A stretch of 35,711 nt of DNA from a virus. Shown here in pieces: positions 1-35,711 of the stretch (positions within the stretch are counted from its first letter, which is position 1; each line of letters starts with the position of its first letter). The DNA is taken from the IMG/VR virus record IMGVR_UViG_3300042731_004335, positions 1 through 35,711 of that record; one strand, written 5' to 3'. The notes beneath the pieces are model-generated. The model ran no database searches and was not told the DNA's origin. It saw only the letters and a program-made list of their open reading frames with translations. Both the position numbers and the translations under genes were made by a program.

Positions 1-69
1 ATATGTTCAACAGCCCTCCTGGAAGAAAGGCCGCGTTTTTTTTGGAGGATACAATCTGGCTGAACATCC
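1..69. repeat. Terminal direct repeat, copy 1 (circle join)
   Basis: Bases 1-69 are identical to 35643-35711, including a run of eight T. The reading frame of the 145-aa cupin-like gene crosses the join without interruption. I read this as the overlap left when a circular or circularly permuted genome was assembled, not as a biological terminal repeat. The true unit is then 35,642 bp. Confidence 0.93.
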
Positions 70-161
70 ATATCACGGACGAAACGGATATCGATAAGAT
101 AGAGGACATCTTTATCAAGAAATCGGATGCCTGGATGAAAAAAAAGGAAGGTGAATCATGA
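1..161 (+). CDS. Cupin-like phage protein, C-terminal part (continues from 35366)
   Basis: This is the second half of a gene that starts at GTG 35366 and crosses the circle join. The complete product is 145 aa. This part holds the last beta strands and a lysine-rich tail, ending at TGA 159-161. The stop overlaps the ATG of the next gene (ATGA), so the two are probably translationally coupled. It lies between the needle/fibre genes and the first ejection protein, the place occupied by head-assembly gene 14 in P22. Role is inferred from position only. Confidence 0.85.
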   Translation, partial: MFNSPPGRKAAFFLEDTIWLNIHITDETDIDKIEDIFIKKSDAWMKKKEGES

Positions 162-1006
162 CATGGGGAGCTGTAGCAGCAGCAGGTATAGTAGCAACGG
201 GAGCATTAGTCGGTGGCAAAATGCAAAGCGATGCAGCAAAAAAAGCCGCCCGAGAGCAAAGAAAGGCCGCAGGTAAGGCGATAGACGCACAAGAAGAACA
301 ATTCGCACAGATGCAGGCATTGTTACAGCCTTATGTTGCAGCAGGAAAAACCGCATTATCCGAACAAATGGCGTTGCTTGGTATGGCTCAAAAGCCATCT
401 GGCCCGTTCGCTGGACTGTATAAGTGGGGTGGCGGCATGACCGAAAGAGGTAGAGAGCTTGCAGGTATGACGCAGGAAGAATACGCAGCACAGCAGCAGC
501 AGGCCGCTATAGACCGAATAGCCCAAAGCCCTGAATTACAAGCGCTGACGCAGCGAGGTGAAGAGGCGATCATGAGAAGGGCGGCGGCAACCGGGGGGCT
601 GAGAAGCGGAAATGTGCAAGCGGCACTTGGTCAATTCGCTCCATCGATGCTGCAAGCCGCAATCGATAGACGATATAGCCAACTGCAGGGCCTGACGGGT
701 GCCGGTCAAAACGCAGCCGTAGGACTGGGTGGGTTTGGTCAAGGCACAGCCGGATCATTATCGGATCTGTATCAACAGCAGGGTGCCGCTGCTGCTGGTA
801 GTACACTCGCACAAGGTCAGGCGCAGGCAAATATTATGAGCGGTTTAGGCCAGGCGGCAGGTATGGGGCTAGGAATGTATATGAATCGTCCACAAACGCC
901 TGTAGCGCCCTATTCAGTTAGTCAGCCACAGGTGAGTCCGACAACAGGCTTTGATTATGGTCAATTCAATACAAATTTGAATATATCGCCATATGGAGGA
1001 TCGTAA
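158..1006 (+). CDS. Ejection (DNA transfer) protein, P22 gp7-like position
   Basis: The 282-aa product has a hydrophobic Ala/Gly-rich N-terminus (residues about 3-20), a charged Gln/Ala-rich helical stretch (about 25-60), and a Gly/Ala/Gln-rich middle with many small residues. This composition is typical of virion proteins ejected with DNA by short-tailed phages. It is the first of three such genes placed before the tailspike, matching P22 genes 7-20-16. A good ribosome site (AAGGAAGG) precedes ATG 158, and the gene overlaps its neighbours by ATGA upstream and TAATG downstream. No catalytic motif is visible. The family is assigned from composition and synteny, so the exact P22 counterpart is uncertain. 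Confidence 0.72.
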   Translation: MTWGAVAAAGIVATGALVGGKMQSDAAKKAAREQRKAAGKAIDAQEEQFAQMQALLQPYVAAGKTALSEQMALLGMAQKPSGPFAGLYKWGGGMTERGRELAGMTQEEYAAQQQQAAIDRIAQSPELQALTQRGEEAIMRRAAATGGLRSGNVQAALGQFAPSMLQAAIDRRYSQLQGLTGAGQNAAVGLGGFGQGTAGSLSDLYQQQGAAAAGSTLAQGQAQANIMSGLGQAAGMGLGMYMNRPQTPVAPYSVSQPQVSPTTGFDYGQFNTNLNISPYGGS

Positions 1007-2145
1007 TGGTACAGCCTATAGACTACAGCATTAATGTTCAGAATCCTTTCCAGGCAGGCTTGACAGGCTTTCAGCAAGGAATGCAGATTCAAAATCTACG
1101 TGCTCAACAGAATGAGCAGCAACGGGCACGACAGCGAGCGCAGCAGATGCAGAACGACCTTGCTGAGTTCTCGATGCAGGAAAATAAAACCGGAGAAGAT
1201 TACGCGAACATGATAGCCCGGTATCCGGATCTAGGCGATTCGTTCAAGCAGCAATTTTCTATGATGTCCGAGAGTCAGCAGCAGGCACGGATTAAGCAGG
1301 CGCAGCAGTTGTATCAGGCGATGGAATTAGGGGATGATGATCTTGTCATGAAAACGATCGATAGACAAGCGACTGCATTTGAGAACAGCGGAGATCAGCA
1401 ATCCGCGGACATGCTACGGGCAATGGGTATGCAGTATGACATAAATCCAAACGTAGTTAAAACCAATACTGCATTGATGCTTCAATTCGCCGATCCAGGT
1501 TTTTTGGATCGTGGGAAAGTCAAGAGAACGGCTAGACAGTCAGAATGGTTGCAGTATGCTACTATGCCTGCCAATACTCCAGAAGAGCGTCAAAGGAAAC
1601 ATGAGTTTGGGCGCATGATAGGTGCGGTGCCACCCGAGATGAAGTATAAAGAATTATCCGCAAGGGAAAATGTAATAAAAGATTTATCAAGTAAATCAGA
1701 TTCGATTACGGACGTGTTAGGTACAATAGAATTGTTCAACGATAATCCTGACTATATTGACGCGATATCCGGATATCGTGGAAGAGTACCTATTACAGTA
1801 TCACCGGCGGCAACAGAAGCCGAAGCATATCTAAATAATATAGCATCATCTCTTACCATGGAAAATATGTCCAAAATGAAAGGTGTACTATCGGATTCTG
1901 ATATCAAAATGTTAAAAGCGGCATCATTACGCATTAAACCTGGTATGAGAAAAGAAACAATAAAAAGAGAATTAAAACTTATTCAAAGCAAACTCCGTAA
2001 AGCACAGGCACGATATAATAGACAAATCAATTCTAAGGTCAGTGAACTAAAAGAAAAGAACCAACAAATAAACCAAGAGAATCAAACCGGTAGCTTTGAA
2101 ACCTTAAGTGATGAAGAATTGCTAAGGATCGGCGGGGGTCAATAA
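1006..2145 (+). CDS. Ejection protein, P22 gp20-like position
   Basis: The 379-aa product is strongly helical and very rich in Gln, Arg and Met near the N-terminus (residues about 15-110), with a Lys-rich coiled-coil-like end (about 310-360). It starts at ATG 1006, sharing one base with the previous stop (TAATG), and is followed by the third large ejection gene after one base. Position and composition fit an internal virion protein released into the host with the DNA, as with P22 gp20. No enzyme motif or membrane segment stands out. Confidence 0.7.
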   Translation: MVQPIDYSINVQNPFQAGLTGFQQGMQIQNLRAQQNEQQRARQRAQQMQNDLAEFSMQENKTGEDYANMIARYPDLGDSFKQQFSMMSESQQQARIKQAQQLYQAMELGDDDLVMKTIDRQATAFENSGDQQSADMLRAMGMQYDINPNVVKTNTALMLQFADPGFLDRGKVKRTARQSEWLQYATMPANTPEERQRKHEFGRMIGAVPPEMKYKELSARENVIKDLSSKSDSITDVLGTIELFNDNPDYIDAISGYRGRVPITVSPAATEAEAYLNNIASSLTMENMSKMKGVLSDSDIKMLKAASLRIKPGMRKETIKRELKLIQSKLRKAQARYNRQINSKVSELKEKNQQINQENQTGSFETLSDEELLRIGGGQ

Positions 2146-2146
2146 A

Positions 2147-4453
2147 ATGCCTATAAGCAACGAACAATTTTATGAGATGTATCAGCGTGCCGGAAATGAC
2201 GAACGAAAAAAAGCGGCTTTAGACGAATATGCAAGGCGCTATAATATCGATGTTTCACAGATGACTGTACCCCAAACGGAAGAACCGGCAGTACCATCAG
2301 TACAGCCACAGCAAGGTAAATATGCTATGGCAGCAGATGAACCGGGTATTCTCGATTATATCATGGGAACAATGGAATTGGGCGGGCAAATAGGTACGGG
2401 CGCTATAGTTGAACCGGTTGCAGGTATGGCAGGACTGGCAAAGACTATTACAAGCGGGCCTGAAGAAGCCAAGAAAACAGTTGAGGAAATCAAACAGGCC
2501 GGGACCTATCAGCCAAGAACTGAAGGGTACAAACACGTTGCGGCGGGCGTGGGAACGGCGCTAAAACCCGTACTTGAAACTGGTAAGGCGATAGTTGAAC
2601 CAGTAAGAGAATATGCGGGTCAAGTTGGAGGTGCAGTAGGACAGTTTACCGGTAAAATGATGGATGAAAAATATGGGGAAGAAATTGGAAGAACAACCGG
2701 GGAAGCGACAGGAAGAACAGCTGTAGATATAATGGTTGGTGCGATACCTGAAATATTGGGTCTCAAAGGTACGATGGCGGCAAAAAAAGCAGCTATGCAA
2801 AAAGTTGCTGAAAAAGTTGATATAAACCAGATGTATGATGAATTAGGTAATATTTTACCGGAAATACAAAGAGAACTAAGCAAAGCCAATATAGCTCAAA
2901 AAGAGTTTGAACAACTCATAAGAGAAATACCGGGAAGGCAAATGGAACGACCGGTAAAAGAAATCGTCCAGGCATCTTTAAGCCCACGGAAAGAAAGCTT
3001 AGCGGCGGATATCGCCCGGGAAGCCAAGCCGAATAAAGAAATATTGGAAGCAGCAACAGAATTCAATTTAGGCGCTGATTTACTACCAAGTCATTATGCT
3101 GATGATTATACCTATCGTGCCCTTGAACAGGGATTGAAATCAATAAAAACGTCTCATTTGAATGCACAGGAAAAAAGTTTGATAGGCAAACTCGGTAAAG
3201 AAGCCGACAAGCTTATAAAAGAATTCGGCGCGGTATCAGACAAGGCCGAATTATCGGACGTATTTAGAACTGACTCACAAAACCTCGTAACGAAATTAGA
3301 AGGTGAAGCAAAAAAACTCTACGACAAAGTAAATAAAGCCGTACCAAATAAAACCCCTATTGATGCGGATAATACGTTAAATCTGCTGAATAAGATTGCA
3401 GATGATTTGGGCGGGATAGAATACTTGTCTAAAAAACAAAAAGAAATGTTACAAGTATTAGATCCAAAAACAAAACCTACATACTCAAGGCTTGACAAGT
3501 ATCGTCAAATTGTAGGGGATTCATTGAACAATAAGAATGATTTATTCAAAGATGCTAAAGTAGCCGATGTCAAGCGTCTATACGGTGCAATGGCTAAAGA
3601 TCAGCAGGCAGTTGCTACATTGCATGGGATAGGCGATCTTTATAAAACAGCCCGTAAAAGTGTGGCAATTCGAAAAGGTATCGAAAAGCAATTACAAACC
3701 GTAATAGGCAAAGATCTAATGGGCTCAGTATCTGCTAAGGCAGGATTGGCAATGCGAGGTCTGCAAGATGGAAAAACAACACAGTTTGACAAGTTGCTGA
3801 TGTCAATACCTAAGCAACTTGGGCCGGAAATGCGTAAATCAGTTGTAGCTACGGCCTTAAATGATGCGATGGTACAAGGATCAAGAAAGGAAAAGTTTTT
3901 AAATGTTCCCGGATTCGATGATTTTATGAACGGTCTAAAAAAACATAAAGCCGCTAAAACGCGTCTTCAAAAAGAAATTGGTGACGATGCTATGAAGCGG
4001 TTTGAAACATTCCATAAAATAGTTGGGGGCGTGCGACGTGCTCAAATGGAAGAAATTAGTACGGGTTTAATCGTATCCGTACCAAAAATGTTTGATGAGG
4101 TCGAAGGTATTGCCCAAAAATTATATGGTACAGTCGAAAAAGTAGGTCAAACATTCGGGGGTATCAGGCCGCCTGGTTTTTTAGAGAATCTTGTTACGCC
4201 TAAAACCGCTCGTAGTGTTACGGCTGACGAATTTCTAGCATCACCACGTTTTAAGCAGATCCTTGATAATGTAGCGACCGGAAAAATAAATACAGCTAAG
4301 AAAATAAAACGAGCAGATCAAATCGTAAAAAATTTGAAATCGTATCAAAAGTGGAAAGAAACACTACCCAAGAAAGATTTGAAAGATTTGGCAGCTATAG
4401 GGCCAATTGGCTATCTGACAAACAAAGCATTAACCCGTGAGGAAACCGAATAA
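2147..4453 (+). CDS. Large ejection protein, P22 gp16-like position
   Basis: The 768-aa product is the largest of the three ejection-type genes, at the P22 gene 16 position. Residues about 60-140 are rich in Gly/Ala and weakly hydrophobic (GIGTGAIVEP-type segments), which could insert into a membrane. The rest is Lys/Glu-rich and helical. I do not see a lysozyme or transglycosylase catalytic motif, although such domains occur in some phage ejection proteins. The stop shares a base with the next small gene (TAATG). Translocation of DNA across the host envelope is inferred from family context. Confidence 0.7.
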   Translation: MPISNEQFYEMYQRAGNDERKKAALDEYARRYNIDVSQMTVPQTEEPAVPSVQPQQGKYAMAADEPGILDYIMGTMELGGQIGTGAIVEPVAGMAGLAKTITSGPEEAKKTVEEIKQAGTYQPRTEGYKHVAAGVGTALKPVLETGKAIVEPVREYAGQVGGAVGQFTGKMMDEKYGEEIGRTTGEATGRTAVDIMVGAIPEILGLKGTMAAKKAAMQKVAEKVDINQMYDELGNILPEIQRELSKANIAQKEFEQLIREIPGRQMERPVKEIVQASLSPRKESLAADIAREAKPNKEILEAATEFNLGADLLPSHYADDYTYRALEQGLKSIKTSHLNAQEKSLIGKLGKEADKLIKEFGAVSDKAELSDVFRTDSQNLVTKLEGEAKKLYDKVNKAVPNKTPIDADNTLNLLNKIADDLGGIEYLSKKQKEMLQVLDPKTKPTYSRLDKYRQIVGDSLNNKNDLFKDAKVADVKRLYGAMAKDQQAVATLHGIGDLYKTARKSVAIRKGIEKQLQTVIGKDLMGSVSAKAGLAMRGLQDGKTTQFDKLLMSIPKQLGPEMRKSVVATALNDAMVQGSRKEKFLNVPGFDDFMNGLKKHKAAKTRLQKEIGDDAMKRFETFHKIVGGVRRAQMEEISTGLIVSVPKMFDEVEGIAQKLYGTVEKVGQTFGGIRPPGFLENLVTPKTARSVTADEFLASPRFKQILDNVATGKINTAKKIKRADQIVKNLKSYQKWKETLPKKDLKDLAAIGPIGYLTNKALTREETE

Positions 4454-4611
4454 TGCCGAAAAAAGAACACGATATGCTAAAGAAAGCCGCACGAAAGAAG
4501 GGACTGAAAGGCGAACGGGCCGACGCCTACATTTACGGTACTTTAAGCAAGATTGAGAAAGCCCGAAAAGCCAAGGCTAAGAGACGACGTAAACAAAAAA
4601 CCAAAAAGTAG
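4453..4611 (+). CDS. Small very basic phage protein (52 aa)
   Basis: ATG 4453 overlaps the preceding stop (TAATG) and the frame runs 52 codons to TAG 4609-4611. About 40 percent of residues are Lys or Arg. A short motif, KGERADAYIYGTLSKI, lies in the middle, and the C-terminal third is almost a pure Lys/Arg tail. Similar small basic proteins next to virion genes are common in tailed phages, but I know of no assigned function. The tail could bind DNA or RNA. Tight spacing to both neighbours supports a real gene. Confidence 0.7.
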   Translation: MPKKEHDMLKKAARKKGLKGERADAYIYGTLSKIEKARKAKAKRRRKQKTKK

Positions 4612-4621
4612 GATTTGAAAA

Positions 4622-6712
4622 ATGAATCGAATAGGCCTGGGACCTGAATATTTTCCGCTTACAGCCAAAGGAAAGCCCATTTCAAACGCGGATATCTACA
4701 TTGGTAATGCCGATACAGATCCTGAAATCGTTGGGAATCGAAAAACCGTATATGTTCAAGAGGAGGATGGTTCTATTACTGCCGTGTCACAGCCGATAAA
4801 TACGGGTGCCGGCGGTGTGCCGTTATATGACGGATCTCCCGTCACATTATTGGTTGAAGGTGACTATAGTCTCAAAGTATTGGATTCTCAAGGCGATCAG
4901 ATATACTATATCCCTAAAAATAGTATCGATCTATATAACAGCTCCGTAGATTCATTATCAGATTTACGCGGCTATTCATCCGATGGAAATTTTCCGGTAT
5001 ACGTTCGCGCCTATGCAACTGTAGGTGACGGTGGGGAAGGGATTTTTGAATATTTTGACGGTGCCGCGCCTGGAACATACGTTGATAATGATGGTACTAT
5101 AATTGTTCCGACCGGTGGCGATGGGAGTGCTGCATGGTTACGGCAGTATAGTGGGGCTGTAAATGTCAGGTGGTTCGGTGCTGTTGAATCGCCGGGGGCC
5201 GGCAATGATGTCGGCTATATCATTAATCAGATATTTGCTAGTTTAGGTGGAGCTACAAGAGTTTATATTCCGGGCAGCACAAAAAAATGGGAATTATCGA
5301 CTACCATTATAACAGCACAAGCGACAATCGGCAGTTGGTGTATTATAGAGGGTGACGGATATATCAGTACGACACTTGAAATACCTTTAAGTGCTGCTAT
5401 ATGCGGAATAAATTGTGATACATCAGATGAACTTACAATTAGAAATTTAAGAATTATTGAAGCTGTCGGAACTAGAGTAAGTGCTTGTATTGCAGGGGGA
5501 GGCACAACTTTGAAAGTGATCGATTGCTGGTTTGGGAATTCAAAATACGGTATTTTTCAAAATAAAGGTGCAGGTTCCTGTTATACAAACTGTGTAATTG
5601 AAAATGCTGATTATGGCGGATATATTTCGTGTAACTTCGATGACGGTACGATTTCAGATCTTCCTACAGCCGCTGGTGGTATAAGCGATATAACCGTCAT
5701 AAATGGTTTATTTTATAGCAATCAGGTTCATAATTTTTATGTGGGCAGAACAGGCTCTAATATTATCAATAGTATAAAATTTGATGCATGTAGTTTTACG
5801 GATACATCATCGGACAGTGGCGTTCTAGTTGAAGATTCAACAGGTGCCGGTGTAAGCATCGGCATACAAGCTGTTTTTACTAATTGTAATTTCGATGAAA
5901 ATGATAGTAATGGAATTCGTGTCGATGCTACTAGAACTGCATTGATAGGCTGTAATTTTCGCGGAAATGATGCAACGGCTATTAGAGCTAACAGTGCGTC
6001 GTGTCGTGTAATATCAATCGGAAATATATTTGATGATGATACAGGAGTGCAAACAAATATTTATAATGTTACAAATAATGCTCAAATATTATTCGGCGAC
6101 TACACCGAAACGGAAATTGATTATAGAAATTATTATAATGCAGATACGGTTCTAAGCATTTCCGCAAATACTACTCTTACAATAACTGATGCAAAAACAG
6201 TCGTAGCCTCAGGGCTTACGGCAGTCCGAAATATAGATATGCCGACAGCAGCTGATATGAAATATATCGAATATACGATCATGAACAATGATCCTGAATA
6301 TAGAGTAAATATTAGGCAAAGCGATGCTGCAACATTGATAACGACATTACATCCTGGTAACTGGACACGAATTATATCAGATGGTACGAATTATTATCAT
6401 AACGGACTGCCACCAAATCTCGCGGGAGACACTATAATTCATAATGATGATGCCGTTGTGAATCTTACTAATAATCCGGAACGTATTCACACGACAAACG
6501 ATGTACTTACATCGGATAGAAATTACACATTGCCGGCACTTGCTGATTGTGTAAGAAGAGATTTTATTTTCAAAAATTTAGATGCAACCCATGATGTACT
6601 TGTAATCAGAAATGCCGCGGATGGCGGCGGGACCGTGGCCACAGTTGATACAAACGAATGCTATTTAGTTTATAATGATGGGAATGAATGGTATTACATC
6701 AAAAGTGCTTAG
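4622..6712 (+). CDS. Tailspike with P22-type head-binding domain
   Basis: The 696-aa product is close in size to P22 gp9 (about 667 aa). Residues 1 to about 105 look like the P22 tailspike head-binding domain, which anchors the spike to the tail machine (GPEYFPLTAKGKPISNADIY, then an acidic EEDGS turn and GVPLYDGSPV). A linker with the RWFGA signature that opens many phage beta-helices follows at about 180-190. Residues about 190-480 have repeated short strands with Gly, Asn and Cys turns, as in right-handed beta-helix endorhamnosidases or lyases. The C-terminal 200 residues are probably a trimer cap. The substrate is most likely a host surface polysaccharide. Catalytic residues cannot be placed by eye. 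Confidence 0.9.
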   Translation: MNRIGLGPEYFPLTAKGKPISNADIYIGNADTDPEIVGNRKTVYVQEEDGSITAVSQPINTGAGGVPLYDGSPVTLLVEGDYSLKVLDSQGDQIYYIPKNSIDLYNSSVDSLSDLRGYSSDGNFPVYVRAYATVGDGGEGIFEYFDGAAPGTYVDNDGTIIVPTGGDGSAAWLRQYSGAVNVRWFGAVESPGAGNDVGYIINQIFASLGGATRVYIPGSTKKWELSTTIITAQATIGSWCIIEGDGYISTTLEIPLSAAICGINCDTSDELTIRNLRIIEAVGTRVSACIAGGGTTLKVIDCWFGNSKYGIFQNKGAGSCYTNCVIENADYGGYISCNFDDGTISDLPTAAGGISDITVINGLFYSNQVHNFYVGRTGSNIINSIKFDACSFTDTSSDSGVLVEDSTGAGVSIGIQAVFTNCNFDENDSNGIRVDATRTALIGCNFRGNDATAIRANSASCRVISIGNIFDDDTGVQTNIYNVTNNAQILFGDYTETEIDYRNYYNADTVLSISANTTLTITDAKTVVASGLTAVRNIDMPTAADMKYIEYTIMNNDPEYRVNIRQSDAATLITTLHPGNWTRIISDGTNYYHNGLPPNLAGDTIIHNDDAVVNLTNNPERIHTTNDVLTSDRNYTLPALADCVRRDFIFKNLDATHDVLVIRNAADGGGTVATVDTNECYLVYNDGNEWYYIKSA

Positions 6713-6717
6713 CTAAG
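6708..6717. other. Palindrome at convergent gene ends
   Basis: CTTAGCTAAG is a perfect 10-bp palindrome. It holds the stop codon of the tailspike gene (TAG 6710-6712) and the stop of the opposing MBL-fold gene (TAA, 6709-6711 on the other strand). The two genes end head-on with overlapping stops, and no hairpin with a T-run lies nearby. Confidence 0.8.
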
Positions 6718-7404
6718 ATAGACCGGCTTACCCGTTACCGCCTCAATATCAGACTTAAACCTGGATTCATCGCTGTTGTCGTCCGATAAATGAATTAGAA
6801 AGATTTTTTCCGTTCGGCTCAAATCCTGGGCCCGGAAAAAATCTTTTACGTTTTGGAGTTCGAAGTGGGATCTACGGACGCGATCCTTGTGTACCGGATG
6901 CATTTCTTCATTGGCGTCAAGCAGATCCTTGGCATAATTGCACTCGATCATGTAGTGCGTGACGCCTGAGAATTTATAGCGGATATAATATGTGTCCGTA
7001 GCGTAGAGGATCTTGTATTTTTTTGATGGGGATTGAATCAAAAACCCCAAAGGTTCGGCGGCATCGTGCTGAGTCTCAAACGGAAGAATCCACCACTTAT
7101 AAATGATCATCATCTCTGACTTGACAGGCTTAAGGTCTAGGCCTATACTGTCCAGCGTGCCGCGAGATGCAATGATGGGTACACCACCACGGGCTACATC
7201 TTTTGCGGCTACACTGTGATCTCTGTGCTCATGGGATATGAGGCAGGCATCATAATGGCTAAGGCTAAATTGGGTTGCCACCAGCAGCTCAGAAAAGCGT
7301 ATCCCCGGATCAATGAGGATGCGCTTTTCGCCTTCTCGAATCGTGTAAGCGTTTCCCTTTGACGAGCTGGCATGGATTGTTATTTCGAGTTCATTCGGTC
7401 GCAT
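6709..7404 (-). CDS. MBL-fold metallohydrolase (YycJ/WalJ-like)
   Basis: The 231-aa product has the metallo-beta-lactamase fold signature: an opening SSSKGNAY block, ILIDPG, the metal-binding motif SHEHRDH, a later H-D-A-A-E-P-LGF block, ATDT, and a final HLSDDNSD. This arrangement resembles the YycJ/WalJ group and other MBL nucleases that act on DNA. It is the last gene of the recT operon, overlapping the 71-aa gene upstream. MBL-fold genes often sit beside recT in phages, so a nuclease role in recombination or replication is plausible. Activity on DNA is an inference. Confidence 0.85.
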   Translation of the reverse strand: MRPNELEITIHASSSKGNAYTIREGEKRILIDPGIRFSELLVATQFSLSHYDACLISHEHRDHSVAAKDVARGGVPIIASRGTLDSIGLDLKPVKSEMMIIYKWWILPFETQHDAAEPLGFLIQSPSKKYKILYATDTYYIRYKFSGVTHYMIECNYAKDLLDANEEMHPVHKDRVRRSHFELQNVKDFFRAQDLSRTEKIFLIHLSDDNSDESRFKSDIEAVTGKPVYLS

Positions 7405-7595
7405 ATTTTTCTATTGATTTCCTTCAAATCCCAAACACGCCTGACAATGTCAAAGCTCATTTCAAAATCGCTTGGTTCGTTGCCATCCAAGACATTTTCG
7501 ATAGCAATTAGTATCATGTTCAGATATGCATTATTATTATGGATTTGGTTCAAATATTTTTTTGATACTAATTTCATATTAATTTTGATAGTCAA
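7380..7595 (-). CDS. Small helical protein of unknown function (71 aa)
   Basis: The frame opens at TTG 7595 with a purine-rich GCAGG directly before it. An in-frame ATG at 7577 would give 65 aa, and neither start has an ideal ribosome site. The product is predicted helical (residues about 8-40) with a charged C-terminus. The 3' end overlaps the MBL-fold gene by 25 bp and the gene lies 31 bp after recT, so it belongs to the same operon. I do not recognise the family. Codon use matches its neighbours. Confidence 0.6.
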   Translation of the reverse strand: MTIKINMKLVSKKYLNQIHNNNAYLNMILIAIENVLDGNEPSDFEMSFDIVRRVWDLKEINRKICDRMNSK

Positions 7596-7626
7596 CCTGC
7601 TTTGACGTTATTTTCTCAAAAACAAG

Positions 7627-8688
7627 CTATGCCCACTTTGGCTTTTCATTCTGCTCTGGTTCTGATTCCTGCTCTAACATTTCGGTATTTATAGCATCGA
7701 TATAGTTTGCAGCTTCATCGGCTGTCAGTTCTCCCAATCGTGATATCGGCCTGCCGGTAAATACTGATAAGCTATGCAACGTTGCATCCTTATCACGTTT
7801 TGAATTTTTTTCAAGTTGTACAATGGTTCGAGCTTGGGAAGTTGTCGCCATTGCCTGTCCGGACTGTCCAGACTGCTCCTCCGGTATCGGAACGGGGGCT
7901 TCTTGGCTTGGAAAATCGATCAGCTTTTGATTGGCGTTTTCGGCAATCTCCCGCTGTACCAATTGGGCCGTGGGCGTTTCTTCATCGGTTTTGAGTGAGG
8001 AGTTTATCAGTGCTTCATCATTGCTGGTCTTGATAATCTTTTTGCAGATGCGTCCGTAAATCGTTTTCTTGACCATCTCCTCACCAAATTTGCCGTGGGT
8101 TGAATCCCTGGCAATTCCTCCGGATTCCAAGACGATTCCTTTGTTTGTCGACTGTTTCCAGGCTTGTTTGATTTGATCCATTGTCATAATGTCGGAAAAG
8201 AGAATTTTGTCTCGAACATCAACAGCCACAGCATAGGCCCCTTTGATAGTATCTTTTTCGAGTGATTCAAACGTCTGCTTATGATTTTTAATGAGCCTAT
8301 TTCCATTCACGATATCAAGTTCGAACGTATCCCCTTCATAGATGCAGACCGCCCGAATGTCGGCAATCTCAGGGACAACCCGCTTAGCGATTGCGATTTT
8401 ACCCATGTAGCTTGTTTGCAGATTAAGCTTATTGCCATACACGATAAAATAGCATTGATCTTTGAGCGGATTAAGCCCCTGAACAGCCATGTCTAAAATT
8501 GCGGTATGAACACTTTCCTTTGAACAAACGTCCAAAGCAGGCCGTTTTTGCCTATCAACTGTTTGCCTGAGAATTAAATCAGCCGCTTTAAGCGCATTGC
8601 CGAAAATATAGTTTTCCGGCATCACGACAGCGGTCTGTTTTAATTCCATTTTTACGCTTTCGCCTATTACCATAAGATCATTTTTCAT
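7627..8688 (-). CDS. recT: RecT-family single-strand annealing protein
   Basis: The 353-aa product matches RecT: N-terminal TAILDMAVQGLNPLKDQCYF, then the LQTSYMGKIAIAKR core, a GDTFELD strand and an IKGAYAVAV strand, typical of phage RecT/Bet-like annealing proteins that coat ssDNA and promote strand annealing. The C-terminal 110 residues are Gln/Glu/Ser-rich and probably unstructured, apart from a small helical domain. ATG 8688 has an excellent ribosome site (GAGGAGG). No RecE or lambda-exonuclease gene is adjacent. The likely partners are the SbcC-like ATPase and the MBL-fold protein in the same operon. Confidence 0.93.
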   Translation of the reverse strand: MKNDLMVIGESVKMELKQTAVVMPENYIFGNALKAADLILRQTVDRQKRPALDVCSKESVHTAILDMAVQGLNPLKDQCYFIVYGNKLNLQTSYMGKIAIAKRVVPEIADIRAVCIYEGDTFELDIVNGNRLIKNHKQTFESLEKDTIKGAYAVAVDVRDKILFSDIMTMDQIKQAWKQSTNKGIVLESGGIARDSTHGKFGEEMVKKTIYGRICKKIIKTSNDEALINSSLKTDEETPTAQLVQREIAENANQKLIDFPSQEAPVPIPEEQSGQSGQAMATTSQARTIVQLEKNSKRDKDATLHSLSVFTGRPISRLGELTADEAANYIDAINTEMLEQESEPEQNEKPKWA

Positions 8689-8738
8689 TTTTCCTCCTCA
8701 TTTCTTCTATAAATTCGACGTTGGTTTTTCTGATATCG

Positions 8739-8831
8739 TCATAAACATTTTTTAAATGATACAGATATCGTTCCGATAACTACAGCAATCGCCATGACTA
8801 CAATTGCTGTTGTATAAATTATTTCATTCAT
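8739..8831 (-). CDS. Tiny single-pass membrane protein (30 aa), possible frameshift
   Basis: ATG 8831 overlaps the preceding stop (ATGA), so translation is probably coupled. The 30-aa product is one hydrophobic helix (residues about 7-24, rich in Val, Ile and Ala) followed by Ser-Phe-Lys-Lys-Cys-Leu. The frame ends just after a run of six A. In the +1 frame, translation from this point would continue to 8678 with a clearly protein-like charged tail that overlaps the recT start. The pair looks like one small membrane protein of about 50 aa, split by a one-base shift or joined by programmed frameshifting. Function unknown. Confidence 0.55.
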   Translation of the reverse strand: MNEIIYTTAIVVMAIAVVIGTISVSFKKCL

Positions 8832-9073
8832 TTCGTCCTTTCAATCATATGATTATAGTCATATGATTCGTTTTCCTGGTCGTCGTTTTCAGTCATATGA
8901 TTATTATCATATGATCGCAGCATTACATCATCGTTTTTGATATTGTCTTGATTCACTATTTCCGTAGCTTCCGATAATGAAAACAGACCAGCGTCATTAA
9001 TGTCGATCACGTAACCACGCTGGTTCTGCCTCCACCACATACAGCGTTCCTTATTCCAGATATAAAACCTCAT
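8828..9073 (-). CDS. Small phage protein with repeated acidic tail (81 aa)
   Basis: The N-terminal 40 residues (FYIWNKERCMWWRQNQRGY, then an LFSLSEATEIV block) look like a compact, Trp-rich small phage protein seen beside recombination genes. Its role is unknown. Residues about 55-80 are an acidic, Asn/Tyr-rich tail built from near repeats around NHM. At DNA level these are four TCATATGA palindromes. The ribosome site before ATG 9073 is weak. The gene starts the RecT half of the operon after a 216-bp gap that holds a large inverted repeat. The stop overlaps the 30-aa membrane gene by ATGA. Confidence 0.68.
   Translation of the reverse strand: MRFYIWNKERCMWWRQNQRGYVIDINDAGLFSLSEATEIVNQDNIKNDDVMLRSYDNNHMTENDDQENESYDYNHMIERTK
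8845..8914. repeat. Four TCATATGA palindromes in paired array
   Basis: TCATATGA occurs at 8845-8852, 8859-8866, 8893-8900 and 8907-8914. Centres are 14 bp apart within each pair and the pairs are offset by 48 bp, so this looks like a duplicated 48-bp unit. The first copy extends to the 12-bp palindrome AATCATATGATT. All four lie in the coding sequence for the acidic tail of the 81-aa protein, upstream of recT. Confidence 0.8.
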
Positions 9074-9131
9074 GCGCTACCAATATTTCTGATCATAGTG
9101 TCTCACTTTCGATACAGTTTTTATGTCCGGT

Positions 9132-9163
9132 ATATTGCCCAATATCCACATATTGGGCAATAT
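9132..9163. repeat. Perfect 14-bp inverted repeat, 4-bp spacer
   Basis: ATATTGCCCAATAT (9132-9145), CCAC, ATATTGGGCAATAT (9150-9163). It sits in the 216-bp gap (9074-9289) between the P-loop gene and the 81-aa gene, about 60 bp before the latter's start. Neither strand has a T-run after it, so it is not a standard terminator. Each arm is itself nearly palindromic, which suits a dimeric or tetrameric operator or an mRNA hairpin. Apart from this repeat I see no gene in the gap and no convincing promoter. Confidence 0.85.
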
Positions 9164-9289
9164 TGGTCACGATTGTGGGCATTTTCAAATGGCCTATGCC
9201 GGCGGCAACTCAGAAAAATCTTTCGCCAATATCATCGCTCTGAAAATCTTAGTGTAACAGTCAAAACATATTTTATTCTCTACCATAAA

Positions 9290-9622
9290 TCACCATAAAT
9301 AGTCAAGAATATTATATATTCTACTCCTTTTGTTCGTAGGATTAATCTTTTCTCTAAGCTTCCTCTTGAACATTTTTTCGGCTTTTTCGTAGTTTTTAAA
9401 ATGCCACTGCCGCTGATCTAAAACCCTATCCTCTTTGATCCCGCTCCTCTTCACGACAAAATATTCCCCTGTGTTTTCAACGATAGATATATCGTAAAAC
9501 GCCTGTTTTGCGCTGTCAGCACTTAAATAGGCTGATTTAAGCATTGTCGGGAAGAGGGATAGCTGTTTCATAAAAGTTGATTTTCCGGATTTCGGTATCC
9601 CTACCATTACTGTTAGTTTCAT
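9290..9622 (-). CDS. Small P-loop NTPase, PNK-like N-terminus (110 aa)
   Basis: A textbook Walker A motif (GIPKSGKST) occurs right after the first strand, as in small nucleoside or polynucleotide kinases. An LSADSAKQAFY block follows, resembling the S-x-D motif of the polynucleotide kinase group. The C-terminal half is Lys/Arg-rich and no clear Walker B or lid is visible; at 110 aa it is shorter than most kinases of this type. I chose ATG 9622 because it shares one base with the preceding stop (TAATG). An upstream in-frame ATG at 9640 lies inside the previous gene. Substrate unknown. Confidence 0.72.
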   Translation of the reverse strand: MKLTVMVGIPKSGKSTFMKQLSLFPTMLKSAYLSADSAKQAFYDISIVENTGEYFVVKRSGIKEDRVLDQRQWHFKNYEKAEKMFKRKLREKINPTNKRSRIYNILDYLW

Positions 9623-9924
9623 TATTGCACACTCCCACATTCAAAGCATCGCCACACACCAGCGTCAGGAATCCATTCCCAAAGCGAATCTCCTCCCTCC
9701 TCCGTGCACTGGCAACCGTAATTTTCGTCGCATTCGTAATCCGGTTCCGGTTCATTGCATGCACAATATTCGTTCGGTTCCCTTTCGCCTTCGCAAAATG
9801 CACATTTTTGTTCAGACGCCCTGACACAGCTATAATAAACTTCTAAAGCCTCATCCACTTTGGTCTCAACAACATCTTCTGATCCGCAATACGGGCATGT
9901 ACATTTCGCATTTTTATTAGTCAT
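9622..9924 (-). CDS. Cysteine-rich, probably zinc-binding protein (100 aa)
   Basis: Thirteen cysteines in 100 residues: C8, C10, C13, C33, C41, C44, C54, C56, C65, C71, C73, C93 and C96. An N-terminal CPYCGS and a C-terminal CFECGS form typical zinc-ribbon knuckles, and the middle adds CAFC and CAC-type pairs. The protein is acidic. Its start overlaps the SbcC-like gene by 8 bp and its stop overlaps the P-loop gene (TAATG), so the three are tightly coupled. A structural or nucleic-acid-binding accessory role in the recombination complex is a reasonable guess, no more. Confidence 0.75.
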   Translation of the reverse strand: MTNKNAKCTCPYCGSEDVVETKVDEALEVYYSCVRASEQKCAFCEGEREPNEYCACNEPEPDYECDENYGCQCTEEGGDSLWEWIPDAGVWRCFECGSVQ

Positions 9925-11857
9925 AACTTACTTTCAGCTCCTTTTCTTTTTCATCCACGATCAGCCTGATATGCTGATGCGGGAAATCTAACCAATCGGT
10001 CAGTGACTCCGCGTTATCGATGAATACCGGCACGCTGATTTTTTTGTGCTTACTGATAGCATTTATGCAGTCCAGGCCGCATAAAATTTTGCTGCCATTG
10101 TTTAAGTCTGTGGAGTAGGGCACGCCTTCAAGCATCGGTTCGCAAATATCCCTGACGCCCTTGTTGACTTGTACATCAAACAACTTCCACCTTGTGATCG
10201 CAAAGTGATTGGAAACGTGTTGTTCGATCCACTCCGCTTTCTTTTTTACAAATGAGTCCATTAAAAAAGTTTCTCGTTCAAAGTTTTCGTATTCCTGTGC
10301 CGCCGTTTTCCGTTCCGCTTCGAGCTCCCGAATCCGCGCTCGATTTTTCTCAGCATGCGTCAACTCAAGCAGTTTAGAGTCAAGTACTGATTTTTCGTCT
10401 TCAAGCGTCGAAATAGACGTTTTAAGCCGCTCTTTTTCGGGAGCAATGCTACCCTGCATCTCTTCTATTTTATCCTCAAGACCTTTAATTTCAGTGCTGA
10501 TTTCAGCCTGTTTTTTACCGTATTCTTTATTGTTCTCGTTATTGATTTTATGGATTGCTTTTTCAATCCGTTCTACTTCAGATTTTTCTTTTTTGATAGT
10601 GCTCTCTATCTTAGCGATGTGCTCGGCAATGACCTGCTTTTTCGCTTGCATTTTCACATAGTCGGCATGCAGGTTAGAACCCTGAGTATTGATCTTTCGC
10701 AGGTTTTCGGCTTTTTCACGTCTAAAATTATCGGTCTGTTCGAAAATCATTTTTTCCGGCAACAACTGACCGCAAGTATGGCATGTTCCGGCGAGTGGCA
10801 ATTCCCGATCATTTTCAGTCTGCCATTGCTTCATCAAATCCGTTCGCATCGCCTCATTATTAAGCATGGTCTGTTCAAGAGCATTGATTTTGAGCGTTTC
10901 TTTTTCGAGTTCCATTTCGGAACCTACCAGTAATTTTTTTTCGATTGATAACTCAGACTGAAGATCGTCATTTTTTTTTCGGTTGCTCTGCATCGTCTCA
11001 GTATCCAGGATTGCAAGTTGCCTATGCCGGTCAGCTATTTTTTTTCGTAGCTCATTTATATTGAGTCCGGACGCCAGAGCACCAAGTTCTTTAATCTCCG
11101 TAGCGATCCGCTCCTCATAGTCCGCAACCTGCTGCCGAATCGCTATTTCATCATGTCCGGACACGTCCGGCATCTGTTTTTTTAGCTCATCGATGCGCTC
11201 AGGGATGTATTCAAGCTGTTTATTAATCTGTTTTTTCGCGGCAGCTATGATTTTCCTACGCTCCTCAATCTCATGCTCAGATAGAATAGAATCCAACTCC
11301 GCTAATTCCGGGTTTTTCGCAATGATGTCATTGTCTGATATAGCCCCGCATATTTCCAAGAGCATCGCGCGTCTAAATTCCATTTTCGTTCCGGCGCAAA
11401 AAAATCTAACGTCGGACAGGATGCGGAAAAGCGTGTCGTCTATGATTTCAGCCAACTTGTCAGAGTATTCTTTCAAGCTGCCGACCGGCACCCCGTTAAA
11501 CCAATAATCAGTTGTGTGTCCTGTAAACTCCCGTTCTGCAGAACCACGTTTTTTCGTCCATTTCTGCTTATACTCTTTTTTAAGCGTGACTTTTTTCTTT
11601 CCCACCATCAACTCTGCTTCGACAGTGGGGTTGATGTGGTCGACCGGCAGGCCGTCAGCGGATAACGGAATGATGTTGAATCCCGCTTGCATGTCGCTGT
11701 CCTTTCCGCTTATAAGCCAGTACCAAGCATCTCCTATGCTGCTTTTGCCGGTCGCGTTTTTCCCTCTAATGACAGCGTTTTTTCCCTGGAAATCCAGGGA
11801 CAGGGCTTTGACGCCCTTGAAATTCTCAATCTGTAGGCGGTTCAGTTTGATTTTCAT
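9917..11857 (-). CDS. SbcC/Rad50-like ATPase
   Basis: The 646-aa product shows the SMC/Rad50 plan. Walker A GKNATGKSS is at residues 32-40 after the FKGVKALSLDF opening. Long coiled coils run from about 190 to 340 and 375 to 540. A zinc-hook-like CHTC is at 359-362 at the coil apex. The C-terminal lobe has a signature-like NNGSK (about 587-591) and a Walker B strand VPVFIDNAES (609-618). It is shorter than SbcC (about 1,050 aa) but fits phage versions, which act with a nuclease on DNA ends. No SbcD-type phosphoesterase is present. The MBL-fold protein in the same operon is the obvious candidate partner. Confidence 0.88.
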   Translation of the reverse strand: MKIKLNRLQIENFKGVKALSLDFQGKNAVIRGKNATGKSSIGDAWYWLISGKDSDMQAGFNIIPLSADGLPVDHINPTVEAELMVGKKKVTLKKEYKQKWTKKRGSAEREFTGHTTDYWFNGVPVGSLKEYSDKLAEIIDDTLFRILSDVRFFCAGTKMEFRRAMLLEICGAISDNDIIAKNPELAELDSILSEHEIEERRKIIAAAKKQINKQLEYIPERIDELKKQMPDVSGHDEIAIRQQVADYEERIATEIKELGALASGLNINELRKKIADRHRQLAILDTETMQSNRKKNDDLQSELSIEKKLLVGSEMELEKETLKINALEQTMLNNEAMRTDLMKQWQTENDRELPLAGTCHTCGQLLPEKMIFEQTDNFRREKAENLRKINTQGSNLHADYVKMQAKKQVIAEHIAKIESTIKKEKSEVERIEKAIHKINNENNKEYGKKQAEISTEIKGLEDKIEEMQGSIAPEKERLKTSISTLEDEKSVLDSKLLELTHAEKNRARIRELEAERKTAAQEYENFERETFLMDSFVKKKAEWIEQHVSNHFAITRWKLFDVQVNKGVRDICEPMLEGVPYSTDLNNGSKILCGLDCINAISKHKKISVPVFIDNAESLTDWLDFPHQHIRLIVDEKEKELKVSYD

Positions 11858-11860
11858 ATC

Positions 11861-11968
11861 CTATATCCGTTTTCGTTGCTGATATCTATTCGTATAATGC
11901 CGGTTCTCATAGCTCCACCACGTCCTATTTATTGACTCGTAACATTCATCTATTACTATTTTAATCAT
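11861..11968 (-). CDS. Small basic protein (35 aa)
   Basis: ATG 11968 has a very strong ribosome site (AGGAGG, 7 bp spacing), and the 35-codon frame ends at TAG 11861-11863, four bases before the SbcC-like start. The product begins with a beta-like MIKIVIDECYES, has a Trp-Trp pair and ends in an Arg/Lys/Tyr-rich tail. The family is not recognised. The strong translation signal and packing between the regulator and the ATPase gene are the evidence that it is real. Confidence 0.6.
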   Translation of the reverse strand: MIKIVIDECYESINRTWWSYENRHYTNRYQQRKRI

Positions 11969-11979
11969 GCCGAAACCTC

Positions 11980-12150
11980 CTAATTCTCGGTAAGTTCTTT
12001 TTCTCTTGATTTTACAAATTCTATCGCGAGTTTTCTGACTAAATGCGAAGCGGTTGTATATTCACGGCTGGCTAAAATAAACAATTTTTCTTTGACATCT
12101 AAAGGTAATTTAAATGCCATTATTTCAAGTTTTTCTCTATTGATATCCAT
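11980..12150 (-). CDS. Ribbon-helix-helix (Arc/CopG-like) regulator, 56 aa
   Basis: The frame from ATG 12150 (AAGGA ribosome site) encodes 56 aa with the ribbon-helix-helix pattern: a short strand MAFKLPLD, then helix KEKLFILASRE, a Thr-Ala-Ser turn, and helix HLVRKLAIEFVKSREK. Proteins of this class are small dimeric DNA binders such as Arc, Mnt and CopG. It is the first gene of the leftward operon, directly behind a divergent promoter region with three AAACATT copies, so it probably represses its own promoter and perhaps the rightward one. Confidence 0.78.
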   Translation of the reverse strand: MDINREKLEIMAFKLPLDVKEKLFILASREYTTASHLVRKLAIEFVKSREKELTEN

Positions 12151-12173
12151 GATAAATCCTTTTTTATAGGGTT

Positions 12174-12270
12174 AAACATTGTTTTATTTTATATACATAA
12201 AAAAAAAGTGTCAATACTTTTTTTACAAGATAAAATTAACATAAAAAAACATTTGACAAGGTAAAACATT
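12174..12270. promoter_or_regulatory. Candidate operator: three AAACATT copies
   Basis: AAACATT occurs at 12174-12180 (just downstream of the leftward -10), 12247-12253 (touching the rightward -35) and 12264-12270 (inside the rightward spacer). The first copy is the core of an imperfect palindrome, TTAAACATTGTTTTA. The placement would let one small dimeric repressor control both divergent promoters. The adjacent ribbon-helix-helix gene is the natural candidate. Confidence 0.45.
12186..12214 (-). promoter_or_regulatory. Leftward sigma70 promoter for the recombination operon
   Basis: On the minus strand, -35 TTGACA (12209-12214), a 17-bp T-rich spacer and -10 TAAAAT (12186-12191). It lies 36 bp before the regulator start. 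The region is very AT-rich and lacks other genes. Confidence 0.78.
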
Positions 12271-12281
12271 TAGTATATACT
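12253..12281 (+). promoter_or_regulatory. Rightward sigma70 promoter for early genes
   Basis: -35 TTGACA (12253-12258), a 17-bp spacer and -10 TATACT (12276-12281), close to consensus. It lies about 30 bp before the first rightward gene and faces away from the leftward promoter. Confidence 0.85.
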
Positions 12282-12312
12282 GTAATCATAATCAACAAAA
12301 AAGGTGGTAAAT

Positions 12313-12435
12313 ATGAACGAAAAAGAAATCAAAGAAAAAGAAGAAAAAGAAGAAATGGAAATGGAACTAGATTTTGAAGAAATAGAAGAGCAAAGCAAAC
12401 AAGCGGTGAGCAGACCAAAAAATAAATGGTACTAA
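12313..12435 (+). CDS. Very acidic small protein (40 aa), first early gene
   Basis: ATG 12313 follows AAGGTGG at good spacing and is the first start after the strong rightward promoter. Of 40 residues, 15 are Glu, one is Asp and 9 are Lys or Arg, with the acidic part at residues 3-26 and a basic end (SRPKNKWY). The composition resembles small phage proteins that bind host factors or mimic DNA, but no family can be named. Immediate, probably strong, early expression is inferred from the promoter. Confidence 0.65.
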   Translation: MNEKEIKEKEEKEEMEMELDFEEIEEQSKQAVSRPKNKWY

Positions 12436-12444
12436 ACCTAAACC

Positions 12445-12460
12445 GCGGGGGCAACCCCGC
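12445..12460 (+). other. GC hairpin with GNRA tetraloop before the 141-aa gene
   Basis: GCGGGG (12445-12450), GCAA loop, CCCCGC (12455-12460). It is a six-pair all-GC stem capped by a stable GNRA loop in an AT-rich stretch, followed by A6 and the ribosome site GGAG of the next gene. There is no T-run, so it is more likely an mRNA-stabilising or processing element than a terminator. Confidence 0.6.
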
Positions 12461-12478
12461 AAAAAAGGAGTAAAAAAT

Positions 12479-12904
12479 ATGATTATTGAAGAAAAAAAAT
12501 CCATAGAAACATTAATTGACAATAATATTGATGCAGAACAGCTGTATGAGTACCTAACTGCCCCATACGGGCATAAAGCAGGTCTATACGCTGATGGTAG
12601 TTTTTATATTGCTGAGACTGTAGGCAGTGAGATTGATGAAGATGATAGACCGGTTGTTTGGATATCATGCCCTGGCATTAATAATATGGATGATCCTTCA
12701 TGGTGGACTGATGAATGGACTGAATACGATGAAGAATCAGGCAGCTATCGAATTATAGAAGAAACGAGAGGGCATGAAATAGGAGATATGATCAGCCTGG
12801 ATGAATGTATCAAGATATGCTGTAATCAAGGTGACGTCCATGATAACGTACAAGAATTACGTGAAAATTTAAAACGTGAATTAACAATCGAATTGGAGAA
12901 ATGA
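12479..12904 (+). CDS. Acidic hypothetical protein (141 aa)
   Basis: The product is acidic throughout, with a Trp-rich middle (DPSWWTDEWTEYDEESGSY) and mixed alpha/beta character. ATG 12479 has GGAG at suitable spacing. It is the second gene after the strong rightward promoter, so it is probably an early host-takeover or accessory protein. I do not recognise the family. The 3' end lies in a 31-bp sequence that recurs at 13581-13611. Confidence 0.7.
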   Translation: MIIEEKKSIETLIDNNIDAEQLYEYLTAPYGHKAGLYADGSFYIAETVGSEIDEDDRPVVWISCPGINNMDDPSWWTDEWTEYDEESGSYRIIEETRGHEIGDMISLDECIKICCNQGDVHDNVQELRENLKRELTIELEK

Positions 12905-12931
12905 AAAAAAAATGAATAAATTAAAAACATA
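12901..12931 (+). repeat. 31-bp direct repeat, copy 1
   Basis: Identical to 13581-13611: it starts ATGAAAAAAAAATGAATAAA and runs on through the start codon and first codons (MNKLKT) of the next gene. The copies flank a 649-bp segment holding most of the 57-aa gene and nearly all of the 165-aa gene. Confidence 0.9.
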
Positions 12932-13085
12932 TTATCTAAAACACATAGCATCAGAAATAGCATTAAAATCTCAAAAAGACGATCCTGACTGGAATTATAG
13001 CATAAAGATGGAAAAGCATCGCGGCATGGAATTATGGATCGTCTTGGTTGAAGATGAAGACAACAATTTTTTAGGATATTTATAG
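12912..13085 (+). CDS. Small hypothetical protein (57 aa)
   Basis: ATG 12912 lies just after the previous stop. The 57-aa frame ends at TAG 13083-13085. The product has a Lys-rich helical start (MNKLKTYYLKHIASEIALKS) and a beta-like acidic end (LWIVLVEDEDNNFLGYL). The stop overlaps the GGAG ribosome site of the following gene. A truncated copy of its first eight codons recurs at 13592. No family recognised. Confidence 0.6.
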   Translation: MNKLKTYYLKHIASEIALKSQKDDPDWNYSIKMEKHRGMELWIVLVEDEDNNFLGYL

Positions 13086-13097
13086 GAGAACAGCGAT

Positions 13098-13595
13098 ATG
13101 ATTAGCATACTGAGCGCAAGACGACTATTTTTGCAGTGGCTAGAGGAAAATGACCCCATCGAGTTTTTGAAGGCCAATGGGGTCAATGGGGTCAAAGGAG
13201 ATGGTCTAAGAGACCATTACCACTGTATATCAATCGATACGGTCAAGGGCAATGTTTTTTATCGCCAGACGCCCGAACCTGATAATAACTGGCTCCTGGT
13301 GGATGTGGTCTGCATGCATGACGGGGATACGTTCGAAAAATCGGGCATACAGGAATTGACAACTGAAGATCATCTACAGTCAATTGCAGATCACTATGAA
13401 TGGTTTTCTGAGCGCATCATGACCGAAATGTCAGCGCTGAATATCGACCCCAGCGAAATTTTTGCAATGAAAAAAATGGGCAGGATGTCATGCTTTGGAT
13501 TCCACTATCGTAGGCATTACCAGCGGTATGAAGATCCAGGCAGCGTCGTTTTTGACTTCCCAGTTGGGACATATGGGAGGATGAAAAAAAAATGA
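13098..13595 (+). CDS. Hypothetical protein (165 aa)
   Basis: ATG 13098 has a GGAG site inside the preceding stop region. The product is mixed alpha/beta, with a Trp-containing first helix, an alternating hydrophobic core (NNWLLVDVVCMHDGDTFEK) and a His/Arg/Tyr-rich end. A short in-frame repeat, NGVNGVKG, at residues about 27-34 comes from GGGGTCAA repeats in the DNA. No catalytic motif is clear. The last codons (MKKK, stop) are inside the second copy of the 31-bp repeat, so the C-terminus may have been set by recombination. Confidence 0.68.
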   Translation: MISILSARRLFLQWLEENDPIEFLKANGVNGVKGDGLRDHYHCISIDTVKGNVFYRQTPEPDNNWLLVDVVCMHDGDTFEKSGIQELTTEDHLQSIADHYEWFSERIMTEMSALNIDPSEIFAMKKMGRMSCFGFHYRRHYQRYEDPGSVVFDFPVGTYGRMKKK

Positions 13596-13611
13596 ATAAA
13601 TTAAAAACATA
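13581..13611 (+). repeat. 31-bp direct repeat, copy 2, with truncated gene start
   Basis: An exact copy of 12901-12931. ATG 13592 here begins MNKLKTYY as in the 57-aa gene, but the frame diverges and stops after 21 residues, so it is a fragment of a duplicated gene start. Confidence 0.9.
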
Positions 13612-13625
13612 CTATAGGATAAAAA

Positions 13626-13907
13626 ATGAAACTACAGTTAATGTATATCAGGCTTGAAATGATGGAAACATATAGTCATGAAGAAAGTCTTTTCTATGAT
13701 ATTTGCGCCCTGCACCGCTATATAACAAACACGCCAGCAGTATCGTATGAAACACAATCAAATATCTATAAGACTATCAAGTCAGGTTATGGAATAGAAA
13801 CCTACTATCAATTAAAATGGAATAAGAAAAAATTGCGTAGCATGAAATACTATCAATTAAAATGGAATAAATTGCGTAGCATGAAATACAAATTCAGATC
13901 AATGTAG
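13626..13907 (+). CDS. Small basic protein with internal tandem repeat (93 aa)
   Basis: Residues 1-58 are a helical, Tyr/Met-rich unknown domain. Residues 60-74 and 75-87 are two copies of the same sequence (YYQLKWNK...LRSMK, the first with two extra residues), followed by a partial third (YKFRSM). The copies are nearly identical in DNA, so the duplication is recent. The start is ATG 13626, and the stop overlaps the GGAG of the next gene. The basic repeats could bind nucleic acid. Function unknown. Confidence 0.6.
   Translation: MKLQLMYIRLEMMETYSHEESLFYDICALHRYITNTPAVSYETQSNIYKTIKSGYGIETYYQLKWNKKKLRSMKYYQLKWNKLRSMKYKFRSM
13803..13886 (+). repeat. Tandem 45/39-bp coding repeat
   Basis: Unit 1 at 13803-13847 (45 bp) and unit 2 at 13848-13886 (39 bp) are identical except for a six-base in-frame difference in a run of A. 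Both code for the basic end of the 93-aa protein. Confidence 0.9.
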
Positions 13908-13919
13908 GAGAATAACGAT

Positions 13920-14081
13920 ATGCTGTATTTAATCGCTTTTTTATATTTATTTATGACGGTCATATCACCAAAATTTGGCATTGGACTATTTGTATTAGTT
14001 CTGCTTTGGATAACTTTTATAGGCTTTTGGGTAGCTGTTATCGGTGGTGCCGGCCTTGGATTACTATATTTTTTTGGATGA
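13920..14081 (+). CDS. Two-pass small membrane protein (53 aa)
   Basis: ATG 13920 follows GGAG and lies 12 bp after the previous stop. The product is almost entirely hydrophobic: a first segment at residues 1-15, a short polar turn (SPKFG), and a long second segment at 20-53 rich in Leu, Ile, Phe and Gly. The topology would suit a holin-like or other inner-membrane protein, and no other holin is evident, but there is no sequence motif to confirm this. Its stop overlaps the T-run of a terminator on the opposite strand. Confidence 0.62.
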   Translation: MLYLIAFLYLFMTVISPKFGIGLFVLVLLWITFIGFWVAVIGGAGLGLLYFFG

Positions 14082-14112
14082 AAAAAGCCCGAAGCTGGTG
14101 ACTTCGGGCTTT
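14081..14112 (-). terminator. Strong leftward rho-independent terminator
   Basis: AAAGCCCGAAG (14084-14094), a seven-base loop, CTTCGGGCTTT (14102-14112): a perfect 11-bp stem. Read on the minus strand, GGGC is followed by six T, the classical form. On the plus strand the T-run is broken. The strong direction points left, although all annotated genes here point right, which implies a leftward transcript from downstream. Confidence 0.85.
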
Positions 14113-14122
14113 GAGATGACTT

Positions 14123-14185
14123 TTTACTACGCAAGCATTCGGGCAACAATTTTTATTGTTGTTCCGAAAGCCTGATTGTAGTAAA
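14123..14185. other. Long imperfect hairpin in the leader
   Basis: TTTACTAC pairs with GTAGTAAA at the base, GC-A-TTCGG with CCGAA-A-GC in the middle, and CAACAAT with ATTGTTG at the top, with a TTTT loop. Together these give about 22 pairs in 63 nt with small internal loops. Confidence 0.8.
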
Positions 14186-14245
14186 TGATTTGTAGTCGTT
14201 TCGTATTGAAGCTGTTTTTGTAGCTGATAATTCGGTCTGACTTTT

Positions 14246-14289
14246 AGCTATAGTGAATCCCACCAACCAAAGTGATTTCGCTATAAGCT
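14246..14289. other. Leader hairpin between the two halves of element A
   Basis: AGCTATAGTGAATC (14246-14259) pairs with GATTTCGCTATAAGCT (14274-14289), allowing two single-base bulges. It ends exactly where the TTGACAT outer arm begins. The counterpart in element B is TTTCCCCT/AGGGGAAA (14546-14590), of different sequence but equivalent position. Confidence 0.7.
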
Positions 14290-14356
14290 TGACATAGTAG
14301 TACATCAATCAGGCTTTCGCGTCAACTTATAAATGCGAAACGACGACATGTCAAGC
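14287..14356. repeat. Outer inverted repeat of element A
   Basis: GCTTGACAT (14287-14295) and ATGTCAAGC (14348-14356) are a perfect 9-bp inverted repeat enclosing 52 bp. The same TTGACAT/ATGTCAA arms recur at 14598-14606 and 14682-14690 in element B. Each right arm supplies the -35 box of a leftward promoter. Confidence 0.85.
14326..14354 (-). promoter_or_regulatory. Leftward promoter of the predicted antisense RNA
   Basis: On the minus strand, TTGACA (14349-14354), 17 bp, TATAAG (14326-14331). It matches 11 of 12 consensus positions with ideal spacing and points toward the strong terminator at 14081. Confidence 0.75.
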
Positions 14357-14407
14357 GCTAAAAGCTTCCGAATCAAATTCTAACAGAAGTTGAAATGGAG
14401 GCTGAAC

Positions 14408-14737
14408 ATGATTGAACCTAGCTTAACGTTAAGTAACCCACATTATCTACACGATAATCCTAATTTAATCTACCCTGAAAAAAAATTAATCTTTGCTCGA
14501 AAAAATGATATAAGGTATGATGATTTTTATTCGGGAAGTGTGAAGTTTCCCCTAATTCGATGTTTAAGTGACACATGGAACCAGGGGAAAGGCCAAATTG
14601 ACATGATGTATGGCACCCTTCACAAAACAAGTTTCTTTGGCGGGAACTGTTTTGTGAGCGTTAATATGCTACTCAAACCGCTCATGTCAAGGCTTTTCTC
14701 CAAACCTGAAGTTGGAAAGGAGATTGACCTGACATGA
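14408..14737 (+). pseudogene. Truncated duplicate of the initiator start, running into a second leader element
   Basis: ATG 14408 has GGAGG at good spacing; an upstream in-frame ATG at 14390 overlaps that site and is not preferred. The first 40 residues resemble the first 45 of the next gene (NPNLIYPEKK and YDDF here, NPYQIYPEKN and YDIF there). After about residue 43 the DNA stops resembling protein and becomes a copy of the structured leader (element B). The open frame, 109 aa in total, may therefore be accidental from there on. It could still be a short translated leader peptide. The stop overlaps the next start (ATGA). Confidence 0.6.
14529..14733. repeat. Leader element B, diverged copy of element A
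   Basis: It shares ordered landmarks with 14230-14407: ATTCGG, a hairpin, TTGACAT, an internal hairpin, ATGTCAA, GAAGTTG, GGAG, start codon. Stems differ in sequence but not in place: TTTCCCCT/AGGGGAAA (14546-14590), TTGACATGA/TCATGTCAA (14598-14690) and CACAAAACA/TGTTTTGTG (14621-14656). A weaker leftward promoter (TTGACA 14685-14690, 18 bp, TATTAA) would start RNA near 14655, at the foot of the last hairpin. I see no matching terminator. Confidence 0.65.
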
Positions 14738-15966
14738 TAACAATAGCACACAACACGCCAAATACACAAGAGATTTCAAACGAAAATCCCTACCAAATCT
14801 ACCCTGAAAAAAATCAAAATATTTTTAAAAAAGATGAGTACAAATCCTATGATATTTTCGATAAGCAGACAACCAGGACACAAATACCGGGTGATTCTGT
14901 AAATGCGTACCAAGTTTGGATGCTGCTACTATCATATCATCCGGAAGCCGATATTGATCCGTTAAATCTTGCGGATCATTTTGGTATTAGCAAAACGAAA
15001 ATATACAAGCTACTCAACATTCTGATAGCTGATGGTAGAGTACAGCGGAACCGGATAAGAGAAAAAGGCTATAATCAAAAATCAGACTATATGGTTTTTG
15101 AAGATCCGGAAGAGTGGCGGACTATTATTTTTTTCTCGTATCATCAAACTTTCAATCCAACCTATTTCGCAAACACGGAAAATAACAATTCAGCCTATTC
15201 CGCATTTGCGGAAAATAACCATGCCCGCAAACCCGCTAATAACACGAAGTTCGCAAACGCGAACTGTACATCATTTCTAGATTCTAGTAATAATATATAT
15301 AACAACAACAACAGTGATAAGAATATAGTTTCTGCAAGCCCCATGCCTGATCCTGCTGTTGTTGTCGAACCAAAAAAAATTATTTCAAAACCCAAAGAAC
15401 CCGAAACGCCGAAGCACAAAATAACCGAAGTCGGTGAAAAAATCCCTCCAGAGCTAAAGGAAAAACTAACTCCCGAACAAAAGCAGGACATCAAAGAAAC
15501 ACTTTTTCGCTGGCAATCTGAGTATGAAGTCGACAGGATGTTAGAAATCACAATAGCAGCTATTAAGTACAAGCCGGACAATTTGGGCGGCCTGCTGAAC
15601 GACGCATTAAAAAATAATTACATACCTAAACCTAAACCGAAAGAAAAAAACAAATATGATCCTCCCGAACATGTTTACACGCCACCACCGCCTTTAGATC
15701 CCTGGTATATTGAGCAAGCAAGACGAATAGAGAAGTCTTACAAAGATAACGCTGTGCCGATAAAGAGTGAAGAGCAGCAGGAAAACGCTAAATTTATCCA
15801 GGGAATGGGTACAGCTGCACGACTTAGAGCAAAATTAAAACAGCCGGATATAGATCCAAAATATCGTGGTCGTGGTCATGGTCGCGTCCCAATGACGGAT
15901 AAAGAAAAGCAGGAACGGAAAGCGATTGAACAGGAACTTGAAAAGCGACGAATCGAAAAGTTATGA
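14734..15966 (+). CDS. Replication initiator-like protein (winged helix), origin inside gene
   Basis: In the 410-aa product, residues about 55-115 form a winged-helix domain (SVNAYQVWMLLLSYHP, LNLADHFGISKTKIYKLLNILIADGRV), as in phage O-type and plasmid Rep initiators. Residues about 145-200 are a low-complexity Asn/Ala-rich linker, which at DNA level holds the iterons and AT-rich stretch of a likely origin, the same arrangement as lambda O. The C-terminal half is Pro/Lys-rich with a helical domain (about 235-300) that could contact a helicase or loader. No helicase, primase or polymerase gene is recognisable in this genome, so host replication proteins are probably recruited. Confidence 0.75.
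   Translation: MITIAHNTPNTQEISNENPYQIYPEKNQNIFKKDEYKSYDIFDKQTTRTQIPGDSVNAYQVWMLLLSYHPEADIDPLNLADHFGISKTKIYKLLNILIADGRVQRNRIREKGYNQKSDYMVFEDPEEWRTIIFFSYHQTFNPTYFANTENNNSAYSAFAENNHARKPANNTKFANANCTSFLDSSNNIYNNNNSDKNIVSASPMPDPAVVVEPKKIISKPKEPETPKHKITEVGEKIPPELKEKLTPEQKQDIKETLFRWQSEYEVDRMLEITIAAIKYKPDNLGGLLNDALKNNYIPKPKPKEKNKYDPPEHVYTPPPPLDPWYIEQARRIEKSYKDNAVPIKSEEQQENAKFIQGMGTAARLRAKLKQPDIDPKYRGRGHGRVPMTDKEKQERKAIEQELEKRRIEKL
15166..15320. other. Putative replication origin: iterons plus AT-rich stretch
   Basis: Four related sites lie at 15166-15180 (TTCGCAAACACGGAA), 15198-15213 (TTCCGCATTTGCGGAA, an inverted repeat), 15224-15236 (CCCGCAAACCCGC) and 15250-15263 (TTCGCAAACGCGAA). The first two are each followed by AATAAC, and the starts are 26-32 bp apart. 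Directly after comes an AT-rich run (about 15270-15320) with TAATAATATATAT and a CAA repeat, as expected for a melting region. It lies within the initiator gene, as in lambdoid phages. Confidence 0.68.
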
Positions 15967-16187
15967 GACTACGTAAAGAACCAACACCGGAAACAACTAT
16001 CGATCTTGACAGGCCGATAGACAAATTTGAATTCATGCGCTGGAAAAAACAATTCCCGAAAGAAAACCCATTGCGGAAAGCTTATATTGACGGGCAGGCG
16101 CTAATTTGCGATAGTGAGAATGATCGTATGAAAATTATAGCGTATCTTTTGACTACACTCGAAAATAAATTTCAAGGATGCATATGA
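15963..16187 (+). CDS. Small hypothetical protein after the initiator (74 aa)
   Basis: ATG 15963 overlaps the initiator stop by 4 bp (ATGA), and its own stop overlaps the next start in the same way. The product is charged and helical, with FMRWKKQFPKENPLRKAYIDGQ in the middle and a Leu-rich end. It could assist the initiator, by position, but I do not recognise the family and no Walker motif is present. Confidence 0.65.
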   Translation: MRLRKEPTPETTIDLDRPIDKFEFMRWKKQFPKENPLRKAYIDGQALICDSENDRMKIIAYLLTTLENKFQGCI

Positions 16188-16276
16188 GAAACTACATGAG
16201 CTACGGCGGCGGGGTGAACAGCGTCGCGATGTACCTGATGATGGTAAGTGGAAGAGAATCAGATGAGATTATTTGA
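16184..16276 (+). pseudogene. N-terminal remnant of a PAPS-reductase/PP-loop family gene
   Basis: The frame from ATG 16184 encodes MRNYMSYGGGVNSVAMYLMM and ten more residues before TGA. SYGGGVNS is the ATP-binding PP-loop at the start of phosphoadenosine phosphosulfate reductase-like proteins, normally 200 aa or more. A short overlapping frame from 16265 ends in PPCQCGL, which resembles the Cys-containing end of such proteins. The middle is missing, so the gene looks internally deleted. Translation is still coupled to the gene upstream by ATGA. Confidence 0.6.
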
Positions 16277-16294
16277 AGTAGATGAGTATCCTCC

Positions 16295-16567
16295 GTGCCA
16301 GTGTGGGCTATGAAGAGCTATGAAATGTGTGAAAACTGTGAAGGCGGGTTATTTTACATCGTGAGGATTCCGGAATGCGATGATTGTATGCATAACGGCG
16401 TTTGGGATGCAGACATATGCGAGTATCGGTATGATATTGATGGCGATCGAATTGAAGCGTTTGAGGAAGGTGCGTGTGAACTTGGTGAAACACAGGGCAA
16501 TGGTTGCTTGATTTACGAATGTTCCGATTGTGGTCATAAATGGCATACGTATTTCGTGGATTATTGA
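16295..16567 (+). CDS. Cysteine-rich zinc-ribbon-like protein (85-90 aa)
   Basis: The product has CENC near the N-terminus, CDDC at about residue 28, and CSDCGHKWHTYF near the C-terminus, a pattern fitting two zinc knuckles of a small zinc-ribbon protein, with an acidic middle. Possible starts are GTG 16295 and ATG 16310. Neither has a good ribosome site, so the true start is unsure and may have been disturbed by the deletion in the gene just upstream. Binding to nucleic acid or protein is possible. Confidence 0.6.
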   Translation: MPVWAMKSYEMCENCEGGLFYIVRIPECDDCMHNGVWDADICEYRYDIDGDRIEAFEEGACELGETQGNGCLIYECSDCGHKWHTYFVDY

Positions 16568-16568
16568 T

Positions 16569-16763
16569 ATGAAGCTCTACACGAAGGAAGAAAAGCGGGC
16601 GTTGTGGAATGATGATCCGTTAAATTATGTGATTATGGCGCATGAGCAGTTGTGTTGTGAGTTGCCTGAGCGTGATTTGTGTTTGAAATGTGAATTGAGG
16701 CATTGTCATTATTATCATCATGCGTTGAATTTATATGAGAATGGGATTTACGTAGCGGAATAA
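16569..16763 (+). CDS. Small Cys/His-rich protein (64 aa)
   Basis: I chose ATG 16569, one base after the previous stop (TGATATG). An upstream in-frame ATG at 16530 would overlap the zinc-ribbon gene. The product begins MKLYTKEEKRALWNDDP and contains CCELPERDLCLKCELRHCHYY, which may bind a metal ion. The family is unknown. The GC-richer third positions here differ slightly from the AT-rich genes upstream. Confidence 0.55.
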   Translation: MKLYTKEEKRALWNDDPLNYVIMAHEQLCCELPERDLCLKCELRHCHYYHHALNLYENGIYVAE

Positions 16764-16767
16764 AAAA

Positions 16768-16803
16768 AGCGCTCAAAGCCTTGTTGTAGTGGATGTGAGC
16801 GCT
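16768..16803 (-). terminator. Leftward-type terminator hairpin
   Basis: AGCGCTCA (16768-16775) pairs with TGAGCGCT (16796-16803) around a 20-base loop. On the minus strand the stem is followed by seven T; on the plus strand it is not. It may stop antisense transcription or act weakly in both directions. Confidence 0.55.
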
Positions 16804-16858
16804 CTTAAAGTGTGCACGATCGGAATATACAAAAGTGAAAGGAGATTGTCAATAAACA

Positions 16859-17287
16859 ATGTCAGGATTAAGCCCGACACAGAGAACATTACGTCATTTG
16901 CGGTATGAGGGGTTATTATCTGCGATAGTGGAAAAATTTAACCCGTATGCCGGGAAATTTGGACAGCGGCAGGACATGTTTGGGATTATCGACATAGTAT
17001 CACTATGCCCGATCAGGGGTATAATTGGCGTGCAGAGCTGCGGTAACAGTTTTTCGGAGCACTGGCGTAAGCTTACAGAGGAAAAGGCGGATATCACGCA
17101 TGAATGGTTGTCGTGTGGCGGTAAACTGTACATATATTCGTGGAGGAAAGTCAAAAAACGTCGCGGTGGAAAGCAAATGATTTGGCAACCGCGGATAAAA
17201 GAGATAACGTTAGAGGATGTAGATTGTGAGAATAGCGCGTGTATAAAATCGAGAATTAGAGAAAATTATAATGTCAGTAGGGGATAA
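16859..17287 (+). CDS. PD-(D/E)XK-like nuclease family protein (142 aa)
   Basis: The product begins SGLSPTQRTLRHLRYEG and has RQDMFGIIDIVSL followed by GIIGVQSCG. The order of an acidic residue after a helix (D in FGIID), a strand and then a V-Q pair is the core seen in resolvase-like PD-(D/E)XK nucleases of phages, with Q in place of the usual E/D-x-K. A Trp-Arg-Lys basic end follows. Length fits small Holliday-junction resolvase-type enzymes. GGAG lies about 15 bp before ATG 16859, longer than ideal. A junction-resolving role before packaging is plausible, not proven. Confidence 0.65.
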   Translation: MSGLSPTQRTLRHLRYEGLLSAIVEKFNPYAGKFGQRQDMFGIIDIVSLCPIRGIIGVQSCGNSFSEHWRKLTEEKADITHEWLSCGGKLYIYSWRKVKKRRGGKQMIWQPRIKEITLEDVDCENSACIKSRIRENYNVSRG

Positions 17288-17403
17288 TCAGAAAGGAGGG
17301 AGCCTATGTAGCTAACACACAATCAGCGATAAAACTATAGGATATGTGTCTGTAGTATTGATGGATATGCAGACATAGAGAATCTTTTCAGTTCCAGAAT
17401 AAT

Positions 17404-17481
17404 TGCGGGATAGGGCAGTTTGGTAGCCCGCTTGGCTCATTCCCAAGAGGTTCGTCGGTTCAAATCCGGCTCCCGCTACCA
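17404..17481 (+). tRNA. tRNA-Met (CAU) with unpaired 1-72
   Basis: A full cloverleaf with encoded CCA: acceptor TGCGGGA/TCCCGCT, D stem GGGC/GCCC with a nine-base loop, anticodon stem CTTGG/CCAAG with loop CTCATTC (anticodon CAT), a 6-base variable loop, T stem GTCGG/CCGGC with TTCAAAT. The first acceptor pair is T-T, a mismatch. Lack of pairing at 1-72 is a hallmark of bacterial initiator tRNA. Only two of the three conserved G-C pairs in the anticodon stem are present, so it could instead be an elongator or Ile2-type tRNA. Confidence 0.9.
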
Positions 17482-17491
17482 AGGAGATTAA

Positions 17492-17527
17492 ATGAAAATC
17501 ACATTGTATGCTGACTTATTTGATTGA
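17492..17527 (+). pseudogene. Eleven-codon remnant of a small phage gene
   Basis: AAGGAG lies well placed before ATG 17492, which encodes MKITLYADLFD and then a stop. That sequence looks like the start of a larger phage protein. The rest is gone, and another frame (17508) takes over inside it. It is probably the left edge of a deletion. Confidence 0.4.
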
Positions 17528-17666
17528 GGTTGGAAAAGAAAGCGGATTGACGGAACAAGCGTTGAAGTTTTTCAGATATTTTAATGAAGTAAAGGTTGAG
17601 GTTGACGTAGATCCGGAAACGGGGGAAGTTTTAGACTGTATTATAAAAGATAAATGGAGGTCCTGA
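17508..17666 (+). CDS. Small hypothetical protein (52 aa)
   Basis: The frame from ATG 17508 gives 52 aa with a helical Leu/Glu-rich first half (ESGLTEQALKFFRYF) and a strand-rich second half (VEVDVDPETGEVLDCI). It overlaps the eleven-codon remnant that carries the good ribosome site, so expression may depend on re-initiation. The stop lies directly before ATG 17667. No family assigned. Confidence 0.5.
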   Translation: MLTYLIEVGKESGLTEQALKFFRYFNEVKVEVDVDPETGEVLDCIIKDKWRS

Positions 17667-18035
17667 ATGAGAGCGCGAAAATCTTTTTTGCAGGCGGCGA
17701 TACTCTTTTTTATCATGGCGTTTTTACTAATCGCGCTGGTTGACTCGTGGTGTAGGGCTGAGCCGTTTTTAGTCTACGATCCGAACCCGCCGATTGAGGT
17801 GTATGAGGTACGGATAGATGATGGGGAGGCTATCCAGGTGCCCCCTGCTATGATTTCAGAGCAGGATTACCAGCTTGTGTATGATTTAGTAGACCTGCCT
17901 GTAGGTGCTCATCAGATCCGCGCCAGGGCGAAATATGTGGATTGGGGGTGGGTTGAATGGAGCGAACCGTTTAATATTTCCCGCCCGGGTCCGCTTGAAA
18001 ATCCTCAGATCACAACAAACCCTCAGTTACCGTGA
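17667..18035 (+). CDS. Membrane-anchored beta-sandwich protein (122 aa)
   Basis: A basic start (MRARKS) and a hydrophobic segment at residues about 8-26 form a signal anchor or signal peptide, so the rest is probably outside the inner membrane. Residues about 35-110 have an Ig/fibronectin-III-like pattern (VGAHQIRARAKYVDWGWVEWSEPF). GGAGG precedes ATG 17667. The gene is followed by a GTGA overlap. It could alter the host surface, for example to exclude other phages, but that is a guess from topology. Confidence 0.62.
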   Translation: MRARKSFLQAAILFFIMAFLLIALVDSWCRAEPFLVYDPNPPIEVYEVRIDDGEAIQVPPAMISEQDYQLVYDLVDLPVGAHQIRARAKYVDWGWVEWSEPFNISRPGPLENPQITTNPQLP

Positions 18036-18406
18036 GCGTAGAACACGATTCGAGGGTGCACACGGTAACGATAACGAATCGAGGTGAGCGGGTTGACTGC
18101 TTTTTTTATACTCAGTACATACCCACTACAAATAGTGTAGCTACAAGTAATATACGTGTAGATAATCAATATACTACTGATTTTTTATTGGAAAATGACG
18201 GTGATAGCCAGATTTATAGTGGTCACACTACGTACCGGTGGGTATTTGGAGTGCCGGACTATGACGATCCTGAGGAGCATTGTCAGGGCATCAGGCTCAG
18301 GACAGGTCAGACAGCAACTATCAACTACATGACGGAACAGCCTATGGACAGGGCGTATCATATGTTCACGGGTTGGGCCGGGGAAGGGTTTTTCGGGTAT
18401 AACTGA
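18032..18406 (+). CDS. Hypothetical beta-rich protein (124 aa)
   Basis: It starts at GTG 18032, overlapping the preceding stop by GTGA, and its own stop shares a base with the next ATG (TGATG), so the three genes are coupled. The product is soluble, rich in Thr, Tyr and Asp, and looks like a beta domain (HTVTITNRGERVDCFFYT). There is no signal peptide or known motif. It may pair with the anchored beta-sandwich protein. Confidence 0.6.
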   Translation: MSVEHDSRVHTVTITNRGERVDCFFYTQYIPTTNSVATSNIRVDNQYTTDFLLENDGDSQIYSGHTTYRWVFGVPDYDDPEEHCQGIRLRTGQTATINYMTEQPMDRAYHMFTGWAGEGFFGYN

Positions 18407-18636
18407 TGAGCTTACTAAAAGCATGCATGGCAGCATACAGAAAGCATCACTTGGACGATCCAAGCATAGGATGGGATGAGCTTGGAAATATTTTACAAGA
18501 TGCGATTTGCAATGAAATTGGTGATGCGGATTTTGTCAAGTGGTTGGACGGATTCGATACGCCTTTGGAGGAGTTGAAAAGATATAAAAAATCAGAGCAC
18601 TGGAAGCAGTCGACAATAATAGGAAATGGCTTCTAA
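18406..18636 (+). CDS. Small helical protein (76 aa)
   Basis: ATG 18406 overlaps the previous stop by one base. The product is helical and acidic, with WDELGNILQDAICNEIGDADFVKW in the middle. It is the last gene before the inverted repeat at 18641-18674 and the late-type promoter at 18726. No family recognised. Confidence 0.6.
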   Translation: MSLLKACMAAYRKHHLDDPSIGWDELGNILQDAICNEIGDADFVKWLDGFDTPLEELKRYKKSEHWKQSTIIGNGF

Positions 18637-18640
18637 AGTT

Positions 18641-18674
18641 GAAAGCCCACAGGAAGGGATTACGGTGGGCTTTC
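18641..18674 (+). terminator. Hairpin at the end of the early operon
   Basis: GAAAGCCCAC (18641-18650) and GTGGGCTTTC (18665-18674) form a perfect 10-bp stem with a 14-base loop, five bases after the last early stop. No T-run follows, so termination would be weak or factor-dependent, but the position fits an operon end. Confidence 0.5.
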
Positions 18675-18725
18675 AGGAGATGGTGAACCAGTCAAAGCGT
18701 GAATATGTAATGGATGTGTCTTAAG

Positions 18726-18754
18726 TTGACTATACTCTAAATATCCGATACAAT
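18726..18754 (+). promoter_or_regulatory. Sigma70-type promoter for the sigma factor and downstream genes
   Basis: TTGACT (18726-18731), 17 bp, TACAAT (18749-18754). It lies 27 bp before ATG 18781. It may be a delayed-early or middle promoter that leads to sigma factor expression. Confidence 0.75.
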
Positions 18755-18780
18755 CAAGCATAAGTTGCAGGAGGATCAAA

Positions 18781-18981
18781 ATGGATGCTCGTTGCACTAC
18801 ATGTTACTACTTTCAGATCATCATACCAGAGAGATACTGTGGGCATCCTGAGCACCACATTCAGCTTGATGAAGTGCACAAGCACTGCACGAATTATATC
18901 AATCTGACGAGCAAAGAGTATCCGGACAGGCCGATAAAAAAAACCTACGATGAAACCTACGCAAAGATAGGTGCCACATGA
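18781..18981 (+). CDS. Small Cys/His protein (66 aa)
   Basis: ATG 18781 has a strong GGAGG site. The product opens MDARCTTCYYF and continues with a CGHPEHH and KHC pattern: four Cys and several His, suitable for one zinc site. It resembles very small phage zinc proteins of unknown role. It is the first gene behind the promoter at 18726 and overlaps the next gene by ATGA. Confidence 0.65.
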   Translation: MDARCTTCYYFQIIIPERYCGHPEHHIQLDEVHKHCTNYINLTSKEYPDRPIKKTYDETYAKIGAT

Positions 18982-19307
18982 CATCGATACAGCTCAGCTT
19001 TAAGGATGCAGTATATATCACGATCTACATCGTTACCGTAGTTTCAATGCTGGCCGGATTCAAACATCAAATCAAAACACTGCAAGAAACAATTGGTCGA
19101 ATGCAAAAGCTACTCTATCACGACCAGGGCACGCTTAACGTGATCGATATACAGACGTGCAAGCAAAAGCGCGATGCGGTCTATACCGCGATTAGAAAAG
19201 GCGAGCAGATCACGGACGATATTCGCAAGGAAATGAAAACGTTGAACGAAAACGTCCTACGGATCATGATTCACTTACAGATTGACACTAAGAAAGAAAT
19301 AATATGA
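18978..19307 (+). CDS. Membrane protein with coiled coil (109 aa)
   Basis: Residues about 10-27 are one hydrophobic segment (AVYITIYIVTVVSMLAGF). The rest is a charged helix with heptad-like spacing, probably cytoplasmic or periplasmic depending on topology. One helix plus a coiled coil occurs in several phage lysis accessory proteins and in some structural or exclusion proteins, but no motif decides. ATGA overlaps occur at both ends, linking it to the Cys/His gene and the sigma factor. Confidence 0.6.
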   Translation: MTSIQLSFKDAVYITIYIVTVVSMLAGFKHQIKTLQETIGRMQKLLYHDQGTLNVIDIQTCKQKRDAVYTAIRKGEQITDDIRKEMKTLNENVLRIMIHLQIDTKKEII

Positions 19308-19819
19308 ATAGAGATTTTAAGAGATTTAATGAAATGCCCAAATCCGTATTATATATGGCTAATGTCTTTGATGGTTATCACTGTTTGATGACTTTTGACG
19401 ACTATGTTGCAGCAGGTTATATAGGATTTTTGGAGGCGGAAAAGAATAAGCATAAAATTGGAAATTATAAATCCTATCTTTTTAAAAAAATAAAATACCG
19501 GATCATAAATGAAATACACAATTTTAGTGGTAAAAGAAGATTGGGTCCTAGAGATGAAAGAAAATATATCACTCCGTTTTTTTATTATACATTTGATTTT
19601 GAGCTTATTCTTAGTGATCTGGATTTAGAAAAAAAAATAGTGATAAATGATTTAATGCATTATTTATCAAAATTGAATCCACTTTACTGTTATGTTATAA
19701 GGCTATTCTATTTCGAAAATTATAATTTAACCCAAATAGCTAAAAACTGTCATCTCACTAAAAGACAAGTTAGACATATCAAGTCAAAAGCCATTGATGT
19801 TTTAAGAAACTTAGTGTAA
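19304..19819 (+). CDS. Phage-encoded sigma-70-like factor (171 aa)
   Basis: Residues about 30-80 match sigma region 2 in layout (FDDYVAAGYIGFLEAEKN, then YKSYLFKKIKYRIINEIHNF). Residues about 124-171 match region 4, a helix-turn-helix (LNPLYCYVIRLFYFENYNLT, AKNCHLTKRQVRHIKSKAID). There is no region 1 or 3, as in short ECF-type or phage sigma factors. It probably redirects host RNA polymerase to late phage promoters. The gene is clearly more AT-rich than its neighbours, suggesting separate origin. It starts within the previous stop (ATGA). Confidence 0.78.
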   Translation: MNRDFKRFNEMPKSVLYMANVFDGYHCLMTFDDYVAAGYIGFLEAEKNKHKIGNYKSYLFKKIKYRIINEIHNFSGKRRLGPRDERKYITPFFYYTFDFELILSDLDLEKKIVINDLMHYLSKLNPLYCYVIRLFYFENYNLTQIAKNCHLTKRQVRHIKSKAIDVLRNLV

Positions 19820-19865
19820 TAAAAACCATAAGAACTCGAGTATTCCGATAAAGGAGGCTTGCAGC

Positions 19866-20252
19866 ATGTCAGATAATATCATAACAACTATAGTGGAAAA
19901 AGCTAAAATAATTATTGAAAGTTCTAAAGAACTAAAAGAACAAATAGACGAGCTAAGCGAATGGAACGGATACGGAAAAGTACTTAATAACATTGCCCTT
20001 ATCGTTTCTTTTGTGGAATCGGTCACGATAACAGTAGAAAATATCTACGATGAAATCAAAGAATCGTTTGGCGATGGTACAAGCTCAGAAACAAAGCTAG
20101 AAGCAGCAGCAGCAACGATCGACGAGCTTTTAGACTTTCCGATCTGGCTTGAGATAGTCGATAAATATATCATAAAGATAGTGATTTCTATGGTCGTCCA
20201 CTACTTGAATGAGAGATATGGCCACGAATGGCTATTGGATGCACGCTTTTGA
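19866..20252 (+). CDS. Hypothetical helical protein, C-terminal hydrophobic helix (128 aa)
   Basis: AAAGGAGG precedes ATG 19866. The first 70 residues are helical and charged. After a flexible SFGDGTSSETK stretch comes AAAATIDELLDFPIWLEIVDKYIIKIVISMVVHYLNE, whose end is moderately hydrophobic. Proteins of this plan occur in phage virion or lysis regions without assigned function; a holin-like role is possible but weak. The 3' end overlaps the ParB-like gene. Confidence 0.55.
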   Translation: MSDNIITTIVEKAKIIIESSKELKEQIDELSEWNGYGKVLNNIALIVSFVESVTITVENIYDEIKESFGDGTSSETKLEAAAATIDELLDFPIWLEIVDKYIIKIVISMVVHYLNERYGHEWLLDARF

Positions 20253-20821
20253 AGATACCAGTAACATGTAAGGGCAGCAAATCCGTAGCCCTGGAAACAT
20301 TACAGGATTTTCAGGGCAATCTAAAAACGCTGCAACTTGACGAACTCGAAAAGCTGAAACGGTCTATCCTCAAGTATGGCTTTTCTTTTCCGGTGTTCGT
20401 CTGGAAGGATTCCATTCTTGATGGGCATCAACGATTGTTCGCTTTGAAAGAGCTACTGAAAGAAGATCATACTATAGGCAACATACCCGTCGTTGAAATA
20501 CAGGCTAAAAACAAGACTGAGGCAGCAGAAAAGCTGTTATTGATCAACAGCCGTTATGCAGAAATCGAGTACGACGGACTCCAAAAATTCATTGATGAAA
20601 ACCAAATTGACTTGGATGCGATCATCGCAGATTTGAGTATACCCGACATTGACCTATCTGAGTTCATGGCTGAATCCAACCAAGACGATGATGCTGAATA
20701 TGAGGAAAGAGAAGGATTCGAGTATCAGATATTAATTAAATGTGAAGATGAAGAAAATCAAAAAAATACAATAGATAAAATAGAAAAACTGGGTATAGAA
20801 TGCCAACCATTGATATTATAA
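20228..20821 (+). CDS. ParB/Srx-like domain protein
   Basis: The N-terminal ParB-like domain shows FQGNLKTL, LKRSILKYGFSFPVFVWK and ILDGHQRLFAL; DGHQR (residues 65-69 from ATG 20228) is the family's nucleotide-binding/active motif. A TTG at 20249, overlapping the previous stop (TTGA), gives the more usual MKIPVT opening and may be the real start. The end (FEYQILIKCEDEENQKNTI) is a small separate domain. In many phages this ParB domain is fused to a DNA methyltransferase. Here it stands alone, overlaps an ABC-GNAT gene by 22 bp, and methyltransferase scraps lie downstream. A DNA-modification role is inferred. Confidence 0.82.
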   Translation: MAIGCTLLKIPVTCKGSKSVALETLQDFQGNLKTLQLDELEKLKRSILKYGFSFPVFVWKDSILDGHQRLFALKELLKEDHTIGNIPVVEIQAKNKTEAAEKLLLINSRYAEIEYDGLQKFIDENQIDLDAIIADLSIPDIDLSEFMAESNQDDDAEYEEREGFEYQILIKCEDEENQKNTIDKIEKLGIECQPLIL

Positions 20822-21930
20822 AATCTGTTGATGTCTCAAGATCTATAAGAGCGAGGCAACTTGAGTCAATTTTTGATGTTCCAGCAAGAGAAAAAGAAAT
20901 ATCAAAATGGAATGGTGACCTTCCGATCGAAAATAAAGAGTGGAATATAGGTCTAATAGTCGGTCATTCAGGTTCTGGCAAATCTACTATCGCAAAAGAA
21001 ATATTCAAAAATAACTATGAACCTAAAATAACATGGAAAGAAAAATCTGTTATTGATGATTTCGATAGCAAATTGAGTATTGAAGAAATTACAAAATCAT
21101 GTAGTTCTGTAGGGTTCAACACAATACCATCATGGCTTAAGCCGTATTCTGTTCTTTCAACCGGCGAAAAATTTCGCGTTGAAATCGCTCGAAGATTGTT
21201 GGAATGTAAAAGCCCTATTGTTGTCGATGAATTTACATCCGTCATTGATCGTCAGGTAGCTAAAATAGGCTGTCATGCGATACAAAAGTTTATCAGAAAA
21301 CAGGGAAAACAGTTTGTTGGTGTATCATGCCATTACGATATTATTGATTGGCTACAACCGGATTGGATATTCGAACCGGCTACAATGACATACAAACCAA
21401 GGGGGTTACTTCAAAGACCAAAAATCGATGCTGAAATACGAAAAACAAAAAGGGACTATTGGAAACTATTTTCACAATATCACTATATGAATAATGAATT
21501 ACATCATGCAGCGTCCTGCTACACAATGTTTATTGAAGATAAACCGGTCTGTTTTGCGGCTGTAATTCATTTGCCGCATAATAAAGTAAGAAATATCAAA
21601 CGGATATCAAGAGTTGTGACATTGCCGGACTGGCAGGGCTTAGGACTTGTACACATTCTTTCCTGCACATTGGGAGCTGCATACAAGACTATAGGCTATA
21701 AACTTAGAGCATATCCAAAGCACCCGCCGTTAATTATGGCGATGTGTAAAATAAAAGAATGGAAAATGATATCAAAACCAAAAATAATAGGAAAAGGTAA
21801 ATCTAAAATGATCAAAAAAGATAAAAGAGGCGGTTTATCTTTTCAAAAAAAAAGATCCGGTGGAGCTGTTTTTGAGTATATCGGTAAAAAAATGAAATAT
21901 GAAAACGCGATAAAATTGTTAAACATATAA
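20800..21930 (+). CDS. ABC-type ATPase fused to GNAT acetyltransferase-like domain
   Basis: Residues 1-200 are an ABC ATPase without membrane segments: Walker A GHSGSGKS (55-62), signature LSTGE (119-123), Walker B IVVDEF (140-145), switch His in SCHYD (178). Residues about 218-330 look like a GNAT domain: YHYMNNELHHAASCYTMFIE, then the RISRVV strand and the WQGLGLVHIL acetyl-CoA loop (278-287). Phage Mu Mom, which modifies adenine in DNA, is a GNAT-fold enzyme. A soluble ATPase fused to GNAT beside a ParB protein suggests ATP-driven DNA modification. The gene is AT-rich, suggesting acquisition. Confidence 0.78.
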   Translation: MPTIDIIKSVDVSRSIRARQLESIFDVPAREKEISKWNGDLPIENKEWNIGLIVGHSGSGKSTIAKEIFKNNYEPKITWKEKSVIDDFDSKLSIEEITKSCSSVGFNTIPSWLKPYSVLSTGEKFRVEIARRLLECKSPIVVDEFTSVIDRQVAKIGCHAIQKFIRKQGKQFVGVSCHYDIIDWLQPDWIFEPATMTYKPRGLLQRPKIDAEIRKTKRDYWKLFSQYHYMNNELHHAASCYTMFIEDKPVCFAAVIHLPHNKVRNIKRISRVVTLPDWQGLGLVHILSCTLGAAYKTIGYKLRAYPKHPPLIMAMCKIKEWKMISKPKIIGKGKSKMIKKDKRGGLSFQKKRSGGAVFEYIGKKMKYENAIKLLNI

Positions 21931-22142
21931 AAAATATAAAAAGCTAAATCATTATCGTTGGCGATTTTAGGCGAACATCGATTGATGTGCGGCGATAGTA
22001 CGAATGAGAAGACCGTAAATGCTACGCGATGGAGATATCACCGGAATACTGCGATGTCGCCGTAAAAAGATGGGAAGAATTTACTGAAAGAAGGCTGAAC
22101 TGGCGTAAACCCTTGATTTGACTCTATTGACGCTTAAAAAAT
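21931..22142 (+). pseudogene. Remnants of a ParB-linked DNA methyltransferase
   Basis: The gap before the terminase has two coding scraps in different frames. From 21967 (frame of TTA) it reads LGEHRLMCGDSTNEKTV, the classical linker and SAM-binding start of phage DNA methylases that follow a ParB domain. From 22023 to TGA 22119-22121 it reads YAMEISPEYCDVAVKRWEEF, the classical methylase C-terminus. About 150 residues with the catalytic PP-x-Y motif are missing. The scraps mark an internal deletion, and no start or ribosome site is seen. Confidence 0.8.
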
Positions 22143-22529
22143 ATGGCAAAAAAACCACAAAAACAGCAAAATTTGACGATAGAACAGATTGAAAAAGCTC
22201 TGCGAAAGCATAATGGCGTTCAAGTGCTAGCCGCCAACGAATTAGGCGTTACACGGGCAGCAATTAGTGCAAGAGTTAAAACCAGCTCCAAATTAAAAAA
22301 TGTTATTGAAGAAACCAAACAAAGAATTCTGGATGTATCTGAGGCAATACTTTTTAAGAAGATTACAGATGAACAGAATATGACGGCACTAATATTTTAC
22401 TTGAAATGCCACGGTCGCGACCGGGGATACGTTGAAAACAGGAATGTAGATATAGGCAACCAGGACGGTAAAGCCTTTAAAGTCGAGCGGGTAATAGTAG
22501 ATGTCGAAAACGATCAAGATAAGGATTGA
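22143..22529 (+). CDS. terS: Terminase small subunit
   Basis: The 128-aa product has an N-terminal helix-turn-helix (QIEKALRKHNGVQVLAANEL, then GVTRAAISARVKTS) followed by a helical oligomerisation segment and a short basic/acidic end. It overlaps the large subunit gene by 29 bp. The small subunit recognises the pac site, often located in or near its own gene in P22-type phages. The ribosome site before ATG 22143 is poor, perhaps because the upstream DNA is the remnant of a deleted gene. Confidence 0.82.
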   Translation: MAKKPQKQQNLTIEQIEKALRKHNGVQVLAANELGVTRAAISARVKTSSKLKNVIEETKQRILDVSEAILFKKITDEQNMTALIFYLKCHGRDRGYVENRNVDIGNQDGKAFKVERVIVDVENDQDKD

Positions 22530-23928
22530 TACGCCACGGTGGGCGGTGCCATTGGTGCATAAAAAGCCGCGGTATAAAGCTGTTTACGGCGGGAGATCGA
22601 GTGGAAAGAGCCATTTTTATGCTGAGCTGATGATCGATCGTTGCTTGACGCCCGGTACAAGCTGCGTTTGCATTCGTGAGGTGCAGAAAAGCCTTGAGCA
22701 ATCAGCCAAGCGGTTATTGGCATTGAAGATTCAAAAGTTCGGACTTGGGTCGCTGTTTGAAGTACAAAACAATCAAATTAAAACGCCAGGCGGCGGCCTG
22801 ATTATATTTCAAGGCATGGCAACCCATAACGCTGAAAGTATTAAGTCATTGGAATCATTCGATATTGCATGGATAGAAGAGGCTCAGACTCTCTCAGACA
22901 CTAGCCTGAGCTTGCTTAGGCCAACGATCCGCAAAAAGGGCAGCGAGATATGGGCGTCATGGAATCCAAGGTTTGAAGATGATCCTATTGACGTTTTCTT
23001 TCGTGGTGAGCATCCTCCGAAAAATGCGGTAATAGTCAAGGTCAATTATTATCAAAACCCTTGGTTACCGGATGAGTCAAAAGAGGAAATAGAACACGAT
23101 AAGGCATATTTTAAGGACAAATTCGATCATATCTGGCTTGGGGAATACTTTGACACGATTGAGAATGTTTTAATTCCCAAGGCGTGGTTTGATGCCTGTA
23201 TCGATGCCCACAAGACGTTAGGTTTCAAAGCCGAAGGTATACGGTATTCAAGTCATGACCCTGCCGATGAAGGCGATGACGCTAAAGGATTTGCATTCCG
23301 GCATGGTTCGGTAGTTCTAGATGTTCAGGAAAAAAACGATGGTGATATAAATAGTGGTTGTGATTGGGCTACAGATCTGGCTTTAAGACATAAATCGGAT
23401 GCATTTACATGGGATAGTATAGGTGTAGGCGCAGGTCTGAAACGACAGATTGCAAAGACATTCGGAGGAAAGCCTACCATACTTTCACAATTTGTCAGTA
23501 GTGAATCAGCCGACTTTCCGGACAATATTTTTGAGCCGGTAATGGACGGCAACATTCAGCATCAACAGCGCAACCGTGATCTATTTCGTAACAAGCGAGC
23601 GCAATATTATTGGTATCTCAGGGATAGAATCTACAGGACATATAGAGCTGTCGTACACAAGGAATACCACGACCCTGAAAAAATGATTGCGTTTTCGAGT
23701 GATATTAAGATATTATCAAAGCTAAGATCCGAGATTTGTAGAATCCCCATGAAACCCAATCCTAACGGGTTTTTCGAGTTGTATTCAAAAATCGATATGA
23801 AAAGCAAATTTCGGATTGATTCACCAAACTTAGCCGATTCAGTAATGATGTTGATGCGAGTGCCAACGAATCCAATTAATCACAATGTTTCCAGGCCAAA
23901 ACCAATCAAGCCGATGGGAAGGCGCTAA
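22501..23928 (+). CDS. terL: Terminase large subunit (ATPase-nuclease)
   Basis: The 475-aa product has Walker A GGRSSGKSH (residues 30-38), Walker B IAWIEEA (122-128) and the SWNPR coupling motif soon after. The C-terminal RNase-H-like nuclease has acidic residues in SSHDPADEGDD, TWDSIGVGAG and PNLADS. This is the PBSX/P22-like headful group (Terminase_3 plus nuclease). It packages DNA into proheads through the portal encoded next. It overlaps the small subunit gene, which suggests coupled synthesis. Confidence 0.95.
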   Translation: MSKTIKIRIDTPRWAVPLVHKKPRYKAVYGGRSSGKSHFYAELMIDRCLTPGTSCVCIREVQKSLEQSAKRLLALKIQKFGLGSLFEVQNNQIKTPGGGLIIFQGMATHNAESIKSLESFDIAWIEEAQTLSDTSLSLLRPTIRKKGSEIWASWNPRFEDDPIDVFFRGEHPPKNAVIVKVNYYQNPWLPDESKEEIEHDKAYFKDKFDHIWLGEYFDTIENVLIPKAWFDACIDAHKTLGFKAEGIRYSSHDPADEGDDAKGFAFRHGSVVLDVQEKNDGDINSGCDWATDLALRHKSDAFTWDSIGVGAGLKRQIAKTFGGKPTILSQFVSSESADFPDNIFEPVMDGNIQHQQRNRDLFRNKRAQYYWYLRDRIYRTYRAVVHKEYHDPEKMIAFSSDIKILSKLRSEICRIPMKPNPNGFFELYSKIDMKSKFRIDSPNLADSVMMLMRVPTNPINHNVSRPKPIKPMGRR

Positions 23929-23929
23929 A

Positions 23930-26014
23930 ATGCTCGAACTAAAAGACATCAAAGATCTGCATGATAAAGCATACCAGGCGGGGCAGACGACCCGGGAAAG
24001 GGCCGCTGATGACCTTGTCTTTCACTTCGTAACACAGTGGGATGAAGGTATTCTTGAAGATAGCCAGCTTGCATATCGTGGCGAGTTCAATATCCTTCGG
24101 AAAGCCACACGTCAAATACTTTCAGACCTGGCATTGAACAAGATTCAGATTGACTTTGAACCCGTAGATGAGGACAGGACCGATGCCGGAGATACTATTG
24201 ATGGTCTTTACCGTTTTTCTGATAACAATAATGTTGCCCAGGAAAGCTATAGCAATGCCAAACAGGAAGCGGTCGTGTGCGGCTTTGGGGCATGGTTGCT
24301 TGAAACCAAATACGTTTCGATGCGGTCAGGAAATGAAAAACAGAAGATATGCCGATGTCCGATCAACGAAGCCAATAATACCGTATTTTGGGACCCAAAC
24401 GCTAAGTTGCTTGATAAGAGCGACGCGGATTACTGCGGAATACTAGAGGCCTACACGGAAGATGGTTACAAGCAGCTCGTAGAAAACCTGACGGGAGAAG
24501 AACCGGAAAACGTAAACCCCGGCAATTTCAGCCATCCTGAAACAAGCTACGTGTTTCCGTGGATTGGAAGCGACAACCAAAAAATATATGTCATCAAATT
24601 TTTCCATAGGGAAGTAGTCAAAGATAAGATACTGACCATGATCGATCCTTTGGGAGATACTATGCAGGTTCTGGAATCGCGGCTTGATAAAGTCATGGAT
24701 GATATGATAAGCGGAGGCTGGTCAATCCAGGACAGCAAGAAAATTGAACGATATGAAGTAACACAGTATATTGCATCGGGTGAGGATATTCTATCAACTG
24801 AGGTAATCGTAGGTGAGCATATTCCAGTCGTACCGGAATATGGAGAACGCGCCATAATTGAAGGCGAAGAACATTATGAAGGAATAACCAAGCTGGCTAA
24901 AGATCCGCAACGGCTTAGGAACTTTCAGCTTTCTTTTCTGGCTGATATCGTAAGCCAGTCGCCACGTGAAAAACCTATTTTTCAGCAGGAACAGGTTGCT
25001 ACGTTTGAGGATATGTACAGCACGACCGGATCAGACAACAACTTTCCATATGTACTGCAAAACAGAAAAGCGGCCGATGGTACAGATTTACCTTTGGGAC
25101 CGGTAGGAATGCTTCCGGCACCGAACATGCCGGCTCCTCTTATTGCATCGATCGAGCTATCCAGGCAGGCAGTTGAAGACGTGGCTAACCCGGGAACGCC
25201 CCAAGATATAGCCGATCCTGATATATCCGGTAAGGCAGTGTTAGCCTTGCAGGCGCGCCTTGACATGCAATCCATGATCTACCAGGAAAACTTCAAGCAC
25301 GCCAAGCGTCGGGACGCTGAAATATTCGTGTCGATGGCAACAGAAATATACGACGTGCCAAGGCGTGAAAAGATCCAGTTGCCGGATGGTACTATCAAAA
25401 ATATCGAGATTATGAAGGCTGTTGTTGATGAGGAATCCGGCGAGATAGTTACTATCAACGATATCAACAACAAAGAGTTTGAAGTCTATAGCAAAATCAC
25501 TACGAGCTATACGACCCAAAAAGAACAGACGCTTGACCGGATAACGGAAATGATCGCACAGCTTGAACCACAAGATCCTGTAAGGAAAGCCTTACAGCTC
25601 AAGCAACTTGCGCTTATGGATGGTATCGACTTTGATGACATCAGGGACTATGCAAACAAGCAGTTGGTAATTACCGGCATCCGGAAACCGGAAACCGATG
25701 AAGAAAAGGCGATGATGGCGCAGATTGCACAGGCCGGGAATCAGCCGGACCCGAACATGTTACTTGCTCAGGCTGAAATGCTCAAAGGTCAAGCCGACAT
25801 GCTTAGAGAACAGCAGAATTCGATCAAGATGCAATACGATCAGGCTAATAACGAAGCCAAGAATCAGATCAGTGCCTTTGCTGCTGAGACCGACCGAATG
25901 GAAGCACAGGTAAGAGCAGAGCAGGCAGGCGTTGACATCGATATGAAAAATATAGAGGCTTTCGGTAAGCAGTTGGACAACAGAAAAAAGATAGTGGAAT
26001 TGCAGGGGGCATAA
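23930..26014 (+). CDS. Portal protein, P22 type
   Basis: I chose ATG 23930 (AAGG at 7 bp spacing), giving 694 aa, close to P22 gp1 (725 aa). An in-frame ATG at 23885 lies inside the terminase gene. Typical blocks: ERAADDLVFHFVTQWDE, YRGEFNILRKATRQI, a GFGAWLLETKY stretch, VSQSPREKPIF and DISGKAVLALQARLDMQ. The long Gln/Glu-rich C-terminal helix (about 570-694) matches the barrel-forming end of P22-type portals. It forms the dodecameric DNA channel and the nucleation point for prohead assembly. Confidence 0.93.
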   Translation: MLELKDIKDLHDKAYQAGQTTRERAADDLVFHFVTQWDEGILEDSQLAYRGEFNILRKATRQILSDLALNKIQIDFEPVDEDRTDAGDTIDGLYRFSDNNNVAQESYSNAKQEAVVCGFGAWLLETKYVSMRSGNEKQKICRCPINEANNTVFWDPNAKLLDKSDADYCGILEAYTEDGYKQLVENLTGEEPENVNPGNFSHPETSYVFPWIGSDNQKIYVIKFFHREVVKDKILTMIDPLGDTMQVLESRLDKVMDDMISGGWSIQDSKKIERYEVTQYIASGEDILSTEVIVGEHIPVVPEYGERAIIEGEEHYEGITKLAKDPQRLRNFQLSFLADIVSQSPREKPIFQQEQVATFEDMYSTTGSDNNFPYVLQNRKAADGTDLPLGPVGMLPAPNMPAPLIASIELSRQAVEDVANPGTPQDIADPDISGKAVLALQARLDMQSMIYQENFKHAKRRDAEIFVSMATEIYDVPRREKIQLPDGTIKNIEIMKAVVDEESGEIVTINDINNKEFEVYSKITTSYTTQKEQTLDRITEMIAQLEPQDPVRKALQLKQLALMDGIDFDDIRDYANKQLVITGIRKPETDEEKAMMAQIAQAGNQPDPNMLLAQAEMLKGQADMLREQQNSIKMQYDQANNEAKNQISAFAAETDRMEAQVRAEQAGVDIDMKNIEAFGKQLDNRKKIVELQGA

Positions 26015-26020
26015 ATTTAT

Positions 26021-27034
26021 ATGGATTTAGCGACACTCAAAGCACAGAATGAAGCCAAAGAAAAAGCCAAAGCTGAGGCTGAAACGACCGGTGATGATGA
26101 TCAGGAGCTACTTACTGATAGCGATGATGATGAAATCCAGGCCGAAACCGAAACTGACGGTGAAGATACGAGCGATAATGAAGATGATACAGATACTGAA
26201 GAAGATACTGAAGATGTAGAACCGTGGCAACGTGAAGATGATGGTAAAACAGTACCTCTGGGCGTTTTGAAAGATACACGAAACAAACTTAAAGGCCGCA
26301 TATCAGAACGAAATGAAGAAATTGAAAAGTTGAAAGCCGAAATTGAAGCACTGAAAAAGAAACCGCCTGAAATGCAGGCGGCAGGCGCATTGAAACCGCC
26401 TAAAGAATTCGACTTCGATACGGATGAAGAATATCAAGCGGCTTTAGAAGAATACCATTCCAAATCGATCAATCACCGTTTCGAATTGATAGAAAAGAAT
26501 CGCCGGGACGAACAAAGACAGCGTCAGGCAATGGAAAACCTCACTAAATCTGTAGACATGCACTATGAACGGGCCGCCAAACTTGTAAGTGAGTCTGGTA
26601 TTGATCCGGAAATATACAAGAACAGTGATATGACCGTGAGAAGATCTATAGAGACGATGCGACCGAATGAAGGGGATATCATTACCGATCAACTCATTGA
26701 TATTTTAGGTGACGGAAGCGAAAAAGTTATGTATTATCTCGGTAGAAACAGACCGGCACTAAATCAGTTTATGGTACTACTTAGCGAAGATCCGGCAGGT
26801 ATCAAAGCCGCGGCCTATCTTGGGGAACAAAAAGCACGACTGACAGTACCACAAAAACGCACAAGCAACGCCAGACCACCAGCAACAAAAATAAAAGGCG
26901 ATGCGACAACAAATAATAGCGCTAAGCGGCTCCTGAAAAAATATCAGGAGGCGCATAAGAAAGGAAACGTACAGGCCGCCTACAATATCAAAAAAGAAGC
27001 ACGACAGGCCAAAATAGACGTTTCGACTTGGTAG
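26021..27034 (+). CDS. Scaffolding protein, P22 gp8-like
   Basis: The 337-aa product is highly acidic from residue 15 to 75 (long Asp/Glu/Thr runs), then helical with heptads (RISERNEEIEKLKAEIEAL), and ends basic (AKRLLKKYQEAHKKGN, KKEARQAKIDV). A basic C-terminal helical tip is the coat-binding part of P22 scaffold (303 aa). It lies between portal and coat as in P22. It would guide coat assembly and leave the prohead before packaging. Confidence 0.85.
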   Translation: MDLATLKAQNEAKEKAKAEAETTGDDDQELLTDSDDDEIQAETETDGEDTSDNEDDTDTEEDTEDVEPWQREDDGKTVPLGVLKDTRNKLKGRISERNEEIEKLKAEIEALKKKPPEMQAAGALKPPKEFDFDTDEEYQAALEEYHSKSINHRFELIEKNRRDEQRQRQAMENLTKSVDMHYERAAKLVSESGIDPEIYKNSDMTVRRSIETMRPNEGDIITDQLIDILGDGSEKVMYYLGRNRPALNQFMVLLSEDPAGIKAAAYLGEQKARLTVPQKRTSNARPPATKIKGDATTNNSAKRLLKKYQEAHKKGNVQAAYNIKKEARQAKIDVSTW

Positions 27035-27232
27035 ACGTTACCGGACGTAAACCGGGATTCTTCTGCCCCGAAGTAAAACAGTGGCATCGTTACCGGACGT
27101 AAACCGGGGAACCCTTCCACCCTTTAGGAAGCAAACCAAAAGGGCCTTACATATCAGGCATATGATATGGACTCCTAAACCGGTCAGGTAGACCGCACAC
27201 TATACCTATATCTAAACTAAAGGAGTCTTATT
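27035..27232 (+). promoter_or_regulatory. Structured leader of the coat gene with direct repeats
   Basis: This 198-bp gap has no ORF. A 21-bp sequence beginning CGTTACCGGACG is repeated exactly at 27036-27056 and 27088-27108. Then come small hairpins, including CATATCA/TGATATG around GGCATA, and finally a good ribosome site (AAAGGAG) before ATG 27233. I see no clear sigma70 promoter. It may be an mRNA-stabilising leader or hold a late promoter read by the phage sigma factor. Confidence 0.55.
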
Positions 27233-28510
27233 ATGCCACTATCTACAGGCAAATTAGCCGAAGTAATGTTCGAAAGTTTCAAAGAAAGCCACGAAGCACA
27301 AGAACAACTCTTACCCCTTGTCAATTTTCACGAGCCTGAAGCAGGCGCGATGCAAAACAGTTCAAACGTAATTTGGTATCCGGTTCAGCAGCATAGGCCG
27401 ATCATTAGCGGTTGGGATCTGACCGGGAATGAGCAGGGTATCATCGAGGAAACCTATCCGGCAGTGCTTGGAACTCCCAACAATGATTTCACAAAACAGC
27501 GTGCTGACAACATGCGTGATCAGCGGTTTTGGGAGCGTGCAATGCGGCAGGCCGGTAAACGTCAGGCATCGGAGCTTAATAGCGATATTGCCAGTGCAAT
27601 AGCTACTCAGGGAAGCCTTTTCTATCGATCCAATACTACAAGCGGATATGATTTCATTGGTGAGGCGCAGGCGATCATGAACGAACGCCAGGGTATGGAC
27701 AATGGCCGCTCTTTTGTTCTCAATGATCGTGATAACCTTACCTTTGCTTCAGATTTGGCAGGGCGTCAGACCCTACAGGGTCGACCGGAACAAACTTGGA
27801 TGAAAGGTCAAATCGGTCAGAATGTAGCCGGATTTGATGTTTTCGTTGGTTCATATCTGCCGAATATTACCGGTGGTGCCGATCCTGCTGTAACTGTTAC
27901 CGGCAATCAATCATTTGCGCCTTCAGGCGGGACGGTTAACTCCACGACGCTCGTTGTCACAAACGTTGATTACCGGGAAGCAAGTCTAGTTGTAAACGAT
28001 TCAAGCCTAGTATCCGTAGGCGATAAGTTTACGCTTGAGAATGGTGGGACAGCGGTTTATTCGCTTGGTCTGGAAGACAAAACCTCCAGCGGACAGGCGA
28101 TGACATTCACTGTAATCGAGATCACGGACGCCACGCACATTAAAATCTATCCTAAACCTATTGCCGCCGATGACGCTGCACTCACAACTCTAGAAGCAGC
28201 CTACGCTAATATCGATACTCAGATTCTCAATGCTGCTACTCTTACAAGGCTCAACATTGATGCGACCAATAAAACCAATATCTTTTTTGATCGGGAAGCA
28301 GTTGAAGTGATTGGCGGGACGATTCCGGCGCAGTTGTTCAAGGATTATGATGGAATGAAGGTCATAAGCGATACAATGAGCAACGGCCTTACCCTGTATT
28401 TGATTTATGATGGGTCGATAGAAGATCTTAGCTTCCGTTTTCGCATGATGGTGTGGTATGGTGTAACTATCTGTAATCCTTCACAATGTGGGGTAGCAGT
28501 TACTTTTTAA
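27233..28510 (+). CDS. Major coat protein, P22 gp5-like
   Basis: The 425-aa product matches P22 coat (430 aa) in size and motifs: STGKLAEVMFESFKESHEAQ, YPVQQHRPIISGWDLTG, MRDQRFWERAMRQAGKRQA, SFVLNDRDNLTFASDLAGRQ and a C-terminal MSNGLTLYLIYDGSIEDLSF. The part at residues about 225-320 is probably the inserted I-domain of this HK97-fold family (VTVTGNQSFAPSGG...). It forms the T=7 icosahedral shell. Confidence 0.95.
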   Translation: MPLSTGKLAEVMFESFKESHEAQEQLLPLVNFHEPEAGAMQNSSNVIWYPVQQHRPIISGWDLTGNEQGIIEETYPAVLGTPNNDFTKQRADNMRDQRFWERAMRQAGKRQASELNSDIASAIATQGSLFYRSNTTSGYDFIGEAQAIMNERQGMDNGRSFVLNDRDNLTFASDLAGRQTLQGRPEQTWMKGQIGQNVAGFDVFVGSYLPNITGGADPAVTVTGNQSFAPSGGTVNSTTLVVTNVDYREASLVVNDSSLVSVGDKFTLENGGTAVYSLGLEDKTSSGQAMTFTVIEITDATHIKIYPKPIAADDAALTTLEAAYANIDTQILNAATLTRLNIDATNKTNIFFDREAVEVIGGTIPAQLFKDYDGMKVISDTMSNGLTLYLIYDGSIEDLSFRFRMMVWYGVTICNPSQCGVAVTF

Positions 28511-28527
28511 TATATGATGGTTCAATC

Positions 28528-28556
28528 GTGGTCTAACTGAAATCAAGTTAGACCAC
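28528..28556 (+). terminator. Hairpin after the coat gene
   Basis: GTGGTCTAACT (28528-28538) and AGTTAGACCAC (28546-28556), a perfect 11-bp stem with a seven-base loop, 18 bases after the coat stop. No T-run follows. A second small hairpin, CGACT/AGTCG flanked by GCGC, lies at about 28562-28586. They probably protect the coat mRNA 3' end or reduce read-through. Confidence 0.6.
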
Positions 28557-28602
28557 CCAAAGCGCACGACTCCGAACAGTCGGCGCAATAAAGGAGAGAG
28601 AC

Positions 28603-28980
28603 ATGGCACGACCCGTGGCATTAGAATTAGTATCGAGAGAAAGAAATCTGGCGGCCGGTTATACTACAGCTCTGAGCACGACGTCAGCGGCTGATAGTCT
28701 GGCAATCCCTTTGACCCATCCATACGTGGCAAAGACGACCGGGGCTGATGCTGAGGCTCTGACACTTGCAGACGGTTATCCAGGTCAGACTTTGATTATT
28801 AATCTGACAACTGATGGTGGTGGGGATGGAACGTTGACCCCGACAACCTGCACGGGCTTTGCAACGATCGTGTTCGCGGATGCCGGGGACCAGGCGGTAT
28901 TGACGTATGTGGATGATACAATCGGGTGGGTAATAATCGGACTGAGCGGCGTGGCCGCACCTCCGGCGATTACCGTATAA
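28603..28980 (+). CDS. Small beta-rich virion protein after coat (125 aa)
   Basis: GGAGAG precedes ATG 28603. The second half (LADGYPGQTLIINLTTDGGG, TLTPTTCTGFATIVFADAGD, YVDDTIGWVIIGL) is a Gly/Thr-rich beta fold seen in phage capsid-associated and fibre proteins. Directly after coat, it is likely a decoration or accessory head protein. There is no enzymatic motif. It is separated from coat by two hairpins, so it may be expressed at a lower level. Confidence 0.7.
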   Translation: MARPVALELVSRERNLAAGYTTALSTTSAADSLAIPLTHPYVAKTTGADAEALTLADGYPGQTLIINLTTDGGGDGTLTPTTCTGFATIVFADAGDQAVLTYVDDTIGWVIIGLSGVAAPPAITV

Positions 28981-29012
28981 TCTTACTATTCGGAACAATA
29001 GGAGATAGAAAA

Positions 29013-29978
29013 ATGACACTACGAAAAGATTTTTTTCATACCGGGTTGCAAGTTTCCCGCAGTACAATGAATACGTTAGTTGACGGCATGGGACCGGGAA
29101 ATAACTACTATGTTGATTATCGGAATGGTGCCGATGGAAACGATGGTCTGACATGGGCGACGGCTTTTCGCACTTACAGCAAAGCCGTTTCAGCCGTAAC
29201 CAGTAACAACAATGATATAATCTGGATCGATGGTGATAGCACGGTTGCCGAGACAGCAATGGTCACGATCAGTAAGAACCGCGTCCATACAATCGGTGTG
29301 AATGGATTTCTTGGACACTATGGCCAGGGGGCTAAGATCAGCATCGGCGTTACCACTGCCGCTACTGACATCGCCTGCATTAAAAATACTGGTGTCCGGA
29401 ATACATTTACCGGTATCAAGGTGATCAGCAACAATACCGTAGCCGAAGGACTGTACGCGTTTGCTGAGGGCGGCGAGTTCTCCCGATTCCATAACTGTGA
29501 GTTCTACAAATCGACTGACCTGGACGATGCAGGCGCAAGTGAATTTCTAAACAATGGTGATTCAGCGATGTTTTATAACTGCACGTTTGGAAGTACGGCA
29601 AATGAAACCGGTAATATTCGGGCCAATATGCTTGTCACAGCGACGTTGAGCGGTAAGAAGTGCCGTGATACCTACATCGAGAATTGTTTGTTCTTTGGCA
29701 AAGCTGACGATACTGACAAGGTATTTATCTACGGTGCCAATGCAACCGACGTTGAACGAATGTTTATGGTCAAGGATTCTACATTCTACAATGCGGCCTT
29801 AGCATCCGGAGTACCGGCGCACGCTGTAGGATTCGGTGCTGCTCAAACCGAAGGTTCGGTTATCCTGAAAAACTGCACGAGCGTCAATTGCACGATTATG
29901 GCACAAGCGGCAGTAGGAATCTATGTAGACGGTGCTGTGCCGACGTTTGCAACGACCGGCGTTTCAGTAGCCGCGTAA
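29013..29978 (+). CDS. Beta-helix virion protein (321 aa)
   Basis: I chose ATG 29013 because GGAG lies at correct spacing. An upstream in-frame ATG at 28926 is inside the previous gene. After an N-terminal segment the sequence reads YYVDYRNGADGNDGLTWATA, a common opening of pectate-lyase-like beta-helices, followed by repeated strands with Asn/Cys/Gly turns (FHNCEF, FYNCTFG, IENCLFFG, LKNCTSVNC). Being in the head region and not at the spike position, it is probably a capsid-bound trimeric fibre or decoration that binds carbohydrate. Catalysis is unproven. Confidence 0.72.
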   Translation: MTLRKDFFHTGLQVSRSTMNTLVDGMGPGNNYYVDYRNGADGNDGLTWATAFRTYSKAVSAVTSNNNDIIWIDGDSTVAETAMVTISKNRVHTIGVNGFLGHYGQGAKISIGVTTAATDIACIKNTGVRNTFTGIKVISNNTVAEGLYAFAEGGEFSRFHNCEFYKSTDLDDAGASEFLNNGDSAMFYNCTFGSTANETGNIRANMLVTATLSGKKCRDTYIENCLFFGKADDTDKVFIYGANATDVERMFMVKDSTFYNAALASGVPAHAVGFGAAQTEGSVILKNCTSVNCTIMAQAAVGIYVDGAVPTFATTGVSVAA

Positions 29979-29985
29979 TTTTATA

Positions 29986-30008
29986 CCCGGCACGGCTTTC
30001 GTGCCGGG
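29986..30008 (+). terminator. Hairpin after the beta-helix gene
   Basis: CCCGGCACG (29986-29994), GCTTT loop, CGTGCCGGG (30000-30008): a perfect GC-rich 9-bp stem followed by AGTTTA. The T-run is poor, so it is a weak terminator or mRNA 3' stabiliser. The GTG start of the next gene follows 11 bp later. Confidence 0.65.
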
Positions 30009-30018
30009 AGTTTAAGAG

Positions 30019-30363
30019 GTGAGCTTGATACAATTATACAAGGCCGGTAATACTCATGTTGTAAGGGGCATAAACTGCACGATGGAAAACTTTGACGAAT
30101 ATTCTTTCGAGCATCTATTGAACATGGGCTGGTACTTGACGCCCGAAGATATCTACAAGGAAAAAGAAAATGGGTTGCAAATCGAAAATGAAGATAAAAA
30201 AGCCGAAATCGAAGCCGAAGAAAAAGAAATCACGATAGAAACGGCAACATACAACGATCTTATCAAGCTGGCGCGAAAGTACAATGTGAAGTATGCCAGA
30301 GTATCGAAAAAAGATCTTAAAACCGCAATACAAAAGGCTTTGAGCGATGACGACGAAAGCTGA
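30019..30363 (+). CDS. Small protein with SAP/HeH-like C-terminus (114 aa)
   Basis: GTG 30019 follows AAGAG. The N-terminal half is compact (LYKAGNTHVVRGINCTMENF, then HLLNMGWYLTPEDIY). The middle is an acidic coiled coil, and the end (TYNDLIKLARKYNVKYARVSKKDLKTAI) resembles a helix-extended-helix (HeH/SAP-like) DNA-binding domain. Such small proteins often lie between coat and tail-accessory genes in P22-like phages. It overlaps the gp4-like gene by 17 bp. A head-completion role is possible. Confidence 0.65.
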   Translation: MSLIQLYKAGNTHVVRGINCTMENFDEYSFEHLLNMGWYLTPEDIYKEKENGLQIENEDKKAEIEAEEKEITIETATYNDLIKLARKYNVKYARVSKKDLKTAIQKALSDDDES

Positions 30364-31075
30364 AATCATAAATAACGCCTACAGCCAAATGAGAATATCC
30401 GGTTTGACGGTAGATCCTTCGCCCGCTGATATAACACTTGCACTCGACCGCCTGGAATCGATGGCAGCAGAGTTTGAAGGGCGCAACATTAAATCCGGAT
30501 ACAACCTTGAAAGCACGCCTGACGTAAATTCGGAACATAACATGCTCAGAAAGTATTGGTATCCATATGAGGTCAATTTAGCCGTTCGCCTGCTGCCGGA
30601 TTTTGGAAAACCTGTACCTCAGATACTGTTTGCCCAAGCACAGGCAGGCTTGTCATTCCTTGCATCGGATACGGCTGAAGTTACTCCCACGGCATACCCA
30701 CGACGTCAGGCTATTGGAAGCGGAAACCGGCGTTATTTGCAAAGGCAACGATTTTACCAGCAGACCGTTATACCACCCAATGACGCTAAAACGATCCATA
30801 TGTATGTTGATGACGTCAACGATTATACTGAAGATTTCTCAGATTACCTGGTAGGTGCCGAAGAGGTTGCAAGCTACACGATTGAAGCCGATGACGGTTT
30901 GACGGTATCGAATGATTCGCTGACGAATCCGGTTGTCAGTTACCGCGTAACAGCCACCGGCACCGAAACAAGTGCAGACAATTTCCTACGTGTCAAGATT
31001 GTGGCCACGACCGACAACAGCCGCATCATTACCAGGATCATAAATTTTCAACTTACCGAAGTGGAGATTGATTAA
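30347..31075 (+). CDS. Tail accessory factor, P22 gp4-like, with extra Ig-like domain
   Basis: Residues 1 to about 155 match gp4 of P22 (166 aa): KAEIINNAYSQMRISGLTVD, LALDRLESMAAEFEGRN and YEVNLAVRLLPDFGKPVP. These bind the portal ring and close the head after packaging. Residues about 160-242 add a beta-sandwich (YTIEADDGLTVSNDSLTNPV), absent in P22 gp4, probably an Ig-like surface or adaptor domain. It overlaps its neighbours at both ends. Confidence 0.85.
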   Translation: MTTKAEIINNAYSQMRISGLTVDPSPADITLALDRLESMAAEFEGRNIKSGYNLESTPDVNSEHNMLRKYWYPYEVNLAVRLLPDFGKPVPQILFAQAQAGLSFLASDTAEVTPTAYPRRQAIGSGNRRYLQRQRFYQQTVIPPNDAKTIHMYVDDVNDYTEDFSDYLVGAEEVASYTIEADDGLTVSNDSLTNPVVSYRVTATGTETSADNFLRVKIVATTDNSRIITRIINFQLTEVEID

Positions 31076-31383
31076 TGGCAAATACAGTAAAGACTACAAA
31101 TAGAACGATTGAAGTCTCGGCGATTGATTCCAACTATATGATGACCGACAGCGAAAACGTTGAATCAGTAGTATTTATACCTGGCGCCGCTGATGATGTG
31201 GTAGAGATAATAGAAAGCAGTATTGAAACGACCGATCCGGTAAAAGTCAAGCTGCAATCAGGCGACGGTGAACCGCGCGTTTGGTACTGCCACCAGAATT
31301 TGAAGCTTGGATTTACATTTGCAAACGGGACCTTTACGGCAGGATCAAAAGTAATTTTTAACATCGGTGTCCGGAATTACTAA
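31075..31383 (+). CDS. Small beta-rich virion protein (102 aa)
   Basis: ATG 31075 shares a base with the gp4-like stop (TAATG). The product is all-beta in appearance (TIEVSAIDSNYMMTDSENVE, VWYCHQNLKLGFTFANGTF), with no motif of an enzyme. It lies between gp4-like and gp10-like genes, so it is probably a tail or fibre accessory. Confidence 0.6.
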   Translation: MANTVKTTNRTIEVSAIDSNYMMTDSENVESVVFIPGAADDVVEIIESSIETTDPVKVKLQSGDGEPRVWYCHQNLKLGFTFANGTFTAGSKVIFNIGVRNY

Positions 31384-31384
31384 T

Positions 31385-31930
31385 ATGGATTTGAAATCGC
31401 ATAAACTCAACTTGAAATTAGGCGAAGCGGAATCATATGGACCTGAATTGCATACTGATCAAAACAACGCCGCAAGTGATCAAGGAACGGAAGCGGATGC
31501 CACAACCGGTTTTACTTCAGTATTCCTTACAGGTACGGGTGCTAATGTTTTTGAGAGTCAAAATACAGTAGTTGCAACGGGAACATATGCACTTAAATCC
31601 GATGCCAACGATACACCTACTAATGAAGTCAGATTTTACAAGGATATTGGTACTGACTGGGGGCTGACGGAAGGCGATTACTATAAAATCTCATTCCGTA
31701 CACGCCATATAGGTACGGGAGGGAATTGGAGAATTGCCCTTGCTGTTGATAATGTATCGATAACAAATGTTATCAGGATTGTTTTGACTGCTCATACTAC
31801 ATATGCACTATACGAATATTATTTCAAATATGATGCTAATCATCGCTATTTTGTTGCAAGGGAAGTCAGCACGACAAATGACGGTGGCATATACTTAGAT
31901 GATTTAAGCTGCAAAAAGGTAATTTTGTAA
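31385..31930 (+). CDS. Carbohydrate-binding-module-like virion protein (181 aa)
   Basis: I chose ATG 31385, right after the previous stop; an in-frame upstream ATG at 31367 overlaps it. Residues about 50-181 have the jelly-roll pattern of CBM-type domains: TGTYALKSDANDTPTNEV, YKISFRTRHIGTGGNW, TYALYEYYFKY and a final GGIYLDDLSC (the usual calcium/edge strand end). It may bind host surface sugars or decorate the tail. The binding target is unknown. Confidence 0.65.
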   Translation: MDLKSHKLNLKLGEAESYGPELHTDQNNAASDQGTEADATTGFTSVFLTGTGANVFESQNTVVATGTYALKSDANDTPTNEVRFYKDIGTDWGLTEGDYYKISFRTRHIGTGGNWRIALAVDNVSITNVIRIVLTAHTTYALYEYYFKYDANHRYFVAREVSTTNDGGIYLDDLSCKKVIL

Positions 31931-33336
31931 TGCCGGAAATCCAAATCAATCTAATAAAAGGCGATAAAACGGATAGTAAAGTAGACTATCGCGACCAGCT
32001 TCCAGTTAACATGCTGGCCGTTCGGAAGGATATTCTAGGATCCAAAGGTTATATGATCAGCTATCCAGGGTTGACGGCTTTCGGTACTGGTTTGGGTTTG
32101 GATCGCGGGGCGGTATATAATGAGAGATTCGGATTACAATTTAGAATATCCGGAACAAATTTAATAGAAGTCGGCAGCGACGGCACCGTTACGAATAGGG
32201 GAACGATAAGCGGCACTGAGCAAGTGGCAATGCCTTATAGCTTTAACACGCAGGCGATTATTGCAGACGGTAGGATGTGGCTATATAGTCCAACAACATT
32301 GACCGAGATTACCGATAGCGACCTAGGCGATCCGATAGACGGGGTTTGGATAGATAATTACTATTTTCTAACAGACGGGGATTATATTTATCATACGGAT
32401 GTAGACGATGAGACAAGTATAAGTCCATTAAAGTTTGCCACCGCTGAGTTTATGCCGGATGAATCTTTAGGAGTCTCTAAAACACAAGATAATAAAATAA
32501 TCGTATGGGGCAGGTATTCAATGGAATACTTCGCTAATGTTGCGGCTGAGAACTTTGCATTCCAAAGAATAGAAAGTCGGTCGCAAAAAATTGGAATAGT
32601 CGCAACTCATGCAAAAACTGAAAGTGGTGGGAAGTCCTATATATGCGGTGGACGTAAAAATGAATCCGTAGCGATTTGGGCGGTCAATGTTGGTAGTGCA
32701 ATGAAGATGAGTACAAGGGAAGTTGATAAAATTATCGGGGCATATACCGAAACTGAACTTGAAGACATGCGGATGGAAAGTCGGACGGAAAACAATATCG
32801 CTTTGATAATCGTACATTTACCGAACGAAACACTATGCTTTAATGAAAATATAGCCGTTGAATTCGGTATAGATTACGCATGGTCAATATTGAAAAGCGA
32901 TATCTTAGGTGATCTGAACTATAGAGCTATCAACGGAGTGTTCGATCCACGGATATCGAAATGGATTTATGGCGATAAAATAAATACTAATCTCGGCTAT
33001 CTGGATGATTCTATCTGTACTCAATACGGCAATATTGTTGAATGGCTAATGTATACGCCTTTTATTCGCCTGGATAAATTTAGTATCGATGAATTGGAGC
33101 TCGAAACCATATCCGGATACAATACTACTGATGATGCAACAGTAGCTGTTTCCATGACGTATGACGGCGAAATCTATGGGTTAGAATATTGGGAGCTTTA
33201 CGGCAATACCGGAGAGTATAATAGAAGCTTTATATTAAGACGATTAGGCTATGTTAGTGATTGGATCGGATTTAAATTTCGTGGAGCGACAATATCCAGA
33301 ATGGCCTTTTCAATGTGTAAATTGACGGTGAGTTAG
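31930..33336 (+). CDS. Packaged-DNA stabilisation protein, P22 gp10-like
   Basis: The 468-aa product is the length of P22 gp10 (472 aa) and has its pattern: QLPVNMLAVRKDILGSKGYM, YPGL, a repeated beta-propeller-like series (GVWIDNYYFLTDGDYIYHTD, IIVWGRYSMEYFANVA, RIESRSQKIGIVATHAK) and TLCFNE. It attaches below the gp4 ring and forms the tail hub that holds the needle and spikes. The start shares a base with the preceding stop (TAATG). Confidence 0.9.
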   Translation: MPEIQINLIKGDKTDSKVDYRDQLPVNMLAVRKDILGSKGYMISYPGLTAFGTGLGLDRGAVYNERFGLQFRISGTNLIEVGSDGTVTNRGTISGTEQVAMPYSFNTQAIIADGRMWLYSPTTLTEITDSDLGDPIDGVWIDNYYFLTDGDYIYHTDVDDETSISPLKFATAEFMPDESLGVSKTQDNKIIVWGRYSMEYFANVAAENFAFQRIESRSQKIGIVATHAKTESGGKSYICGGRKNESVAIWAVNVGSAMKMSTREVDKIIGAYTETELEDMRMESRTENNIALIIVHLPNETLCFNENIAVEFGIDYAWSILKSDILGDLNYRAINGVFDPRISKWIYGDKINTNLGYLDDSICTQYGNIVEWLMYTPFIRLDKFSIDELELETISGYNTTDDATVAVSMTYDGEIYGLEYWELYGNTGEYNRSFILRRLGYVSDWIGFKFRGATISRMAFSMCKLTVS

Positions 33337-35034
33337 ATGCCAAGCGACAACAAATATTTGAGGCTAAGAACGATATCACCGAATGAACTAAGGGATATCA
33401 CGCAATGGCCTGATATTTTGATGGAAGATTATTTGAATATTAATGAAAATATTCAAGTACTTGCAAATAGTGAAGAAAGCACGTCGATTACCGGTGATTC
33501 GGCTTTTTCAGCAGCGGGTAATATAGCGGCTGAATTGAACGCCTTTACGCAGGAATTGAAAAATGAAATAGCTGTATTGCAGGCCAAAATTGAAGAACTA
33601 TCATCAAAAGTAACTTTACATGAAGAAATAATCGATAAATATCCGGCGGATAACAGCCATCATAACTTTTCTAATCGTGACTATATTGATTTCAATACTG
33701 CTGTAACGACTCAAATAGATCAAACAGGTCGTGCTCTATGGAATGTAGATGATGGAACACTAAATGTTGGATTATATAACGATGTAGTACTGCAAACGGG
33801 ACAAGAGCAACATTACTATTCGAAAAATACAAGCGGTGCTCAGATAGACAACGGGCAACCGGTCATGTTCGCGGGAGCAATAGGCGCATCCGGAAAACTT
33901 GAAATAGACCTTGCTGAATCAGATCCAACAATACCGGCTGAGTATTTTATGGGTGTTGCAACTCAGGATATACCGAATAATGATTTTGGCTATGTAACAT
34001 CGTTTGGACTGGTAAGAGGCATCGATACAACCGGCACACCCGTAGGTGAGGTCTGGAACGATGGAGATTTACTTTATTTAAGCACGACTGCCGGGGAATT
34101 GACTATCACGCCACCAACGGCACCAGATCCGAAAATATTAGTTGCTGCTGTAATATATTCACATGCCCATGTAGGTTCGATATTTGTTAGGCCTACGTTT
34201 GGCGATTACCTATCAAGCCTACACGATGTGTATATTATCGGCGTTGCCGATAATGATTTATTAGCTTGGAATGCCGCTAACAGCAGGTTTGAAAATACGA
34301 GTGATCCGGTCGTAGATACAATAACCGTCAATACATCATCAAGTCATAATGGCGACAGTATACCTGCTTATTTCGGCGCTGGAAACGATATGTCCGTTTA
34401 TTACGACGGCACTGACGGCAACATCGATACCAGTTTGGTTGCTGCGTCGGATCTTGAAATCACTTGCGGCTCAAATAAGACGATCGAGCTACAGAATGTA
34501 GTTTATGAAGATCTGCAAGTGTCAATTTCAAATATTCGTGTACCGGCGTCGAGCGCGCCTACGCAAAGACTATACAATCACGGTATCGGTGGCGGAGTAA
34601 CTTTTCCAGTACTAGGGTTTGCGGTCAATGACTATATTTATTTCGATCTTCAAACATCACATACCATGAAATTAAATACGATCCTTGATAACCATATTCA
34701 TTTCATGACGCCGACTGATGGCAGCGCGACACCTGACCGCTTTCAATTTCAGCTTGATGTAATAGCCGCTCCGATAAACGGTAATTGGGCAGTCCCTACG
34801 GGATCTCCATTTACAAAAGAACATATCATAGCAGCGGATTATACTAATCTACACGCTTTTCAAGATATTGCTGACATACCGGCAGTAAATACAACCGTAT
34901 CAACGATTTACAAATGCAAATTGACACGTATAGCAGCAACTCAGGATGAATATGGTAGTGAAGTCTATCTAGAATTTAACGATTCGCATTATCAAAAAAA
35001 TACGATGGGCAGCAGACAAGAAGGGACTAAATAA
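33337..35034 (+). CDS. Needle- or fibre-like tail protein (565 aa)
   Basis: It occupies the P22 gene 26 (tail needle) position directly after gp10. Residues about 55-105 are a coiled coil (LNAFTQELKNEIAVLQAKIE), as in needle shafts, but the protein is more than twice P22 gp26 (233 aa). Residues about 125-300 look like beta domains of fibres (YSKNTSGAQIDNGQPVMFAG), and 360-565 form a beta-rich knob ending SHYQKNTMGSRQEG. It may plug the portal channel and also touch the host. Exact architecture is uncertain. Confidence 0.72.
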   Translation: MPSDNKYLRLRTISPNELRDITQWPDILMEDYLNINENIQVLANSEESTSITGDSAFSAAGNIAAELNAFTQELKNEIAVLQAKIEELSSKVTLHEEIIDKYPADNSHHNFSNRDYIDFNTAVTTQIDQTGRALWNVDDGTLNVGLYNDVVLQTGQEQHYYSKNTSGAQIDNGQPVMFAGAIGASGKLEIDLAESDPTIPAEYFMGVATQDIPNNDFGYVTSFGLVRGIDTTGTPVGEVWNDGDLLYLSTTAGELTITPPTAPDPKILVAAVIYSHAHVGSIFVRPTFGDYLSSLHDVYIIGVADNDLLAWNAANSRFENTSDPVVDTITVNTSSSHNGDSIPAYFGAGNDMSVYYDGTDGNIDTSLVAASDLEITCGSNKTIELQNVVYEDLQVSISNIRVPASSAPTQRLYNHGIGGGVTFPVLGFAVNDYIYFDLQTSHTMKLNTILDNHIHFMTPTDGSATPDRFQFQLDVIAAPINGNWAVPTGSPFTKEHIIAADYTNLHAFQDIADIPAVNTTVSTIYKCKLTRIAATQDEYGSEVYLEFNDSHYQKNTMGSRQEGTK

Positions 35035-35369
35035 TGGCAGTAACAGTAAAAAACATCATACCGCGAAAGCAGGCCGAAAATGCGCAGACAACGCAATATA
35101 CCGCGAATAACTGCAAAACGATCATTGATAAGTTTACAGTTACCAATACTTCATCGGCAACGGTCACGATATCGGTAAACCTAGTGGCATCCGGTGGCGC
35201 GGCAGGCAATTCAAATCTGATTATCGATGCCCGCGCTATTGCTGTCAATGAATGCTATACCTGCCCAGAACTTGTAGGACAGACGTTGGAAGCAAGCGGG
35301 TTTATCAGTACTCTAGCAAGTGCCGCGACATCACTTACTATTTCAGCCAGTGGGAGGGAAATTACGTGA
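35034..35369 (+). CDS. Small beta virion protein (111 aa)
   Basis: ATG 35034 shares a base with the previous stop. The product is an Ig-like or TNF-like small beta protein (KFTVTNTSSATVTISVNLVA, CPELVGQTLEASGFISTLA), typical of phage head-fibre or tail accessory parts. The stop overlaps the GTG of the cupin-like gene (GTGA). Confidence 0.65.
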   Translation: MAVTVKNIIPRKQAENAQTTQYTANNCKTIIDKFTVTNTSSATVTISVNLVASGGAAGNSNLIIDARAIAVNECYTCPELVGQTLEASGFISTLASAATSLTISASGREIT

Positions 35370-35711
35370 CGAAAGGCATAAACGTATATGATCCGCAGCT
35401 TTTGGCTGAAAAAGAGTTTATGGATGAAATTGAAAAGAGGATGCTTGATCTGCCGGAAAACCTAAAGGTAGATTTTCCAGTCGAACATTTCTTCGGTCCG
35501 CAGCTTTATATTCGGCAAATGTTGGGGTTGAAAGGCCACTTTGCGATTGGACACGAACATCTGACGGAGCACGTCAATATAATCCTGACCGGATCTTTGA
35601 TAGTATTTAACGGCGACAGCAGTTTCCAGATCAACGCACCGTATATGTTCAACAGCCCTCCTGGAAGAAAGGCCGCGTTTTTTTTGGAGGATACAATCTG
35701 GCTGAACATCC
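35366..35711 (+). CDS. Cupin-like phage protein, N-terminal part (continues at position 1)
   Basis: GTG 35366 overlaps the preceding stop. The frame continues through the circle join to TGA 159-161, giving 145 aa in all. The core (YIRQMLGLKGHFAIGHEHLT, HVNIILTGSLIVFNGD, then INAPYMFNSPPGRKAAFFLE) has the strand order and His/Glu placement of a small cupin. It sits where P22 carries head-assembly gene 14. It may be a structural cupin rather than an enzyme. Only the first HEH and EH residues suggest metal binding. Confidence 0.78.
   Translation, partial: MTKGINVYDPQLLAEKEFMDEIEKRMLDLPENLKVDFPVEHFFGPQLYIRQMLGLKGHFAIGHEHLTEHVNIILTGSLIVFNGDSSFQINAPYMFNSPPGRKAAFFLEDTIWLNI
35643..35711. repeat. Terminal direct repeat, copy 2 (circle join)
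   Basis: Identical to bases 1-69. See copy 1: assembly overlap of a circular or circularly permuted genome. Confidence 0.93.

Follow-up and report, generated by a model that had tools for sequence, protein, structure and literature searches.

Phage lambda expresses an RNA, OOP, that extends 52 nt into the 3' end of cII (PMC5869508) and acts on cII mRNA together with RNase III (PMC3985674, PMC5869508); the stability of the O-P mRNA is not altered by OOP (PMC3985674). Activity of lambda pO lowers transcription from pR, and loss of pO disturbs replication, effects that were attributed by the authors to polymerase interference (PMC3985674). An RNA is also expressed at the OOP position in the Salmonella prophage BTP1 (PMC7067206). 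Lambda additionally encodes aQ, a leftward antisense RNA of ∼220 nt directed against a rightward phage operon (PMC12197685); its target is the Q gene, and CII activates it (Ho and Rosenberg 1985, cited in PMC12197685).

The 35,711-base viral stretch analyzed here (the window) contains a predicted leftward RNA of ∼240 nt, RNA1 (14080–14319), whose arrangement resembles that of lambda OOP/pO: a leftward host-type promoter and an intrinsic terminator are located in the gap ahead of a putative initiator gene, within a rightward early operon, and the iterons of a candidate origin lie inside the initiator gene. The comparison with OOP made in the first-pass annotation stands with respect to relative position only. 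RNA1 is ∼240 nt from predicted promoter to terminator, as compared with 77 nt for OOP, and it meets the upstream coding sequence at the stop codon only. Because it lacks the cII overlap and is three times as long, RNA1 is not an OOP member. It further differs from OOP in that its 5' end is complementary to its own interior and in that an extra ORF of 109 aa precedes the initiator. RNA1 resembles aQ as a leftward antisense RNA of about the same length against a rightward operon, but unlike aQ it has its own near-consensus promoter and precedes the initiator. Pairing of such an RNA with the initiator leader would feed back negatively on replication, as with the plasmid copy-control antisense RNAs CopA and RNAI; unlike these RNAs, RNA1 does not cover the ribosome-binding site and matches no family. 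By prediction, RNA1 has what marks a phage cis-antisense RNA, namely its own promoter and terminator opposing an operon, and the prediction of a leftward RNA gene, a variation on these RNAs, is well supported.

The early operon and the predicted RNA1 transcription unit

The main rightward early promoter of the window is a pR-like site at 12253–12281 (TTGACA-17-TATACT). It forms one half of a divergent pair at 12214/12253, which resembles pL/pR of early operons. A promoter scan demanding T at the last −10 position found no rightward promoter matching at least 9/12 positions between 13.7 and 14.8 kb, and no rightward promoter equal to the pR-like site was found between that site and the initiator. 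Since no comparably good promoter intervenes, the initiator mRNA would be produced largely by read-through from the pR-like site. Two sets of direct repeats are present among the early rightward genes (12901–12935/13581–13615, 97% identical over 35 nt; 13803–13825/13848–13870, 100% over 23 nt).

RNA1 occupies the gap between a hydrophobic, membrane-type ORF of 53 aa (13920–14081, rightward), whose stop codon abuts the RNA1 terminator, and the rightward 109-aa ORF (14408–14737), which overlaps the start of the putative replication initiator gene (14734–15966, rightward). Neither the 53-aa nor the 109-aa ORF matches a known family, and the ribosome-binding sites of the 109-aa ORF and of the initiator both lie outside RNA1. 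The initiator label has some support from a weak match to PHROG 428 (E 1e-3), a winged-helix-like region, and internal iterons with AT-rich DNA as in lambda O. The iteron-like cluster within the gene (15165–15265, rightward) is followed by AT-rich DNA, and the segment 15165–15330 as a whole is a candidate origin of the lambda type. The 109-aa ORF (14451–14508) and the initiator (14780–14837) have in common an N-terminal stretch, NP..IYPEK, with 71% identity at the DNA level, as might result from a partial duplication of the initiator start.

The leftward promoter that had been noted at 14354–14326 (TTGACA-17-TATAAG) is indeed present and agrees with the consensus at 11 of 12 positions. It is skipped by a scan that demands T at the last −10 position, and the RNA1 start at 14319 is deduced from the −10 box only. 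The window contains six sites matching at least 11/12 positions with a spacer of 16–18 bp, two of which form the divergent pair described above; the spacer is 17 bp in every case. Across 100 dinucleotide shuffles the mean was 1.33 such sites, or 0.44 when only 17-bp spacers were counted. The RNA1 terminator (14112–14080, with its hairpin at 14084–14112 on the leftward strand) had been described as an 11-bp hairpin followed by six T. The hairpin is clean and leftward, but three of the T residues belong to the stem and three follow it: the last three pairs of the 11-bp stem are A-T, which makes it equivalent to an 8-bp GC-rich stem plus T6. Terminator-like sequences similar to it gave weak matches in Klebsiella, Alteromonas, and Vibrio plasmid records. 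When a unit was defined as a promoter of at least 11/12 with a strong terminator no more than 320 nt away, two units were observed in the window as compared with 0.05 per shuffle and a maximum of one in 40 shuffles. From this arrangement we infer that RNA1 is quite likely transcribed, and that it is probably a non-coding leftward RNA gene served by a host-type promoter and a terminator of its own.

The same annotation had reported that no leftward ORF lies in this interval, which proved incorrect: an ORF of 51 codons with TTG/ATG starts extends leftward from 14308 to 14153. RNA1 could on this basis be a small mRNA, perhaps for a membrane peptide or a type I toxin, with a start codon that the 5'-end pairing described below would mask. 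The ORF covers most of RNA1, and its start codon lies 11–14 nt from the predicted 5' end, beside the 5' pairing segment. Against a coding role, there is no Shine-Dalgarno site; the codon usage is between that of coding and non-coding sequence, at the top of the out-of-frame range; and an ORF at least this long occurred in 5.5% of shuffles. The ORF is probably not coding, and we consider the mRNA reading very unlikely.

Competing folds and inverted repeats in the gap

When the leftward RNA of 14080–14319 was folded, as the first-pass annotation had suggested, it proved strongly structured (z −5.9 to −6.4) and was the most structured 240-nt window across 12.3–17.5 kb. Nearly all of this excess derives from the terminator and a 63-nt local hairpin (14123–14185, leftward; −26.5 kcal/mol); the segment 14186–14319 alone is no more structured than chance (z about −1). 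The first 14 nt of RNA1 (CGAAAGCCUGAUUG, 14319–14306) are a perfect complement of 14178–14165, and this pairing competes with the local hairpin for the latter segment. The hairpin, the 5' pairing, and the mutually exclusive folds that had been proposed from them were thus all recovered, with energies of −72.1 kcal/mol for the fold containing the local hairpin and −70.1 kcal/mol for the fold containing the 5'-end pairing, a difference of 2 kcal/mol. On paper, the two competing folds are genuine in energy terms. At the lengths of transcript that were tested between 156 and 192 nt, the long-range, 5'-end fold is the energy minimum, and the order of synthesis favors its formation first. The terminator is unaffected by either fold, and the folds therefore would not act as an attenuator of RNA1 itself. 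Together, the sequence statistics and the calculated energies give good support to the prediction of a discrete RNA gene that is read leftward and whose product has two competing folds. The paired 5' end also raised the idea of a retron, which was dropped when no reverse transcriptase was found among the subset of proteins scanned.

The rightward strand of the RNA1 region is nearly as structured (z −5.7), and the strong folding of both strands alone cannot tell which is functional. The gap is flanked by two consecutive inverted repeats (14158–14207 and 14301–14353) in a circularly permuted order, X Y ... X' Y'. In the rightward transcript this arrangement could fold into a pseudoknot, and the RNA1 promoter makes up the outer right arm. 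The segment 14186–14207 (rightward strand) is complementary to the promoter segment 14332–14353 over 22 nt (82%), a pairing that is possible in the rightward transcript only, because 14332–14353 lies outside RNA1. In P1/P7 c4 and P4 CI, complementary segments likewise pair within a leader that precedes early or replication genes, and the antisense segments of P1 c4 reside in the same transcript as their target. By this precedent, which serves as a lead only, the functional molecule could be a rightward pR leader, serving as an attenuator or as a riboregulator like c4 or P4 CI before the initiator, in which 14186–14207/14332–14353 and 14165–14178/14306–14319 would pair and the leftward promoter would be secondary. 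The outer inverted repeat, promoter included, pairs in rightward RNA only, and over 14114–14360 the rightward strand folds with a z of −6.0 as compared with −5.1 for the leftward strand. However, the leftward strand has the better z over 14080–14319, the terminator T-run and the near-consensus promoter are both on that strand, and the X Y X' Y' repeats require a pseudoknot if both are to form. The c4 and CI RNAs are cut from the sense transcript; here the rightward strand also folds strongly, but the RNA1 promoter and terminator face the opposite way. No c4 or other convincing Rfam family matched the RNA1 region even at an E value of 10. We regard a rightward leader as unlikely to be the functional RNA.

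The inverted repeats could also be DNA operators or remnants of a duplication, with the leftward promoter and terminator only weakly used. A TTTCGC/GCGAAA inverted repeat has its arms on either side of the −10 region, and the repeats are circularly permuted copies such as a duplication could leave; the co-occurrence of promoter and terminator above chance, twice in the window, argues the other way, and we hold this explanation to be improbable.

A second promoter-terminator unit and a common motif

The second unit, RNA2, is a predicted leftward RNA of ∼54 nt (16763–16816; z −4.5), which is located 2.5 kb downstream of RNA1 and fills the gap between an ORF ending at 16763 and a gene at 16859. 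Its leftward promoter (16824–16852, TTGACA-17-TATATT, 11/12) overlaps the ribosome-binding region of the gene at 16859, and its terminator hairpin (16765–16806, leftward) has an 11-bp stem, a 20-nt loop CATCCACTACAACAAGGCTT, and a T-run. RNA2 is, as judged from its predicted elements, a smaller unit with the same layout as RNA1, and in sequence both resemble genuine RNA genes.

The RNA2 hairpin loop and the RNA1 hairpin have a 21-nt motif in common, identical at 17 of 21 positions, a score reached by ∼0.7% of shuffles. On the rightward strand the motif reads AAAGCCTGATTGTAGT at 14167–14182, with its complement in the RNA1 hairpin, and AAAGCCTTGTTGTAGT at 16775–16790, with its complement in the RNA2 loop. 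By calculated energy, the best pairing partner of the RNA2 loop in the early transcript outside its own site lies at 14161 of the rightward RNA (−20.6 kcal/mol, against a mean of −7.4); the RNA1 segment can pair at 16761 of the rightward RNA (−24.8 kcal/mol). The two RNAs may conceivably be coupled, each being antisense to the gap that it occupies and, via the common motif, to the transcript facing the other, with the bistable fold of RNA1 setting when its segment is free. We consider this a long shot; if true, two antisense RNAs would jointly time the replication genes.

Alternatively, RNA1, with or without RNA2, could work mainly in trans as a small RNA on host or phage mRNAs through the motif ACUACAAYMAGGCUUU. 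The presence of the motif in both RNAs and its location in the 20-nt loop of RNA2 are in line with such a role, as are the U-rich tails, which are typical of Hfq-dependent small RNAs. Yet the only targets identified were the two loci themselves, both RNA1 folds leave the motif largely paired, and no relatives were found. A mainly trans-acting role is doubtful. The motif also matches CTACAATAAGGCTTT of Actinobacillus (L041, L043, and L044), which we take to be a tracrRNA-like sequence of type II-C CRISPR. The score of a local alignment to an Actinobacillus tracrRNA-like sequence was reached by 0.3% of shuffles, but this match had been preselected by the motif, and a tracrRNA-mimic reading is for that reason kept only as a lead.

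Relatives and a proposed role in initiator control

Searches with the initiator protein returned no relatives in viral contigs, genome contigs, phages, or plasmids, and searches with the initiator, the 109-aa ORF, a 165-aa ORF, and DNA found no relative carrying the RNA1 region. Three candidate relatives of the 109-aa ORF (L002–L004) were rejected as short chance matches in unrelated proteins. A DNA pattern of the RNA1 start gave no match. The promoter-plus-motif pattern gave ten viral matches, which belong to one protein-coding family (SNF2-helicase-like by translation) rather than to an RNA, and genome matches that were mostly chance. RNA2 was absent from relatives of the gene at 16859 (≤59% identity), in which the genes are closely packed; as judged from these relatives, RNA2 is not kept with its neighbor gene.

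A terminase search recovered one near-identical contig, located outside the RNA1 region, plus distant P22-like phages. The contig (L005, 4.4 kb, viral) is 99.96% identical to 20185–24628 of the window and stops short of the RNA region. Among the distant P22-like relatives, no comparable promoter-terminator unit was found in eight of the recovered contigs or in two named phages. The window also encodes a single tRNA-Met (CAT; 17404–17481), a sigma-factor-like protein (19304–19819; PHROG 1740, 36, 351), and, at 20228–21930, a ParB-like protein followed by an ABC-ATPase/acetyltransferase-like fusion (phrog_11143, E 2e-97).

The reading that we prefer, with a probability of about one half, is that RNA1 restrains the initiator genes, leftward transcription and antisense pairing damping read-through from the pR-like promoter. 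The leftward polymerase and the antisense RNA would lower the amount of rightward transcript reaching the 109-aa ORF, the initiator, and the iteron cluster. Damping could occur through collisions between polymerases, as has been reported for pO acting on pR in lambda, through RNase III cleavage of the leader duplex, or through both. A rise in gene copy number would raise the output of RNA1 and damp the supply of initiator. The pairing between the 5' end and the interior probably acts on RNA1 stability or pairing kinetics: the first-formed fold would hide the 5' end, and the later hairpin would free it.

The two competing folds and a second RNA with a common motif offer concrete sequences to mutate. 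If RNA1 is transcribed, an OOP-like arrangement would be present in a phage that has P22-type head genes but unrelated replication genes, which would lend weight to the idea that phages generally adjust their DNA replication by means of opposing transcription ahead of the initiator.
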